In this document: positions 1-64,000 of the stretch, in pieces
Position numbering within the stretch: position 1 is the first letter of the stretch
Layout of the letters: each line of letters starts with the position of its first letter
DNA from: Thermogutta terrifontis
GTDB lineage: Bacteria > Planctomycetota > Planctomycetia > Pirellulales > Thermoguttaceae
Direction: 5' to 3'
DNA: 64,000 bases
Assembly: GCF_002277955.1 (NCBI RefSeq)
Contig: NZ_CP018477.1
Coordinates: forward strand, 3,369,206 to 3,433,205
Position numbers and translations under genes: made by a program
The notes under the pieces: generated by a model
Database searches by the model: none
What the model was told of the DNA's origin: nothing
The model's input: only the letters and a program-made list of their open reading frames with translations

Positions 1-285
1 AATCTGGTCACGTTTGAGCTCCGCATGCTCCTTGGTGGTGGTGAGAACAATGCACCGGCCGGTCTTGTCCACTTCCTCGGCCATCAGGTAGGCCTTGGTG
101 AAGGAGTAGCCGAAAAGCTGCATGAGCATGCGAATGACGTAATCGTACGTGTGGTCGTCATCATTCCAGAGGACGACGTGATACCGCGGAACATGCTGAA
201 TGCGCGGTTTCTTGCGGCGCTTCTTCTTCGGAAGAACCTGGACCAGTGTCGTCACGGATTCTCCCGACTTTTCTTGGTTGCTCAT
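1..285 (-). CDS. clpS: ClpS adaptor of the ClpAP protease, partial
   Basis: ClpS delivers N-degron substrates to the ClpA unfoldase in the cytosol. The reverse-strand reading from an ATG at 285 is open to the window edge (95 codons seen). After a lysine/arginine-rich N-terminus it shows the family core: the V-x-L-W-N-D-D-D segment that docks on ClpA and binds the N-degron, then Y-D-Y-V, M-x-x-L-F-G-Y, and the V-D-K-x-G-R-x-I-V strand with a T-x-x-x-A-E-L end. The C-terminus lies outside the window. It is divergent from the M20 peptidase gene, with about 145 bases between the two starts. No ClpA is visible. The assignment rests on these motifs only. Confidence 0.9.
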   Translation of the reverse strand, partial: MSNQEKSGESVTTLVQVLPKKKRRKKPRIQHVPRYHVVLWNDDDHTYDYVIRMLMQLFGYSFTKAYLMAEEVDKTGRCIVLTTTKEHAELKRDQI

Positions 286-429
286 GGCTGCAGGTTTCCG
301 TAGGATTCCGCAAGCAACCAATCCCGAACCACTTCAAGTTCGATTGGGGATGACGCTCCCCGTAGTCTTACCCGTCCTAGGAAATTATAGTGAGGATTCT
401 TCCGCCCACAAAGTCAAGGAGAGATCGCC

Positions 430-1818
430 GTGCGCGACATTGATCGAGTTATTGCCTATCTGCAATCAGAACAGCAGGCCGCCGTTGATCGCCTCTGCCA
501 GTTTTTACGAATCCCCAGTGTCAGCGCGGACAGCAAATATGCCAGCGATGTCCGTCGTGCCGCGGAATGGGTGGGCAGCTTCCTCCGCGATGCGGGTTTG
601 AAAACGGAGACAATTGAAAACCATGGGCACCCCCTCATTTTGGCGGAAACCCCCCATCAAGACGGGCTTCCCATCGTCCTCATTTACGGCCATTATGACG
701 TGCAACCAGCCGAAAACATTCATCTTTGGACCAGCTCGCCGTTCGAACCCACCATCCGTAACGGAGCGATCTACGCGCGGGGTGCCAGTGACGACAAAGG
801 GCAGCTTCTGACACACATGCTGTCGGTGCAGGCGTGGAAACAGGTTACCGGAAGTTGGCCCGTTAACTTTAAGTTCATTGTCGAAGGTGAGGAGGAAACC
901 GGCAGCCACGTGCTGCAGCGGTTTCTCGAACAGGCGGGCGATCGTCTGGCGTGCGATTGCGTGGTGATCAGCGATGGCAGCCAGTTTGGGCCGGATCAGC
1001 CCGCCATCACCTACGGTTTGCGAGGGATAGCCTATTTTGAGCTTCGAGTCTTCGGGCCTTCTCACGATCTGCATTCCGGGGCCTTCGGGGGCACCGTCAC
1101 CAATCCCGCTAACGCGCTGGCCCAAATGCTCGCCGGGTTGGTGGATGACCAAGGACGGGTGAATATTCCCGGCTTTTACGACGACGTCGAACCACCCACC
1201 CCTGAAGAGCGGGAGCGATTACGCCAGTTGCCTTTTGACGAAAAGGCGTTCTGGCAGAGTCTGGGAGTTGATTCGGCAGTGGGCGAGGTTGGCTACAGCG
1301 TCCTGGAGCGGCGGTGGATTCGGCCTACTTACGACGTTTGCGGAATCTGGGGTGGCTACCAGGGTGAAGGGGCCAAGACGGTCATCCCCGCCGAAGCGGG
1401 CGCCAAGATCAGTTTTCGCTTAGTTCCCAGGCAGCAGCCAGGTCGAGTACGGGAACTCCTTGAAAGACGCTTGAAGGAACTCTGTCCCCCAGGGGTCCGC
1501 TTCCAGCTCATCGATCTCCACGGATCACCAGCGGTGGTAACGCCGCTGGACAGCCCATTCATCAAAGCGGCCGAGAAAGCCCTTCGAGCGGTGTTTCCCA
1601 ATCCACCTGTGTTTACCCGGGAAGGAGGCTCGATCCCTATCGTCAGCAAGTTCCAGGAGCGGCTCCGGGCGGACGTTTTGCTTTTGGGCTGGGGGCAGTA
1701 CGACGACAACGCGCACGGCCCCGACGAGAAATTCCTCCTGGCCGATTTCCATCGCGGAACGCTTGCCAGCGCCTATCTTTGGGAAGAAATCCGCGAAATC
1801 GCGAACACTCGGAAATAG
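430..1818 (+). CDS. M20 family dipeptidase / metallopeptidase
   Basis: This is a cytosolic zinc dipeptidase of the M20 family, expected to split small peptides. The 462-residue product begins at a GTG preceded by AAGGAGAG. The metal and catalytic signature is complete: Y-G-H-Y-D-V-Q-P (metal His and following Asp), R-G-A-S-D-D-K-G-Q (bridging Asp), E-G-E-E-E-T-G-S (catalytic Glu and metal Glu), and a late A-H-G-P-D-E-K with the last metal His. A dimerisation (lid) domain lies between, around the H-S-G-A-F-G-G segment that supplies a His in trans in this family. The length is normal. The substrate cannot be told from sequence. The gene lies 116 bases ahead of serS on the same strand. Confidence 0.9.
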   Translation: MRDIDRVIAYLQSEQQAAVDRLCQFLRIPSVSADSKYASDVRRAAEWVGSFLRDAGLKTETIENHGHPLILAETPHQDGLPIVLIYGHYDVQPAENIHLWTSSPFEPTIRNGAIYARGASDDKGQLLTHMLSVQAWKQVTGSWPVNFKFIVEGEEETGSHVLQRFLEQAGDRLACDCVVISDGSQFGPDQPAITYGLRGIAYFELRVFGPSHDLHSGAFGGTVTNPANALAQMLAGLVDDQGRVNIPGFYDDVEPPTPEERERLRQLPFDEKAFWQSLGVDSAVGEVGYSVLERRWIRPTYDVCGIWGGYQGEGAKTVIPAEAGAKISFRLVPRQQPGRVRELLERRLKELCPPGVRFQLIDLHGSPAVVTPLDSPFIKAAEKALRAVFPNPPVFTREGGSIPIVSKFQERLRADVLLLGWGQYDDNAHGPDEKFLLADFHRGTLASAYLWEEIREIANTRK

Positions 1819-1934
1819 TGAAAGTATTGCACCCCAAAGCCGCTGTCCCAAACCGGGGGTGAGTAACCGTTGGTGACAGAACTGGCTTGGAATTCAGCGG
1901 GAAATATTCTTTCTCATGGGAGGTTAAGCAGTCA

Positions 1935-3206
1935 ATGCTCGACCGACGATTTGTGCTGGAAAATGTCGAAGCCGTCAAGCGGAATTGCGAAATCCGTGGC
2001 GTGCGGGTGGATGTGGACCGTTTTGTTGCGCTGGAGACACGTCGCCGGGAATTGCAGGCGCAACTCGACGAATTGAACCATAAGGCCAACCAAATTGCGA
2101 AGTCCATCGCTCGTTGTGCCAGTGAAGAGGATCGCCAGGCCCGACGCGAAGAAGGGCGGCAGGTGCGCGAACAGGCCGCGGCGGTGGAGAGGGAGCTCCG
2201 TTCCCTCGAGGAAGAAGCGACGGCACTCCTCAAGCAAATTCCCAATATGACTCACCCCGACGCACCGATCGGCGATGCTTCCGCGTCACGGGAGGTGGGA
2301 CGGGGCAAATGGCCGGTGCGAACATTCGACTTTCCTGTCAAGGATCATGTGGAAATCGCGGAAAAACTGGACCTCATCGATTTCGAGGCCGGGGCGCGGG
2401 TGGCCGGACACGGGTTTTATTTCCTCAAGAATGAAGCGGTCCTGCTCGAACTGGCGCTCCAGCGATTCGCGGTGGATATTCTTCGTCAGGAGGGCTTCGT
2501 CATCACGACCACCCCGGATCTCGCACGCAACGAGATCCTCGAAGGCATCGGCTTCCTTCCGAGGGGGCCCGAAACGCAGATTTACAGCATCGAAAACAGC
2601 GATCTCAGTCTGGTTGCGACAGCCGAAATCACTCTCGGCGGTTATTATGCAGGCCACATCTTCGAGGCGGATCAGCTTCCTCTCAAGATGGCCGGGATCA
2701 GTCACTGTTTTCGTACCGAAGCGGGTGCGCATGGACGGGCCACCCGCGGTATTTATCGCGTCCACCAGTTTACCAAGGTAGAAATGTTCGCCTTCACCTT
2801 GCCGGAGCAGAGTGATCCCATGCTCGAATACTTCCGCAGTATCGAGTGCCGGATTTTTGATGACCTTGGAATTCCGTATCGGGTCATCGACACAGCCTCC
2901 GGTGATTTGGGCGGCCCCGCCTATCGAAAATACGATCTGGAGGCCTGGATGCCCGGCCGAGGAGAATTCGGCGAGGTCACCAGCACGTCGAATTGCACGG
3001 ACTATCAGGCCCGGCGTCTGGATATTCGCTACCGTATTAAAGGCGAACGCGGGACCAAATTCGTCCATACTTTGAACGGTACGGCCATCGCGATCAGCCG
3101 GGCGCTGATTGCCATTTTGGAGAACTACCAGCAGGCCGACGGTTCGGTTCTCATCCCCGACGTACTTCGCCCCTACGTCGGTTTAGAGAAAATCGGCCCC
3201 CGGTGA
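1935..3206 (+). CDS. serS: Seryl-tRNA synthetase
   Basis: Charges tRNA-Ser with serine. The 423-residue class II synthetase starts M-L-D-R-R-F at an ATG preceded by GGGAGG. An upstream TTG at 1887 stays in frame but has no such site and lengthens the canonical N-terminus, so I did not use it. The first ~110 residues form the long antiparallel coiled-coil arm that contacts the tRNA-Ser variable arm. The catalytic domain shows motif 2 (F-R-T-E-A-G-A, then R-G-I-Y-R-V-H-Q-F) and the T-S-N-C-T-D-Y-Q-A-R-R serine-pocket segment, ending in motif 3 with N-G-T-A-I-A-I-S-R. The gene appears intact. About 340 bases separate it from the leu leader. Confidence 0.97.
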   Translation: MLDRRFVLENVEAVKRNCEIRGVRVDVDRFVALETRRRELQAQLDELNHKANQIAKSIARCASEEDRQARREEGRQVREQAAAVERELRSLEEEATALLKQIPNMTHPDAPIGDASASREVGRGKWPVRTFDFPVKDHVEIAEKLDLIDFEAGARVAGHGFYFLKNEAVLLELALQRFAVDILRQEGFVITTTPDLARNEILEGIGFLPRGPETQIYSIENSDLSLVATAEITLGGYYAGHIFEADQLPLKMAGISHCFRTEAGAHGRATRGIYRVHQFTKVEMFAFTLPEQSDPMLEYFRSIECRIFDDLGIPYRVIDTASGDLGGPAYRKYDLEAWMPGRGEFGEVTSTSNCTDYQARRLDIRYRIKGERGTKFVHTLNGTAIAISRALIAILENYQQADGSVLIPDVLRPYVGLEKIGPR

Positions 3207-3299
3207 ATGAGCGCTTTTCGGTACCGCTACGCCGGTACGACTGTTGGCGGTGAGAATCGGGTCAGCCTGCAAAGTCGGGGGCTTCAGGTTCGCTTGGGG

Positions 3300-3390
3300 A
3301 CCTATCCATCCCGACTTTTGCAAAAACCTAGGGGACACCATGGGCGCAATGTATTTGGAGCAATTCGTGGATTGCCCCTACCTGACTGCG
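3300..3390 (+). repeat. Interspersed intergenic repeat, copy A (diverged)
   Basis: This contains C-T-T-T-T-G-C-A-A-A, then CATGGGCGCAAT, then a degenerate palindromic core at 3351-3381 (GAGCAATTCGTGGATTGCCC). The same three blocks in the same order occur near 24.95 and 29.33 kb, and in reverse orientation near 45.7 kb. It lies between serS and the leu leader. No ORF or U-tract is linked to it. Confidence 0.6.
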
Positions 3391-3491
3391 GTTAGAGCTG
3401 TTGAAGCGGGTGAACGCCACGCGGTTCTGCGACGTCCGGCTGGGCCGAGCCACATCTCTTCAACCTGGGGATGTGTCAGGCTCGGCTGGCC

Positions 3492-3520
3492 TTGACGACG
3501 TCCAACAACGGGAATAGATT
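3492..3520 (+). promoter_or_regulatory. Predicted sigma70-type promoter of the leu leader
   Basis: TTGACG at 3492-3497 and TAGATT at 3515-3520 are separated by 17 bases, a near-consensus housekeeping promoter. Transcription would begin near 3527, about 27 bases before the leader-peptide ATG. It is inferred from sequence only. Confidence 0.55.
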
Positions 3521-3553
3521 TAATCTAGCAAGCAGATCGAAGGACTGACGAAA

Positions 3554-3610
3554 ATGAAAAATATTTGCGCGAACCTTAGCCTTGGCCTGTTGTTACTGCC
3601 TCCCACGTGA
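3554..3610 (+). CDS. Leucine-rich leader peptide (LeuL-like) of the leu attenuator
   Basis: This 18-codon ORF reads MKNICANLSLGLLLLPPT and stops at TGA. It has a ribosome site AAGGA at 3540-3544, nine bases before the ATG. Six of 18 codons are Leu, including four in a row at 3587-3598 (CTG TTG TTA CTG), of which TTA and TTG are rarely used in this GC-rich coding background. It sits just downstream of a promoter-like sequence, ahead of mutually exclusive hairpins and a terminator, and upstream of leuA on the same strand. That is the architecture of transcription attenuation: ribosomes stall at the Leu codons when charged tRNA-Leu is scarce. There is no other expected function for the peptide. 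Translation is inferred. Confidence 0.8.
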   Translation: MKNICANLSLGLLLLPPT

Positions 3611-3667
3611 GGCCGGCCTTTCGGTTCGCGCAACAGAAAGCGAAAATCCAAGAACCCAGGGCCGGCA
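3565..3667 (+). promoter_or_regulatory. Leucine attenuator: competing leader RNA hairpins
   Basis: Segment 1 (TTGCGCGAACC, 3565-3575, inside the leader-peptide frame) is perfectly complementary over 11 bases to segment 2 (GGTTCGCGCAA, 3623-3633). The region just before segment 2 (GCCGGCCTT, 3612-3620) can instead pair with 3658-3666 (AGGCCGGC-type; nine pairs with one G-U). That would occupy part of the 5' arm and loop of the terminator at 3652-3679. A ribosome stalled on the Leu codons would block segment 1 and favour the second pairing (antiterminator). Free translation would favour the terminator. The pairings were read by eye and energies were not computed. Confidence 0.7.
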
Positions 3668-3689
3668 GGTCCTGGGTTCCTTGCTTTTT
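3650..3689 (+). terminator. Attenuator terminator hairpin with U-tract
   Basis: GAACCCAGG (3652-3660) pairs perfectly with CCTGGGTTC (3671-3679) around a 10-base loop and is followed by CTTGCTTTTT. It is a normal intrinsic terminator placed 40 bases after the leader-peptide stop, as expected in an amino-acid attenuator. Confidence 0.75.
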
Positions 3690-4180
3690 ATGGACAATGA
3701 CCAAAAGGGGAATTGCATCGCAAGACACTTGCTGTATTCGCGATTGATGATTGATAAGTGCCACTCTCGGAACGCTCGGCATTTGGCGACCGGACAGATC
3801 CGTGGGACGTTCGTCGCTGTCCGGAGGCCGGGCTGGAGAGACGCGAGATAACGGCGCTCGGGTGTCGCATGAGGGGACACACCACTTCGTACCGACACTG
3901 GCTTCATCCCACGAGGGCATGGTTGGTGTTGCGCCCGCCGACCGACAGGTCGGCTTCCGGCTTAAACGAGGTCAGCTTGGTCGGACGGGCTGCTGCTCGT
4001 TCCGAAAGGCCTTGAAAAACCTTCTCCTGGTGAAATCGCAGTTTTCAAAGAAGATTTGCAGGTCAAGAATCTGCTGGCTCAAGTAAGGTCCCTGTCAGGC
4101 TCGCAAGTTTACAACCGTGTTGGTTCGCCTTGGCCGAATTGGAAAACACGACAGAACACGAGAGAAAGGGTGACACGACG
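3690..4180 (+). other. Long spacer between the attenuator and leuA, no gene recognised
   Basis: About 490 bases have no convincing coding sequence. The short frames here have no ribosome sites or recognisable content. Two small hairpins are visible: CCGGACAG/CTGTCCGG at 3790-3824 and GCCGACC/GGTCGGC at 3937-3954. Enteric leu leaders place the first gene much closer. This may be an untranslated leader with further regulatory structure, contain a second promoter, or be inserted DNA. Confidence 0.4.
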
Positions 4181-5761
4181 ATGTACGACGACGAAGTCCC
4201 AAAACCGAGCACAACTCGACGGATCATCATATTCGACACCACACTGCGGGATGGCGAGCAATCGCCGGGATGCAGCATGAACCTCCAGGAAAAACTGGAG
4301 GTCGCCCATGCACTGGCCCAACTGGGCGTGGATGTCATTGAAGCAGGTTTCCCCATTGCCTCACCCGGCGATTTTGAGGCCGTCAAAGCCATTGCCCAGG
4401 AAATTCGCGGACCGGTAATCTGTGGTTTGGCCCGATGTCGCGAAGCAGACATCGATCGGGCATGGGAAGCCCTTCGCTGGGCTGAATCTCCCAGAATTCA
4501 CGTCTTCCTGGCCACCAGCGCCATCCATCGCGAGCACAAGTTGCGCATGACCAAGGAACAGATCATTGAGCTGGCCGTCGCCGGTGTCCGCCGGGCAGCC
4601 AAATACTGTTCCAACGTCGAGTTCTCGCCCGAGGATGCCGCTCGCACGGAAATAGATTTCCTCTGTCAGGTTGTGGAAGCCGCGATCGATGCGGGAGCCA
4701 CCACCGTCAATATTCCGGATACGGTTGGGTACGCTGTGCCCTCGCAGATGTACCGATTGATAAAGACGCTCCGCGAACGGGTGCCCAATATCGATAAAGC
4801 CGTCATCAGTGTTCACTGCCATGATGACCTCGGCATGGCCGTCGCCAACAGCCTGGCCGCCATTCAAGCCGGTGCCGGGCAGGTGGAGTGCACGATTAAC
4901 GGGATCGGAGAACGGGCAGGCAACTGCGCTCTGGAAGAAATTGTGATGGCCCTCCGTGTGCGACAGGACGTGTTCCATGCGGACACCGGAGTGGTCAGCC
5001 AGCGGCTGGTCCCCACCAGTCGCCTGGTGGCCGGGATTACGGGAATGGTGGTCCAGCGAAATAAGGCCATCGTCGGGCAAAACGCGTTTGCGCACGAGGC
5101 CGGAATTCATCAGGACGGCATTCTCAAAGAGCCACGGACGTACGAGATCATGCGGCCGGAAGATGTCGGCTTCTCCCGAAGCGACCTGGTATTGGGCAAG
5201 CACAGCGGTCGCGCGGCCCTGGCAGCCCGGGCTAAAGCGCTGGGTTATGAATTAACGCCGGAGCAACTCGACCGCGTCTTCCAGGAGTTTAAAATTCTGG
5301 CCGACAAAAAGAAGGAAGTCTATGACGGCGATCTGGCGGCCCTCATCGAGCAGCAGACGCGCGTTGTGCCGGATACCTGGACCCTTGAATCGTACTCGCT
5401 CACAGTGGGCACACAGCAGGTTCCCGAGGTAACTATGACGTTGCGCCGGGCCGACAACGAAGTCCGCACGGTCACTCTCAGTGCAGGCGACGGTCCCGTG
5501 GATGCCGTCTTTCTGGCCATCGAAAAACTCACGGGGATTTCTGTGGCCTGTCGGGATTTTCATGTCCACAGCGTGACCGTCGGAAAGGACGCCCTGGGTG
5601 AGGTCCAGGTGCAGGTGGAGTATAATGGCGACATCTACCGAGGTCGCGGAGTTTCCACGGATAGCCTGGAGGCCAGCGCCAAGGCGTTTCTGAATGCGAT
5701 CAACCGGATCCTGGCGAAAAACCATCATCCCAAGGCGACGGCAGCGGAGCCTGCAGGCTGA
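4181..5761 (+). CDS. leuA: 2-isopropylmalate synthase
   Basis: Condenses acetyl-CoA with 2-oxoisovalerate, the first committed step of leucine synthesis. From the ATG at 4181 (GAAAGGG ribosome site upstream) the product is 526 residues. A TTG at 4130 in the same frame would add 17 residues with no family support. The TIM-barrel domain starts with D-T-T-L-R-D-G-E-Q (residues 19-27), the family signature with the metal Asp. Further on are S-V-H-C-H-D-D-L-G (metal His pair), N-G-I-G-E-R-A-G-N and H-E-A-G-I-H-Q-D-G. From about residue 390 a full C-terminal leucine-sensing regulatory domain follows, so feedback inhibition is expected in addition to the upstream attenuator. The regulatory domain and the Leu leader argue for IPMS rather than homocitrate or citramalate synthase. 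Confidence 0.95.
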   Translation: MYDDEVPKPSTTRRIIIFDTTLRDGEQSPGCSMNLQEKLEVAHALAQLGVDVIEAGFPIASPGDFEAVKAIAQEIRGPVICGLARCREADIDRAWEALRWAESPRIHVFLATSAIHREHKLRMTKEQIIELAVAGVRRAAKYCSNVEFSPEDAARTEIDFLCQVVEAAIDAGATTVNIPDTVGYAVPSQMYRLIKTLRERVPNIDKAVISVHCHDDLGMAVANSLAAIQAGAGQVECTINGIGERAGNCALEEIVMALRVRQDVFHADTGVVSQRLVPTSRLVAGITGMVVQRNKAIVGQNAFAHEAGIHQDGILKEPRTYEIMRPEDVGFSRSDLVLGKHSGRAALAARAKALGYELTPEQLDRVFQEFKILADKKKEVYDGDLAALIEQQTRVVPDTWTLESYSLTVGTQQVPEVTMTLRRADNEVRTVTLSAGDGPVDAVFLAIEKLTGISVACRDFHVHSVTVGKDALGEVQVQVEYNGDIYRGRGVSTDSLEASAKAFLNAINRILAKNHHPKATAAEPAG

Positions 5762-5930
5762 CAGGATGGAACGGCATGATGAATAAAAACCCCAGACCGC
5801 CGGGAATGGGCAGGCTGTTGTCCCGGCGGACAGTTTAGAGCCTGTCGAAATCCGAACGGTTTCCGCACATGGATGTCGATTTCGAGATTTTCGCATAGTT
5901 CGTAGCGCGTCGACGGCCGATTGAGGCCGG

Positions 5931-6015
5931 GGCCGAGTGGCGGAATGGTAGACGCACAGGACTTAAAATCCTGTGGGGAGTCATCCCCGTGCGGGTTCGA
6001 ATCCCGCCTCGGCTA
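5931..6015 (+). tRNA. tRNA-Leu (anticodon UAA)
   Basis: An 85-base class II tRNA. The acceptor arms are GGCCGAG and CTCGGCT (first pair G-U) with discriminator A. The D-arm includes GCGG and CGC. The anticodon stem CAGGA/TCCTG encloses loop CTTAAAA, giving anticodon TAA. A long variable arm GGGGA-GTCA-TCCCC and T-arm GCGGG-TTCGAAT-CCCGC follow. CCA is not encoded. It decodes UUA, one of the codons in the leader-peptide Leu run, and lies 169 bases after leuA. Its 3' end abuts an integrase remnant, so it probably served as an integration site. Confidence 0.95.
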
Positions 6016-6571
6016 TTTGGGGTATTTGCACCAGATTGCAGCCAGTCGTAACTGATGCCAGGAAAACGTGTTGCGGCAGATCGGTAAAAGGCGGCTTCGG
6101 GATATTTCCACCCATTTCCGCCCCTTGCTGCGCCGGATTTTGCGCCGCCTGTAGCTGCGGTGGAATCCACTTTGTTGCTTCTTGAAAAGCCGCCTCGGTC
6201 GGTTCAACGTAACGCCGCAGGTCAATCGAAGGGGTACTACTCAGCCATTTAGTTACAACCGCAAGAGGAAAGTGAGCTGCAAGATCGGATTCACAACTGG
6301 CGCGCAGGTTGTGCCACAACTTCGGCCAAGGTTCTACGCCCGCCCGTCGAATTATCTTCGCCAGTGTGGTTCGCAGAGATGCATTTCGCTAACCTGCCGG
6401 ACCATAAGCCCGTCGGCGGTACTCGTAGGGAAATACGTACTCTGAACCTACCTCGGCCGCATCGAAAGCCTCGTCCAGATAAGGTCGCAACAGGGGAAAG
6501 ATCGGGATGACCCGATACGGCTTGCCTTGCCCTTCGGTCTTGGGCGAAGGAACCGTCGACTCGCTGACCCT
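5981..6571 (-). pseudogene. Tyrosine recombinase (integrase) remnant at tRNA-Leu
   Basis: Only the C-terminal half of a tyrosine integrase survives. Reading leftward from about 6571, the frame shows P-K-T-E-G-x-G-K-P-Y-R-V-I-P, then L-R-P-Y-L-D-E, an in-frame TAG at 6391-6389, then L-R-T-T-L-A-K-I-I-R and the H-x-x-R catalytic box in W-H-N-L-R-A-S, and a degraded C-terminal segment with R-R-Y-V-E-P where the nucleophile Tyr sits. It matches, block for block, the integrase at 35054-36418 of this same window (P-K-T-E-V-H-G-K-P-Y-R-V-V-P; W-H-S-L-R-A-S). The N-terminal half is missing and the frame starts at the break in a 4Fe-4S protein gene. The final codons run antisense through the T-arm of tRNA-Leu. 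It is non-functional. Confidence 0.8.
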
Positions 6572-7328
6572 CGGTCGTTGTGGGTCGTGGGCGTCGTGGT
6601 GCGAACACCCGGGCAAGAAGGCCGAGTGCACTCCGCCGAAGGACGAATACCACCTCCTGAAAACCACCCAAGGGACAGATCCGGGAACACCACACCCCAG
6701 GGAACAGAAAACTCAGTCCCACGGCGGTCAGCACGCCACTCATTCCAATCGCAAGAAGCACCGGACTGGAAGAAAACGGTTGCCCTATGCTGCTGAATAG
6801 GGCGAGTGGGTCGAGCCAAAGCAAGACGGGGAATCCCGCGAAAGCACCAGCGAGGGTTGCAAATACCAAATAGTGCCCCAAATGTGGTACGGATGGACGC
6901 CGCAAGCCCACCTTCTTTCCCAGCCACGTCGATAGCTCGTTGCATGTCCCCAGGGGACACATCCAACGGCAGAACCAACGCAGTTTGAAAGCCACGACGA
7001 CTCCCACAAACAGGGCGAGCCATCCGGTCACCGACAAGCCCCCGGTAACGATTAACTTGCACACGGCAATAGTAAAACTCAACCCTGCAGGCAAAGTGGC
7101 GAGTCCACTACGCAGTGCTTGGCCAGCCAGAACAATAACAATCGTCCCTGCGAGAATGGCAAATCGCACGATCCAGCGAAGAGCCTTAATCTCACTTACG
7201 GGGTGCGTCGGCGACGTACGGCTGGCGAACCATCGACACGATGGCTTTCGCTCATGGTTCTTGGAAACTCCTATCTGACCATCGTTATCCTGGCGATGCA
7301 CCTCAGCCAAGGTAGGCCCCCTGCTCAC
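6572..7328 (-). pseudogene. 4Fe-4S membrane protein (NapH/NosR-like), truncated at its 3' end
   Basis: This is an integral membrane iron-sulfur protein of the type that passes electrons across the inner membrane. About 250 residues can be read, with several hydrophobic helices and two cysteine clusters typical of polyferredoxin-type membrane proteins: W-F-C-R-W-M-C-P-L-G-T-C (about residues 118-129) and V-W-C-S-R-I-C-P-L-G (about 212-221). After R-R-S-A-L-G-L-L-A-R the reading meets the integrase remnant near 6575 in a different frame, so the usual C-terminal part is lost. The ATG at 7328 overlaps the end of the FAD oxidoreductase gene by 26 bases; the true start may be a later in-frame codon. 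The pair probably formed a redox operon. Whether the shortened protein is still made is unknown. Confidence 0.65.
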
Positions 7329-8676
7329 GAAGAATCTTCTGAACTTTGGGGACTTCGACCTGACGGGGCGAGCAGCGATCCTTCACGGCCACGGCAGCGG
7401 CGACTCCGGCGGCATGGCCAGTGGCGCAACAGTTGGGGATCAAACGTACCAAATCAGCCATTTGCATTTCGGCACTGATGCAACGTCCGGCTGCGAGCAC
7501 GTTTTCGACCTTCTTGGGTACGAGTGCGCCGTAAGGAACCTGCCATTCCCCATGCTGGCCGTCGGTCGAGCCACCGACAGCAACCACATCGTCAAAACGC
7601 CGTCCGGCCTTCAAATCGGCGTATCGAACGGTGGCTACACCATTCAAGACCCGAGTGATCCGAACACCCAATTGAGGTGCTGTCTCGACCAGATAAAGCG
7701 ATTCGTAGCCGGGAACCTGCCGCGCTTGCTGGACATTCCGCCAAATGAATTTCCGGTGCGACATTTCCATGCGGGTCAGGGTTCGCACGTCAAGTCCATC
7801 CACTTCTGGTCCAATTAGATTGACCCAGTTGACCCCAGGGGCAGGAGTCGGGCTACCAAGCCGCTTGGGACGATTGCCCGCCGGTGCGCGAGATGGGTCG
7901 ATCCGATCCAGATTACCGATCCGCGAAACCAACCCCACATTGTGTGTGCGGTGTTCAAACTCGGCTCCGGCTGCGGCAAAAATGTCCCCGTCGCCTGTGG
8001 CGTCGATGACAACATCGGCGAGGATGGCCTGTCGTCCGGACTTACTCTCAAACACAGCACCCCGCACGGTGTTTCCCTCGAGAATAGCGTCCACGCCCCA
8101 GGCGTGTAGGAAGACTTCCACCCCAGCCTCCTCGATCATCTCTACCATCACGTACTTCAGGGCCTCGGCGTCCACAGTGGGGTTCTTTCCGGGACCACGA
8201 TTGATAATACCGCCGGGCAGCTTCTCCAGCCGCTGCATCATCTCTTCGCCGATTCCCATGCAAACCTGTTTCCCGCCCTTCACAATGTGTCCGAGCACAA
8301 GGAGCACCAACCCACCGGTCCATAATCCCCCAAAGTGACCATAGCGTTCGACAAGCGTAACACGTGCCCCGGCACGCCGCGCGGCAATGGCGGCAGATAC
8401 CCCGGCGGGACCACCCCCAACGACAAGGACTTCGCATTGCGAAAGCAACGGCAATTCGCGCTGAGGTTGAATAACACGCCCGTTCACAAGCCTGGCCGTG
8501 AATTGAGTGTCTTGCACTTTGTGGGGGTCCAACACACTGCTCGTAAATCCTGATGACTCGCCGATCGGTGCAACCTGCTGGTTCTCCCCCGAAGCTGAGG
8601 GCAAAACGCCCATGCTGCCCATCGCGCTAAGTGCGCCGATCGCCTTCAGCCAGTTTCTTCTGTTCATCGGATTCAT
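7303..8676 (-). CDS. FAD-dependent oxidoreductase with Tat-like signal
   Basis: The 457-residue flavoprotein resembles the FAD_oxidored family common in planctomycetes. The N-terminus (M-N-R-R-N-W-L-K-A-I-G-A followed by a hydrophobic run) looks like a twin-arginine signal, suggesting folded export with cofactor. The dinucleotide fold follows: V-L-V-V-G-G-G-P-A-G-V-S-A-A-I-A-A-R-R-x-G near residue 85, then the E-R-Y-G-H-F-G-G-L-W-T-G-G segment, a V-I-D-A-T-G-D-G-D-I motif and a late A-A-G-R-C-I-S-A segment. AGGAG lies nine bases before the ATG. The downstream partner was a 4Fe-4S membrane protein that is now truncated. The substrate is unknown. Confidence 0.85.
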   Translation of the reverse strand: MNPMNRRNWLKAIGALSAMGSMGVLPSASGENQQVAPIGESSGFTSSVLDPHKVQDTQFTARLVNGRVIQPQRELPLLSQCEVLVVGGGPAGVSAAIAARRAGARVTLVERYGHFGGLWTGGLVLLVLGHIVKGGKQVCMGIGEEMMQRLEKLPGGIINRGPGKNPTVDAEALKYVMVEMIEEAGVEVFLHAWGVDAILEGNTVRGAVFESKSGRQAILADVVIDATGDGDIFAAAGAEFEHRTHNVGLVSRIGNLDRIDPSRAPAGNRPKRLGSPTPAPGVNWVNLIGPEVDGLDVRTLTRMEMSHRKFIWRNVQQARQVPGYESLYLVETAPQLGVRITRVLNGVATVRYADLKAGRRFDDVVAVGGSTDGQHGEWQVPYGALVPKKVENVLAAGRCISAEMQMADLVRLIPNCCATGHAAGVAAAVAVKDRCSPRQVEVPKVQKILREQGAYLG

Positions 8677-8924
8677 GAAGGAATACTCCTGTCATCTGAG
8701 TGCAAAACATCGCGTGCCCGAACCAAAAGTCGCATTATAAAATGCGTCGCAAGCCGTCACAACGAAAATGTTGTCACCTGTCGTGCGGTTTTCATGCATG
8801 GTTCAAGCATCGCACCGTGATCCGAATCGCTTCGCCAACGACATGGCCCAGATGACAAGAACGCCGAACAGTTGTTTGGGGACTCGTACGGTTTTGTCTG
8901 GTCGATTGGCGTGGTTGGACTCCA

Positions 8925-9404
8925 CTATGTGTTCATTCGCCAGATCGTGAAGTTCAATACCGCGGCAAAGCTGACCCAGGCCAGGTACGGTGTTAAGAGC
9001 CAACCCGCGAGGCGCGAATAGCGGAAAAAAGCCCACATTGTCGCCACGATGGCGAGCCAGAGAACGAGGATTTCAATAAACGCCAAATCGGGCCTGTGCA
9101 TGCCAAAGAAGATCCAGGACCAGGCCGCATTGAGGACAAGCTGGAGTCCAAACAGGCCGAGCGGGACGTTTCCCGCCCTGAATCCGGTTTGCTTCCAAAC
9201 CAACCAGGCAGCGATGCCCATTGTGATAAAAAGCGTGGTCCATACTGGTCCGAAAACACTGCTCGGTGGGTTCCATGTAGGTTTGTTGAGCGTCCTGTAC
9301 CACCCATCGACTTGTGGAGCTGTGGCAAGCGACCCCAAAAAGCCCACCGCAAGGCATACACCAACAAACACGACAAGCCCAACCCAGTCTTTAGCCGTTC
9401 TCAT
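8925..9404 (-). CDS. tspO: TspO/MBR family membrane protein (tryptophan-rich sensory protein)
   Basis: A 159-residue, five-helix inner-membrane protein of the TspO/benzodiazepine-receptor family, which binds porphyrins in bacteria that have been studied. The characteristic tryptophans and prolines are present: W-Y-x-x-L-N-K-P-x-W-N-P-P, [16 protein letters not shown] and a closing A-A-V-L-N-F-T-I-W. The ATG at 9404 follows AAGGA and gives the normal length; an upstream in-frame ATG adds 20 unlikely residues. It is monocistronic. Its proximity to the haem-synthesis gene hemQ (10267) may or may not be meaningful. Confidence 0.92.
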
Positions 9405-9522
9405 GATCGTCCTTCTTTTTAGTGAATAAAAGTTGGCAAAGAATTTGTTAAGGAACCTTTGCACAATTGCTACTTACCGGCATTATAATCTGGGGGTTAC
9501 AACTGGTGATAAAAATAGAAGG

Positions 9523-9837
9523 AGTACCAAAACGGCATGGTTCACTGGATTCCTCCAGTTGATGGACAAAACCATGCCCTGGCAGGAGTTGATCGATATC
9601 ATCAGGCTGTTTTATCCGAACAACGAGGGCCCCGGCCGACCGGCCAGGCCGCTCATCGGGATGCTCAAGCTGTAGTTCCTCCAGATTTGGTGCGCCCTGT
9701 CGGACCCGGTGACGCAAGAGTTGATGCACGATAGCCATGTGGTACAGCAAGTTGTGGCCTTGGGCCTACGGAAAGACGCCTCGCCGGCCGAGACGACCAT
9801 TTGCCGCTTTCGGCAGTTGCTTGAGGACTGTCGGTAG
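9523..9837 (+). pseudogene. IS5-type transposase N-terminal fragment
   Basis: One frame, broken by a TAG at 9673-9675, reads W-Q-E-L-I-D-I-I-R-L-F-Y-P, G-R-P-A-R-P-L-I-G-M-L-K-L, stop, F-L-Q-I-W-C-A-L-S-D-P-V-T-Q-E-L-M-H-D, then A-E-T-T-I-C-R-F-R-Q-L-L-E. This is the DUF772 N-terminal domain of IS5-family transposases (R-M-x-x-L-Q-x-W-x-x-L-S-D and E-T-T-I-C-R-F-R). The catalytic DDE part is missing and a second stop follows at 9835. No inverted repeats were found, so the element is dead and mostly deleted. Confidence 0.75.
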
Positions 9838-10266
9838 GTCCCAAGATTGAAGATAGAGGAAGTTTAGTCCGCGATAAACGTTGCCTTGTATGGATTAAAA
9901 ACCATTATCAAGCGTGAAACTACCAGAAGACAATCGAAGTCACCTTTTGTTTAGCGGTCCCCATTCAGCCTGGAAGATGCTGCCATCCGCCAGCGGTTAT
10001 CTTATTCGTTGAAACTGCTCATTGAATATGCAAAGGCCCTTCTGGCGGTTCGGGGGAGTGGTGTTGTGGACTTGGAGAGATCCCCTTATGCCATGCAGCG
10101 TGGCGAAACATGTGATTTTTGGTCACGATTTTGCCCTCCACATTGATGATTAATCGCTTGCCCGGCGAATCGTTGCCGGAAAGAATTCATGGTTCGTAAC
10201 GTTGTAACTTCACGACGACTCTGCTTTATTGGCCGATGTTCGTGAAATCGGGAGGTAACTCCTACC
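9838..10266. other. Non-coding spacer, nothing recognised
   Basis: About 430 bases between the dead transposase and hemQ. The sequence is more AT-rich than its surroundings, with no supported ORF, RNA or repeat. It may be leftover IS DNA plus the hemQ promoter region. Confidence 0.4.
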
Positions 10267-11112
10267 ATGATGAGTCAGCATCCAGAAACCGCACCACGTC
10301 CGGCCATTTCACTCCAGCCGGAAGAGGGATGGCACTGTCAACACTGGTTCTATCGCTTCGACAGGCAGGCGCTACGGCGGCTCTCGCCGGCCGAAAGGAA
10401 GCAAGCCTGTGAGGAGTTTCTCGCTGTTTTGTCGCCTTCTCCGGAATCGGCGCCGGCACGGTTCCAGAGCTATGTCATTATGGGGCATAAGGCCGACTTC
10501 GGTTTGATGATGCTGGATGCCGATCCGCTCAAGCTGAACGGACTTCATCATCGCCTCATGGGGAGTGCGATGGGCGCGGCACTCATTCCCACTTGGTCGT
10601 TTGTCTCCCTTACAGAGGTCTCGGAATACTTACACACCCCCGAGGCCTACGCGGAACGGTTGCAAAAGGAGGGGCTATCTCCGGAAAGCCCCGAGTTCCT
10701 GCAACGGACGTCGCAGTACGCCAAACGGTACGAAATCATGCGAAAACAACGCTTGAATCCCGACCTGCCGGACTGGCCGGCGTTCTGTTTTTACCCCATG
10801 AATAAGCGACGTCGCCCCGAGGCAAACTGGTTCATGCTGAACTTTGAAGAGCGGGAACGCCTGATGGCTGAACACGGTGAGACCGGAATGAAGTTTGCCG
10901 GTCGGGTGACGCAGCTTGTGACAGTAGGAATCGGGTTAGAAGATTGGGAATGGGGGGTGACTTTGTGGGCACGCAATCCCCAGTATCTTAAGGATATTGT
11001 CTACCGTATGCGATTCGACGAGGCCAGTGCTCGGTACGCCGACTTCGGCCCTTTTTACAGTGGCTATCGGGCCTCTCCCGAACAAATCCTGGATCACTGC
11101 GGCATCCGTTGA
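10267..11112 (+). CDS. hemQ: Coproheme decarboxylase HemQ/ChdC (chlorite dismutase family)
   Basis: Oxidatively decarboxylates Fe-coproporphyrin III to haem b in the coproporphyrin-dependent pathway. The 281-residue protein has the two-lobed chlorite-dismutase fold. The C-terminal lobe shows F-C-F-Y-P-M-N-K-R-R (residues 173-182), whose Tyr corresponds to the reactive Tyr of the Gram-positive enzymes. Next come N-W-F-M, E-E-R-E-R-L-M-A-E-H-G with the proximal haem His (about 203), K-F-A-G-R-V, and D-W-E-W-G-V-T-L-W with R-F-D-E-A-S-A-R-Y. These fit HemQ rather than true chlorite dismutases, which carry a distal Arg in a different context. GGAGG lies 11 bases before the first of two adjacent ATGs. 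No other hem gene is in the window. Confidence 0.92.
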   Translation: MMSQHPETAPRPAISLQPEEGWHCQHWFYRFDRQALRRLSPAERKQACEEFLAVLSPSPESAPARFQSYVIMGHKADFGLMMLDADPLKLNGLHHRLMGSAMGAALIPTWSFVSLTEVSEYLHTPEAYAERLQKEGLSPESPEFLQRTSQYAKRYEIMRKQRLNPDLPDWPAFCFYPMNKRRRPEANWFMLNFEERERLMAEHGETGMKFAGRVTQLVTVGIGLEDWEWGVTLWARNPQYLKDIVYRMRFDEASARYADFGPFYSGYRASPEQILDHCGIR

Positions 11113-11192
11113 AGCATACGGAGGAACATTCCCAATCAACGGCGGTTGATTGCCGCCAACAACAGGGGAAATTGACGATTAAAGCCTGAAGC

Positions 11193-12113
11193 ATGTTTCT
11201 CAGGTTCTTCATCAACCGACTGATCTGGCTGGTGATCACGCTCTGGGTCGTGTTCACGGTGAGCTTTTTCCTGATGCGTGCCGTGCCCGGCGGGCCCCTT
11301 GACCGCGAACGCCGCCTGGATCCGCAAATCGAAAAGAATTTGGCCGCCCGATACCACCTCGACGAGCCGGCCTGGCGGCAGTATTTACGTGAGCTCGGCA
11401 ATGTTGTGCGTGGGGACCTGGGCTACAGTTACCGGATGGCCGATTTTACAGTTAACGAAGTGATCGCTCAGGGCTTGCCCATTTCCGCCGCGCTGGGAAT
11501 TGCGGCTTTAGGCTTCGCCGTAACACTGGGGGTTGCAGCGGGCGTGGTATCGGCCGTGGCACGAAACACCGTCTGGGACCGAGCGCTGATGCTGGCGGCC
11601 ACAGTGGGATTGGCGGTACCCAACTTTACCCTGGCGGGCCTTCTCATTATTTTGCTGGTGTTTTTGATCCCCGTGTTTCCTGCCGCCGGTTGGGGCAGAG
11701 GGGCACACCTTGTTCTCCCTGCAATCAGCCTCGGATTACCTTATGCGGCCTCAATCGCCCGACTGGTCCGAACAGGCCTCCTCGACGTCCTCAATCAGGA
11801 CTTTGTACGTACCGCCCGCGCTAAAGGCGTGCCGCCGATGGTTGTGATCTTCAAGCACGCCATGCCCATGGCCCTGCCGCCCGTGATTTCCTACCTTGGC
11901 CCGGCAACGGCGGGCATCATCACGGGGTCGCCAGTGGTAGAAAAGATTTTCGCGATCCCCGGGGTTGGTATGCACTTTGTCGAGGCGGCTATTCAGCGGG
12001 ACTACACCCTCGCCATGGGGCTTGTCTTGTTGTTCACGCTGCTGCTGTATTGTGCTAACATGCTCGTGGACCTGGGTTATTCGGTCCTTGACCCCCGCGT
12101 GGAACTCGAATGA
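11193..12113 (+). CDS. OppB/DppB-type ABC transporter permease, without partners
   Basis: An inner-membrane permease of 306 residues from peptide/nickel ABC importers. The N-terminal M-F-L-R-F-F-I-N-R-L-I-W and A-V-P-G-G-P-L are the family opening. The EAA loop that contacts the ATPase is seen in F-V-R-T-A-R-A-K-G-V-P near residue 205, and the ending L-G-Y-S-V-L-D-P-R-V matches OppB/DppB. Importers of this class need an OppC-type permease, two ATPases and a binding protein. None follows: the next gene is convergent. It begins 80 bases after hemQ on the same strand and may share its transcript. It could work with subunits encoded elsewhere. Confidence 0.85.
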   Translation: MFLRFFINRLIWLVITLWVVFTVSFFLMRAVPGGPLDRERRLDPQIEKNLAARYHLDEPAWRQYLRELGNVVRGDLGYSYRMADFTVNEVIAQGLPISAALGIAALGFAVTLGVAAGVVSAVARNTVWDRALMLAATVGLAVPNFTLAGLLIILLVFLIPVFPAAGWGRGAHLVLPAISLGLPYAASIARLVRTGLLDVLNQDFVRTARAKGVPPMVVIFKHAMPMALPPVISYLGPATAGIITGSPVVEKIFAIPGVGMHFVEAAIQRDYTLAMGLVLLFTLLLYCANMLVDLGYSVLDPRVELE

Positions 12114-12159
12114 GCCAACGGGGGAAAAGGCAAGCCAGGGGAAACTCAACACGCTCATC

Positions 12160-13197
12160 TCATCGGCGTTTGCGCTGCTCTAGACGGGCAATTCCTGCGG
12201 CGCCGATGAAACCGGCATCCCCTCCCAATGCGGCGAACCGAATGACGACTTTCTCCGCCAGGGTGGGAAAGGCCCGCTGTCGCACCTCTTCCCGAATCCG
12301 CTGGAGAAATTGCCGTCCCACGGGGGACTTCATTCCGCCAAACGTCATCGCTCCACCCAAGAGCAGCCCCGTCGGATCAAAAGTGTGCAGCAGAGTGACA
12401 ATGCCCAGACCGAGGTAGTAGGCGGTCTCCAGAACCAGTTCCAGCGAGGGTTCGTCACCGTTCTCGGCGAGTTGGGCAATAAGGAGGGGAGTCAGCTTCT
12501 CGCCCTGGGAAATGCGTTCCGCCAGAGCAGGTGCCTTGCCCGCGGCAATCCTGTCTTTGGCCCGCCGAATTAAGCCCGTCGCACTTGCAAAAGACTCCAG
12601 ATGGCCGCGCTTCCCGCACGAACAAATGGGGGCTGTGTCAGAGGGATCCACGAGAATGTGCCCACATTCAGTGCCGTGTCCATGTTCTCCCTCGATGATC
12701 AGGTCCCCAATAATCACGCCACATCCTACCCCGGTGCCGAGGGTGAGGAAGACCAGGCTGTTAAAGCCACGGCCGGAGCCGATCCACAACTCCCCGTAGG
12801 CGGCTGCCGAGGCGTCGTTGGCCATGGCGACCGGCATTCCGCAGGCATCGGCGAGGCGATCGCGGATCGGGAAACCTCCCCAGCCGGGAAAATTGGTGGG
12901 GTTCACCATCACTCCCGTTCCCAGGTCGAGAATACCCGGGCAGCCTAAACCAATCCGGGCTATCTCAGTGGGCTCCAGCCCCGAGGATTGAATCATTTCG
13001 GTCGTTGTTTCGCTGACCCGCTGAATCCAATCCTGGGGGCCATTTTCCACCAGCGTGGCGAATTCTCGGGAGTGACAGACCGGCCTTCCTAAGTCGTCTA
13101 CCAAACCGACCTTCGTACTTGTTCCACCGAGATCAATGCCCACGTAGAACGGTGGTATGGCACGATTGAGCGGAATAGGCTTGACGGCTGGAGCCAT
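12160..13197 (-). CDS. ROK family sugar kinase (glucokinase-like)
   Basis: An ATP-dependent sugar kinase of 345 residues. The phosphate loop is V-G-I-D-L-G-G-T-S-T-K-V-G at about residues 18-30. The ROK zinc site is C-S-C-G-K-R-G-H-L-E, preceded by the E-x-G-H-x-x-x-x-P-segment (E-C-G-H-I-L-V). The catalytic Asp occurs in A-N-D-A-S-A-A-A-Y-G-E, and L-T-L-G-T-G-V-G-C-G and a late L-G-G-A-M-T-F are the other nucleotide-binding strands. There is no N-terminal DNA-binding domain, so it is a kinase rather than a NagC-like repressor. Glucose is the likeliest substrate. The gene converges on the OppB-like gene. Confidence 0.9.
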   Translation of the reverse strand: MAPAVKPIPLNRAIPPFYVGIDLGGTSTKVGLVDDLGRPVCHSREFATLVENGPQDWIQRVSETTTEMIQSSGLEPTEIARIGLGCPGILDLGTGVMVNPTNFPGWGGFPIRDRLADACGMPVAMANDASAAAYGELWIGSGRGFNSLVFLTLGTGVGCGVIIGDLIIEGEHGHGTECGHILVDPSDTAPICSCGKRGHLESFASATGLIRRAKDRIAAGKAPALAERISQGEKLTPLLIAQLAENGDEPSLELVLETAYYLGLGIVTLLHTFDPTGLLLGGAMTFGGMKSPVGRQFLQRIREEVRQRAFPTLAEKVVIRFAALGGDAGFIGAAGIARLEQRKRR

Positions 13198-13347
13198 GAT
13201 CGGGTCCCCTCTCTTTTACTGTGTGGTTACACTCTAACAAACACACAGTTACCGGGGAAGTCAAGAAAAGTCCGTCAAAAACCGCAATTTAAGATGGCTC
13301 CGATCCGGGCGGGCGGGCCGATTGGGCCAATTATAGCGGTTGAGCTA

Positions 13348-14355
13348 TTACTGGGCGGCCGATTTGCTCCCCGCAGGAGATCCCATGATAGGAAAGCCCT
13401 CGGGGAGAGGTCGGCCAGCCACCGAGTAACCCCGCTCATGGAGGAAATCCTTCAGCCGTCGAAAGTCTTTAAAACCGTCTGGATAACACCAGAGGGTGAC
13501 GACCGTTTTATCCGGTCGGTAGCCGGCCAAACGTCGGCGAAACTCCGAGGTCTCCTCCAGTGCACGATCAACGGGGTCCCCACCGGCCCCCGTGGGAATC
13601 AGAACCCATTGACGGAGCTGAGCATATGCCCCTGTCATCGTGTTTCCATCGCCTGGTGTCCCCGCAAGGTGGCGACGCACAAGTGAATATTCCATTTTGA
13701 ATCCACCGATTGGTCCGACGACCCCTGTGATTTCCGGCACTTCCAGCAGGCGATAAAGTTTTCGGCGTGCATCGGCTACGAGTTCTTCCAGGAGCCGATC
13801 GAGCGGAATATACGTGATCTTTCCTTTTTCGATAACAAAATGGATCTCCTCACGATCGCTGGGAGTTGCCAGCGGAGTGGGATAGTTGACGAGTTGCACG
13901 ACCTCCGTCCGGTTTTGCTGGGTGGCAGCCTCTCGCTCCAGTCGTGACAGTTCCTCGTGTGCCTCTGCCAAGGCCTGGACAAGGGCCTGCTGGCGAGTCG
14001 CGTCACCACTCAACTGTTTGGACTTTTCTTCGTACTCCTTTTTCAACAATCCTACCAGCAATGCCAGCCGATCACGTTCCGCCAGACGTGCTTGTATTTC
14101 GATGCTTGTTTGGCCCACTTTTTCAGCCAGTTCCAGAATATCTTTGCGCAGCGAAACCAGACGCGCCGATCGCCGTTGCAACTCCGTCAGTCGCACCTCA
14201 CGTTCTTTCACGGTGGGGTCTTCCGGCAAAACGAGATTGACCGGCGCGTGCTGTGCGCGCACACCGACTACCATGACCAAGATGATGAGAATGCCCACAA
14301 TATTGGTCACGGTATCGAGGAACGAATCGTATCCGGCGGTGTGCTGGTCCTCCAT
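13348..14355 (-). CDS. ExbD/MotB-like membrane-anchored coiled-coil protein
   Basis: A 335-residue protein, last of a three-gene operon with an ExbB/MotA-like channel. One N-terminal transmembrane helix (about residues 12-33) begins Y-D-S-F-L-D-T-V-T-N-I-V-G. The Asp at the start of this helix is placed as in ExbD and MotB, where it carries protons. A long helical, charged segment (about 50-160) predicts a periplasmic coiled coil, then a mixed domain (about 175-320) lacking an OmpA-type peptidoglycan signature. Planctomycete genomes often carry such genes as hypothetical proteins. I infer a role in a proton-driven envelope motor or transport complex. Confidence 0.6.
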   Translation of the reverse strand: MEDQHTAGYDSFLDTVTNIVGILIILVMVVGVRAQHAPVNLVLPEDPTVKEREVRLTELQRRSARLVSLRKDILELAEKVGQTSIEIQARLAERDRLALLVGLLKKEYEEKSKQLSGDATRQQALVQALAEAHEELSRLEREAATQQNRTEVVQLVNYPTPLATPSDREEIHFVIEKGKITYIPLDRLLEELVADARRKLYRLLEVPEITGVVGPIGGFKMEYSLVRRHLAGTPGDGNTMTGAYAQLRQWVLIPTGAGGDPVDRALEETSEFRRRLAGYRPDKTVVTLWCYPDGFKDFRRLKDFLHERGYSVAGRPLPEGFPIMGSPAGSKSAAQ

Positions 14356-14436
14356 GACATGTCATCCTGTGATGCAAGCTGATTGGTTCGGCGTTTTTTG
14401 ATTAACTCTGCTTGATCCACGGCTCACGAATCCTGG

Positions 14437-16197
14437 TCAGCGCACGTCAGGCACCTTCTCAATGAGAAGTCCGCTTCCGGCGAGGAGTTGTTGCAGAATG
14501 CCAAACTGCTCTTCTGCACCGGGCGCTACATGGACCCGAAGAATCGGCCGCCAGTACATTCCTCGCCCAGCCATTCCCCAACTGGTGATGTATTCTTTGA
14601 TGGTCTTCACGAGCTCTTCCACTGCTCTCTCGGCCCCCTGGTCGAGCGGGAACACCCGAGCGGCCACAAGTGGGTTATCGGGAACCAGGACAAACCGGTC
14701 GGGAAAGCACTCGATCTTAATGGGCCGGGTGACGGGAATCGTACCTCGATCATGAGGCAAGAGCGCCCAGCCCTGGCCGTAGCGGTCTGCCAATGGCCGA
14801 AGAGATCCTGGATGCCGAATGTCCGCGTCGCTGCGAGGGACCGATGCGTCTACCCAAGACGGCTCCGGGTGTTGGCCGGTCTCGTTGGAACGACCTGCGT
14901 TTGAAGCGCGAGCTGTCGCAACACCTGCCGTGCCAAGGACTTCTGAACTCCGCGAGCCCTGAGCCGAAGCAGATCGGTCCGTCACTACAAATTCGGCACT
15001 CGCGGGTATGCCGTCGGTACGGGCTGATATCTGGTTTTCCCCAGCCAGACCCGCTGTCTGCGACCCGCGGGCGGAAACGTCGCGGTTATCCGCTCCATTG
15101 AGACGCGACTTTTGCTGCCACCGGGTGAGCATTGGATCGTCCGCGGCACTGCTGGAGACATCTTCTCCAGAGATGTCTTCCACGGCTCCTCCCACATACG
15201 GGGCAGGTCGGAAGCGCCGCGGCCGGCCGCCGTATTTCCCCGGGGCTGATTGCACCAGAAACTCCTGGCGACGTCGCGCCAATGTGACGGCGTCCTGAAC
15301 CACCTGGGCCAGCCGGGTGTCCGGTGGTGGGTACGACAGGTTCCAGTCCTCCTCTACAAGTTCGTAACCAAATTCAGTTCCCCAAGATGTCATCGCCGCC
15401 CGGGCTGCATAATAGGCTTCGATTCCGCTCGGCCGAACGATGAGCAGAGGATACGGTTCGCCCTCCTCCTCCGGGTCAAATTCGCGGCGTGCCAACCATT
15501 CTTCACGTACCGCGCGGAGGGCCGCATCGAGGGGATTTCCCGGACCCAGTGGTCCGAGGAAATCCTCTGGGGGGAATCGAATTCCCTCCGGCTGCAAGTA
15601 CACCCCGTCGCTTCGACATTCGAGATAAATGGGCCGGCGGCGCGTGCCATGTGGTCCGTGATAGGGGATGATGGCGTAACTTCGGGTGGATGGCTGCTGC
15701 TTTGCCTCTTCCATTTTCCGCTTCAAATCGGCAATTTTTCGCTGTAACTCAGCCAGTTCCGCTTCCTGCACTTCAATGAGCCGCTTTCGCTGGCCCTCCT
15801 CCGTTTCCTGGAGAGACTCCAGTTGGCGCAGCTTCGCCTGCCAGAGAACTCCTTCGTCACGCAAACGTCGCAGGGAATCCTCCAAGTGCCCCAACAGAGT
15901 CCGCGCTTCGGTCAGTTGCTGTTGTGTTTTATCACGGCTGGCCCGGAGTTGCTCTTCCTGCCACTGGACGTCTTCCTCCCATTGCTGCAATTGTTCGATG
16001 GAGGGAAGTGTCTGCTCAGCCACCGAGTTCGCCTTTTCTGCCCGAGCCTGAGCCAGGGCCTTCAGCCGCGCTTGACGGACGAGAATGACAAGCAGGAGAA
16101 TGAGCACCCCCATCGTGCAAATGAGCACGGCGAGGAAAGGAAACAGGGAAACCGGATTTTCGCTCCCAAGAGTCGAGCGCCGCGATCGCCGTTTCAT
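14437..16197 (-). CDS. Membrane-anchored coiled-coil protein of the ExbB/ExbD-like operon
   Basis: A 586-residue protein whose start overlaps the stop of the ExbB-like gene by four bases, so the two are translationally coupled. A basic N-terminus precedes one transmembrane helix (about residues 16-42: N-P-V-S-L-F-P-F-L-A-V-L-I-C-T-M-G) arranged like the ExbD helix, but with Ala where the proton-carrying Asp would be. A long coiled coil follows (about 50-170), then an alpha/beta domain containing R-S-Y-A-I-I-P-Y-H-G, a low-complexity Ser/Arg-rich linker (about 340-450) and a second similar domain near the end. The two C-terminal domains look related to each other. Function unknown; inferred to form a stator-like complex with its neighbours. 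Confidence 0.55.
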   Translation of the reverse strand: MKRRSRRSTLGSENPVSLFPFLAVLICTMGVLILLLVILVRQARLKALAQARAEKANSVAEQTLPSIEQLQQWEEDVQWQEEQLRASRDKTQQQLTEARTLLGHLEDSLRRLRDEGVLWQAKLRQLESLQETEEGQRKRLIEVQEAELAELQRKIADLKRKMEEAKQQPSTRSYAIIPYHGPHGTRRRPIYLECRSDGVYLQPEGIRFPPEDFLGPLGPGNPLDAALRAVREEWLARREFDPEEEGEPYPLLIVRPSGIEAYYAARAAMTSWGTEFGYELVEEDWNLSYPPPDTRLAQVVQDAVTLARRRQEFLVQSAPGKYGGRPRRFRPAPYVGGAVEDISGEDVSSSAADDPMLTRWQQKSRLNGADNRDVSARGSQTAGLAGENQISARTDGIPASAEFVVTDRSASAQGSRSSEVLGTAGVATARASNAGRSNETGQHPEPSWVDASVPRSDADIRHPGSLRPLADRYGQGWALLPHDRGTIPVTRPIKIECFPDRFVLVPDNPLVAARVFPLDQGAERAVEELVKTIKEYITSWGMAGRGMYWRPILRVHVAPGAEEQFGILQQLLAGSGLLIEKVPDVR

Positions 16198-17519
16198 GCC
16201 GCCTTTGCCTTGGTGGGATGACCCTCCGCCCGCGGGCTTCGATCAGCGGGAAGTCGATGGAGGTGCGCGCTAAGCAAATTGGCTGCCGCCGCCAGGGTGG
16301 CCAACGCCTCCTCAAAGTGCTTGGCCGACGCCACAGCCGAGAGATTCTGTTCCAAAAGCCGCTGGAGTTCGGCGAGCTCTCCCACGCTTCGAGCGAACTC
16401 TCGCCACGCCATTGCATCCTCGCGGAGACGATTTTCCAGCTCGGTCAGTATTTCCGTGGACCGACGGAGCACCTCGCCCACCGAGTTTATTTGCACGTTG
16501 ACAGGCTCCAGAGTGTTCTTTGCCCAATCAGCCAGCAATTGGAGATGGGCTTTTTCCATTTCCTGCAAGCGGCGGGCGTGTTGCTCGGCCGTGGCATTGA
16601 GGGCGCTGGTCATAGCCATTTCCAGAGCCTGACCCGCGCGATTCCACAAGTTCCCTATCGCTTCGTCCCGCTCCTTGAGAGTCCGCTGCCACAGTTCGTT
16701 CTGGGTGTTTACAAGTTCTTCGCATGCCTGGACGACGTCCCGTAACGCCTGCCGTACCTCCGCATTCTGATCTCCGGCGGATTCGCCCACGAACATGGGA
16801 AGCAGTACGTCCTGGACGCGGTCCGAAACGGCGGCCACCAGTTTCTGCTCCGCTCGATCCACTGCATACTGAACGAGCATCAGGATCATGGAAAGGGCCA
16901 GCGCAAGAGCCGTTGTGTCGAAGGCGACCATCAATCCCCCCATAACCGTGGGAAGTGTCTCTTCAAGCTGCTGGGGAGAAAGGTTCCCCAGGGAAAGCGT
17001 GATTCCCACGACTGTTCCCAAGAATCCCAGAATGGGAATCGCCCAAACGACAAGCCGCACGAACCCGTAGTCAGCGCGGCGATTCTCAGCCTCTTCCTGG
17101 GCAAGCTCTCTCAGATACTCGTCCAGACCCCGGCTCGACTGTCGGCGCTGCACATAGAGAATGCCCGCCCTCATGTGGCGAAGGAACGTGCTCTCGCCGA
17201 CCGCTTTCGCGTACCCATCGATCGCCTGCGAAAGCTCCTGAGGACTCGTCCTGGGTGAATATGTCTGAGCCTGCAAGTGCACCAGGTGGGCCCATTCTCC
17301 CGCCACCCGCCATCCTTTGAACACGAGTGTGCTCAATCCCAGGAAGAAAAGAAGCGTTTCGATGTATTCGATGGGGTGACCGGTCGTGTACCGGCGGAGA
17401 AACTCTGCTCCCGGCCAGTCAGCCGTTTTGAGAGCAAAAAGATACACAGTAAATAAAGCGCCTCCCCAAATCAGGGGCGAACTTGCAATCCGATGGAGGA
17501 TATAACGGAAGGTCCTCAT
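16194..17519 (-). CDS. MotA/TolQ/ExbB-type proton channel family protein
   Basis: A 441-residue inner-membrane protein and first gene of the operon. Hydrophobic segments lie near residues 15-30 and 55-70, and two strong ones at about 155-180 (V-V-W-A-I-P-I-L-G-F-L-G-T-V-V-G-I) and 197-220 (V-M-G-G-L-M-V-A-F-D-T-T-A-L-A-L). This is the layout of the MotA/TolQ/ExbB channel domain, with the usual G-F-L-G-T-V-x-G motif and a polar Thr pair in the last helix. The C-terminal 200 residues are helical and charged, longer than in ExbB. The two ExbD-like proteins follow directly. The substrate or load of the complex is unknown. Confidence 0.75.
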   Translation of the reverse strand: MRTFRYILHRIASSPLIWGGALFTVYLFALKTADWPGAEFLRRYTTGHPIEYIETLLFFLGLSTLVFKGWRVAGEWAHLVHLQAQTYSPRTSPQELSQAIDGYAKAVGESTFLRHMRAGILYVQRRQSSRGLDEYLRELAQEEAENRRADYGFVRLVVWAIPILGFLGTVVGITLSLGNLSPQQLEETLPTVMGGLMVAFDTTALALALSMILMLVQYAVDRAEQKLVAAVSDRVQDVLLPMFVGESAGDQNAEVRQALRDVVQACEELVNTQNELWQRTLKERDEAIGNLWNRAGQALEMAMTSALNATAEQHARRLQEMEKAHLQLLADWAKNTLEPVNVQINSVGEVLRRSTEILTELENRLREDAMAWREFARSVGELAELQRLLEQNLSAVASAKHFEEALATLAAAANLLSAHLHRLPADRSPRAEGHPTKAKAA

Positions 17520-18229
17520 GAGGGTGGGTCCCGATCTTCCTGACGTAATTTTTGTTGAACCAGGTTTCTCTCGTTTTCCGGCGGGGGATTGTCCCTGAGA
17601 CTGGTCACCGGGTCAATGTCAAGTGAAACGGCGAGAGACCAGTCCCGTCTCGGTACAATCGACACAATCGCTGCGATCGCTTCAATTTAAAAACTCGACC
17701 AAGACGACAAAAACAAAAATTGGGAGTCTAGCGAAATGTGAGAAGAAAGAGAAACTCAGTACTCAGGGCTTTCTGCCATTCCGGTTAATCCACACAGAAC
17801 GCGCAGTTTGCCAAAATTGCTCTTCACGATTTTTCGCAAATCACCTATGATGTGCCCGAGATTTCCCGGTCATCGGAGTATTCGCGCTTTTTGAAACTTG
17901 AGTGATCACCCGCCTGGATAGGTTTCGATCCTAGCCCACAGGCGGTAGGACCAGCGCCGGAGAGCACGTTTTACTGGTTGGAATCGCTGCCAGCCGAGGT
18001 TTCCGGGAAGGAACTCTCTCCGGTGTTTACCATTTTTACACGGGGAAACGCCGGCTCGGAGACACGCACGGCGGTCGGAGTGTCTTTCCGCCGGACAAGT
18101 GTTCGGGAAAACTCCAGCACGGATGAAACTGACCGGAGGGAATGAAAAGTTGACGCGGAAAACCGAATTGCTGACAGGGGCGCGGCACGGTAAATCCGCT
18201 CGCCACGCATGAAGACACGCTAACCAGGA
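17520..18229. other. Divergent spacer, nothing recognised
   Basis: About 710 bases between the ExbB-like operon and the DUF11-type lipoprotein gene, which point away from each other. Promoters for both should lie here. No supported ORF, RNA gene or repeat is visible. A-rich stretches occur around 17690-17760. Confidence 0.4.
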
Positions 18230-21046
18230 GTGGCGTCACGTATTTATGAAAGACCCATGAGACTATGGAGTGCTCCGCCTAGCTGCGGTTCTTACCCGTG
18301 GCACCACAGCGCACGGAATTCGTTCGTGCTTATCGCCGTTGTGGTGAGCGGATGTATTACCCCCGCAACTACTCCCCCGCCAGCCGCTGTGCCCGGTATG
18401 GTACCACCTCCTGCTGCCTCCGGAGAATACTATCGGGAAGTCCCAGGCCCCATCCTTCCCGGTGACTGTTCCGAGTTCACCGTGGTGCCGCAGGAGACGG
18501 CGGCGGCCGTGGGAACAGAGGTGATTCTTGTGGCCAGCGTTCGCGGCCAGGATCAGTACATGCTGACGAACCAGCGCGTGGAATGGACGATCATGCCTGG
18601 GGGAGTGGGGGCGTTTGTTGATTTCAACCGAGCGACCCTCATCGATTATCTGGTGGGTGACTTTACCCGACCGCGAAAAGTCAACGAGCATTTTGTCATC
18701 ACCAGCACCACACGCCAGTATTTGCGACTGACCCGGGGCACGGTCGATCCCAATGATGATGTCATCATCCGACCCGGTCAGGCGTGGGTCAGTCTGACCA
18801 GTCCCATCGAGGGGACCTCTGTGGTGCAAGTCTATGTGCCTTGCGTTCATAGCTGGAACCGTCGGGTGCAAACCGCGACGATTCACTGGGTGGATGCACA
18901 GTGGACCCTCCCGCCCCCGGCGATCGTCCCGGCTGGTTCACGCCATAAACTTGTCACAACCGTGACCCGTCAGCGAGACCGATCTCCGTGTTCCGGGTGG
19001 AAAGTCCGGTACGAGATCACGGGAGGAGTCACCGCGGCTTTCGCCCCGGAGGGCTCCACGTCGGTGGAAATCCCTGTGGATTCCTCTGGACAGGCGGCGG
19101 CCGAGATTTACCAAACTCAGCCGCTCGGCGGTTCGACCCAGGTCAGCGTCCAGATTATCCGTCCAGGAGATGCCCCGGGGGCGGCGGGGAAACAACTTAT
19201 CGTGGCCACAGGACAGACGCTTGTCACCTGGTCCGCGGCCCAACTGGCGGTGCGGGTCAACGCTCCACAAACTGTCGCCGTGGGCGGGAGCACGACCGTT
19301 CGCATTGAAGTGAATAATCCCGGCGACCTCCCGGCGGAAAATGTCATGGTAACGGCCACCCTGCCTGCCGGCTTTACCCAGCGGAGTACCACGCCCGTCG
19401 CTTCGGTGTCGGGAAACACCTTGACGTGGAACATCGGACGGCTGAATGCCCACGAGATGCGCACACTTGATGTGGTTATCGAAGCTTCGCAAGGTGCCAC
19501 GGGATCTTTGTGCGCCGAAGCGCAGGGAGCAGGTGGCCTGCGTGCCCAGCATTGCGCCACAATATCGGCCGGAGCGGCAGCCCCCGCCACCACTTCGACC
19601 GCAGGCGTCGTGGAATTGCGCGTGCAGGGGCCCGATCGTGCCACCGTTGGCCAGGAAGTGACGTTCGTCATTTCGATCACGAATCGCAGTACCAGTCCGC
19701 TGGGCAATCTCCTCGTGAAGGATACATTCGATCGTGGTTTTCAGCACGCGGTGGGACAGGGGGCCGTGGAACGGGACCTCCCCGGAACACTCCAGCCCGG
19801 TGAAACAAAAACAATTGGCGTGGTTTTTAAGATTGTGCAGCCAGGACGGTGGTGCCACACCGTTCAGGTGAGCGGACCAACTGGTGTTCTGGCCTCGCAG
19901 TCGGCATGTCTCGAAGCCCAGCCAGGAACGTCGGGGTCTGGGTCCGGTCTACCATCGGCTCCCCCTTCGGGAGCTGCGCAGCCCGGGACCTCGTCCACCA
20001 CCAGCCCTGGTACAATTCCGTCGCCTCCGTTGTCCACCACTCCATCCACGGGGAGCCAACCGCCGTTATCCGGGCAGAATCTCACGGGCACGCCTAGCCC
20101 CGCGACACAGCAGCCCACCTTGCCCGGGGCCAGTCCAGGAGTTGGCGTCTCACCTCCGTCGGCCGCCACGCCCTCCCAGCCCGCCCCCTCCACTCCCAGC
20201 CCAACGCTCCAATCGGTGGATTTCAAAATCACCGGGCCGGCGTCTGTCAAATTGGGAGAATCAGCCGTCTTCACGTGCGAAATTACGGTCACCGGCCCCA
20301 GCGCACTCGCCAACCTTCGACTGCGGTGCTCCTTTGATGAAGCGTGGGAGCCCCTTCGAGCAAGTGCTGGTTACCAACTGGAAGGCGATGTCATCACGTG
20401 GACCCTCAACACGCTGGCGCCCAATCAGCCTGTTCGCCGTCAGGTGGAACTGCGAGCCCTGAAGACCAGCGACCAAGCGTGTTGCCGCGGCGAACTGGTC
20501 AGTCCCGACGGCAGTTCAAACGTGCAACGGGCGTGCGTCCGCATTGAGCCGGCAGCGCCAACCCCGACCGTTCGGGGCCGACCACCCATCGCGGAAACGC
20601 CACCGTCAATATCTGACGTTCCGAGTACCCAGGCACCGCCCGCGGAAAGCTCCGCTTCGGGGGAATCCGCGGGCACGTGTCCGCTCAACGTGTCGATCAT
20701 CGATCGCTACGAACCAATCGCCATCGGCAAGTCGAAAGTTGTGGAATTTGTTCTCACCAATTCCGGACGTAGTCCAGTGTCGGACATCCGACTTGCCGTA
20801 ACGATCCCGGACCGCTTCGCCTGGAATCCGGACATGACCTCGGGACCCGATCGGTTCGAATCGCCTTCTCCTGGTCTGGTCGTTTTCGTCACTCGTGAAC
20901 CTTTGCCGGCCGGGCAGAGTTTGCACCTTCGACTCGGTCTTACCGCCAAAAAGTCGGGAACGGGGCAGATCAACGCCCAGGTCACCTGTCAGGGATCGGT
21001 GAAACCTCTCACGGTCACGCGAGAGACCACCGTTGTAAATCGCTAG
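18230..21046 (+). CDS. Large lipoprotein with DUF11/CARDB-type beta-sandwich repeats
   Basis: A 938-residue cell-envelope protein. The N-terminus ends in a lipobox-like L-I-A-V-V-V-S-G-C, so export and lipid anchoring are expected. Four repeats of the DUF11/CARDB kind are seen at about residues 343-420, 460-560, 663-770 and 817-930. Each has a V-x-V-G-x-x-x-x-x-x-I-x-V-x-N core followed by N-V-x-V-x-x-x-L-P-x-G-F or a close variant. A Pro/Ser/Thr-rich linker runs from about 565 to 660. The GTG at 18230 has GGAG unusually close; an ATG at 18257 is an alternative start and keeps the signal. Such proteins are usually surface scaffold or adhesion proteins. The partner is unknown. Confidence 0.7.
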   Translation: MASRIYERPMRLWSAPPSCGSYPWHHSARNSFVLIAVVVSGCITPATTPPPAAVPGMVPPPAASGEYYREVPGPILPGDCSEFTVVPQETAAAVGTEVILVASVRGQDQYMLTNQRVEWTIMPGGVGAFVDFNRATLIDYLVGDFTRPRKVNEHFVITSTTRQYLRLTRGTVDPNDDVIIRPGQAWVSLTSPIEGTSVVQVYVPCVHSWNRRVQTATIHWVDAQWTLPPPAIVPAGSRHKLVTTVTRQRDRSPCSGWKVRYEITGGVTAAFAPEGSTSVEIPVDSSGQAAAEIYQTQPLGGSTQVSVQIIRPGDAPGAAGKQLIVATGQTLVTWSAAQLAVRVNAPQTVAVGGSTTVRIEVNNPGDLPAENVMVTATLPAGFTQRSTTPVASVSGNTLTWNIGRLNAHEMRTLDVVIEASQGATGSLCAEAQGAGGLRAQHCATISAGAAAPATTSTAGVVELRVQGPDRATVGQEVTFVISITNRSTSPLGNLLVKDTFDRGFQHAVGQGAVERDLPGTLQPGETKTIGVVFKIVQPGRWCHTVQVSGPTGVLASQSACLEAQPGTSGSGSGLPSAPPSGAAQPGTSSTTSPGTIPSPPLSTTPSTGSQPPLSGQNLTGTPSPATQQPTLPGASPGVGVSPPSAATPSQPAPSTPSPTLQSVDFKITGPASVKLGESAVFTCEITVTGPSALANLRLRCSFDEAWEPLRASAGYQLEGDVITWTLNTLAPNQPVRRQVELRALKTSDQACCRGELVSPDGSSNVQRACVRIEPAAPTPTVRGRPPIAETPPSISDVPSTQAPPAESSASGESAGTCPLNVSIIDRYEPIAIGKSKVVEFVLTNSGRSPVSDIRLAVTIPDRFAWNPDMTSGPDRFESPSPGLVVFVTREPLPAGQSLHLRLGLTAKKSGTGQINAQVTCQGSVKPLTVTRETTVVNR

Positions 21047-21103
21047 AATAAACGAAGGCAGGATTCGTCCTCGCGATTTTTCGGCATAAGGCAGGGGGCA
21101 ATC

Positions 21104-21475
21104 ATGCGCCGGTTTGTCATTCTGGAACACGACAGTCCCCGCGGACTCCATTACGACTTCATGCTGGAAACGGCGACGCTCCTCTGCACATGGGCGCTGG
21201 GCGAAATGCCGGCTGCCGGAAAAACCATTCCCGCCCAGCAACTGCCCGACCATCGCAGGATCTATCTGGAATACGAAGGGGAAATCTCTGGCGGGCGCGG
21301 CACTGTCCGGCGTTGGGATGAGGGCACTTACCTTCTGCGCAAGCGCACCAGCCTCATGCTGGAACTCGTTCTGAGCGGAAACAGGTTGCGCGGTCGGGCG
21401 ACACTTTCGTTGGTGGATCCCGAGTGTCAAGCGTGGCGATTCGAGTATTGGCCCGACGATTCACTCACAAGTTGA
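21104..21475 (+). CDS. Stand-alone LigD phosphoesterase-domain-like protein
   Basis: The 123-residue protein resembles the 3'-phosphoesterase module at the N-terminus of bacterial DNA ligase D, which trims 3' ends during non-homologous end joining. It opens R-F-V-I-L-E-H-D-S-P-x-G-L-H-Y-D-F-M-L-E, the family start with two conserved His and an Asp. The Arg that normally follows in H-Y-D-F-R-L-E is Met here, and the later catalytic His is not apparent, so enzymatic activity is doubtful. AGGGGG precedes the ATG. No Ku or ligase gene is nearby. It may be a planctomycete variant with another nucleic-acid role. Confidence 0.7.
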   Translation: MRRFVILEHDSPRGLHYDFMLETATLLCTWALGEMPAAGKTIPAQQLPDHRRIYLEYEGEISGGRGTVRRWDEGTYLLRKRTSLMLELVLSGNRLRGRATLSLVDPECQAWRFEYWPDDSLTS

Positions 21476-21812
21476 CCTGATCGCGCTTGGGTCGGTCGTG
21501 CTCCGCACCGAACAAGGTTTTGTGCTGAGAAAGCTCTGTACTCCCCGCTCTCGTACGTGGGACGTTACAGTACAAAATCTCATCATCTTTCTGCTTTGCT
21601 GCAATCCCGGCAGGTCCTGCGTAACGCGACTTTTGAAAAGCCTTCTGGAAGGCCCCTCGAAGGTTGGCGATGAAAGAAAACGGTGGATCCTGAGCCCAAG
21701 GGGCCGGTCGGACTTCCCCTGGCTAATCGGCACGGATGGGCGCTCCATTGGTCGGGACGGTTTTTTCTGTTCCGACTTCCCGCAGAACCAACCAGCCATA
21801 AGGAGCACAACG

Positions 21813-22478
21813 TTGTCGCGTTCGCTATCCGCCCTCATGCCGTTCTGTAACGCCCAGCATCTGGCCCTGCGCGTCGTTCCGGCGTACATCGATGGGCTTT
21901 CCGACCTCACGCCAGAGTGGGAAATTGTTCTCGTGGATGACGGTTCTTCGGACGGGACACCCGACATCCTCTGCGACTTCACCCAGGCCTATCCGCAGGT
22001 CAAACTGGCCATTCATGCACAACCACGTGGCATGTACCTGGCTTATTGCACGGCCCTCGCCCTCAGCCGGGGTGAGTTCCTGTTCATCCCGCTGCACCAT
22101 CGACCGGTAAGCCTGGACGGGCTCCATCGCCTGTGGTCGGCAAGTGCCGAGATGCCCGTGGTCGTGGGTCTTTACGGGGATCCATCTCCGGCACCGAACG
22201 TGGAGTGTATCCTTCTTCACAGGTCAGCCGCATCGCCCATCTTGCCGGCGCTGAGTTGCCCCGAACGGCTCGCTCAGGTTCTTGCCCGGTTTGAGCCCCA
22301 TGTTGCCACAGTGCCGTTAAGAACCGCGGCATGGAGGGGCAGCTTCGAGCCGAAACTAGCAGAGAGTTATGCAACATCCGATGGGCCAGAACCCTCGCCC
22401 CCGCCGCCAAAGAGCGCCATGCCACGATCGGCGCTGGCCATCTTCTCCCGACTTAAGCAATTCGCCCTCGACGAGTAA
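21813..22478 (+). CDS. GT2-like family glycosyltransferase, short
   Basis: A glycosyltransferase-like protein of about 221 residues. The nucleotide-sugar segment is W-E-I-V-L-V-D-D-G-S-S-D-G-T, typical of GT-A family 2. The second part, after A-L-S-R-G-E-F-L-F-I-P-L-H-H-R, departs from the usual D-x-D and acceptor motifs, so it may be catalytically altered. I chose a TTG at 21813 because AAGGAG lies exactly seven bases upstream. Longer in-frame readings back to 21498 run through sequence with no family resemblance, and an ATG at 21837 is the only other candidate. The C-terminus is Pro-rich and unlike the family. Confidence 0.65.
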   Translation: MSRSLSALMPFCNAQHLALRVVPAYIDGLSDLTPEWEIVLVDDGSSDGTPDILCDFTQAYPQVKLAIHAQPRGMYLAYCTALALSRGEFLFIPLHHRPVSLDGLHRLWSASAEMPVVVGLYGDPSPAPNVECILLHRSAASPILPALSCPERLAQVLARFEPHVATVPLRTAAWRGSFEPKLAESYATSDGPEPSPPPPKSAMPRSALAIFSRLKQFALDE

Positions 22479-22515
22479 GTGACCTTGCCTACCCTGTCGA
22501 TCACGGGCAGTTCTC

Positions 22516-23091
22516 TCACGTATCGAAGATCACCTCTGCGCGGTAGCCACCGGGTGTGCGTTCCAGCGTCAGGCCGTGATAGGTTACGGCTTTGATCTCG
22601 ATTTCCCCCGTGTCGCGCTGGGGATCCAGGGGCCGCGCGACAATTCGGCCGTGCAGCCCCTGTCTGTCAAATGTGACGCGGTATTTTATTGGTAAGAGGC
22701 GGTCTGCTGTGCACAGCACAAGAACTTTGCTTAACCAGTCATGGAAGAGATCTTCCCAAACCGCAGGAAGTCTCTGCGTCTCTCCATCCAATTCTCCATG
22801 GACGGACGGTAGTGGTTCTCCCAGCGACACCATGAGTTCCCGTTCCACCGTGGACTGATTCGGCAACGGGGCATCGTTCCCGTTCTTGGACGGCACTTTG
22901 CCGGAAGAGGGTGTTGACCCCTTTAACTCGACATCGTTGACCACGCATTTATCTTCCGGATGTTCAGACAGCACGCTGGGAAACATCTGGGCCACCATCG
23001 CCCGAGCCGCTTCGATGAAAAGCTCTTCCAGCGAGGGTGCCTCTATCCTCACATGCAGGTCGGCTGTGTGGTCGAGCACCGTGAACGGCAT
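22516..23091 (-). CDS. Archease
   Basis: Archease speeds the RNA ligase RtcB by helping its guanylylation. The 191-residue protein opens M-P-F-T-V-L-D-H-T-A-D-L-H-V-R-I, the family start with its metal-binding Asp/His, followed by L-F-I-E-A-A-R-A-M. The second half has L-x-x-W-L-S-K-V-L-V-L-like, V-K-A-V-T-Y-H-G-L-T-L and the closing V-I-F-D-T with its terminal Asp. A polar insertion of about 50 residues after residue 45 makes it longer than the usual ~140. The ATG at 23091 follows AAGGAGGAG, while a longer in-frame start lacks support. RtcB is not in the window. Confidence 0.88.
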   Translation of the reverse strand: MPFTVLDHTADLHVRIEAPSLEELFIEAARAMVAQMFPSVLSEHPEDKCVVNDVELKGSTPSSGKVPSKNGNDAPLPNQSTVERELMVSLGEPLPSVHGELDGETQRLPAVWEDLFHDWLSKVLVLCTADRLLPIKYRVTFDRQGLHGRIVARPLDPQRDTGEIEIKAVTYHGLTLERTPGGYRAEVIFDT

Positions 23092-23344
23092 CTGCTCTCC
23101 TCCTTCGAATCGGATACAAAGTCCGGAACTTTGCGGCATATCACAAGCGGCGTCCCGAACACCTCCCTCTGTTGCCATCGTATGCGAGAAACCATCGGTC
23201 GCCTACACCCACGTGAGCGCCCGACTGGGCGGTGTGATCCGCGTTGAATAGTCCAACGACACCCGTGCCGGAGATCGTTGCTAGGAACCGTTGCCGGGTA
23301 TCTTCGGGCTCAAGAATTGAGACCTACGGGCCGGAAGTGGATCC

Positions 23345-24754
23345 TCAATACCGGATCTGGATGACGAGAGACCGTCTCAACTCAGGCAGCGGTAGAGGCG
23401 ACTCCAATTTGCCATTAGACCAGGTGTCCGTCCATGGATCATAGAAGCGCACCGTCGCGGCGTCAGGCAAGTTCCAGGAGACGGGAATTGCAAGTTTCGC
23501 GTCGTGAATCGTCTCTGGCGGCTTATCCTCGGCCAATTCCGTGCGCCAAGTGTTTTCCTTATCACGACACCAGATGAGCGTGGTGTGATTGCCTCTCAAA
23601 ACGTACACGTACAGCCGGGGGTGTTCCAGCTCGACGGGCTGGAAATTCTCGGCAGGTGGATCGAGACCCCTGACGACCGCCGCAAACCGGCCAAAATGCC
23701 ACCACAGATTGTTTCTATCCACGTAGACATCCCAGTGCCAGATATGGCCGGGGCCCGCAGCCCCCGCAAAAAATGGGGCAAAAAGCACATCATGAAGAAT
23801 AATACCGTCTTTATCTTTTGCGTAAAGTTTGAATGGTCCGCTGTGATTGGGTTCAACGGCGCCACTTTCCGCAAGCAAAATCGGCTTCCGCACTCCAAAC
23901 GACCGAAGATCCCTCACAGCCTCCGCCGCGAACACCGCGACCGGTCCATGGCAAATCTCCCAGGCGGCTCCCAGATCCAGGTATCGGTGCACCTGCAGCA
24001 CGTCATTGCCTGGCATCTGGCAGAGTCGCCGGTATCGCTCGCGTTTATTTTCGTGGTCATAACTCCCCAGACTCTGCATGGCCAGATTCTGAGGGAACAG
24101 TCGGTGCAACTCCGGCAGCATCTCCGCCGTCCACGGTTCCCACACGTTAGCCCGAACGGCATCCATCTCGTTCCACAGTTCCCATCCAAAGATGATCGGG
24201 TCACAATCGTAACGCGCGGCATACCAGGCGAGCTTCCGCTTATACTGGGCTCGCCCGGCCTCACCGAGGAAGAAATCCGCCGTGTCCCTGGCCGGGCCTC
24301 CATTCTGAATGAGATGCTGCGGCTTGGCTGCCCAGGCCTGAGTTCCTTCGCCGAGGTGGCGAAAATGCTCGGTGCAGAGTTTCAAACGGATTCCGTACTT
24401 TCGGGCAAGCGCCAGAAGTGCGTCGATGCGCTGCGCGCGTTCCTCGTCGAATACCCCGCTCCGCTCGTGCTCGATATCAAAAAAGGGGTTGCTCAGCCAG
24501 ATCCGAACGAAGTTTCCGCCATTGGCGGAGAGCTTCCGAAACCACTCTTCCATGCCGGCAAGCCCCGTGGCCGGCGGCCCGATCATGTTCAAACCGATAG
24601 GAATGTACGGCCTTCCGTCGCTCAACTCGAAATACCGGGGGTCGCGCGGGCTCACGCGGACATGAGCCAACGCCTCCTGCGCCGCCAAATGGAAGGTCCA
24701 AAACCCCATAATTCCCCAGACGATTGCCGCCACCCAAATCCATCGCCGGATCAT
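23345..24754 (-). CDS. Secreted GH5-like glycoside hydrolase
   Basis: A predicted exported TIM-barrel hydrolase of about 469 residues. A hydrophobic signal segment (I-W-V-A-A-I-V-W-G-I-M-G-F) precedes a barrel whose first strand reads Y-I-P-I-G-L-N-M-I-G. The likely acid/base Glu lies in F-G-W-E-L-W-N-E-M-D and the likely nucleophile in I-L-L-A-E-S-G-A, the spacing and context of clan GH-A (GH5 and relatives). A beta domain follows from about residue 370, with W-N-L-P-D-A-A-T-V-R-F-Y-D-P-W-T. Start: the ATG at 24754 has GGGAGA eight bases ahead. The carbohydrate substrate cannot be assigned. Confidence 0.75.
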   Translation of the reverse strand: MIRRWIWVAAIVWGIMGFWTFHLAAQEALAHVRVSPRDPRYFELSDGRPYIPIGLNMIGPPATGLAGMEEWFRKLSANGGNFVRIWLSNPFFDIEHERSGVFDEERAQRIDALLALARKYGIRLKLCTEHFRHLGEGTQAWAAKPQHLIQNGGPARDTADFFLGEAGRAQYKRKLAWYAARYDCDPIIFGWELWNEMDAVRANVWEPWTAEMLPELHRLFPQNLAMQSLGSYDHENKRERYRRLCQMPGNDVLQVHRYLDLGAAWEICHGPVAVFAAEAVRDLRSFGVRKPILLAESGAVEPNHSGPFKLYAKDKDGIILHDVLFAPFFAGAAGPGHIWHWDVYVDRNNLWWHFGRFAAVVRGLDPPAENFQPVELEHPRLYVYVLRGNHTTLIWCRDKENTWRTELAEDKPPETIHDAKLAIPVSWNLPDAATVRFYDPWTDTWSNGKLESPLPLPELRRSLVIQIRY

Positions 24755-24944
24755 CGTGCCATCTCCCATGAAACCCGGATTTTTCGTGGTTTTTTACCCA
24801 AGTGCCATAGAATCGCGGACATTTACTCCACGGCCGGTTCAATCTTCGTGCCAATCCGCTGTGCGGACCGATCTACCGCACATCGTGGGCAAGATCACTC
24901 CCATCATAAGCACGCGTCCCGGCGTCGCAAGGTGTTTGCGATCT

Positions 24945-25350
24945 GAGCCATCCTCACTTTTGCAATACGCTACGACATGCCACGGGCACGATATGTTGTA
25001 GCGGCAATTCATGACTTGCCCCTACCGGTGAACGCTTGCCGTGCGCGATGAAATGGAACGGATCATCCACCTTGGAAAAACGGACCCGACGAGCGGGTCC
25101 CTCCGAAAACACGGAGGGGCACGCTTGTCGTGCCCGATGAGGAGGGATGGATGATCGATCGCTCTTGATCGGCCCCGACAGGCGGGTTCCTCCGAGAGGC
25201 GGGCGTGACAAGCAGGTTTCTCCGGGCCGAATCTCGCTCCCGCGCAAACCGTTGTGGATGTCCGCGTCCCCGTTGGCAAAGGAGAAGTGGGGACGAGTCA
25301 TCTTTGCGCAATAACGCAGGCGGTTTGCGCAAATTTGTGTTGCGTCACGA
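24945..25350 (+). repeat. Interspersed intergenic repeat, copy B with extra hairpin units
   Basis: CTCACTTTTGCAA, a CATGCCACGGGCACGAT block and the palindromic core at 24998-25025 (GTAGCGGCAATTCA then nearly its reverse complement) match copies A and C in the same order. Downstream are short hairpin units with the theme GGACCCGACGAGCGGGTCC and GGGGCACGCTTGTCGTGCCC, which recur near 36.6 and 51.5 kb, and a tail TGGATGTCCGCGTCCCCGTTGG with AAGTGGGGACG shared with copy C. Everything lies between the GH5-like gene and the sulfatase start; no gene is supported here. Confidence 0.7.
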
Positions 25351-25456
25351 AGCCCGATCATCCACAATCCAAAAAAAGAGAATGGGCCGGGACGGACATT
25401 CTTGCGATCGGTTCGTCCCGCCCGACATAACAATCATTACAGGAGGGACGGTCACC

Positions 25457-27004
25457 ATGGTGAAGCGCGTTGTCTGGCAGCGATTTAGGGCTGGCATTTT
25501 GGTAGCAGGATTCCTCTGGTTTCTGACGTCGGCTGGGATGCTCCCAGCGCGGGAAACCGCGCCCTCACGCCCAAACATTCTCTTTATTTGCGTGGACGAC
25601 CTTAAACCTGTTCTCGGCTGCTACGGCGATCCGATCGCCAGGACGCCGAATATGGATCGTCTAGCACGGCGGGGGATGCGCTTTGAACTGGCCTTCTGCA
25701 ACCAAGCCGTGTGCGCCCCCTCCCGGAACGATCTGATGCTCGGATCGCGCTCCACCACCATTGGAATCTACGGCTTGAGCGAGAATTTTCGCAGCGCTGT
25801 CCCCAATGCCGTCACCATGCCCCAGTACTTCATGAAATATGGCTACCGCACAGAATCGGTGGGCAAGGTGTTTCACGTGGGCCACGGAAATCACGACGAT
25901 CCTGCTTCATGGAGTGTTCCCAGTGTCATTGAGAAGGTGGTTGAGTACGTTGACCCGAAAAACTCCGCCAACGGACAATTGACACGGGAAGAAGCCTATT
26001 TTACCAATCAGAAACTCGACCAGATCGGCCGTCTTCCCCGCGGCGCAGCCTGGGAGAAACTGGACGTTCCGGACACGGCTTATGCCGATGGACGAATTGC
26101 CGAAGAAGGCATCAAGCGATTGCGTGCAGCCAAAGAGCGGCTCGAGAAGGAAGGGACCCCGTTCTTTATCGCTCTGGGGTTTGTCAAACCGCATCTGCCA
26201 TTCACCGCACCGAAAAAGTACTGGGATCTCTATAACCCTGCGGAGTTCAGGCTTGCCACCTACCAGGAATTACCCCTGGGAGCTCCCCCGATCGCCGGCA
26301 AGCGGGGCGGTGAAATCCTCAACTATGATCCTCTAAGCATGGAAAATCTGAAGACCGACGACATTCAACGCACGTTGATCCACGGTTATTACGCCGCCAC
26401 AAGTTTCGCCGATGCCCAGATCGGAAAAGTCCTCGATGAACTTGACCGCCTCGGTCTCGCTGATTCGACTATCATCGTGCTATGGGGTGATAATGGGTTC
26501 CATCTGGGTGACCATGGCATTTGGACCAAACACACGAACTACGAGCAGGCGGTGCGCATTCCCCTGATTATCGTGGCACCGGGTATCACTCCACCAGGTT
26601 CTGTCACGCGCCAGGTGGCCGAAAATGTGGATATCTTTCCCACTCTGGCCGAATTGGCAGGCCTACCGCGTCCAACGGGTCCGCAGCCCATTGAGGGTGT
26701 CAGCCTGGTGCCGGCGCTCCGTGATCCAAATGCCCGGGTAGACGATCACGCTTATCACTGCTTTCCGCGAGGCGAGGTCATGGGACGGGCCATCCGCACG
26801 GAGCGGTACCGGCTTGTGGAATGGAAAAAGATCGGAGCCCCGACCAGCACTGCGCAGTATGAGCTGTACGACTATCAAACTGATCCGGAAGAGCGCGAAA
26901 ACCTCGTGGACAAACTTCCCGAGGTGGCCCAAAAGCTCAAGGCGATCCTCGCTCGGTATCCGGAGGCGGCCATCCCCTTGGCCCAGCGACGCAAAAACCG
27001 TTAG
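25457..27004 (+). CDS. Secreted sulfatase, iduronate-2-sulfatase-like
   Basis: Hydrolyses sulfate esters, most likely from sulfated polysaccharides. Planctomycetes carry many such enzymes. The 515-residue product begins at an ATG preceded by AGGAGGG and has a signal peptide (F-R-A-G-I-L-V-A-G-F-L-W-F-L). Catalytic features: I-C-V-D-D-L-K with the metal Asp pair (47-48), and C-A-P-S-R with Cys86 to be converted to formylglycine by an FGE enzyme. Later come a H-L-P-F segment and W-G-D-N-G-F-H-L-G-D-H with the remaining metal ligands. The context Q-A-V-C-A-P-S-R and V-D-D-L-K-P fits the iduronate-2-sulfatase branch. The long in-frame extension to 25205 runs through repeat DNA and is not coding. 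Confidence 0.9.
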   Translation: MVKRVVWQRFRAGILVAGFLWFLTSAGMLPARETAPSRPNILFICVDDLKPVLGCYGDPIARTPNMDRLARRGMRFELAFCNQAVCAPSRNDLMLGSRSTTIGIYGLSENFRSAVPNAVTMPQYFMKYGYRTESVGKVFHVGHGNHDDPASWSVPSVIEKVVEYVDPKNSANGQLTREEAYFTNQKLDQIGRLPRGAAWEKLDVPDTAYADGRIAEEGIKRLRAAKERLEKEGTPFFIALGFVKPHLPFTAPKKYWDLYNPAEFRLATYQELPLGAPPIAGKRGGEILNYDPLSMENLKTDDIQRTLIHGYYAATSFADAQIGKVLDELDRLGLADSTIIVLWGDNGFHLGDHGIWTKHTNYEQAVRIPLIIVAPGITPPGSVTRQVAENVDIFPTLAELAGLPRPTGPQPIEGVSLVPALRDPNARVDDHAYHCFPRGEVMGRAIRTERYRLVEWKKIGAPTSTAQYELYDYQTDPEERENLVDKLPEVAQKLKAILARYPEAAIPLAQRRKNR

Positions 27005-27010
27005 GGCATT

Positions 27011-29020
27011 TCATTCGACGACAACCACCGCTTCCGCAAATCCCAACAGGAATTGAGGCGCCGAGTTTTCCCATGGGCAGGCCACGTCGAGCGTCACAAT
27101 ATGGCGGCCGGGCTGGGCGTTCCTGGGGACTTCCACCGTGAGCGTGACCCCAGTTTCCGTTCGCGCTGCTGCCAAAATGGGGGACCATCCCTTCCAGGAA
27201 TGGCGTGCCGCCGGCACCCGTGATTTGCGCCACGAGAATGGCGGAACTGCCCGCACCCGGAACTCCGCCTCCCTCTTCAAATGATTGAAAACCACCACTT
27301 TGAAATTCGCGATACCGCCCGCTTTTACAGATTGCTCGTAAGGATCCGCCCTGACCCACAGTTCGTCCATTCCAAAATGCGGGTCCGGCCAGGGAAACAA
27401 CTGGGCCAGCAGTTGACGCCGTTCTTTCAATCGGCCGATGATCGCCTGGCAAAAATCGGGAGTAAACCGAAACGCTCGATCCACATGACAGTTGAACATG
27501 TGAGTCGGCCGCAGTTTCATCACCAGTTCAAGGCATCGCTGAAACCCCATTCCGTCATGAAGAAAATTCCTGTTTTGAATGCAGTAATCATCGATACCTG
27601 ACGGCGTGAACGAATCACCCACAAAGAAAAGCCGATCCGAACCTGTTTCGACCAGTAGTGCCCCGTGGTAGAGTGTTTGTCCCGGGAATTCGAACGCGGT
27701 CAGACGAAACTCATGCCACGAGAGACTCGTCCCATCTGCGAGAATATGATCCACTGCAATTTGAGAGGGTGAAATACATGGCAAACGCCACGCCAGTGGT
27801 CGGCTAACCACACTTGCCACCGACGGCACAGCGTAGCAAGGGCAACCGAACCTTTGCAGGAACTCGGGGATGGCGTCCACGTGGTCGTCATGGTAATGGG
27901 TGATCCACAGACCCTCCACCCGCTTGATCGTGCCCTGGGAGAGCATGCTCTCTAACGCCTCAATAACCTGGCGAGTCCCGCAATCCATAACAAAGGCCGC
28001 TCGATCTTTAGAGATAAGAATCCAGCTTGTTCCGATATGCCGGAGATAGGAAGGTACCTCCAGGGTTTCCTGGAATGGTAACTGATCGGGCTGTCCCGCA
28101 AATTCTGTGAAAAGTTCAGGGAAATAGTGCCGCAGTGCCGACGTGGAGACGTAATTCCGGTATGCTTTCTCGAGACGTTCGAGAACCAGCGCGATGGCCT
28201 GACGCGGGTCGGTCACAATTCCTCCGTGCGAGGTGACAAGAAAATCAGGTTTGAGCTCCAGGACACGATTCAGGCTCGCCTTCAGCCATTCCTGGGCGCC
28301 CAGATACCCGTGGTAATCAGATATTCGCCTTTGTCCCCGCTGAAACCCTTTCTGAAGGGAGTAAAGATCGGGAAGCTGTCCGGGCCCGTACAGCAGATCG
28401 CCGCAGAAAACGATTCGTCGGCCGTCCACCTCCACACAGTAGCTGACCGCACCGTCCGTGTGCCCCGGTGTTGCAAGCACTGAAATCCGGCCTGGTCCCC
28501 AGGTAAAGGAATCGCCGTCTCGAACGGTTCGGGTCACGGCTATGGGTTCAGGGAACGTCCAATGATGCGGATGCTGGTTGTAGATGTGCCATCGGGTCCC
28601 CGGCGCAGCCCAGTAATCCGTGACATGGGTGAAGAGTTTGAGCTCGCTTTCCGGGACAACAACTTCAATTTCTGCCGAATTCCTTTCAAGGCCCGAGGCC
28701 TGCTCCCGATGGTGATGGGTCACGAACACCGTGCTGATTTTCAGGCCTTGTTGCTCTGCCCAGTCAAACACCTCTCCGTCACCGCAGTCAAAAAGTGCCA
28801 GCTCGTGACTGTTTCTCAACACTCCCACGTGAACCGGTCCGCAAAACACGCCGACGTGATCGGTGAGCCAGTTGACGGTCCCCGGTTTCGCTGGAATTTC
28901 CGTGTCCACTCCTGCCAAGGATCGTGGAGTGGCCAACAGCAAAGGAGCCCCGAGCGAACCCCGGAGAAGCCCTCTCCGGGATAAACGGCGACCGTGGACA
29001 CAAATTTCGGCAGACTTCAT
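27011..29020 (-). CDS. Exported protein with two tandem metallo-beta-lactamase domains
   Basis: A 669-residue protein with a Tat-like signal (R-R-G-L-L-R-G-S, residues 15-22). The first MBL domain (about 45-290) carries T-H-H-H-R-E-Q in place of T-H-x-H-x-D-H, so Asp and the last His of the zinc motif are replaced, while T-P-G-H-T-D-G, C-G-D and a T-S-H-G segment survive. The second (about 325-540) has an intact T-H-Y-H-D-D-H (374-380) and F-V-G-D-S-F, but F-P-G-Q-T in place of P-G-H-T. A beta domain ends the protein. GGAGG lies eight bases before the ATG at 29020. It converges on the sulfatase. The substrate is unknown. Confidence 0.75.
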   Translation of the reverse strand: MKSAEICVHGRRLSRRGLLRGSLGAPLLLATPRSLAGVDTEIPAKPGTVNWLTDHVGVFCGPVHVGVLRNSHELALFDCGDGEVFDWAEQQGLKISTVFVTHHHREQASGLERNSAEIEVVVPESELKLFTHVTDYWAAPGTRWHIYNQHPHHWTFPEPIAVTRTVRDGDSFTWGPGRISVLATPGHTDGAVSYCVEVDGRRIVFCGDLLYGPGQLPDLYSLQKGFQRGQRRISDYHGYLGAQEWLKASLNRVLELKPDFLVTSHGGIVTDPRQAIALVLERLEKAYRNYVSTSALRHYFPELFTEFAGQPDQLPFQETLEVPSYLRHIGTSWILISKDRAAFVMDCGTRQVIEALESMLSQGTIKRVEGLWITHYHDDHVDAIPEFLQRFGCPCYAVPSVASVVSRPLAWRLPCISPSQIAVDHILADGTSLSWHEFRLTAFEFPGQTLYHGALLVETGSDRLFFVGDSFTPSGIDDYCIQNRNFLHDGMGFQRCLELVMKLRPTHMFNCHVDRAFRFTPDFCQAIIGRLKERRQLLAQLFPWPDPHFGMDELWVRADPYEQSVKAGGIANFKVVVFNHLKREAEFRVRAVPPFSWRKSRVPAARHSWKGWSPILAAARTETGVTLTVEVPRNAQPGRHIVTLDVACPWENSAPQFLLGFAEAVVVVE

Positions 29021-29309
29021 CTGATCAGCCTCCAGAAATTGACTATTTGGGCAACTCCTACCGTTCGTCCCCTTCATGCAACCGGGTGCCTCCAGTATGT
29101 CCCTCGCCGTACTGAAATCAAGCGGCCACACCGATCTGCGAAACGAGCAAGGAGACGATGCTGCTCCGCGATTCAAAATGAATAATCATTCAGGTGCAAC
29201 ATTTGCGGCGGGCACTTGTTTGTCCCTATCCTTTTTCACGGAACCGTAAAATCAGCGTGGCTGCATCGGGGGATCACATTCCTTTCGGGCGATTACAAGA
29301 AGGCCCACT

Positions 29310-29510
29310 GCTGATCCATCTTCACTTTTGCAAAGACTATTGAGATGACATGGGCGCAATTTGTTGTAGGGGCAACTCATGAATTGTCCCTACCGTAAGG
29401 TCCCGCCGGGTTGAATCCCGCTCCCACACGAACCCGCGTGGAGGTCCGCGTTCCCATCGGCGGCACAAAGTGGGGATGTGTCAGGGCCTGCTGGCCACGA
29501 CCAGTTGAAC
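29310..29510 (+). repeat. Interspersed intergenic repeat, copy C
   Basis: Best-preserved full copy: CTTCACTTTTGCAAAG, GACATGGGCGCAATTTGTT, palindromic core 29366-29393 (GTAGGGGCAACTCATG then GAATTGTCCCTAC), then the tail GGAGGTCCGCGTTCCCATCGG and AAGTGGGGATGTGTCAGG. The tail matches copy B and also the 3470-3490 region after copy A (GGGGATGTGTCAGG). It lies in the 620-base spacer between the double-MBL gene and the membrane-protein gene at 29640; nothing else is recognised there. Confidence 0.75.
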
Positions 29511-29639
29511 CTGCATGTCGTGAATCTGGCGGAGCCACGTACAATTGGGCATACACTGTCTCGGCGAGTTAACGTGAAGGCGGATCATCCGCCATGAGGT
29601 CCAATCACCCGCTTGTTATGCTTCCAGAGGAGTGTTTCC

Positions 29640-30314
29640 ATGCCAGACGAATCCAATGAGCACTCCAACTCAGAAGTTCAGCACAACGAGCAAAACGAAT
29701 CTGGTTTTGCGGAACTCCTGCGCTACACGCTGGCTGGATATATCGGTGGACTTGTCGCGGGTGTGATTCTTGACACGCTGGGTTTTCAAAGGGCTGCTCT
29801 CGGTCAGTGGCTGGTGAGAACGCTGGGCGGTGAAGCCGAAAGTATCTTTGAAGGCCTTTTTGCACTTCGCCAACGGATCTTGAGAAAAAGTGCGTCCATC
29901 GCCGAAAGCTACGCCTGGGGCAAATTCCTGGGGATGATCGCTCCCTGGATCATTGACGCCCTCAGCCGACTCCTGGGGCTGGATGTGTACGGCGTCGAGG
30001 GGTTCTACATCCCATATTTTTACGCGATGAGCGACCAGATCGGTGCGAATCTTGCCGGAATTTTTCACTTCCGCCAGGAAACCGGCGACTGGAAAACGGC
30101 CTTTCGCAGGTATTTCCGTCATCCTGTCATGCTGGCCAGTTTAGGGATCATCCTCATCGTTCCCATCGGGCTTCTCGTGGCACGTCTTTTGGGATTCAGC
30201 CCCACCACACAGGTAGCCACAGCGATCGAAATCATCGCTTCCAATTTGTGCTGGATACCTCCTGCGGTTGGCTGGTTGACAGAGAAGCGTCACGTCATAA
30301 AGTCCAGTAAATGA
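29640..30314 (+). CDS. Unknown membrane protein upstream of the Csx3-like gene
   Basis: A 224-residue protein that I cannot assign to a family. After a polar, Glu/Asn-rich start there are about four hydrophobic stretches: [14 protein letters not shown] near residue 30, [12 protein letters not shown] near 90, [14 protein letters not shown] near 165, and [10 protein letters not shown] near 200. The ATG follows GAGGAG by seven bases. It is on the same strand as the Csx3-AAA gene, 285 bases ahead, so co-transcription is possible but not shown. Membrane proteins do occur as partners in cyclic-oligoadenylate systems; any such link is speculative. Confidence 0.55.
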
Positions 30315-30599
30315 ATGGGACGACTAATTGCACAGATAATGGCGAGTGCCTCCCAAAATACCAGACGCTCCTGGCTAAATACTCGCATAAAATCGCGAGA
30401 CAGAATAAAAAAATTATTCAGAGTGAGTATCGGGGAGAATCGTTTTTCAGTCGCAAAAGGATCTGCCACGATTTACAATCGATCGGAGCAAGGGATCATG
30501 GGACATTTCGGAATGTCTCAGGGAGATGTTGGCATCTCGATTCCGAATCACGGCGAAATAAACAAGCCAATTCGATGAAAAATGACGAGGAAGTGGGCC

Positions 30600-31910
30600 A
30601 TGGACCACGAAACCAGGTGGTTTTCCATTCAGCAGAAGTCGAATGAAACCGTGATCACTTTTCATCCAAAGCCCGATGTTCGGTTTTGGCCGCCGTCTGT
30701 TCTCCGCGAAAATCCCCTCCCTCGAAATTTGGTCCGGGGTGGAAAAGTCGTGATCACAGGAGCGGGATCTGTCTGGATGTACGCCCATGCGGCTGCCTTG
30801 ACCGCAGCGGAAGGTGGCTGCGTGGAGGTGCGCAAGCCACAGGATCAAGCTGGCCGGAATGTGGGCGACGCCTCAACTCCGCCATCGTTTTCTCCCCGGG
30901 ATTTCTTCACAGTGCATCACCGGGAGTTTGGTGACGAGCACAGCATCGCCCTTGTGAAGCTGGATATCAGGCCCAGCCCCCCGCTGACGAAGACGGAAAT
31001 ATCGAAAGTCGTCGAGGCGGTCGGCGACGAGCTGAAGAGGCTACCGGGTGAATCAACGGTCTGTTTGACGGGCTCCGGCCCGGTGGAGGTCTATGCGGGA
31101 ATTGCGTCGGTCGCGGTTTCCCAAGGGATTTCTCGCATCGTTTGTATTTCCCCGCGGGATGGATACGTTTTCGTTTGGCCACCCGATGGGGCAGCACCCA
31201 AGTTAACCTCGGAGACCATTGACTGGATTCACGGTTTGCTTCGGCCAAAGCAGGGTTCCGTCACTTTGGGGGTGGTGGGTGATCCCAATTGCGGCAAATC
31301 GGTATTGAGCAGAGCGCTCTATTACTGCGCTATAAGGGCCAGCTATTGGGCCTGGCGTTTTGATTCGGATGGTCAGTCTCCGACACCCGAGTGGTACCTG
31401 CTTCTTCGCCAGGAATCGCCAGAACAGGCCGAGCAATTGCGGAAGTTGCAGAAAATCGGCTGGACAAATGAAATGGAAGAGATCTTAACCCGACAACTGG
31501 CCATCGCCCGCGATTATTTCGATGTCCTCATTGTGGATCTGCCGGGAGGTAATCTAAAGGTCTCACCGCCTCAGCGCATCCCACCCGGACGTGAAGAATT
31601 ATTCCAATTGGTAGACAGGTTCATCATTGTGTATCAGGATCATGGCTTACCCCAGCCGTGGATCGACGCTCTTCAGCAACATCGGCTGGCGGAGCGAATT
31701 GTCGCAATGATTGCCTCGGCCAATCCTCGCGAGCAGACAAGTTTGACCTTCAGCAAAACGGGCAACAATATTTGGGAAGGGCGTGCCACCGGCCTGGATC
31801 GCGGGGTGGAGTTGAATCACATTGTGAACTCCTATCACAATACACTTCTTCCATTCTGGAACATCCTACTTGCCCGCCAGGGAGGGCCCGGCTCAAATCA
31901 GGATCGCTGA
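30600..31910 (+). CDS. Two Csx3-like domains fused to a P-loop ATPase
   Basis: A 436-residue protein. Two consecutive segments share the core of Csx3, a ring nuclease/cyclic-oligoadenylate binder of type III CRISPR systems: G-K-V-V-I-T-G-A-G-S-V-W-M-Y-A (48-62) and S-T-V-C-L-T-G-S-G-P-V-E-V-Y-A (152-166), compared with the family's V-I-S-G-R-G-P-I-W-L-Y. The D-P-R motif of Csx3 appears as S-P-R-D-G (184-188) in the second copy and is absent from the first; the family His is not evident, so cleavage activity is uncertain. A nucleotide-binding domain follows: Walker A G-D-P-N-C-G-K-S (227-234) and Walker B-like F-D-V-L-I-V-D-L-P-G (307-316). Csx3-AAA fusions are known, but two Csx3 copies in one chain are unusual to my knowledge. 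Start: ATG 30600 with GAGGAA eight bases upstream; ATG 30582 is possible. The family call is by eye. Confidence 0.7.
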   Translation: MDHETRWFSIQQKSNETVITFHPKPDVRFWPPSVLRENPLPRNLVRGGKVVITGAGSVWMYAHAAALTAAEGGCVEVRKPQDQAGRNVGDASTPPSFSPRDFFTVHHREFGDEHSIALVKLDIRPSPPLTKTEISKVVEAVGDELKRLPGESTVCLTGSGPVEVYAGIASVAVSQGISRIVCISPRDGYVFVWPPDGAAPKLTSETIDWIHGLLRPKQGSVTLGVVGDPNCGKSVLSRALYYCAIRASYWAWRFDSDGQSPTPEWYLLLRQESPEQAEQLRKLQKIGWTNEMEEILTRQLAIARDYFDVLIVDLPGGNLKVSPPQRIPPGREELFQLVDRFIIVYQDHGLPQPWIDALQQHRLAERIVAMIASANPREQTSLTFSKTGNNIWEGRATGLDRGVELNHIVNSYHNTLLPFWNILLARQGGPGSNQDR

Positions 31911-31953
31911 GAGTATCTACGCTTTAATCGAAAGAAATGCAAGCTGGGGTGCT

Positions 31954-33381
31954 TCAGGGCCCGATGCGAGGTGGCGCCAGCCCAGCCGAAATCTTATCCA
32001 AAATGAGAAGCCAATCCTGACCCCGGCCGCTCCCCGGGGCGCGAATCGCGAAGGATTCACTCGGCTTTTTTCGACCACCGTCCTGAACACTTCCCGTGCG
32101 CGGATCAAACCACCACACCTGCACCTCTTCTCTTCTTGCCACATCCCAGTGAACCGTTAGCGATCCGCCCGTGGGCAAATAAACCAGCGCGAACGTGTCA
32201 TCAATAGAGCGGGCAGCACGGCGATGATCGGCCCCTTCCAGCTCGTTACCTTGGATGAGCGATTGATCCGGTACCAGCTTGTACCAGGGACGCTGGGTCA
32301 GGATCGCCCGCATGAGTCCCATCTGAGCACTTCCCGGATGGTGCAGGGCTTCTTTCCACGGCGTGCGTGCGAAAGAGATGGGCTTTCGGGGCGGCTCGTA
32401 CATCTGCCAGATATTGTGGTTTCCGTACGTATGCCCACACGCACCACTCAACATCGACCAGTAGGCTGCCTGGCGGACATCCCAATCGTCGAACCATTGC
32501 TCCCCCTGCTTCCAATTGACAGGATGATCTTCGTAACGTGGCTCACCATCCAAAACAGGCTTGGTAGGCACCAGGTCCCGTAGCGCCAGTGTGGTCTTAT
32601 AGTTGGGGAGATTGAACGCACTATGGCCGGACTGAAACATGTTAAAGGCCAACCAATCATCCCTGTGCAACCACTGTGCGGAATTTGATCCGCCCATCGG
32701 ATGGTAGGTCATCAGATGGGCGCCGCCGTCTCCTTCGGCAAGTCCCGCTGCCAGTCCGCGCACGATGGCCAGATGACGCTCATTTTCGGGATTGCGGTCA
32801 CCACCGAGAATCCAGATGATGGGACGGTCTCGATACCGCTGGCCCAACCATCGCCCGTAAACCCTGGCATTTTCTGGAGTAAAGATCTCCGGTCCCACGC
32901 CCCACTTTTTATTCCACTTATCACCCCAGGTTGGAAGCATTCCAATGAATAAACCAAGCCCTTCCGCCCGCTGAATAATCCAATCGACGTGATCCCAATA
33001 GTCATTATCTGGACCTTCTACGACGGCCGGCCTGGTGGGATCGTTATTCAAAAGCGGTACGTGGCCATAAGCATTGGGGGTATGTAGACCGTCGAGTTCC
33101 GCCAACACCACAGCCTGAATGACGGTAAATCCCTTTTTCGCGCGATCAGTTAAATAAAGTTCTGCTTCCTCGCGATTGAGGCGATGGAACAACTCCCATG
33201 CAGTATCACCGAGATAGAAAAACGGTTCTCCCTTGTCCGTCAGAAGGTAACGTCCATTGTCAGACACTCGGAGACGCTGAGGCGCTCCTGCATTCACGGT
33301 GCGGACTAAAATGAAACCGACTATCAAGACACAAAAACAACTACGGCATATCCAGACGACATTCCGGCCTTTCAGAATCAT
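31954..33381 (-). CDS. Secreted DUF4038 (apiosidase-like) glycoside hydrolase
   Basis: A 475-residue exported TIM-barrel protein with a signal peptide (V-L-I-V-G-F-I-L-V-R-T-V-N-A). Family features: Y-L-L-T-D-K-G-E-P-F-F-Y-L-G-D-T-A-W-E-L-F at the barrel start, the Y-L-x-D-R-x-x-K-G-F-x-V-I-Q-A strand, I-I-W-I-L-G-G-D-R-N-P as a likely catalytic strand, and V-L-D-G-E-P-R-Y-E-D with the second acidic residue. A C-terminal beta domain (about 390-475) with V-W-W-F-D-P-R-T-G resembles the collagen-binding-like module of this family. GAGGAG precedes the ATG. It sits between the Csx3-AAA and CARF-HEPN genes and converges with the former. It shows no relation to them in function. Confidence 0.85.
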   Translation of the reverse strand: MILKGRNVVWICRSCFCVLIVGFILVRTVNAGAPQRLRVSDNGRYLLTDKGEPFFYLGDTAWELFHRLNREEAELYLTDRAKKGFTVIQAVVLAELDGLHTPNAYGHVPLLNNDPTRPAVVEGPDNDYWDHVDWIIQRAEGLGLFIGMLPTWGDKWNKKWGVGPEIFTPENARVYGRWLGQRYRDRPIIWILGGDRNPENERHLAIVRGLAAGLAEGDGGAHLMTYHPMGGSNSAQWLHRDDWLAFNMFQSGHSAFNLPNYKTTLALRDLVPTKPVLDGEPRYEDHPVNWKQGEQWFDDWDVRQAAYWSMLSGACGHTYGNHNIWQMYEPPRKPISFARTPWKEALHHPGSAQMGLMRAILTQRPWYKLVPDQSLIQGNELEGADHRRAARSIDDTFALVYLPTGGSLTVHWDVARREEVQVWWFDPRTGSVQDGGRKKPSESFAIRAPGSGRGQDWLLILDKISAGLAPPRIGP

Positions 33382-33493
33382 ACAACACTCCTCACGGAAA
33401 AATGGTTTTTCTTTTGTCTTCCAGCTTGTACTAAGTCCATTTTACAATGAAACAAAATGAAGCAATTAGTAGCGATACATTAAATCACACCTC

Positions 33494-34729
33494 TTAAGGT
33501 TTCAAGAGTTCCGGCAAACGATCGAAGAGCTCTGACGCCTTTTTGATCAATTCTCGAAACGCCTCTGGCGATTGCATGATGTGCTGCACACGGCTGCGCG
33601 ATGAGCGGCTACCGTGGGCACAGGAGTTCCGGGCATGCTGGAGGTCGATGAGCAATTCCCTGGGATCACCCTCCAGCCGATTGAATAGCTCGGACTCGCC
33701 CTGTTGGCGCAATTCATATGCCAGAGGATCCCCGGGCAAATTGAGGATTCTCGCCGCTGCAATGAGCAGGGCTTCGTACATCAAGATCGCAGCCCGGAAA
33801 TAGTCCCCATGATTCAATGCCTCCAGCGCGGATTGTCGCACTCGGTCAGCATAGTAACTTTGTTGCGTCCACAGGAGGCGTTCCCTGAGCAGGCGGAGCA
33901 ATTCGCTCCCTACCGCATCGGTCCTTTGCTTAGCCTGCTTATTTAGAGATTGTGCTTTGGATCGCGCTATGTGAAGCTGATTCGTATTTTCCAAAAACCA
34001 ACTCTCTTCCGCATCCACCCCCAGGCATCGCGCAAGGGGTGCATAGTTTCCGGTGAGCTTGAGAATGGCTGCCGCCTCGGTGGCTTCCACCAACTGCTGA
34101 CAGATGGGCAACTCGATGACCGGCGTAATATCCCCCTGACGGGCTTCAAAAACACCAGAGAAGAATCGGACATTTTTCACGCCGTGAGTCCAGCGCATTA
34201 AAGAGATGACAAAGGCAGCGATCACCGGCATGTGACGAAAGCCATGGCTGATATCGAATATAACATCGTTACCGTGCGGAACATTGTCGAATAAAGCCCT
34301 CGCGATCTGTTGCTGAGATTGTGGATCGAGCGCCTCACCGATCAGGCATAAGCGCAACTCGAGAGGCCGCGCATGTTCATTGAGGATCTGTTCCCACTTT
34401 TGTAAAGATTTCGAATCAACATTTCTGGCTATGACGCGATCGTCAATGCGACAGTACTCTTCCTCATCGATTGCATCTTGGTTGGGAATGACTCGAATGA
34501 GCTCAGACCAAAGCGAAGCCGACGTCCCGAGAACGACCCAGCGGTCAATCTCCACACCAATATGCCGCAGATATTCGACTAAAGCCGTCCCAAAAAGAGA
34601 GGTTTCTCTATCAAAGTGGCCACCATTCGGAAGGGTGAAGCGGTATATGGTCTTGCGATACTCCGACCGGGCGTCCTGCGGCTGAATCTTCTGCCCCGTG
34701 CCTAAGAAGCTGATCACACTGCTCGCCAT
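33494..34729 (-). CDS. CARF-HEPN ribonuclease (Csx1/Csx2-like, TIGR02221 type)
   Basis: Type III CRISPR effector: the CARF domain binds cyclic oligoadenylate and activates a HEPN RNase. The 411-residue protein starts M-A-S-S-V-I-S-F-L-G-T-G (residues 6-12), has Y-R-x-x-x-Y-R-F, W-V-V-L-G-T-S-A-S-L-W (64-74) and N-D-V-I-F-D-I-S-H-G-F-R (154-165), all hallmarks of the TIGR02221 CARF family. The C-terminal helical domain ends with A-R-N-S-C-A-H (Arg367 to His372), an intact R-x4-H HEPN site. The start at 34729 is set by AAGGAGG eight bases upstream. No Cas10, other csm/cmr genes or array are in the window, so its activator must come from elsewhere or from a non-CRISPR cyclase. Confidence 0.85.
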   Translation of the reverse strand: MASSVISFLGTGQKIQPQDARSEYRKTIYRFTLPNGGHFDRETSLFGTALVEYLRHIGVEIDRWVVLGTSASLWSELIRVIPNQDAIDEEEYCRIDDRVIARNVDSKSLQKWEQILNEHARPLELRLCLIGEALDPQSQQQIARALFDNVPHGNDVIFDISHGFRHMPVIAAFVISLMRWTHGVKNVRFFSGVFEARQGDITPVIELPICQQLVEATEAAAILKLTGNYAPLARCLGVDAEESWFLENTNQLHIARSKAQSLNKQAKQRTDAVGSELLRLLRERLLWTQQSYYADRVRQSALEALNHGDYFRAAILMYEALLIAAARILNLPGDPLAYELRQQGESELFNRLEGDPRELLIDLQHARNSCAHGSRSSRSRVQHIMQSPEAFRELIKKASELFDRLPELLKP

Positions 34730-35053
34730 CGTCATTGCCTCCTTCGCAGAAAACTGGGCTATGGGTTCCCTCACATGCGCTCCAGTATACGCAGGTCGCT
34801 ATCCATTGCCAGATTGGGCGACGAATTACCGCGCACTGTACCGTTTCCCCCTTTCATTTTCGGCAAACCACTTGCACGGTTGACATCGCGGATGGGGAAA
34901 GACTGGGCCCTGCTGACCAGGCTGCCGCTGCGCGAGGCAAAGATTCTATGTGGCCATCATTTTTTGAGGCATATCAACCGGCCAGGTGACCTATTCTGAA
35001 TCATAAGCCAGGAGAGAGGCCGATTCTTTGGCCCCCGCCCCACAACTCCCACC

Positions 35054-36418
35054 TCACCACGTCGACTTCGCAGGTTCAAATCCCGCCCCTGTCATTTTCT
35101 TGTGTTGCAGCAATAAGTTACAACACGCACCGAGTTGCATAACGTCGCAATCGAACAGGTCTTGTGATTTAGTTTTCACTATCTTGCTGCTTGGTGCGGG
35201 AACGTTCTCTGCCCCATTCCGTGGCACCCGTGCGCCGGATTCTGTGCCACCATTCCATGCTTCGGTAATCGCTCGGGTGTAGTCTTGTGGCGTTACCCGC
35301 AGGTAATGTTTTGTTGCAACCTTGGAGGTGTTACCCATCCAGGCTGTTACTACGTGCAAGGGGAAGCGGGCTCCCAAATCCGTTTCCGCGCTGGCTCGCA
35401 AGGAATGCCACAAGCGGGGCCATGGCTGTTCGCCAATCCGGGCAATGAGTCGTAAAAGATGCTGTCGCAGGTTCACATTGGCCCACCAGCCTCGGTTTGC
35501 CGCGTTCAGTGATTCCCTTTGCCGCAATCGATGGAAAATGAACACTTGCCCCGGTTCTGCCGCTTCCCAAACGGCTTCCAAGTGGGGACGCACCGGGGGC
35601 ACAATTGGCACCACCCGATATGGCTTCCCGTGCACTTCTGTTTTCGGGAACGGCACTCGCAAGCGGCTTTGCTCCCAATCAACATCGGCCCACGTGAGCG
35701 AAAACGGTTCACTGGGCACTCGCAACCCGAGATAACGCACAATTGCCAGCAAAAGCTTCCACTCTAAATCGGGAGTGGCATCAATCAGGCGTTCGACGAC
35801 CTCCGCGGGCACATAGACTTGTCTGTCGGAAGCGTCAACTTTGGGTCGTTTCAGGGTCTCAAACGGATTCTTGCTCACTAATTCCCGACGGAGAGCGTCC
35901 CTAAACAAAGCTTGCACCCGCTCCACTCGCTTCACTACCGTGGCGGGCCGCAACCGGGCTTAACCTCCACGTTGCTTGCAAGCTTCGGTTGCTAGCCAGC
36001 GAACAAAATCGTCCGCATCGCCTTCAGTGATGCTGTCCAGCCGGCGCTCTGGGCCAAAGAATTGCACCAGATTTTTCAATGCGTACCGAGTTGCACAAAG
36101 GCTGGCCGGTTTGATTTGTGTTTGGCAATTCAGATACGCTTCCACCGCGGTCCCCAAAACCGCTGCCGGAGTGACTTTCGTCAGTCCGGCCCGGACAAGC
36201 CGCTCCCGCAAAGTATCACCCACGCTTGCCAGCCAAACTGCCGTTTCCTGGCGGAGTGGTAAACCTGCCGTCCTGGCTGCCAACAACGCCTCCACGTGGA
36301 CGCGGATGCTTTCCGCCGTCTTTTTGTCCACCCGGCCAAGGCGAAGGGTTTTCCACTTGCCATCAGGGGCCACAAACAGGATTCGCCAGCCTTTGCCGTC
36401 TTTTGCCACGCTTGCCAT
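35054..36418 (-). pseudogene. Tyrosine recombinase (integrase), interrupted by one in-frame stop
   Basis: A site-specific recombinase otherwise of full length (about 450 codons). The N-terminal half runs from 36418 to a TAA at 35962-35960, and the same frame continues after it with R-P-A-T-V-V-K-R-V. A single substitution (an AAA or AAG codon to TAA) would explain the break. The core-binding domain lies in the first part. The catalytic domain has L-G-L-R-V-P-S-E-P-F-S-L-T-W (first Arg), W-H-S-L-R-A-S (His and second Arg) and H-Y-L-R-V (nucleophile Tyr). The final ~15 codons run antisense through a tRNA-like 3' end (35061-35094). A TTG restart at 35953 exists, but the product would lack the arm and part of the core-binding domain. 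Confidence 0.8.
35061..35094 (+). other. Orphan tRNA 3'-end fragment, probable attachment-site remnant
   Basis: GTCGACTTCGCAGGTTCAAA followed by TCCCGCCCCTGTCA has the T-loop TTCAAAT, imperfect T-stem arms (GCAGG/CCCGC, one mismatch), an acceptor-like CCCTGTC and a final A. No matching 5' half, D-arm or anticodon arm is found in the preceding 80 bases. A tRNA 3' end alone, next to an integrase end, is the usual look of an att site left by tRNA-targeted integration. Confidence 0.6.
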
Positions 36419-36539
36419 AGGACGCTCGCTTTATACGTCACAATGCGACAACCGTCATTTGACTTGCCAGGGTATCTCCAAGCACCCGGCGATCCTTCGG
36501 AGTGATCGTTAGTTTTCGTTTGGAGCTGTGAGGACCTAA

Positions 36540-36665
36540 AGCCTCAACGTAGGGGCAATTCATGAATTGCCCCTACCCGAACGCGAATGAATCAGAGTGG
36601 ATCATCCAGGGTTGATAAGCGGACCTGACGAGCAGGTCCCTCTGAGGCTGCGGCCACAACCGGCG
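36540..36665 (+). repeat. Interspersed repeat, copy D with a perfect 28-base palindrome
   Basis: GTAGGGGCAATTCA at 36549-36562 is followed directly by its exact reverse complement to 36576. Then GCGGACCTGACGAGCAGGTC at about 36621 forms the second hairpin type also found in copies B, F and G. The left blocks (CTTTTGCAAA and CATGGGCGCAAT) are missing. The rest of the 494-base spacer (36419-36912) shows no gene; the ribosome site and promoter of the PH-domain gene lie at its end. Confidence 0.75.
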
Positions 36666-36912
36666 AAACTGATCCGCATTTATGTCCCGGCCGCCTTGAC
36701 AGCGTCAATGGACCATGGTTTCTCCACATTCGCCGATTTCAGCAAGAGCAAGATTGCGCTGTAGTATTAAGCCGTTGCTTCGGGTGCCCTATCGCCTGAA
36801 GCACGTGACCCTGGCATAATAACATTCGCCAGTAGCGGTACGTCCATATGCAACAAGCTGAAAAACAGGTGGTTGAATTCCGGCGCCTCTTAAGATCACG
36901 AAGGAGGGACCC

Positions 36913-37551
36913 ATGAAATGCCCTAACTGCGGCTCGGAGCTTGATCCGCTCACCGGAGTTTGTCCACAATGCCAGGGGGGCGAAAACCCTGCCCAGGCCA
37001 CCGCGAGAGCCCCGGCGAGTGGCGCGGAAACCGAACAGGCACCCAAGCGGGGCGATCCCGATGTGGAATTGTGGAAGGCCTCATATTCACCTTGGGGAAT
37101 GATCGGCACATGGATGACCCTTGGCATCATCACAATCATTGTGATTGTGGTGGATATCCTGCTCATGCGGGGCCCTCTCAAGAATCAGGTCGGGCCCCTT
37201 TGGGGCATCACGCTTGGACTTGTTGCAATTGCCTGGTTGGTTTTTCTGGTCATCGCATGGTACCGGAAGATGACCATCCAGTACCGCCTGACCACCTACC
37301 GGTTTTACCATCGAAAAGGTTTCGTCTTCCGGACTGTGGACTCGATGGAGGTCATCGACATTGACGATATCGCCATGCACCAGAATCTCCTGGAACGCTT
37401 GGTGGGGGTGGGGCGCGTCATTTTGCGTACCAAAGATCCCTCCGACCCTTTCCTGGTTTTACAGGGGGTCCCGAACCCCGAGGAAGCTTTCAAAAAAATT
37501 GACAAGGCACGGCGCGACGAGCAAATCCGGCGAAGCATCAAGGTGCAATAG
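36913..37551 (+). CDS. Zinc-ribbon, PH-domain membrane protein
   Basis: A 212-residue inner-membrane protein. The first residues form a zinc ribbon (C-P-N-C, then C-P-Q-C about 15 residues later). After a Pro/Ala-rich linker come two hydrophobic helices (about 60-80 and 98-118), then a bacterial PH-type domain of the DUF304/YdbS kind: Y-R-L-T-T-Y-R-F-Y-H-R-K-G, D-I-D-D-I-A-M-H-Q-N-L-L-E-R-L-V-G-V-G, and a final G-V-P-N-P-E-E-A-F-K-K-I. AAGGAGG precedes the ATG. Such proteins are membrane-associated, with no known enzymatic role. Confidence 0.85.
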   Translation: MKCPNCGSELDPLTGVCPQCQGGENPAQATARAPASGAETEQAPKRGDPDVELWKASYSPWGMIGTWMTLGIITIIVIVVDILLMRGPLKNQVGPLWGITLGLVAIAWLVFLVIAWYRKMTIQYRLTTYRFYHRKGFVFRTVDSMEVIDIDDIAMHQNLLERLVGVGRVILRTKDPSDPFLVLQGVPNPEEAFKKIDKARRDEQIRRSIKVQ

Positions 37552-37687
37552 CCGATATCGGGCAGTCCCAAAGTGCGCAGTTTAACCGACCGAAGGATTG
37601 CCTTCCTCTCCCTGTTTGTTACACTGAACGCACCTCGAGACGTCGAGAGACCGCAAGTTGTGGATCACTGTTAATGGAGGTCACCCC

Positions 37688-38578
37688 ATGAGACGACGCA
37701 CCTTTTTGACCTGTGCCACCATCCTCGCGAGCCTTGTGATCACAGGATCTACGGTGGGCGCGGTCGTGGCAGCCCCGTACAAGGCGCTCATTGTCACCGG
37801 GCAAAATGCCCACGACTGGAAAGGCACCACGCCGGTTCTGGTCAAACTGCTGGAAGAAACTGGCTTGTTCACGGTGGAAGTCGCCCAATCTCCGGCGAAA
37901 GGAGAGGACATGAGCGGCTTCAAACCGGACTTCAAAAAATTCGATGTGGTGGTGCTCAATTACCAGGGGGATTCCTGGCCGGAGGAAACCAAAAAGGCCT
38001 TCGTGGATTACGTCAAAAACGGCGGTGGGGTGGTGGTTTATCACTTTGCTTGTGCGGCCTTTCCGGATTGGCCGGAATATAACGAGATCATCGGTCTGGG
38101 GGGATGGGGAGGCCGAAACGAGAAATGGGGTCCGTACGTCCGCTGGCGGGATGGCCGATGCGTCTTCGACTACACTCCGGGGCGTGGCGGCGGACATGGC
38201 CCGATGCAGCCCTTCGCCATCGATGTCCGCTATCCCGAGCATCCCATCATGCAGGGTTTGCCGCCGCGATTCATGCATGTCCCCGATGAGCTCTACGGCT
38301 GGCTCCGTGGTCCAGCTAAGAACCTCACCGTCCTGGCCACCGCCTTTGCCCCCAAAGACAAGGGCGGCTCCGATGAACATGAACCGATTTTCTTCACCGT
38401 TCAGTACGGTAAAGGACGCGTCTTCTTCAACGCCCTTGGGCATACAGCCGAACAGCTCAAGAGCGTGGCCTTTATTGTGACCTATCAGCGGGGTGCTGAG
38501 TGGGCGGCCTCCGGCAAAGTGACCCAACCGGTGCCCAATGATTTCCCGACTGCCGAGCAGGCCCGAACCCGCGATTGA
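37688..38578 (+). CDS. Secreted ThuA-domain protein
   Basis: A 296-residue exported protein of the ThuA family (glutamine-amidotransferase-like fold), linked to sugar use in other bacteria and highly multiplied in planctomycetes. A signal segment ([13 protein letters not shown]) with a basic start precedes [13 protein letters not shown]. Other family blocks are [35 protein letters not shown] and [10 protein letters not shown]. The ATG at 37688 follows GGAGG; ten extra upstream codons are unlikely. A strong terminator follows at 38649, so it is probably a single-gene transcript. Confidence 0.9.
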
Positions 38579-38648
38579 ACCGACCGTCCCGATGGCGGAG
38601 AAATCAGGTCGCTAATTGTCGTTTCGCGGAGAAAGATTTTTGCCCCTG

Positions 38649-38689
38649 GGCAGAGTCAACCGTTGGGTTGCTCTGCCTTTTTTGTTTTT
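38649..38689 (+). terminator. Strong intrinsic terminator after the ThuA gene
   Basis: GGCAGAG-T-CAACC pairs with GGTTG-CTCTGCC around a four-base loop (12 pairs, one bulged T), followed at once by TTTTTTGTTTTT. It is 70 bases past the ThuA stop codon. Confidence 0.88.
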
Positions 38690-38952
38690 GGTCTTCGTCT
38701 CGCGCCGGTGAAGCTTTCCTGTTGCATCCCGGGCTGGTGTTGCCCACCATACACGTTGCACAGCGCCTGCGGTCAGGAAGGGCAAAGCGAGTCCGTTCCC
38801 CGAGTTTTCCAAGTGACCGGCCTGGGTAGGTCCACGTTTAAAGCAATTTTGTTGCGCATCCGGTGGGAAACGGCTTGTTAGATCTGCCGGAGTAAGTCCC
38901 CGTTACATCAGATAAAGAAAGCTCGATGCGATCTTTCATGCAAAGCCGGTGC

Positions 38953-38982
38953 TTGTCCAAATTGTCCTCATCCTGGTATACT
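38953..38982 (+). promoter_or_regulatory. Predicted promoter for the small basic gene at 39078
   Basis: TTGTCC at 38953-38958 and TATACT at 38977-38982 are spaced 18 bases apart, about 90 bases ahead of the GTG start. It is the best sigma70-like match in this 390-base stretch between the terminator and the small gene; the rest is unassigned. Confidence 0.4.
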
Positions 38983-39077
38983 CAATGGCGATGGTCTGAA
39001 ACATAGTGGATAGGCACGATCGTCGCGTGCCGTTGGAGGTATTGGAGGTCGTTTTTCAGGTTGGATGGGAGTCAAGC

Positions 39078-39167
39078 GTGGGGACGAAAAAAACTGGTAA
39101 AGGGCGTCGTAAGATCGGCAGCAAAAAGCGGCGGATGCGTTCCAAAATCCGGCATCGCAAGAAGTGA
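39078..39167 (+). CDS. Very small basic protein (29 residues), possibly ribosome-associated
   Basis: The reading GTG...TGA has GGGAG about seven bases ahead of the GTG and a promoter-like sequence upstream. Sixteen of 29 residues are Lys or Arg, with a middle G-S-K-K-R-R-M-R-S-K and an ending R-H-R-K-K. The composition and the K-K-R-R-x-R-x-K-x-R-H-R pattern recall tiny ribosomal proteins such as the bS22/AURKAIP1-COX24-like group, but the match is weak and made by eye. Its codons look like those of neighbouring genes. It could also be chance, as short basic frames arise easily. Confidence 0.5.
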   Translation: MGTKKTGKGRRKIGSKKRRMRSKIRHRKK

Positions 39168-39446
39168 TTCGATGTCACCTGTGCCGGGAAATGCACTTAC
39201 GCTGATTCCCGGCCTCTATCGGTAGGCAGTGTCTATGCCGCCATCGTGTTATGGACCCTTGGGCTTTTCACTGCGCTCTGATTGCGCGCTCTTTTCCATG
39301 GAAAACATTTGAGCCTTCCCACCTCCCCCAATTACAATCGAGGTACCGGCGGAACCGGATCGCGGGGCTTGCCGGAAGTGTCCGCGCCACGGTTCGGTAT
39401 GTATTTCCGTAGCTGAAAAAAGATCGCCAATCCGAGGAGATAACTC

Positions 39447-40109
39447 GTGTCCCGCAACGTGCCGCGAACAGCTCTTCTGGGGGCCTTCTACGAGGACTAC
39501 CTGAAACATCTTGACACCGCCCGATTTGTGGCGGATGTTAACTCGCGTTACATGCAGGGCACGCTCCAGCGACTGCTGGAACACCCACTGTGTGAACTTC
39601 GCCGTGCAGCCGCCCTGGCGCTGGGATACGTGGGTGATTACGCCTCCAACGGGGCGCTGGGGCGGGCACTCAACGACCGCGATCCCACCGTTCGATTGCT
39701 CGCTGAAACGAGTATCCGAAAAGTTTGGCTTCGCTATGGAACCGAAGCCCAGCAAAAACAGCTCAGCATCATCATCCGCCTTAACGCGGCACGCCGTTAT
39801 CGCGACGCCCTTGCCCGAGCCCACCGTCTGCTGGAAGAAATTGCGGATTTTGCAGAAGTGTACAACCAGCGAGCCGTGGCGTATTACGGCTTGGGGGAAC
39901 ATGCCGAAGCCATTCAGGATTGCCGCACCACCCTGGAGCTGAACCCCTACCACTTCGCGGCGGCAGCGGGCATGGGCCAGGCATACCTGGAGTTGCGGGA
40001 CCCGATCGCCGCCCTGGAAGCCTTCCGCCGGGCCTTGCGACTCAATCCCGACCTCCACGCCGTTCGAATCCAGGTCGCCAGACTGGAACGCCTCATCGAA
40101 GATGTGTGA
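39447..40109 (+). CDS. HEAT-like and TPR repeat protein
   Basis: A 220-residue, all-helical protein. Residues ~45-100 look like HEAT-type repeats (L-R-R-A-A-A-L-A-L-G-Y-V-G-D-Y, then D-R-D-P-T-V-R-L-L-A-E). Residues ~130-215 are tetratricopeptide repeats, with A-V-A-Y-Y-G-L-G-E-H-A-E-A-I-Q-D-C and A-Y-L-E-L-R-D-P-I-A-A-L-E-A-F-R-R-A-L-R-L-N-P. There is no signal peptide or enzyme domain, so it is likely a cytosolic protein-interaction scaffold. It starts at a GTG preceded by GAGGAG. It converges with the next gene. Confidence 0.8.
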   Translation: MSRNVPRTALLGAFYEDYLKHLDTARFVADVNSRYMQGTLQRLLEHPLCELRRAAALALGYVGDYASNGALGRALNDRDPTVRLLAETSIRKVWLRYGTEAQQKQLSIIIRLNAARRYRDALARAHRLLEEIADFAEVYNQRAVAYYGLGEHAEAIQDCRTTLELNPYHFAAAAGMGQAYLELRDPIAALEAFRRALRLNPDLHAVRIQVARLERLIEDV

Positions 40110-40128
40110 TTCGTGACTCCCTGTCAAG

Positions 40129-40743
40129 TCACGCAGCACGGCGACGGACCACGGCATCCGCCCGGCGAATGGCCTCCTCCTTGGAGACCACAGCCCATCG
40201 GGTCCGACGGCCATCGTTCCACTCGATGAGGACCCGCCCTGACTCACTGAGCATTCGTGGGATGTAAAACCAGCATCGGTCGTCCGGGCGCAGCACTTCG
40301 GGATGCCACAGAAGAATCAGATCGACGTCCGCCACATGATTCGCCCAGCGGGGAAGAGCCTCGGCGAGTCGTCCCGGCAGAAGCACCACATCCGCATTTA
40401 ATCCACGAAGTACCCGATAGACCTGCTTCACCTCCGGACCGCCGGCCTCCTCAAATTTGCTGATCCCCACGTACCTGAACAGAGATTGTGGGGCTGCGTG
40501 TCGAACCACTTGGACTAATAGCTCCGTTCGGCCAAGATCAAGACTCCCAACTTCCAGCAGCGATCGCGGCGGCGTTTCGGAGAGCGTTCGGAGAAGCGTG
40601 CGGAAGTGAACAGGTTGCGCAAAATGGAGAAGCCGCCACAGGCGAAATTGGGACAGCTCGGCCAAGGGAACCTCCTGTTCCAGCTCAGCACTCAACCGAT
40701 TGAACGAAGCCTTGTCTTCAGTGAGAGCGCAACGCCCTAACAA
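40129..40743 (-). CDS. Unknown protein with a Rossmann-like segment
   Basis: A 204-residue protein with no family I can name. The middle has R-S-L-L-E-V-G-S-L-D-L-G-R-T-E-L-L, which resembles the first glycine-rich strand of a SAM-dependent methyltransferase. Later strands read Y-V-G-I-S-K-F, D-V-V-L-L-P-G and D-L-I-L-L-W-H-P-E-V-L, also compatible with an alpha/beta Rossmann fold. The only plausible start is a TTG at 40743 without a clear ribosome site, and the frame stays open to a stop about 80 bases further upstream, so the N-terminus is uncertain. Confidence 0.5.
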   Translation of the reverse strand: MLGRCALTEDKASFNRLSAELEQEVPLAELSQFRLWRLLHFAQPVHFRTLLRTLSETPPRSLLEVGSLDLGRTELLVQVVRHAAPQSLFRYVGISKFEEAGGPEVKQVYRVLRGLNADVVLLPGRLAEALPRWANHVADVDLILLWHPEVLRPDDRCWFYIPRMLSESGRVLIEWNDGRRTRWAVVSKEEAIRRADAVVRRRAA

Positions 40744-41165
40744 GTGATTCGGATGACATGCCCCAAAAACTCGAAGAAACGCGGAGGAATCTCGTCAATC
40801 TGGATCGAAATCCCAGATAGCGTAAGAGGAGTCACGGTGGAGACTCTTCCCGTTGTATGCCGATAAGAGAGCAGGGAGAAATGTCGCCTTTTTGCGTGAT
40901 AAGATGCGCAAAAAGTAAAGGTTTAATCGGCGAGGGCAACTGAGAGAAGTTTCATCGAGGCGGTGCGGTTGACCGGGCGAAGATTTGTAGTGGTGTCTTG
41001 TGTTCGCCGGAGAGATTCTGGTTCTCCTCGGCGCAGGAGCTGAAGCATGCCACCACCTCGGTGGCTCTCGTTGAGGCGAACGTTGAGACCAGGGCACAGG
41101 CTGGGAAGCCAATAGACGTGTCCAGAAGAATCCGACTCCGTTTGTGGACCTAAGGAAGGGACCTC
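40744..41165. other. Divergent spacer, no gene recognised
   Basis: About 420 bases between the unknown Rossmann-like gene and the 864-residue protein gene. The frames seen here have no ribosome sites and no recognisable content. AAGGAAGGG near 41151-41159 is the ribosome site of the next gene. Confidence 0.4.
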
Positions 41166-43760
41166 ATGACGACCTCGCTCCAGCGAAATGAGCCGACCTG
41201 GCCGTTCCTCCTGGTGCTGATCGTGCTCTTTGTCCTCAGCGTGACCTCCCCGCGGGCGTGGCGAGTGGTGGAGCGTCCCGATCCGCCAATTCCAAGTAAG
41301 GATCAGCCCGCGCTGGCTCACGCGGAAACGCCGTCCCGAGTGCAAACCAGCCAAAGCCACGCCACGACCTCCTCGGCACTTCCCCCACCATTGGCGTCGA
41401 CCGACTCCCTCCGCGCTGATCAGCAATCGCCGCGGAACGAGGAGGCCCTGCTACCTGCCGAGGTTCAACATCAGGTGGGGGCCGACATGAGCCAAGGGCC
41501 GTCTCTCCATAAGTTCCCTCCCGAGCCAGAACAGGAGGACCCCTGCCTGTCGCTGACACCGGAGCAGCGGCAGATGGAGGCCCTGAGCGAAGAAATGGAC
41601 GCCTCTCCAGCGCCCCATTCCGAGAATTTGGCTTTGAACGCTCAACCTTCATCGTCGAAACTTGAGGATGCCAGCACAGTGAAAGAATCGGTTGGCGGCG
41701 GTGATGCTCACCCTCATCACGGTCTGTGGACGCCGCCCGCCTCTTTGCTGGCCATGCTGGAACCATTTGCACAGCGCGACGAAACTCGTACCTGGGTGAG
41801 CGAGGTTCAGGAGAAGATCACCGAAGTGGGCCGGCGGTTTGAAGCGGGCGAAGATGTCTTGCCGGTCCTCCAGGCGCTCTATGCCCTCGCCCAGCAGTCG
41901 TCCTCCATACAAACGAAGCTCGACCTTCAGCCCGACGTGGCGGCGGACTTCCGCCAGGTGCGCTATGCCCTGATTCGCAGGCTGAGTCTCTGGAAGGCGA
42001 TCCAACTCGCTGGTGGCTTACAGTCAGAATTAGCCGCTGCGGAAAATGCGGACTGGACACGCCTCAGAAAATCCGTCAACGCAGTCGAGCAGCGATTGGG
42101 AAACGATAGCACCGCCCAGGCTTGGCGTGAATTTCTCAACATCGAGGAAGTAAAAGCCGCCGCGCAATCCGCAAACCGTCTGGACGCGGAGCGTCAACTG
42201 GCGGAAATTGCTGTGCGGACGCTCCAAAGAATCGATGAGCAAGCCTTCACGGAAGATCAACAGGCATTTCTGGATGAGCAACCCCTGGCCGACTACGTCA
42301 GTGAGCTTCGTTTCTGGGCTGGGCCCGCGGTGCAGACAGCCAGTCTTTTAGAACGGGTGGAGAGCTACGAATCTGACGCCACGAATTCGGCGGCGGAACC
42401 TCTTGTGTTGGCATACCACCGGCTGGCGCGGTCTTCTCAGGACCGTGCCCGATGGTTGGCACGATGCCTCGATCTGCTCTACCGAAATGCCAACGTGCGA
42501 ATCGCCATTACGGAAGAACTTCTCAACCGATTGGCTCCCGAACGACCGGCGGACAAGCGGCCTGTGGCGGATGTCATCCTGAATCGGCCGGTGTACGGCT
42601 CAAGCTATGCGGAAACTAAGGTTGGCTTTCGGCTGATACCAGACCCCGTGCGCGCCCGCGTCGCCCTGACCGTCCGCGGCCAAGTGACCTCTCTGACTTA
42701 CGCGAATGCGGGTCCCGCCACCATCTGGAATGATGGCTACGCCGAATATGTGGCGGAAAAGGACGTCGAGATCACCCCCCATGGGCTGGTTGCTGCGCCG
42801 GCTGTTATCGATGTGGAAAACTCGGTGCGCATTCGCGACGTGGCGACCACGCTGGATTCGATCCCTGTGCTCGGCTTCCTTACCCAGGAAGTCGCACGTC
42901 AGCAAGCCGCTCGCCAGCGTCTGGAGGCCAGCGAAGAAGCCAAGTGGAAGGTGGCGGCCCAGGCTTTGCGGGAAATCGAAAGCGAAACCGAGGCCCAATT
43001 CTCCCGGCTCAACCGGCGGTGGCAGGAAGAAGTGCTGGGGCCCCTGCACCGGTTTCACCTTCCTCCCACATGGCTAGGGGCGCAGACGACCGAAGATCGG
43101 ATTGTCTTACGAGTTCGATTGGCGGCTCCGTTCCAGCCGGGCGGCCACACCCTGCGCCCCTTCGCCCCCGCGGACGCCCTGGCCAGCTGCCAAATCCATC
43201 AGTCGGCCGTCAACAATTTTCTCCAGCGTCTTGGGTTGGAAGGGAAAACCTACACAGTCGCGGAGTTGCAACGAAAATTGCGAGAAAAACTTCGCCTCCC
43301 CGAAGACGACAGTGGCGAGGAAAACCCGCACGCCGATGCCCGGATCACCTTTGCTGCTCGAGATGCCGCGAGGGTGGAGTTTACCCAGGGTAAACTCATC
43401 GTGACGCTGGCCATTGCCGAGTTGAGCAGCCCACCGAATCGCTGGCAGGATTTTCATGTCCGCGCCATCTACAGGCCGGAAATCCACAACGATCGCATCC
43501 AGTTCATCCGCGAGGGAGTGGTGCAGCTTGTTGGCCCGATGGATATGCGGTCGCAGATTGCCCTGCGGAGCGTTTTCAGCCGTACCTTCTCCAAGGATAA
43601 ACCGTGGGAAGTTTCGCCGGGCTTCCTGCAACGGCACGAAAACCTCGCGGATTTAACGGTGACGCAGCTCGTTCTGGAAGACGGTTGGCTGGGATTTGCC
43701 ATCGGCCGTCGGCCAGCCATGGCCGCCGCACAGAGCGTCAGGCAACACTCGCAACATTGA
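41166..43760 (+). CDS. Large membrane-anchored protein of unknown function
   Basis: An 864-residue protein, apparently lineage-specific. One hydrophobic helix at residues 13-30 (W-P-F-L-L-V-L-I-V-L-F-V-L-S-V-T) anchors or exports it. A long Ser/Pro/Glu-rich, low-complexity region follows to about 185. Residues ~200-470 are helical and charged. From ~480 there is mixed structure with R-P-V-Y-G-S-S-Y-A-E-T-K-V and V-A-L-T-V-R-G-Q-V-T-S-L-T-Y-A-N, and a second helical block near 570-640. No catalytic motif is recognised. AAGGAAGGG precedes the ATG. It is likely an envelope structural or assembly protein; the role is unknown. Confidence 0.6.
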   Translation: MTTSLQRNEPTWPFLLVLIVLFVLSVTSPRAWRVVERPDPPIPSKDQPALAHAETPSRVQTSQSHATTSSALPPPLASTDSLRADQQSPRNEEALLPAEVQHQVGADMSQGPSLHKFPPEPEQEDPCLSLTPEQRQMEALSEEMDASPAPHSENLALNAQPSSSKLEDASTVKESVGGGDAHPHHGLWTPPASLLAMLEPFAQRDETRTWVSEVQEKITEVGRRFEAGEDVLPVLQALYALAQQSSSIQTKLDLQPDVAADFRQVRYALIRRLSLWKAIQLAGGLQSELAAAENADWTRLRKSVNAVEQRLGNDSTAQAWREFLNIEEVKAAAQSANRLDAERQLAEIAVRTLQRIDEQAFTEDQQAFLDEQPLADYVSELRFWAGPAVQTASLLERVESYESDATNSAAEPLVLAYHRLARSSQDRARWLARCLDLLYRNANVRIAITEELLNRLAPERPADKRPVADVILNRPVYGSSYAETKVGFRLIPDPVRARVALTVRGQVTSLTYANAGPATIWNDGYAEYVAEKDVEITPHGLVAAPAVIDVENSVRIRDVATTLDSIPVLGFLTQEVARQQAARQRLEASEEAKWKVAAQALREIESETEAQFSRLNRRWQEEVLGPLHRFHLPPTWLGAQTTEDRIVLRVRLAAPFQPGGHTLRPFAPADALASCQIHQSAVNNFLQRLGLEGKTYTVAELQRKLREKLRLPEDDSGEENPHADARITFAARDAARVEFTQGKLIVTLAIAELSSPPNRWQDFHVRAIYRPEIHNDRIQFIREGVVQLVGPMDMRSQIALRSVFSRTFSKDKPWEVSPGFLQRHENLADLTVTQLVLEDGWLGFAIGRRPAMAAAQSVRQHSQH

Positions 43761-43812
43761 GGTCCGGCTTCCGCAATTATTGTTGGCAGCTCAGGACGAA
43801 GTTTCCGTTCGC

Positions 43813-44994
43813 TCAATCGGCAGATCTGTCCTCCGGCCCTTTCCCACGCCGCTGGGCACGCCGCCCGGTGGTTTCCAGAATGGCAATCAAGCTGATCATG
43901 CAGCCCACCAGGAGCAGGATGACCAGTGCGCCAAAGGTATTGACCTGGTGCAAAAGGAGCGCGCCCAATCCACAGGTCGCCGCCATGAGGTAAATGGTGA
44001 GGACGGCTTGGGTTTTCGTCATGCCCAGCTCAACGAGGCGGTGAGAGAAATGCCGGGTGTCACCTACAAAGGGGCTGGCCCCAGCCCGCAAGCGTATGAC
44101 CACCACCGTCACAAGGTCATAGAGCGGCACCGCCAGGGCACACAAGGGGGCGAGTACTGCATGGCGTGGAGTGTTCTCTCCAGCGAATGTAGCCGTCATC
44201 GAAATGACCGCCACCAGGTAACCCACGAAATAACTTCCCGCATCGCCCATGAAAAGCCGGGCCGGAGGCCGATTGTGCCACAGAAACCCCAGCAGCGCCC
44301 CTAGCAAGACCAGAAAGAATCCGGCCACGAAGAGTTGCGGTTCTCCTGTGACGGGCTTGGGAGTGAGGAGCATGACTGCCGCCAGGACCGTGCAGGCAAT
44401 CGCTGCCACCCCGGCCGCCAAACCGTCCATGTTGTCCAACATGTTGAAGGCGTTGATGAGGGCCACAATCCACAGCACACTCAATATCCCGGTGAGGAGC
44501 GGCACTTCGATAAAGAGCGTCAACCGATAACCTGCGGCCACCGTTACCCCGGCCACTATAAATTCCACAACCAGCCGAAACCACCAGGGAAGTTTCCATC
44601 GATCGTCGGCCAGGCCTAAAGTCATCACGACGGTGGCGAGTCCAAGGACAGTCCACAGCCGACCGCTTTGGGCCCAGACACCGGGTAAATGGCGTGCCGC
44701 CTGGATCGGCAACCATTCTCGCGGAAAGAACCCGGCCACCAGTTCCGGGGTGACCAACCCGTGAGGGGGGCGGCTGTCGAACGTGAACCAGAGCATCATT
44801 TGAAGAATGGCGAATGGAAGCACCACGCCCAGCCAGATTGCCAGTCCGCCCGAAGTCGGCATAGGCCGATCGTGCACCTTGCGAGGTCCCGGTCGATCCA
44901 CCAGCCCCCATCGCGGTGCCCATACCCGGAGTGCAAACCCGAGCAGCCAGCTCACCACCAGGGAGGGCACCATTACGAAGAAGAGCCACCACAC
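43813..44994 (-). CDS. MraY/WecA-type phospho-sugar transferase (GT family 4 transferase)
   Basis: Transfers a UDP-sugar phosphate to undecaprenyl phosphate, starting a surface polysaccharide. This is a multi-helix membrane protein of about 393 residues. Family motifs: G-P-R-K-V-H-D-R-P-M-P-T-S-G-G near the N-terminus, N-M-L-D-N-M-D-G-L-A-A-G (catalytic Asp region), L-F-M-G-D-A-G-S and D-T-R-H-F-S-H-R-L. These favour WecA over MraY. Start: a GTG at 44994 behind GGGAGG, overlapping the DUF4416 stop by 22 bases; an ATG at 45090 would overlap more, while one at 44973 lacks a ribosome site. It plausibly feeds the polysaccharide cluster at 52.8-61.6 kb. Confidence 0.85.
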   Translation of the reverse strand: MWWLFFVMVPSLVVSWLLGFALRVWAPRWGLVDRPGPRKVHDRPMPTSGGLAIWLGVVLPFAILQMMLWFTFDSRPPHGLVTPELVAGFFPREWLPIQAARHLPGVWAQSGRLWTVLGLATVVMTLGLADDRWKLPWWFRLVVEFIVAGVTVAAGYRLTLFIEVPLLTGILSVLWIVALINAFNMLDNMDGLAAGVAAIACTVLAAVMLLTPKPVTGEPQLFVAGFFLVLLGALLGFLWHNRPPARLFMGDAGSYFVGYLVAVISMTATFAGENTPRHAVLAPLCALAVPLYDLVTVVVIRLRAGASPFVGDTRHFSHRLVELGMTKTQAVLTIYLMAATCGLGALLLHQVNTFGALVILLLVGCMISLIAILETTGRRAQRRGKGPEDRSAD

Positions 44995-45539
44995 GGCGAG
45001 GTCACCTCCCGTAAACGCTCGTGAAGATAGTCTCGGCACCGGTTGAAGAATTCGTGATACTCGGGCTGCCGGTAATCGGCAAATGTCCACTCATGGTGCT
45101 GCCAGCGATGGTGCCGATAAAACAGCGTCACTTCTCCATAAATACCCAGGCCGAGATAAATGCGGTGGGTGAAATCTTTCGTCGAAGCCAGCACCAGTTT
45201 CCCCAGCGTGAGGTATCCTGGATCAATGTTGAGCGGACGCGGCTCAGGAAACAGACGCAGCTCCGCATACTCCGTCTCCCACGAGTTCGTTTGTATCTTG
45301 ATGGCAGGCAGCCGACCGGGATCGATCAAATCCGCTGGTGCGAAAAAAACCTTTTTCAGATCTGGCCCCATGGTTGGGGTGTAATAATCGGTGTGGGAAA
45401 ACGGGAACGGTGGACTTTCTAGGGCGAGCGGGCCCCACTCTTCGACCACCTTTTGCCGGGCCCAATCAATGGCCGCCGGGTACCGACTGAACACCGCCAC
45501 CAACAACAACACCGGATCAGGGGCTTTGGGCACGCCCAT
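44973..45539 (-). CDS. DUF4416 family protein
   Basis: A 188-residue cytosolic protein of the DUF4416 family, whose role is unknown. Typical blocks are L-L-V-A-V-F-S-R-Y at the start, F-S-H-T-D-Y-Y-T-P-T-M-G-P-D-L-K-K, R-P-L-N-I-D-P-G-Y-L-T-L-G-K-L-V-L-A-S-T-K, and R-I-Y-L-G-L-G-I-Y-G-E-V-T-L-F-Y. AAGGAG lies seven bases before the ATG. It overlaps the WecA-type gene and is almost surely co-transcribed with it. Whether the two act together is unknown. Confidence 0.88.
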   Translation of the reverse strand: MGVPKAPDPVLLLVAVFSRYPAAIDWARQKVVEEWGPLALESPPFPFSHTDYYTPTMGPDLKKVFFAPADLIDPGRLPAIKIQTNSWETEYAELRLFPEPRPLNIDPGYLTLGKLVLASTKDFTHRIYLGLGIYGEVTLFYRHHRWQHHEWTFADYRQPEYHEFFNRCRDYLHERLREVTSPCGGSSS

Positions 45540-45690
45540 TTTCTTTCTCCTTCATCGCGCCGAAACGAGCGTTTTATGGCTCACTCCAAAACGGCATCGC
45601 CTGCGTTCTCTCTGAAACACCCCACTTTTCCTCGGCCGATGGGGATGCGGAGGTGCACATGGGTTCGGTTGAGAGCAAGATTCCACCCGC

Positions 45691-45776
45691 AAGGACCTGA
45701 CCTTCATGAATTATCCCAACAACAAATTGCGCCCAGGCCATCTCAGCAGTCTTTGCAAAAGTGGGGATGGATCAGG
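45691..45776 (-). repeat. Interspersed intergenic repeat, copy E (reverse orientation)
   Basis: Read on the reverse strand: CTTTTGCAAAGACTGCTGAG, CCTGGGCGCAATTTGTTG and a decayed palindrome half (GGGATAATTCATG), the same order as copy C. The surrounding spacer (45540-45893) holds no gene; only the promoter region of the next gene is expected. Confidence 0.65.
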
Positions 45777-45893
45777 CGTTCTCTTGCTTGATTCTACCAC
45801 GTGCTGTCATTCTAATGAAAACTCCGGTGAAACTGTGACCCAATGCGGAGGTTTCTGACGCGTTTCCAGGCAACGCTCTCGTGAGGGACCGCT

Positions 45894-47078
45894 ATGTCCT
45901 TTCGCCCTGTATGGTTGATTCTTACTGTTGCGGCATGGAGTTCAGGGCAAAGCTGGTCAGCGGAACGAGAAGTTCCATCGGGGCACAACCCCCGCTTTAC
46001 CGTTGAAAAGGCCCCTGATCTGGAAAAGTGGTTTGACCCCACGGATGCCTGGGGCGGAGCCGACGGAGTTTTCTCGATTCCCCTCGATGCTCACCGACTG
46101 CTGTTCACATTCGGCGATACCTTCACAACCCGCCAACGCCGCAAAATGGTGAACAATTCCATTGCCATTCTTCGGCTGGAAGGGCGCACGCCGGTGAGCA
46201 TGGAGTTCTTCTTCGGCCGAACTGCGGACGGGGACGTCCGCTCGTTCGCGGTACCGGAGGACAATCACGGCGTGTTCTGGCTGGCGGCGGGCGTGCGGGA
46301 CGGCACGCGGCTTCATCTTTTTGCCGCGCACATCGAATTCACACCCCAGGGCGGACCATTCGGTTTTCGGCAAATCGGAGAATCCCTTCTCACCGTGGAT
46401 AACCCAGACCGATCTCCACCAGAATGGCAGATCCGGCAACAGGACATCCCGTATTTCCGCTCCGACAAAAACGGAAGCGCAGTCATCGGTTCGGCGACAC
46501 TCGTTCCACCAGATGGACAATACATTTACCTCTACGGTTTCGACGAGGAAAAAACTCCGCTCTTCCCCATCAAGCATGCGATCGTCGCGCGGGTGAAAAA
46601 GGGGCATGTGGAGCAGTCATCCGAGTGGGAGTTTTATTGTGGCCCCGCCAAGCTCGGCGAGTCTGACTTGCCCGAGGCCCTCCTGACGAATGAACGTTTC
46701 TGGACCCACGACTTTTCCCACGCCACGCGACTGGCGCGTGAAGTCGCTTCTGAGTACTCCGTTTCGTACCTGCCGGTGCTCCGGGCCTATGTGATGGTCT
46801 ACACCCGCCTGGGACTTTCGCAAGACATCATGATGCGTTCAGCCCCCACGCCGGCAGGTCCGTGGGGTGATGCCGTTCTGCTGTATCGCATCCCCGATCT
46901 TCCGGAAGACACAAAGGCGTTTTTCTACGCAGCGAAGGCCCATCCCGCTCTGGCCGGTGAGGACGAACTCGTCATCAGCTTTGTGGCCAACTCCTTCGAC
47001 TTTGGACGACTGGTCCGAACCCCGGACATCTACCGTCCGTGGTTTATCCGTGTAAAGTTTCATCCGGCAGAAGAGTAG
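45894..47078 (+). CDS. Secreted beta-propeller-like protein (DUF4185/DUF5005-like)
   Basis: A 394-residue exported protein. The signal peptide is W-L-I-L-T-V-A-A-W-S-S-G-Q-S-W-S-A. The body resembles DUF4185-type five-bladed propellers: W-G-G-A-D-G-V-F-S-I-P-L, then R-L-L-F-T-F-G-D-T-F (the usual G-D-T-F of the family), N-S-I-A-I-L-R, and later W-T-H-D-F-S and Y-V-M-V-Y-T-R blade strands, ending with V-I-S-F-V-A-N-S-F. Related proteins bind or process glycans, but no catalytic residues can be named. The ribosome site is weak (CGTGAGGGA upstream). Confidence 0.65.
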   Translation: MSFRPVWLILTVAAWSSGQSWSAEREVPSGHNPRFTVEKAPDLEKWFDPTDAWGGADGVFSIPLDAHRLLFTFGDTFTTRQRRKMVNNSIAILRLEGRTPVSMEFFFGRTADGDVRSFAVPEDNHGVFWLAAGVRDGTRLHLFAAHIEFTPQGGPFGFRQIGESLLTVDNPDRSPPEWQIRQQDIPYFRSDKNGSAVIGSATLVPPDGQYIYLYGFDEEKTPLFPIKHAIVARVKKGHVEQSSEWEFYCGPAKLGESDLPEALLTNERFWTHDFSHATRLAREVASEYSVSYLPVLRAYVMVYTRLGLSQDIMMRSAPTPAGPWGDAVLLYRIPDLPEDTKAFFYAAKAHPALAGEDELVISFVANSFDFGRLVRTPDIYRPWFIRVKFHPAEE

Positions 47079-47381
47079 AGGTTTCGGTTATTGGGATATC
47101 AGCCATCTGTCCAGCGGGGGCACACTCTCAGAAAATTGCGGTGTTCAATGACCGTCTGTTCGGGGATGTTCCTCGAATGGGCTTTTTCCCGGTAAACTGA
47201 AAGGATTGTTTCCCGTTGGAAAGCCCCAGGCTCCAGTAGGACACGGCTTTCCCGCGCTTATGGGGGCGTTGTCCAGATCGAATAAAGTAATTGCGATTCA
47301 AGACTCTCGCAGATTGCCACAATTCTCCAAATTACGCCAAAGGCTTTTTCGAGGAAAGTGTTCTCAACAGGTTCAACGACC

Positions 47382-48917
47382 ATGGACGAGACAAGCCCTT
47401 CGACCAGTAAACCGGAAACCCAGCGACCGAAGAGCCACCTGGAAGCCGCCCGCCGCGAGAAACTCCGTCGTATCGCCGATCTGGGGGTGGATCCCTGGGG
47501 CGGACGATTCGACGGGCACCGTCCCATCGCGGAAATCCGTGCACGGGAAAACGAAATCCGCGTCATTCCCGCAGGTGAATGCGAAGTCGGCAAACCGCCT
47601 GAACTCCAGGGGCCGCGGGTTCGCGCAGCAGGCCGGATCATGCTTCTTCGCCGGGCGGGCAAAATCATGTTCATTGACATCCGCGACTGGACGGGCAAGA
47701 TCCAGGTGCTGGTCGGCAAGGCCCAGGTCGGTGACAAGAACTGGGAACTCGCCCAGTGCTTCGACCTCGGTGACATCATTGGTGTGGACGGGGAACTAAA
47801 ACGGACCAAGACGGGTGAGTTGACGATTTTTGCCGACGACCTCCACTTCCTCACGAAATGCATTGAAACGCCGCCGGAAAAATGGCACGGCCTGAGCGAT
47901 CCCGAACTGCGAAACCGCATGCGGTACCTCGACCTGACCTACACCGAAGGGGTCATGGAGCGGTTCCTCCGCCGCACGCGGATCGTGCAGTCGATTCGTA
48001 AAACGCTGGACGAAGAAGGATTCGTGGAAGTAGAAGGGCCCACCCTCCATGTGGTGGCGGGCGGTGCCGCTGCCCGACCGTTCATCACCCACCACAACGC
48101 CCTGGACATTGACCTCTATCTACGCATCGCTCTGGAACTGCACCTGAAACGACTCCTTGTGGGGGGCATGGAACGGGTGTATGAGCTCGGCCGAGTCTAT
48201 CGCAATGAGGGGATCAGTCCCCGCCACAATCCCGAGTTCACCATGCTAGAAGCCTATCAGGCCTACGGTGATTACCACACCATGATGGAACTCACGGAAA
48301 AGCTAATCGTCCGGGCAATCGAGGCAACAGGCCAGTCCCTTCGACTTCCATGGGGAGAAGGTGTCATCGATTTTACACCGCCTTTCCAGCGGAAGACGTA
48401 CGACGAACTGCTGGCCGAGCATACCGGCGTCAATCCGTCCGATCCATCCTCAATTTCCCAGTTTGCACAATCTCACGGAATTGAAGTGAGGGGGAAGCAT
48501 CCGGACGTCATCAAAAACGAGGTCTTCGAAGAATTTGTCCAACCAAAATTGATAGGTCCCATTTTCGTGCTCGATTATCCTGCCTCCATCTGCCCCCTCA
48601 CCAAACGAAAGCGCGGCAATCCCGCGATTGCCGAGCGGTTCGAGCTCTTCGTGCAGGGGATGGAGCTCGCCAATGCGTACACGGAACTCAACGATCCGGA
48701 CCTCCAGGAAGAGCTTTTCTCGCGGCAGCTCGAGGGATTGCCGGAGGAAGAATCCATGGCAAGGATGGATCGCGATTTCATTCGCGCGCTCCGTTACGGG
48801 ATGCCCCCGGCCGGCGGGCTGGGAATTGGTATTGACCGATTGGTGATGTTATTGACAAACTGTCAGAGCATTCGCGAGGTTATTCTGTTTCCACTCTATC
48901 GGCCGGAAACGGAATGA
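47382..48917 (+). CDS. lysS: Lysyl-tRNA synthetase, class II
   Basis: Charges tRNA-Lys. The 511-residue enzyme has an N-terminal OB-fold anticodon-binding domain (V-R-A-A-G-R-I-M-L-L-R-R-A-G-K-I-M-F-I-D-I-R-D) and a class II catalytic core with V-E-V-E-G-P-T-L (motif 1 side), R-V-Y-E-L-G-R-V-Y-R-N-E-G motif 2, H-N-P-E-F-T-M-L-E, and G-L-G-I-G-I-D-R-L-V-M motif 3. The G-M-E-L-A-N-A-Y-T-E-L-N segment is the lysine pocket. The ATG at 47382 starts the protein best; a GTG at 47358 has AGGAA too close to it. The lolC/E-like gene follows 33 bases later, so the three genes may be one transcript. The 303 bases upstream show nothing but the expected promoter. Confidence 0.95.
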   Translation: MDETSPSTSKPETQRPKSHLEAARREKLRRIADLGVDPWGGRFDGHRPIAEIRARENEIRVIPAGECEVGKPPELQGPRVRAAGRIMLLRRAGKIMFIDIRDWTGKIQVLVGKAQVGDKNWELAQCFDLGDIIGVDGELKRTKTGELTIFADDLHFLTKCIETPPEKWHGLSDPELRNRMRYLDLTYTEGVMERFLRRTRIVQSIRKTLDEEGFVEVEGPTLHVVAGGAAARPFITHHNALDIDLYLRIALELHLKRLLVGGMERVYELGRVYRNEGISPRHNPEFTMLEAYQAYGDYHTMMELTEKLIVRAIEATGQSLRLPWGEGVIDFTPPFQRKTYDELLAEHTGVNPSDPSSISQFAQSHGIEVRGKHPDVIKNEVFEEFVQPKLIGPIFVLDYPASICPLTKRKRGNPAIAERFELFVQGMELANAYTELNDPDLQEELFSRQLEGLPEEESMARMDRDFIRALRYGMPPAGGLGIGIDRLVMLLTNCQSIREVILFPLYRPETE

Positions 48918-48950
48918 TTTGCGCTCGGCCGTCAGGGAGGACATTCTTTC

Positions 48951-50469
48951 ATGTATCGCTGGCTGCTGTGTTGGCGGTATCTGCGAACGCGCTACATCGC
49001 GCTGGCCTCGATCATCAGCGTCACGCTGGGTGTGGCCACCATGATCGTCGTCAACAGCGTGATGATGGGCTTCACCCACGAGATGGAGAACCGCCTGCAC
49101 GGCATTCTTTCTGATATCATTTTCCAGTCGCGGAGCCTGGAAGGCTTCCCTGATCCCGATTGGCATATGGAGCAGATCCGCCGCGTGGCCGGTGACGAAA
49201 TTGAGGCCATGACCCCGACCGTCGTGGTCCCGGGAATGCTGAACTATCAGGTGGGCGACACCTGGATGACTCGCCCGGTTCAGATCATCGGGATCGACGA
49301 AAAGACCCAGGGGTTGGTGAGCGATTTCAGCAAGTACCTTCAGCATCCTGAGAACCGCCGTCAACTCAGTTTCCAGCTCCGCGAAGGGGGGTATGACGTC
49401 ATCGATCACCAGGCCGACGGCCCGTCACTGCCCCGCGAAGAGATGTCCCTGGCCGGGTGGGAACACCGTCGCCGTATGGCCCGGATGAAAAAAATGCTTC
49501 TCGAAATTGAACGGTCCGAGAATGCCGCATCAAATCAGCCCGAATCGCTCCCCGCGGATTTGCAGGATCCGTTCGCCCGGGCCGCTCCCCAGGAATCAGC
49601 ACCGCAGTTCGATCCCGAAAAATCGCAATACACCGGGGTCATTCTGGGGATTGGGTTGGTAAGTTTCCGTCGGGACGGGCAGGACCACTTTCTCCTCCTA
49701 CCGGGCGACGATGTCAAACTCACGCTTCCCACCGTGGGAACTCCCCCCAAAATCGTCAGCGACACGTTCACCATCGTGGACATCTATGAAAGCAAGATGA
49801 GCGAATACGATTCCAATTTTGCCTTTGTGCCCATTCGCGCTTTGCAGCAATTACGGGGCATGATTGACCCGTCGACCGGGAAGGGCTATGTCAACGCAAT
49901 CAGCATTAAACTAAAGTCGGGGGCCGACATGAACAAGGTGCGAGATAAGCTTCGCGCCGCGTTTGCCCCCCAATATTACGCCATCGATACGTGGCGCGAC
50001 AACCAGGGCCCGCTGCTTGCCGCCGTGAGTATGGAAACGGCCATTCTCAACGTTCTCCTGTTTCTCATCATCTGTGTGGCCGGGTTCGGAATCCTCGCGA
50101 TCTTTTTCATGATTGTTGTCGAGAAGACGCGGGATATTGGGATTCTCAAGGCACTGGGTGCTTCATCTGGCGGTGTGATGAGCATTTTCCTGGGGTACGG
50201 TCTCTTATTGGGAATGGTGGGTGCCGGAGTCGGCCTGGTCCTGGGATTGCTCTTTATCAGGCACATCAACGAGATCGCGGATTTGCTTGGCCACATCACC
50301 GGCCACCGGGTTTTCGATCCCGACATCTATTACTTCTACAAGATTCCCACCATCGTGGATCCGTGGACGGTAGGCTGGATCATCTCGGGAGCCATGATGA
50401 TCGCCATCCTTGCCAGTATTTTGCCGGCGCTGCGGGCAGCCCGACTGCATCCTGTGGAGGCGCTTCGGT

Positions 50470-50477
<8 letters not shown>
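48951..50477 (+). CDS. LolC/LolE-like ABC exporter permease (FtsX domain)
   Basis: An inner-membrane permease of 508 residues that, with an LolD-type ATPase, would detach lipoproteins or act as a MacB-like mechanotransmitter. The N-terminus Y-R-W-L-L-C-W-R-Y-L-R-T-R-Y-I-A is typical, followed by a first helix (I-I-S-V-T-L-G-V-A-T-M-I-V-V-N-S-V), a long periplasmic domain (about 40-370) and the FtsX block of three helices near the end, with V-E-K-T-R-D-I-G-I-L-K-A-L-G-A-S-S-G. The C-terminal A-L-R-A-A-R-L-H-P-V-E-A-L-R-Y-E is the signature end of this superfamily. The periplasmic part contains a longer charged insert than LolC. A single permease suggests a homodimer. Confidence 0.85.
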
Positions 50478-51360
<883 letters not shown>

Positions 51361-51464
51361 ACCACGAGTGGTCCGACACCCGTCACTGGGCAGCGTGCGG
51401 GTGCACCTCGAATAAATCGGGTACGATCACGACATACTGCCGGGAGTGCGTGCCGCAGATCGCG

Positions 51465-51530
51465 GAAGAGCAAAGGACCTGGCAAGCAGGCTCCTCCGAA
51501 GTTGGAGGAATACGCCGGTCGTGCCCGAAA
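51465..51530 (+). repeat. Interspersed repeat, copy F (hairpin part only)
   Basis: AAAGGACCTGGCAAGCAGGC, TCCTCCGAAGTTGGAGGAAT and GGTCGTGCCCGA follow the order seen in copy B (25083-25135): GGACC-type hairpin, CTCCGA...GGAGG hairpin, then CGTGCCCGA. The palindromic core is missing. The remainder of the 51361-51753 spacer shows no gene. Confidence 0.5.
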
Positions 51531-51753
51531 AAACGCATCGTTTTCAGGCAAGAACCAAGCGCGGCAGGCAGAATGGGCATCATCATCGGGTACTTCTGAG
51601 ATAGCCGTGGCGGCGCACACCGTTCCCACCTAAGCCATATGCGACTTTCAGCGACGACATGACTTGGGGTTGGTTATCTGCTCACCCGCTTCGCCCGCGC
51701 AGCTTTCCAGCCTCAAAGTATTGGAGACCAGACAACGTTGATTCGGAAAAGCT

Positions 51754-52293
51754 TCACGAAGACTGAGATTGAGAGGAGGACTCGCTGCCAGAGTCGGCCC
51801 GGACGGCTTCGGGAGAGAGCGGGACGCCGAGGATGACTCCTTCGCAGACCAGGTTTTGACGTACAAAGCACTGAAATTCACAGGTCATCATCGTGCTGCG
51901 AACTTTGAGGAGACGGGCCACGATGACGAAGCGCTCTCCGGGCCGGACAACTCCGCGAAACCGGACGTCTTGAAGTCCCCCAAAGCCGACCATAGGGGAC
52001 TTCATGAGCTTGTACTTCATGGTGTAATAGCTGGCCAGTTGGGCGGCTGCTTCGCACATGATAACGCCCGGCATAATCGGCATCCCGGGAAAGTGCCCAC
52101 GGATCCAGAACTCGTCCGGACCGAGGTCTTTATACCCCACACAGATCGCCCGTTCCGGGTCCTCGTAGCAGATCGCCGTCAACTGTTCCATCTCGTACCG
52201 CTGGGGATTGTACTTGCGGATTTCCTCGATGTCGGCGATGACCCGACTGGTGTCAATCTCTGCGGGGTCAAGAATCAACGGTTTCTTGGGCAC
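51754..52293 (-). CDS. fabZ: 3-hydroxyacyl-ACP dehydratase FabZ-like
   Basis: Dehydrates 3-hydroxyacyl-ACP in fatty-acid elongation. The 179-residue hot-dog protein has the active-site helix R-G-H-F-P-G-M-P-I-M-P-G-V with catalytic His67, and E-A-A-A-Q carrying the catalytic Glu81. D-V-R-F-R-G-V-V-R-P-G-E-R-F is the usual following strand pair. An N-terminal ~35-residue extension and a Ser-rich tail make it longer than common FabZ (about 145). It is monocistronic in this window. Confidence 0.88.
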   Translation of the reverse strand: MPKKPLILDPAEIDTSRVIADIEEIRKYNPQRYEMEQLTAICYEDPERAICVGYKDLGPDEFWIRGHFPGMPIMPGVIMCEAAAQLASYYTMKYKLMKSPMVGFGGLQDVRFRGVVRPGERFVIVARLLKVRSTMMTCEFQCFVRQNLVCEGVILGVPLSPEAVRADSGSESSSQSQSS

Positions 52294-52476
52294 AGCCAGC
52301 TCCTTAACGCTTTGCGTACCGGAAATCCTCCGCTGAGCGTCCGCTTATCGCACCCCTCCGCCTGAACAGTATCACTGGGGGAGGCCCCACCGCAACCTCT
52401 TGCTCTGTTCGGACGCCACATTCTCCCGCCCGGCCCTACCTTTACGGGTAATCACGAGCAGGCGCGGATCAAGCGG

Positions 52477-52575
52477 TTACGTGCGAACAACCCACCGTTT
52501 TGCCCGACGTGCCTTCGAGTTGGCAGGCCGCTTACCGTGGTTTGCCTTCTTAATTTGACGATGTGGCTTGGCCAT
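52477..52575 (-). CDS. Very small basic protein (32 residues)
   Basis: A complete ATG...TAA frame on the reverse strand with TAAGGGA seven bases ahead of the ATG. The start reads M-A-K-P-H-R-Q-I-K-K-A-N-H-G-K-R and then A-R-R-A-K-R-W-V-V-R-T. Twelve of 32 residues are Lys or Arg. The composition and the compact, strong ribosome site suggest a small ribosomal or RNA-binding protein, but I do not recognise the family. A GC-rich imperfect hairpin (CTCCCGC/GCGGGAG near 52647-52675) lies upstream without a U-tract. The 180-base spacer before it (52294-52476) holds nothing I can name. Confidence 0.5.
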   Translation of the reverse strand: MAKPHRQIKKANHGKRPANSKARRAKRWVVRT

Positions 52576-52808
52576 GGAAGTATCCCTTAACCGGTAGTGA
52601 ATTGATGATCCAATCCGTCGATTTGAGTTGAAAAACGAAAGGCCTCCCGCCGTGCATCGCGAATCGCGGGAGTCGTAGAGACAATATTTAAGCCGGTAGC
52701 GACCACCGGCGACAACCCGATCCCAGCAAGCAGCCGCCGGCCACCGCCACCCGGAATCTTCAGTTTAGCCGATTTCCTCTATTCTGTGAAGGCAACAGAC
52801 GGGTGAAG

Positions 52809-54167
52809 TCAGGCACTGTGGGCGGTCTGGCTAATTTCACCAGATGACTCTCGAACTGCCAGACCGATCATCATGAAGAGGACGGCGTTCATGTCCAAAA
52901 TGATGGAAACATCGTGGAAAAGCCCATTGACGGCGTAGGCGACCATAGCCACCAGCGCCAGGAGACTCATCGGTCGGGAAGGATTGCCCCAGGTTCGTCG
53001 AAACACTTCCACCGAGGCAGCGAGAAAACATCCGAGTAGCCCCAGGCCGACGATGCCCGTCTCCACCAGAAGGGAGAGAAACACATTGTGCTGGGTGTAG
53101 GGCCGGGCCTGCCGCAAAGGAAGGGGGGCGGTCGGATCTTCCAGGTAGGCGAGTTTTGCGTGATCGTACTGGGCCAGTCCAAAGCCGAAAACCGGACGCT
53201 CCTGAATCATGCGCCACGCTGCCGCGGCGAGGAGTGGCCGAAGTTGCACCGAACGGGCTGCTTCCTCGGCGGAAAGATGACGGTCGCGTTTCAGCTCGCG
53301 GAAATAGACCCCCGCCATCAATCCCGCCGCCAGGAGCATCAATAGGGCTGTCGCGATCCAGGGGGCGCGAAATCGGGGGGGCAACATCCACGCACCGACC
53401 ACCACAATGCATGCAGCGGCAGAAAGCCACACACTCCGCGTGAGGGTGGAGGCGACGGCCGCGACGAACAGTCCATGTCCCAAAAGAAAAACTACCCGTC
53501 GGGCAGGCGCTGCCTGCACAGTAAGGATCGTCCAGGCCGTCCAACCGATCAGGATCAGGAAGCCGTTTCCCACGGGATTGAGTAGGGGGCCCCGTGCGCG
53601 GCCGAAGAACTCGTCCGTGATCGATGTGTCCGCGATATAACGGGGAAATACGAGGGCATTCCAGCCAAACACCTCTGCCAAGCCGGTCAGCGACAGATAA
53701 ATGGCGAGGGCAGTGAAGACGGCGAGTGTCGCGCGTTGACCAAAGGGCGCGTCGCCGAATCGCCTTGCCGCCACGTACAAGGTAGCGGGAAAAGCGTAGA
53801 AGAACAGCCAGCGGGAAAGTCCGCTCGTCACTTCTGTCAGGAAAAATACACTCACGGCTGAGATGAGTAAGTAAATCACAAATATTCCTAGGAAAAAATC
53901 AGCCCGGGTGAGGGACGACAAATTGGGCCGTCGGTGAAGAAAGTCTGCCACCAGGGCCACAACGAGAATGCCCCACAGAATGCGGTCCAGGGTGAGAGGG
54001 AGCGGTTTCTCCACATGCCAGAAGAAATATCCCAGGCAGATTGAAGTGACAACGGTGAGCAGGGTCAGTCCACAAAGACCGGTTCGTCGCCACAGGACGG
54101 CCAACCAGGAGCCGGCGGCGAGCGTGCCCATCCCGATCAGCGTCAGTGTGCCCAGTTCAGTGGTCAC
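52809..54167 (-). CDS. O-antigen ligase / Wzy-like polymerase
   Basis: A 452-residue membrane protein with about 11 hydrophobic helices. The long periplasmic loop near residues 290-370 contains R-M-I-Q-E-R-P-V-F-G-F-G-L-A-Q-Y, which is the Wzy_C signature (R-P-x-F-G-x-G), and Y-T-Q-H-N-V-F-L-S-L-L-V-E-T-G, also typical. It should polymerise or ligate undecaprenyl-linked repeat units in the periplasm. It overlaps the Wzz-like gene by 11 bases, so the two are co-transcribed. A WaaL-type ligase is the alternative, and sequence alone does not decide. Confidence 0.85.
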   Translation of the reverse strand: MTTELGTLTLIGMGTLAAGSWLAVLWRRTGLCGLTLLTVVTSICLGYFFWHVEKPLPLTLDRILWGILVVALVADFLHRRPNLSSLTRADFFLGIFVIYLLISAVSVFFLTEVTSGLSRWLFFYAFPATLYVAARRFGDAPFGQRATLAVFTALAIYLSLTGLAEVFGWNALVFPRYIADTSITDEFFGRARGPLLNPVGNGFLILIGWTAWTILTVQAAPARRVVFLLGHGLFVAAVASTLTRSVWLSAAACIVVVGAWMLPPRFRAPWIATALLMLLAAGLMAGVYFRELKRDRHLSAEEAARSVQLRPLLAAAAWRMIQERPVFGFGLAQYDHAKLAYLEDPTAPLPLRQARPYTQHNVFLSLLVETGIVGLGLLGCFLAASVEVFRRTWGNPSRPMSLLALVAMVAYAVNGLFHDVSIILDMNAVLFMMIGLAVRESSGEISQTAHSA

Positions 54168-55830
54168 AAAGGACCTCCCCCGTCGCCACAGAAAGATGGG
54201 TGGTCTGGATCAATGCCCGATGGAGGAGCGACGGTTCGTCGCAAACCGCCACCGGCAAGTTGGACAAAGCGGGTGTCGGTTCAATCCGCGGAGCCTCCTC
54301 CGACGAAGTGTGTTGCCGTGGAGCCTGTGTCGTCTCTCCTTCCTTTGCATCCAGAGCAGGTCCAGGAGCCAGCGGCTTCAGCGGATAGGTCTCGGAAGTG
54401 CCCCGGACCGCGGGCACCAGCCACAAAAAGACGGCCACTCCCACCATCAGTCCACAAGCCACGCCTCCGGCGATGATGGTCTGGCGACCGGGGCCCACGG
54501 GCTGTGCCCCTGTCTGCACGGGTTCCACCGGTACTATGAAGCGCGAACTGGCTACCGCAGCCTGGGCGGCGCGGGCTTGATTGAGCTGTTGGCGAATGCT
54601 CTCCAGAGCTTGGCTCTCCGATCGAACTCGCGCGGCAATTGTCCGGTACTCCGGCAATAGGGCCATCAGTTTCTCAATTCGCGCCGATTCCGCCTGCCGC
54701 TGATTTCGCAAAAAGTCCAACTGAGAGCGGATGAGTGCCCACTCATGCTGTACGGCTTCGATGGCGGTGGGGGTTTCCTCGGCAATCCGGCGGCGTAATT
54801 CGTCCAGCGATAGCCGGGCCGCAATGACCGCTGGATGTTCCTCGGCGTGTTGCCCTTTCAAAGAAATGAGACGCACCTCCGCTTCGGTCAACGCTTCCTG
54901 AAGTCGCCGCAGTGTGGGATGGGCATCCAAAAGGGCGGATGGAACCGCCTGGAGTTGCGAGGGGGCCTCCCGAACCTGCGACAGCACCTCAAGCATGTTT
55001 TCGTACTGGAGCTGGCGGCTTTCCAGCTCCTGAATTTGATTGTCGAGCTGTTCGAGCGACGATCGCAGGCCACTGGTGTCCGGTTTCTCCTCCAGCAGCC
55101 GCAGGGTGATCCCGTCCGCGCCAAGGTCGGCTTCCATCTTTTCAAGTCTCGTTTGATCCGCGTGCAAGGCGGTTTCCGTCAAGTGCTGTGCCCGGGTGAG
55201 TTCCTCCGTCATTTCTGCCATCCTTCGCGCCTGCAACTCCTGGAGGGCCTGATCAGCGTGGCGGACGAGGGCCTCAGTCAGTCGGACCGCGCGAGGGCGA
55301 CTCCTATCGCGCACCCGGACTGAAATCGCGTCGCTGGATCCGAATTCGTCTCCCGCCACGGGCACGATTTTCACCGCTTCCCGCAACGCATCGATATCCC
55401 GCAACGTGGGGAAAGCAGAGGCCCCAGTGCGACGCAGTGGCCCCACTTCCTTCAAGGCGCTTTCCAAAACAGGGTGGCTTTGGATAACGGTCACAAAAGT
55501 ATTCTGAAGGTCCTGTCGCCTCTCATTCGCAGGCGCATTTTGCAACCCGCCGGCGAAGGCTTCCGGCCGAACGACCACGGACTGACGGGCTTCCCAAACG
55601 TCAGGTTTCAACGCAGCGACAAGAACCGCCAACACCACCACACACAGCGTGCATCCAACGGATATGCGAAGGGGGTATTTCCACCACACTGGCGATGTTG
55701 TGGCCGCTGCTGCCGAAGTTTCGGGCGGGGATGCGGAAACAGAGGCCTTGTTCCATCGCGAATATGTGTGGCCTTTTTCAGATGTCGGGCTGGCTACTTC
55801 GTTCCCAATCTTCGGCAATTGATTGCTCAT
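54157..55830 (-). CDS. Wzz-like chain-length / polysaccharide co-polymerase
   Basis: A 557-residue inner-membrane protein. TM helices flank a large periplasmic coiled-coil domain: the first at about residues 55-75 (I-S-V-G-C-T-L-C-V-V-V-L-A-V-L-V), the second near 485-505 (I-I-A-G-G-V-A-C-G-L-M-V-G-V-A). The coiled coil spans roughly 190-450. The layout is that of a Wzz/PCP protein that controls chain length. The C-terminal tail is cytosolic, Pro/Glu-rich and has no tyrosine-kinase (Walker) motif, so any BY-kinase must be separate. The ATG at 55830 follows GGAG. It is divergent from the GNAT gene across a 350-base spacer holding both promoters. Confidence 0.78.
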   Translation of the reverse strand: MSNQLPKIGNEVASPTSEKGHTYSRWNKASVSASPPETSAAAATTSPVWWKYPLRISVGCTLCVVVLAVLVAALKPDVWEARQSVVVRPEAFAGGLQNAPANERRQDLQNTFVTVIQSHPVLESALKEVGPLRRTGASAFPTLRDIDALREAVKIVPVAGDEFGSSDAISVRVRDRSRPRAVRLTEALVRHADQALQELQARRMAEMTEELTRAQHLTETALHADQTRLEKMEADLGADGITLRLLEEKPDTSGLRSSLEQLDNQIQELESRQLQYENMLEVLSQVREAPSQLQAVPSALLDAHPTLRRLQEALTEAEVRLISLKGQHAEEHPAVIAARLSLDELRRRIAEETPTAIEAVQHEWALIRSQLDFLRNQRQAESARIEKLMALLPEYRTIAARVRSESQALESIRQQLNQARAAQAAVASSRFIVPVEPVQTGAQPVGPGRQTIIAGGVACGLMVGVAVFLWLVPAVRGTSETYPLKPLAPGPALDAKEGETTQAPRQHTSSEEAPRIEPTPALSNLPVAVCDEPSLLHRALIQTTHLSVATGEVLCDH

Positions 55831-56180
55831 TGGCACGGTTCTCCAAAGGTCGTCGAAAACGATCACGATTCGGTGTTCCTCGGAACACAGGACAAACAAC
55901 CGCAAATGCCGGGAAAACGCGTCTCAAACTAATGAGCGGATAGTTATCTAATGATGCCCCCAGAGGAGTATAGGTCGTACTGTGGGGCTCATACCTCCGG
56001 CATCAGAAAAGAACTTTTGTAGCGGATGCAACAAAAAGGCGGGCGATACCGAGGCTCGCTTGTCGCCAGCCGGTTTTGACCTTTCTCGTTTCATATCCCA
56101 CACTTTTTCAGCGGCCATCCTGCGCACGGGTGTGCCCGGCGGTCGCGTTCGTCCATTGGAAAGATCGTTAGTTCACAAAC

Positions 56181-57443
56181 ATGATCGATCAGCGCGCGTG
56201 GTCTGTCCGCGTTCACGAAGACTTCCGTGACCTGGAACAGCTTGAAGGCCAGTGGAATCACTGGGCCGAAGATCCACCGTTCCGTCGCTATGACTGGCAG
56301 CGGACGTGGTGGGAGGTTTATGGCCCGGGTTCACTGTCCCGAAAGCGCTCGCGGCTGTGCATCCTGGAGGTCAGACACGGCGAGACGCTCGCTGGGATTG
56401 TCCCTCTTTACCGTGAATGGCATCCCCTGTGGGGTTGGGTTCTCCGCTGGCTGGGATCCGGGGAAGTGTGCAGCGACTACCTCGGGCCGATTGCTCCCGC
56501 CTGTTATCAGGAGCATGTGGGTCGAGTCGCGATCATCGCACTCCACGCGCTGGCACTGGGAAAAAGTCGCTTTCAGGATGTGACGATCGATCGGTCTCCC
56601 GCTCCTCGCCTGACATGCCATCGGATTGACTGGGACGGCATGCGGGCCGACGACCCGGCCGTGCAGGCTGTCCGAATTCAGGCCGAAACGTTGAAATGGG
56701 CGCTCGACGTCCGCCCCACAGAGAGTTCCTGGCAGCTCGCTCTGCCGCGGACCTGGGGAGAGTATCTTGACAGCCTTCAGCCCCGCTCAGTACGGCGCCG
56801 CTATCGCAAGTTGTCACGCGCGTACCTCGACCATCCTGATCTTGTTCTCCATGTGGTCGGTAAACAGGAAGTCTTCGGGACCCCCTGTGATGATAACTGG
56901 CAGTCAGCGTGGAATATTCTGGTGCAACTCCATCAGGCGCGGAGAAGACAAGTTGGAGATCAAGGCCTTTTTGCTTCGACGCAATTCGAGGTGTTCCACA
57001 GACGCATTTTGACGGAGTATCTGCCGTCCGGTCGGGCCGCTCTGGCGTGGCTGGAATGGCAGGGCCAGCCTATCGCAGCGGAATATCTTCTTTTGTCGGG
57101 CAAGACGGTGATGGCCTACCAATCCGGGATCAACCCCGATTTTCTCACCCTCTCGCCAGGCCACTTAATGAGTCTTTCTCTGATCCGTGAAGCGATTCGC
57201 TGGGGATTTGAAACATTCGATCTCCTTCGCGGGGACGAACCTTACAAGAGACATCTTGGCGCCCGACCGACGCCCCTCGTTCGCATTCGCGCGGCGCCAC
57301 CTCAGGTGAGCGCCCGCTGGCGATTCACCCTGTGGAACTGGGGACGTCATTCCCGGGAATTGCTGCGACGCATGAAAGCAAAAAATATCGATTTCGGAGG
57401 CACCATGATGGAGGATGACCAAGTCGCCGCTGTGGACAGTTGA
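56181..57443 (+). CDS. GNAT-fold acyltransferase (CelD/BioF2-like)
   Basis: A 420-residue cytosolic protein of the PF13480 acetyltransferase group, often found in exopolysaccharide clusters. Recognisable parts are L-E-Q-L-E-G-Q-W-N-H-W near the start, F-R-R-Y-D-W-Q-R-T-W-W-E, a R-R-R-Y-R-K-L-S-R-A-Y basic segment, and the C-terminal GNAT half with A-L-A-W-L-E-W-Q-G-Q-P-I-A-A-E-Y, Y-Q-S-G-I-N-P-D-F, S-P-G-H-L-M-S-L-S-L-I and F-D-L-L-R-G-D-E-P-Y-K. It probably acylates a sugar or carrier. It starts the plus-strand half of the cluster; the deacetylase follows 36 bases later. Confidence 0.78.
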   Translation: MIDQRAWSVRVHEDFRDLEQLEGQWNHWAEDPPFRRYDWQRTWWEVYGPGSLSRKRSRLCILEVRHGETLAGIVPLYREWHPLWGWVLRWLGSGEVCSDYLGPIAPACYQEHVGRVAIIALHALALGKSRFQDVTIDRSPAPRLTCHRIDWDGMRADDPAVQAVRIQAETLKWALDVRPTESSWQLALPRTWGEYLDSLQPRSVRRRYRKLSRAYLDHPDLVLHVVGKQEVFGTPCDDNWQSAWNILVQLHQARRRQVGDQGLFASTQFEVFHRRILTEYLPSGRAALAWLEWQGQPIAAEYLLLSGKTVMAYQSGINPDFLTLSPGHLMSLSLIREAIRWGFETFDLLRGDEPYKRHLGARPTPLVRIRAAPPQVSARWRFTLWNWGRHSRELLRRMKAKNIDFGGTMMEDDQVAAVDS

Positions 57444-57479
57444 TGACCCGCCGTTTCAAATCAGAACGAGAAAGAGCCC

Positions 57480-58541
57480 ATGTCCCGAGCAGGTGAAGCC
57501 GGTCAGTTCATGAGGGCTATAAAACAAAGACTGCTGCCGGTGTATTATCTTTCCACCATCCCGCTCCGCAAATGGCTGCGTCGGCGGCTGGCGGAAAGAG
57601 GCCGGGCTCCTGTTTCCGTCCTGATGTACCATCGTGTGGCTCGGGACTGCCCTGCATCGTGGTGCACTTCGCTCGCAGCTTTTCGACGGCACGTTGCGTG
57701 GCTCCAGCGACATTGCACCGTTCTTTCCCTGGCCCAGGTTCAGGAGAGTCTTTTTTGCGGGAGATGGACCAGCCGTCCGGCGGCTGCGATCACGTTCGAC
57801 GATGGTTACGCCGATAATCTGCGCGCCCTGGCGGACCTTCTCGAAGCGGGGATGCCCTTCACGTATTTTGTGACGACCGAGAACATTCGCACGGGGGCGC
57901 CATTTGAGCACGATCTTGCGCAGGGTTATCGTTTTCGGCCTAATACGCCTGCAGAGATTCGGGCGCTCGCCGACGCGGGGGTTGAAATTGGCTCCCACGG
58001 CTGGACCCACGCGGAATTCCACCGACTTTCGCCTGGCGAGCTCTCCCGCCAACTGGAATTCAGTAAGAAATGGTTGGAAGACTTGACCGGACAACCGGTC
58101 AGGGCGCTGTCGGTACCGTTTGGGCATCGGGAACACGTCACTCCATGGGTGATTCTTGCAGCCCGACGAGCCGGTTATGACATCGTATGTTCCGCTTACG
58201 GGCGTTACAATCTTCCCTTCCGCCACCGCTTTCATATCCTGCGATTCGCGGGAGATAATTGCCTGTGGCGACTTCGCAATCGGCTTACCATTGACCCGCG
58301 ACTGCTGCACCGAACGCTCCGCGAATACCTTCCCTCTGACGCGGCCCTGGATGTTGACGCAGTGGTCGAACCTCGTCCCCGTGAGCCGGCCCGCGGCGTT
58401 ACGGAATCGTTTTCGTCAGGCAGCCTACCCATTCTGTCCCTTGGTGAAGATCTCCAGATTTTGTCCTGGCACGAAACCAATGGTGAATCAGCAACAACCG
58501 CATTGACTCCCCTCGACATCATCGCAGACAGCCAGTCATGA
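57480..58541 (+). CDS. Polysaccharide deacetylase (NodB/CE4)
   Basis: Removes N- or O-acetyl groups from a polysaccharide or its precursor. The 353-residue protein has the CE4 catalytic set: I-T-F-D-D-G-Y with Asp107 and the metal Asp108, and S-H-G-W-T-H with metal His173 and His177. The P-F-G-H-R segment follows. No clear signal peptide is seen, suggesting action on the cytosolic or membrane face. The gene ends four bases inside the next one (ATGA overlap), giving tight coupling to the flippase-glycosyltransferase fusion. The C-terminal ~60 residues are variable. Confidence 0.87.
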   Translation: MSRAGEAGQFMRAIKQRLLPVYYLSTIPLRKWLRRRLAERGRAPVSVLMYHRVARDCPASWCTSLAAFRRHVAWLQRHCTVLSLAQVQESLFCGRWTSRPAAAITFDDGYADNLRALADLLEAGMPFTYFVTTENIRTGAPFEHDLAQGYRFRPNTPAEIRALADAGVEIGSHGWTHAEFHRLSPGELSRQLEFSKKWLEDLTGQPVRALSVPFGHREHVTPWVILAARRAGYDIVCSAYGRYNLPFRHRFHILRFAGDNCLWRLRNRLTIDPRLLHRTLREYLPSDAALDVDAVVEPRPREPARGVTESFSSGSLPILSLGEDLQILSWHETNGESATTALTPLDIIADSQS

Positions 58542-61500
58542 CGATCGACAACGTGTGCCCTCTCCCATATGAAGCCACCTGTTCCGTGGACGAGCAGCCC
58601 GTCGTCACAGCGTCGGCCGCTGCGAAGGCGTCGATCTCCTCCCTGATGACGGGCATGGCGCTCTTACTCGCGGCCTCTGTCCTCCAGCGGCTGGTGGGTT
58701 TTATTCGCGCTACGCTCTTCTGCCGCTGGCTGGATGCGTCCCAGCTAGGTCTGTGGGATATGGCGTTCGGATTTCTGATGACCGCGACTCCTCTGATGGT
58801 TCTTGCCCTGCCAGGTTGCCTGGGTCGATATGTGGAGTATTACAGACAACGCGGTATGCTCGGCCTGTTTTTGAGAAGGACAGCCATCGTCAGTGGGTTG
58901 CTCGCCCTGTGCGGAGCAACTGCCGTGGCAATGGGGGCAGGCCCAGTTGCGGAGCTTGTCTTCGGGAATAGATCCTACCGCCCTCTTGTCCACGACCTGG
59001 CCTTCGCCCTCCTGACTGTGGCGGCCTTTAATTACCTCTACGAACTGGCCATGGCGCTCAGGCTCAACCGCTGGATCAGTCTCATCCAGCTTCTCAACAG
59101 CGTTTTGTTTGCAGGACTGGGGCTGGGACTGCTCATCCTCTGGCGGAACGATGCCCAAACCGTCATCATTGCCTATGCGCTGGCCTGCGCCATCACGGCA
59201 GCCATTGCCTTCTTTGGTTTCAAGCCCTGGCGTTATGCCGCGCGTGAGGAACGTCCCGCGTCGCTCCGGGAGTCATTCTGGCCCAGGATCCTTCAGTACT
59301 CTCTATGGGTGTGGGCAGCCGGGGCGATCAGCAACCTGTTCGCTGTCGTGGATCGTTACATGGTCCTCCACTGGTTGCCGCCCGATCACGGTGACCCCCT
59401 GGCCCTCCTGGGCGACTACCACGCATCTCGCCTTGTGCCGATGCTGTTCGTCTCTTTGGCAGGGCTTTGCGCAGCGATGAGCACACCGCATCTCAGTCAT
59501 TTGTGGGAAACCGGACAATCGCGCCACGCCGCCGAACAACTCAATTTACTTACCAAGTTGCTTTCCCTGGGATTGCTTGTGGGATCCACCGGCGTGTTAT
59601 TGGCCGGACCTGTATTGTTCGATACGCTCCTCGCCGGAAAATATCCCGCGGGCCTTGATATCTTCCCGATCACCCTGGCGTATTGTTCGTGCTTTTCCCT
59701 CTTTCTTCTTCTCCAGAATTATGTTCTCTGCTGCGAGAAAGCTTATTTTGCCGGGTTGGCACTCGCCTGCGGCCTGTTCGTCAATGTTGGTCTCAACCTC
59801 GCCTGGCTGCCTGTGTGGGGACTTCCCGGGGCTGTCTGGGCCACGCTGGCCGCCAACGGAGTGGCCCTGCTCGTGCTCCTGATGATCAATCGCCGATTGG
59901 GGCAGCCGACCGACGCGGGGCTGCTCCTCGCCCTTGTCGCTCCCCTGGGAATCGCCCTTGGAACCGGATGGACATTGCTCATCACCGCAGTCGTGCTGTT
60001 CCTTGCGCTGCGGACGAATCTTTTTATCAAAAATGCAGAAAAACAAGAACTCGGCGTCCTCATCCGACAATTGCTGTCGCGAAAAGCGCTTCCAGCGGGT
60101 CTGGCCTCCTCGGCAACGTGCGACTCTTCACTCACCTCATCCACGCCCACTATGGAGTTAAGCACCCAGCGCGAGACCAAAGACCTGCCCAGAATTCCCG
60201 CCATGCCTCCCGCAAATTTCCTCGTCACCCCAAAAGAGTCCCCAGCGGACGAAACCGACGAGGCGATTCCTCCTGGATGCGGATGGCCCAATCCCTTCTT
60301 TCGAAGTCGTGAGCATCCTCCCCTGGGGCATCGGGATCCTCTCCGTGTCATGTTCATCATCACCTGCATGCCGGTGGGCGGAGCCGAAAGGCTGCTCCTG
60401 GACATCGTCCGTCGCATGGACCGAAGAATATTCGCGCCGGAGTTATGCTGCCTGAAGTATCTCGGCCCGTTGGGAGAGGTCCTCGCCCGGGAAATCCCCG
60501 CTTTCGCCGGACTTCTCAAACACAAGTATGACTTCCGCGTGTTACCGCGATTGTACCGGCTGCTCCGCGAGCGGCGGATCGACGCGGTGATCACCGTTGG
60601 CACGGGCGGCGACAAGATGTTCTGGGGGCGTCTCGCGGCCTACCTAGCAGGGGTTCCCGTCGTTGCCTCGGCGCTGCACTCCACAGGTTTGCCGGACCGC
60701 GTGGAATTTCTCAATCGGTTACTCACACCGTTGACAGACGCCTTCATCGCCGTCTCACCACTTCATGCCCGGTACATCATCGAGCACGAAGGATGTGCAG
60801 CCAATCGAACTTGGACCATTCCAAACGGCATCGACACCGAGCGATTTTCGCCCCGGCCGGCGGATCCCCGGCTTCGGGCAAGCCTCGGACTCCAGCCGGA
60901 GCATCGCGTTGTGGCCCTGGTGGCAGCGTTGCGGCCCGAGAAAAACCACGAACTACTCCTCCAGGCCGCTCCGATCATCCTGGCTGAACTGCCGCAAACG
61001 CGGTTCCTCATCGTGGGAGATGGCCCGAGACGTGCGGAGCTCCATCGCCTTGCCCGACGCTTCGGCGTGGACCACGCCGTGATCTTCACAGGCAATCGGG
61101 ACGACATCCCCGATGTTCTGGCTTGCGCGGACCTGGCCGTCCTCTGCTCCCATATGGAAGCAAACCCGCTTGCCCTGCTGGAAGCGCTGGCGTGCGAAAA
61201 GCCGGTGGTCGCCACGGCAGTAGGCTCTGTACCACTCCATGTCCGGGACGGGGTCACCGGATTCCTTGTCGCCCCCGGAGATGCCCGGGCACTGGCAGCA
61301 AAATGCCTCGCTCTCCTGCTTGATCCCGAACTTGCCCGGAGGATGGGCCGTGCTGGCCGCCAACACGTCTTGCGACATGGATCGCTCGAGAGAACGGTGG
61401 CCGGATATCAGCGATTGATCACCACAATTTACGCCAGAAAATGCGGAGGCGCTATACCTGAGTCTCACTACTTTACGCCAGCCACTCAATCCACGCATTC

Positions 61501-61570
61501 TTCGCCAGTTCCCTTTCCTGCCGTCGATGATTTGATCTCGCCCGGCGTGGAAACTGCTTCTCATGGTTGA
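58538..61570 (+). CDS. Fusion of a Wzx-type flippase with a GT4 glycosyltransferase
   Basis: One uninterrupted 1010-residue frame. Residues ~35-520 form about 12-14 membrane helices of the MOP/polysaccharide-flippase type (V-L-Q-R-L-V-G-F-I-R-A-T-L-F at the start of the first helix; G-L-W-D-M-A-F-G). A Ser/Thr/Pro-rich linker runs from ~520 to ~600. From ~603 the protein is a GT-B glycosyltransferase: V-M-F-I-I-T-C-M-P-V-G-G-A-E-R, I-P-N-G-I-D-T-E-R-F, A-A-L-R-P-E-K-N-H-E-L-L and E-A-N-P-L-A-L-L-E-A-L-A (GT4 E-x7-E, about 873). Sugar transfer and lipid-linked export would thus be tied together. Frame continuity makes a sequencing fusion unlikely. Confidence 0.85.
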   Translation: MTIDNVCPLPYEATCSVDEQPVVTASAAAKASISSLMTGMALLLAASVLQRLVGFIRATLFCRWLDASQLGLWDMAFGFLMTATPLMVLALPGCLGRYVEYYRQRGMLGLFLRRTAIVSGLLALCGATAVAMGAGPVAELVFGNRSYRPLVHDLAFALLTVAAFNYLYELAMALRLNRWISLIQLLNSVLFAGLGLGLLILWRNDAQTVIIAYALACAITAAIAFFGFKPWRYAAREERPASLRESFWPRILQYSLWVWAAGAISNLFAVVDRYMVLHWLPPDHGDPLALLGDYHASRLVPMLFVSLAGLCAAMSTPHLSHLWETGQSRHAAEQLNLLTKLLSLGLLVGSTGVLLAGPVLFDTLLAGKYPAGLDIFPITLAYCSCFSLFLLLQNYVLCCEKAYFAGLALACGLFVNVGLNLAWLPVWGLPGAVWATLAANGVALLVLLMINRRLGQPTDAGLLLALVAPLGIALGTGWTLLITAVVLFLALRTNLFIKNAEKQELGVLIRQLLSRKALPAGLASSATCDSSLTSSTPTMELSTQRETKDLPRIPAMPPANFLVTPKESPADETDEAIPPGCGWPNPFFRSREHPPLGHRDPLRVMFIITCMPVGGAERLLLDIVRRMDRRIFAPELCCLKYLGPLGEVLAREIPAFAGLLKHKYDFRVLPRLYRLLRERRIDAVITVGTGGDKMFWGRLAAYLAGVPVVASALHSTGLPDRVEFLNRLLTPLTDAFIAVSPLHARYIIEHEGCAANRTWTIPNGIDTERFSPRPADPRLRASLGLQPEHRVVALVAALRPEKNHELLLQAAPIILAELPQTRFLIVGDGPRRAELHRLARRFGVDHAVIFTGNRDDIPDVLACADLAVLCSHMEANPLALLEALACEKPVVATAVGSVPLHVRDGVTGFLVAPGDARALAAKCLALLLDPELARRMGRAGRQHVLRHGSLERTVAGYQRLITTIYARKCGGAIPESHYFTPATQSTHSSPVPFPAVDDLISPGVETASHG

Positions 61571-61810
61571 GCCGCACGGTTGCAGCGGCAGACTGGGAAG
61601 GGAATTGCCTCTTGGGTGTGAGTTGCCCCTTCCTTGGCGCTGGACACAACCGTTCCATTCGGTTTTTTCAAAAAAATCCTTCTTTCGGTCAAATTCGCTA
61701 CAGTTTCCCGAAATGTTGGGAGCCACCGCATCCGATACAAAAAGGGGCAGACCCGGCGTGCAATCGGGTCAGGCAGTGTTGACGTTGCCGTTTTCTTGGG
61801 AGTGTGTCCC

Positions 61811-63778
61811 ATGCGAAAGATCGGCCTTTGGGCAATGGTTTGCGTGATGGCAGTGCTCTGGTGGGGGACGCCGGTCCGCGCCCAAAATCCGCAGAGTATC
61901 TGGTTCGAGGACCTTAATGCCGCCCGCCGGGTTGCTGCCGAGACAAATCGGCTGGTCCTCATCCATTTTTGGGCGGAATGGTGTCGGCCGTGCCGACAGA
62001 TGGAAGCTGAGGTTTTCTCTCGCCCCGAGGTCCTCTCTGCCATTGCGACCTCCTATGTGGCGGTGAAAGTGAATTTCGATCAAAACCCGGTCCTTGCGCG
62101 ACAGCTCAACGTGGAGTCGATCCCCACCGATGTGATCATCACCCCACAGGGCGAGATCATCGCGAAGTCCGTGGGCGGGGTGTCCGCTCCTCGGTATGTC
62201 GAACGACTCAATGAAGTCGCCAGCCAATGGCAACAGCGACAGGCTCTGGTCGCGCGAATGGCTGGTCCACCCCCTGGAAGTTTTGGACCGAGCAATCAGC
62301 TCAACGGCCCCGACGCAACCCTTCCTGTGCGACCTCCCATAGCCGGTCCAGCGCCTGCCTGGTCTCCTGCCGCTAGGGTGACCGCCCCGGGAATGCCCGA
62401 ATCGGTGGGCCCGCAGCCGGGAGCGGAGAACCGCATGCCCCTTGCCCCCGGATACAATCCGACACTGGCCGCCCAAGCTCCCTCGAACTTCACCCAGCAG
62501 CCTCCAATGGTCGCAAATCCATCGCCGCAAGTTGCCCCGCCGGCTCCGTCGCCCACGATAGATACCAGCCAGGCTTGGATGACTCAAAATTCGTCAGGTC
62601 CTGGCTCACCCTGGCCTGCCTCGACGCCGGTTGGCGAGATGAATGCTCCTGCGTTAAACGGGGGTTCCGTGAATCCGTATTTGCCATCCAACACACCTTA
62701 CTCACCGACAACAGGGGCTCCGTCCTACGCTGCCCAATCGCCGGTTCCAACCGCACCAGGTGCTCTCGCACCGTCTGAGGCTCTCAGACCTAATTCCCCC
62801 GCTTTGAACAGTTTCGCGGGATCGAATGGTGGTCCCGGCTCCACGGCTCCACCCTCAGCGAATCCCCCAGCCGCCACGCCAGAAACTTTTCTCGCTGCCC
62901 GCCCATCCTCAGGAAATGAAGGCCGTCAAACGGACATTGGATCTACCGGTTCACCGTCTTCACCGGTTGCCATTCCGCCGGGCAATCCACCGCTCGCGCT
63001 GGATGGATATTGTCCGGTCAGCCTTACGGACAAACACCGCTGGGTCCTCGGTAACCGTCGCTGGGGCGCACGACATGAAGGTCGAACCTACCTCTTTGCC
63101 GGCCCCGAGGAGCAGCAGAAGTTCCTTGCCAATCCCGATCGCTACGCGCCGGTCCTTTCCGGCTACGACGTGGTGAAACTTGTCGAGGGCACACAACTGG
63201 TGGAAGGTCGTCGTGAACACGGCGCGTGGTTCGGCGGCCGAGTTTACCTGTTCAGCGACGAAGAGTCTTTCCAGAAATTCAGTGCCGACCCCTACCGCTA
63301 TATCAATGCACTCCCCCAGGCGGTGGCACGACTTTCCCAGAAGGCGGGAACTGCACCCGCGGGCAACAGTTTTCTCCCGTCGGCTGCGCCGAAATCGTTT
63401 GGCCAGTCGCCGCTCAGTTTCGGCAACCAACTGGCTCCCGCCACGGAGTCACCGCAAACTGAGAACCGACAAGGTATCGCCCCCGCCGTGGGCTCCACGA
63501 GCAACACGGGACCAGCGCCCGGCGCATCGCTGCCCCCATCGCAAGTCTCGCCCAATAGCTATTCCCAAATACCGGGTGCAGGATTGCCGGCCGCGACCTC
63601 GGCCCAGCCCGGCCCCCAAATCCAGGTCGGCCTTCCAGACAGGGTGATGAATAACCTCCCTAGTCGCGTGGTGGGACCGACAACTCAGCCCTATCCCCCT
63701 ATCGCGACCCGACCTACTACGGAGTCTCAAACACCCGGCTTTGGTGCACCGCATTACGGCATGCCAGGGCGGTACTGA
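61811..63778 (+). CDS. Secreted thioredoxin-fold protein with Pro-rich linker and YHS-like repeat
   Basis: A 655-residue exported protein. After a signal peptide (W-A-M-V-C-V-M-A-V-L-W-W-G) comes a thioredoxin domain with W-C-R-P-C (residues 57-61) and a cis-Pro context S-I-P-T-D-V. A long Pro/Ser/Ala-rich linker runs from ~145 to ~390. Two similar ~45-residue units follow at about 397-500: Y-C-P-V-S-L-T-D...R-T-Y-L-F-A-G-P-E-E-Q-Q-K-F and a second with R-V-Y-L-F-S-D-E-E-S-F-Q-K-F, resembling YHS/metal-binding domains. A second disordered tail ends the protein. GGGAG precedes the ATG. It may reduce or assemble metalloproteins outside the cytosol; this is inferred. Confidence 0.72.
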   Translation: MRKIGLWAMVCVMAVLWWGTPVRAQNPQSIWFEDLNAARRVAAETNRLVLIHFWAEWCRPCRQMEAEVFSRPEVLSAIATSYVAVKVNFDQNPVLARQLNVESIPTDVIITPQGEIIAKSVGGVSAPRYVERLNEVASQWQQRQALVARMAGPPPGSFGPSNQLNGPDATLPVRPPIAGPAPAWSPAARVTAPGMPESVGPQPGAENRMPLAPGYNPTLAAQAPSNFTQQPPMVANPSPQVAPPAPSPTIDTSQAWMTQNSSGPGSPWPASTPVGEMNAPALNGGSVNPYLPSNTPYSPTTGAPSYAAQSPVPTAPGALAPSEALRPNSPALNSFAGSNGGPGSTAPPSANPPAATPETFLAARPSSGNEGRQTDIGSTGSPSSPVAIPPGNPPLALDGYCPVSLTDKHRWVLGNRRWGARHEGRTYLFAGPEEQQKFLANPDRYAPVLSGYDVVKLVEGTQLVEGRREHGAWFGGRVYLFSDEESFQKFSADPYRYINALPQAVARLSQKAGTAPAGNSFLPSAAPKSFGQSPLSFGNQLAPATESPQTENRQGIAPAVGSTSNTGPAPGASLPPSQVSPNSYSQIPGAGLPAATSAQPGPQIQVGLPDRVMNNLPSRVVGPTTQPYPPIATRPTTESQTPGFGAPHYGMPGRY

Positions 63779-63799
63779 GCTCGCGAGCCCTCTCCTCCC

Positions 63800-63930
63800 G
63801 GCCGATGCAAACCTTCTGAAGTTGTAGAGACAATTCACGAACTGCCCCGAGCAAACTGATCCTGACCGGTAAAAGGGATTATCCCACAGTGAAATGCGGA
63901 GATGACGCGCAGGTCCCACGCGTTGAACCT
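63800..63930 (+). repeat. Interspersed repeat, copy G (degenerate)
   Basis: GAAGTTGTAGAGACAATTCA, CGAACTGCCC and GATGACGCGCAGGTCCCACG recall the palindromic core and the hairpin part of copies B-D, with many changes. The remaining bases to the window end show no supported gene. Confidence 0.4.
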
Positions 63931-64000
63931 CACTTGCGTCCAAGGCCTTGTCGAACGGTGCGCCCCTTTCGGCGGCCGGACAAACACGGGATAAGTCGGA

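Follow-up and report, generated by a model that had tools for sequence, protein, structure and literature searches.

The window analysed here, by which is meant the whole stretch of 64,000 nucleotides, belongs to contig NZ_CP018477.1 of Thermogutta terrifontis, a heat-loving planctomycete; a first-pass annotation had already described the genome as planctomycete-like. It contains leuA, the gene for 2-isopropylmalate synthase, preceded by a short ORF with four consecutive Leu codons and by an intrinsic terminator with a U-tract (3652-3689), and followed on the same strand by a gene for tRNA-Leu(UAA) (Table 1). The upstream neighbour is serS, also on the same strand, whose end lies about 350 nt before the element.

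Table 1. Coordinates of the leader element, its neighbouring genes and two leaders located elsewhere in the genome. Positions are those of the window unless a contig is given.
Feature	Position	Strand	Remarks
Promoter-like TTGACG-17-TAGATT	3492..3520	+	consensus match alone, 9/12
Shine-Dalgarno-like AAGGA	3540..3544	+	leader ATG 9 nt downstream
Leader peptide ORF MKNICANLSLGLLLLPPT	3554..3610	+	18 residues; stop TGA 3608-3610
1:2 stem arm 1	3565..3575	+	within leader ORF; partner 3623-3633
Control codons CTG TTG TTA CTG	3587..3598	+	four consecutive Leu; TTA = 3593-3595
Antiterminator 5' arm (2)	3612..3627	+	partner 3652-3666; overlaps 1:2 arm 2; begins directly 3' of leader stop
1:2 stem arm 2	3623..3633	+	partner 3565-3575
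Antiterminator 3' arm (3)	3652..3666	+	5' arm of terminator plus part of terminator loop
Terminator hairpin 3:4	3652..3679	+	12 bp, loop GGCA; 3652-3663 with 3668-3679; -24.6 kcal/mol
Interrupted U-tract CTTGCTTTTT	3680..3689	+	
Palindrome-containing GCCCGCCGACCGACAGGTCGGC	3933..3954		in gap before leuA
leuA, 2-isopropylmalate synthase	4181..5761	+	TIGR00973, 736.5 bits, cut-off 598.7
tRNA-Leu(UAA)	5931..6015	+	169 nt after leuA; only copy found in genome
Ile leader ..RIIGIIIG + terminator (L363)	G000:C1:3614953-3615062		outside window; GTG or TTG start; before citramalate synthase
Aromatic leader MNRLWSYYRFYFSPPGCGAGGGP + terminator (L365)	G000:C1:2290290-2290406		outside window; before DAHP synthase

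The first-pass annotation had described a promoter, a ribosome site, an 18-residue leader and four Leu codons, and these are present in that order at 3492-3610. The 11-base 1:2 pairing was recovered as well (-16.8 kcal/mol), while the competing pairing, given as 9 bases, was found at 3612-3620/3658-3666 and extends through 3623-3627/3652-3656 to an antiterminator of 14 bp (-23.9 kcal/mol). The terminator hairpin stands; its U-tract is present but interrupted, whereas it is mostly uninterrupted among the relatives inspected. The parts do fall within 200 bases (3492-3689) upstream of leuA, but they do not adjoin it, the leuA start lying about 490 nt beyond the terminator and about 580 nt after the Leu run. 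The promoter match is weak by itself because two sites of this grade were counted in 3.1 kb against 1.4 expected from shuffles; the site is identical in the near relative L004, and no such site is evident at the corresponding position of L005. When L004 is compared, the leader blocks are 90-98% identical and the gap before leuA shows 46-76% identity in eight of 11 blocks and 84-94% in three. Nothing that would give the 490-nt gap a function was found in it except the palindrome at 3933-3954. No other copy of this palindrome turned up in the window when up to three mismatches were allowed, and its surroundings show better conservation in L004 and L005 than the bulk of the gap.

The alternative structures expected by the first-pass annotation were reproduced by RNA folding. 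The folding energy of 3527-3700 is lower than that of dinucleotide shuffles (z = -3.6), and the fold predicted for the leader free of ribosomes combines the 1:2 stem with the terminator. When 3606-3667 is folded, which mimics a ribosome stalled at UUA before arm 4 is made, the 14-bp antiterminator is obtained, and when 3624-3689 is folded, which mimics a ribosome at the stop codon, the terminator is obtained. With the leader masked and arm 4 present (3606-3689), the terminator wins over the antiterminator on energy. Since the terminator is the better fold once arm 4 exists, antitermination would have to be kinetic and take place during transcription, as in textbook attenuators. Within the window, both strands were scanned for 20 residues (ATG ORFs with at least four of one residue in six codons, followed by a terminator below -12 kcal/mol). 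Seven rows were returned, among which the leuA leader is the sole Leu row and has the strongest terminator.

Conservation was examined in leuA loci gathered from relatives and from the phylum. The set came to 259 different loci for which the upstream region was long enough, and in 140 of these a terminator stands behind an ORF with a Leu cluster; the 259 include 37 non-planctomycete loci, eight of which also score. Under a stricter test of the planctomycete loci, a Leu-run leader with terminator was detected in 114/186. The 19 other residues scored 0-2 apiece on the forward strand, five dinucleotide shuffles gave 0-2, and on the reverse strand Leu scored once and other residues up to five times. 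The conservation of the Leu frame, one of the checks named in the first-pass annotation, is thus borne out across many families within the order, in a different order of the same class (f21, 6/6 loci) and elsewhere in the phylum (f43, 4/4), though no leader was detected in f8 (0/19 leuA loci) and in some others. In the window's own family, Thermoguttaceae (f1), 26/35 loci carry it, with L250 and L252 doubtful, and nine have no detected leader. Counts are high in f7 (21/22), f16 (17/21) and f19 (5/5), and f3 has it in 3/8 loci. Some leaders are overlooked by the scan, such as the weaker ones of L024 and L157; at L013 and L116 no leader was found on inspection.

The arrangement of the parts is conserved too. 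In 113 of 133 leaders, a set that itself required a leader-to-T-run distance of 40-112 nt, the T-run of the terminator lies 53-80 nt after the leader stop. The stop codon is TAG in 102/133, and in relatives the leader frequently ends in RP-stop, an ending that is common because its CGGCCNTAGGGTTCG base-pairs to CGAACCCCAAGGCC of the terminator arm; a role as peptide-arrest signal was set aside in view of this pairing. In L057 (Stieleria tagensis), L247 and L248 the stop after the Leu run is apparently lost, so that the ORF runs past arm 2 and the timing of the switch would differ.

Compensatory changes in the stems, another check named in the first-pass annotation, were observed in both the terminator and the antiterminator. 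In a duplex test, native partners of the 133 leaders were compared with the average over swapped partners taken from dissimilar loci. Native 2:3 partners were better in 116/133 (p 2e-17; mean -22.7 vs -17.9), a p-value that overstates independence since the leaders share ancestry and the counts are not independent. No signal was seen with the window of the 2:3 test shifted by -40 or +30. In the other 17/133, including the close relative L005 (rank 0.80), native partners were no better than swapped ones. The 1:2 stem is less supported across relatives, native pairs being better in 92/133. In an alignment of 63 sequences, two-sided changes were found at 9/11 terminator pairs (65 cells vs 20.9 shuffled, 95.2% of cells pairing) and at 10/15 antiterminator pairs (54 cells vs 27.2 shuffled, 75.6% pairing), the latter pair count being matched or exceeded in 53/500 shuffles. 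A covariance model built from these 63 leaders, none from T. terrifontis, finds a match (E <= 0.01), whether at leuA or at another site, in 121 of 146 genomes from the order, and its best match in the T. terrifontis genome is the window leader (39.3 bits, E 1.4e-8). Anatomy, mutually exclusive pairings, and conservation and covariation in relatives are shown directly by the sequences.

The same model led outside the window, to leaders that the first-pass annotation did not cover. Its second match in T. terrifontis, at 33.8 bits, is found directly ahead of the gene for citramalate synthase (TIGR00977), where an Ile-rich leader is followed by a terminator. Among 20 citramalate synthase upstreams of relatives, a selected set of which several were already known to hold a model match, at least four Ile in six codons plus a terminator were found in 7/20, against two for Val, one each for Pro and Arg and none for other residues; at a bar of at least three Ile, used without control, the count was 15/20. 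A 19.1-bit match in T. terrifontis corresponds to no leader of this kind, and a weak 18.3-bit match (E 0.027) precedes DAHP synthase. There, 30 loci were obtained from 42 matching genomes and L395 was dropped as too short; in the remaining 29, which include T. terrifontis and one near-identical genome, at least four Phe/Tyr/Trp in seven codons plus a terminator were found in 24/29 (own locus included) and in 0/29 on the reverse strand. When five are required, the aromatic group gives 22/29 and the Ala/Val/Gly group also gives 19. Ala/Val/Gly clusters always share the ORF with an aromatic cluster, and the GAGGG-type tails of aromatic leaders would account for their score. A similar scan of ilvB and trpE of T. 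terrifontis gave no such leader. As judged from sequence, the T. terrifontis genome holds at least three predicted amino-acid leaders of the same type, the aromatic one weakly so. The match between the residue of a leader and the product of its pathway strongly supports codon reading.

The window element is very probably a classical ribosome-mediated transcription attenuator controlling leuA. From its layout we infer transcription start, translation, stalling, termination and response to leucine. RNA polymerase would start near 3527 and a ribosome would translate the 18-residue leader. When charged Leu-tRNA is scarce, the ribosome would stall in CTG TTG TTA CTG and mask arm 1, so that arm 2 would pair with arm 3, the terminator would not form and leuA would be transcribed. 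When leucine is plentiful, the ribosome would reach the stop codon with its footprint on arm 2, arm 3 would pair with arm 4 and transcription would end near 3689. If the leader is not translated, the predicted default is the 1:2 stem plus the terminator. The unexplained 490-nt gap, the interrupted U-tract and the weak promoter match are points against this model.

Some of these points also bear on the alternative that survives best, namely that the Leu-rich leader acts otherwise than by a 2:3/3:4 switch, through an arrest peptide, Rho or translational control. The 490 nt that separate leuA from the leader would suit it, and leader mutations at leuA and ilvB of Streptomyces coelicolor did not fit classical attenuation, according to the accessible text of PMC1262725. 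Nevertheless, the spacing of 53-80 nt between leader stop and T-run in 113/133 leaders, the covariation of both terminator and antiterminator, the accounting for the RP-stop ending by its pairing and the change of leader residue with pathway product make this alternative improbable. It is even less credible that an ordinary serS terminator, or the gene of a small hydrophobic protein, lies beside a chance ORF. The end of serS, some 350 nt farther upstream in the same orientation, and the LLLL run, which could belong to a membrane peptide, are compatible with it, but it is already contradicted by the comparative data, that is by the excess of Leu over every other residue at leuA, by the succession of Leu, Ile and aromatic residues at leuA, citramalate synthase and DAHP synthase, and by a leader far more alike between T. 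terrifontis and L004 than most of the gap that follows. A T-box or riboswitch in place of a translated leader is very improbable: a terminator does stand ahead of a biosynthetic gene, but the conserved feature is an in-frame codon run and Rfam at gathering score finds only tRNA in the whole window, for which reason a known leader, T-box or riboswitch family was rejected. With E up to 5, an Rfam search of 3400-4250 returned one row, SNORD74, far below its gathering score.

Behind leuA, and likewise beyond the first-pass annotation, lies the gene for tRNA-Leu(UAA), the tRNA that reads UUA, one of the control codons of the leader. The T. terrifontis genome gave 46 tRNA matches with a single Leu gene each for UAA, CAA, UAG, CAG and GAG, the last locus of the tRNA list being 73 nt and thus too short for a Leu tRNA. 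With one tRNA-Leu(UAA) gene in the genome, UUA reading should depend on it. The same gene was found on the same strand within 1 kb after leuA in 28/259 loci. At some of these the distance is 6-50 nt, and the leuA frame of L016 extends into the tRNA gene. With a cut-off of 600 nt, picked like that of 160 nt below with the distances in view, UUA is present in 22/22 leaders with a linked tRNA against 28/111 others, of which the 'unlinked' were often read for just about 600 nt downstream. In the leaders linked at this distance, UUA makes up 0.206 of Leu codons vs 0.025 in their leuA genes. In the other leaders it is CUA that is enriched (0.207 vs 0.013 in leuA), UUA being at 0.041 vs 0.022.

Reading was extended downstream at 40 loci without close linkage, picked by UUA state without knowledge of the tRNA position (L234 was readable for 794 nt downstream only). 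The tRNA gene was found at 9/19 UUA-containing and 0/21 UUA-free loci. The combined counts, with and without UUA, are 34/2 for linked and 14/33 for unlinked loci, and they become 34/2 and 13/29 when five unlinked loci read for less than 1.2 kb are dropped. The association persists when families are treated separately (CMH p 6e-6). A Pagel-type test, run along a LeuA tree with 132 leaders and with some rates at their bounds, also recovered it, for close linkage (LR 29.2, p 7e-6) as well as for any linkage (LR 31.9, p 2e-6). At least two UUA codons occur in 7/11 leaders with the tRNA within 160 nt, in 0/25 with it farther away and in 3/97 with no known linkage. Without any cut-off, UUA count and tRNA distance are anticorrelated in the 36 linked loci (Spearman -0.62), the distances of far-linked loci being counted from near the leuA end rather than from the exact stop. 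When the tRNA gene is elsewhere, leaders tend to be without UUA and to use other Leu codons. For instance, in G021 and G005, relatives in f1 whose leaders have no UUA, tRNA-Leu(UAA) is on another contig. At G005:C493:11099-11184 (L444), a tRNA-Leu(UAA) gene with no known leuA linkage is followed at about 0.4 kb by a model match, which itself precedes a LeuA-like (citramalate synthase-like) gene.

It is possible, if short of probable, that in Thermoguttaceae and some relatives the attenuator governs both leuA and tRNA-Leu(UAA), which would make the tRNA gene subject to feedback through the reading of its own codon. If charged tRNA-Leu(UAA) ran short, for want of leucine or of the tRNA itself, the leader ribosome would stall at UUA, transcription would pass the terminator, and LeuA and tRNA-Leu(UAA) would both rise. 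In the window, one scan called no plus-strand terminator between leuA and the tRNA gene, and a second scan gave a weak hairpin at +126 (-11.2 kcal/mol). Several observations speak against such a loop: L118 and L120 are linked yet have no UUA, L013 has the tRNA at 30 nt yet no leader was found there, L011 is unlinked with UUA and stands beside the linked L117 on the tree, and fourteen unlinked leaders retain UUA. Moreover, of 18 inspected gaps between leuA and the tRNA, all of about 650 nt or longer, 13 contain a gene of one family on the opposite strand (L175, L176, L182, L195, L209, L212, L218, L232, L241, L049, L128, L118 and L120). Co-transcription is therefore doubtful at these loci, and simple co-transcription of leuA and the tRNA everywhere is unsupported; UUA is kept in 11 of the 13 leaders despite the intervening gene. 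The copy at L128, the one tested, is DUF420 in Pfam.

The first-pass annotation knew of no described case in Planctomycetota, and a literature search, covering mostly sources outside subscription journals and these in part, likewise found no report of ribosome-mediated attenuation or leader peptides in this phylum. No case of a leuA-tRNA, tRNA-attenuator or citramalate synthase leader link was found in the same sources. In its accessible text, PMC4833913 deals with the short leader genes of Planctomycetes by way of a distance distribution and cites a comparative survey (Mol Biol 2010, 44:128). If the tRNA link is functional, it would offer a natural system in which the sensor's own tRNA is an output and would bear directly on the selective-charging theory of attenuator codon choice, as it appears in the part of PMC1183508 that is accessible. 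The element would be a classical and conserved leucine attenuator, of a type long familiar from E. coli and apparently new to this phylum, and attenuation by codon reading would extend, in Leu, Ile and aromatic forms, to Planctomycetota. It would also imply that coupled transcription-translation serves regulation there. The cell organisation of Planctomycetota has long been debated.

T-boxes sense tRNA charging by binding the tRNA directly and act on a terminator. The window element would share with them the sensing of tRNA charging and the terminator as target, but here a ribosome would read the codons of a leader ORF and no T-box core is detected by Rfam. The leuL-leuA region of E. coli is a closer counterpart, with a leader containing a Leu codon run, alternative hairpins, an intrinsic terminator and leuA downstream. 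Like enteric leucine attenuators, the planctomycete element has a Leu-run leader, predicted to be translated, 2:3 and 3:4 hairpins and an intrinsic terminator ahead of leuA, and rare Leu codons are favoured in planctomycete leaders. Unlike them, it is matched by no Rfam model, including that of the leucine operon leader, and in many planctomycete relatives arm 2 takes in the last codons and the stop of the leader (..CGG CCN TAG GG..). The enriched rare codon also differs, being UUA where the tRNA is linked and CUA at the other loci, and tRNA-Leu(UAA) follows leuA in T. terrifontis. For the enteric attenuators, the accessible text of PMC1183508 remarks on the rare Leu codons; it also explains why the sensitivity of the sensor is set by how abundant the tRNA for the control codon is. 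Finally, the actinobacterial LEU element, as presented in the available part of PMC1262725, is a pseudoknot in which the Leu codons and the Shine-Dalgarno box of leuA pair to form the base stem. The window element resembles it in placing a Leu-run leader upstream of leuA; unlike it, the window element has an intervening terminator and a distant leuA ribosome site, the Leu run lying about 580 nt before the leuA start.
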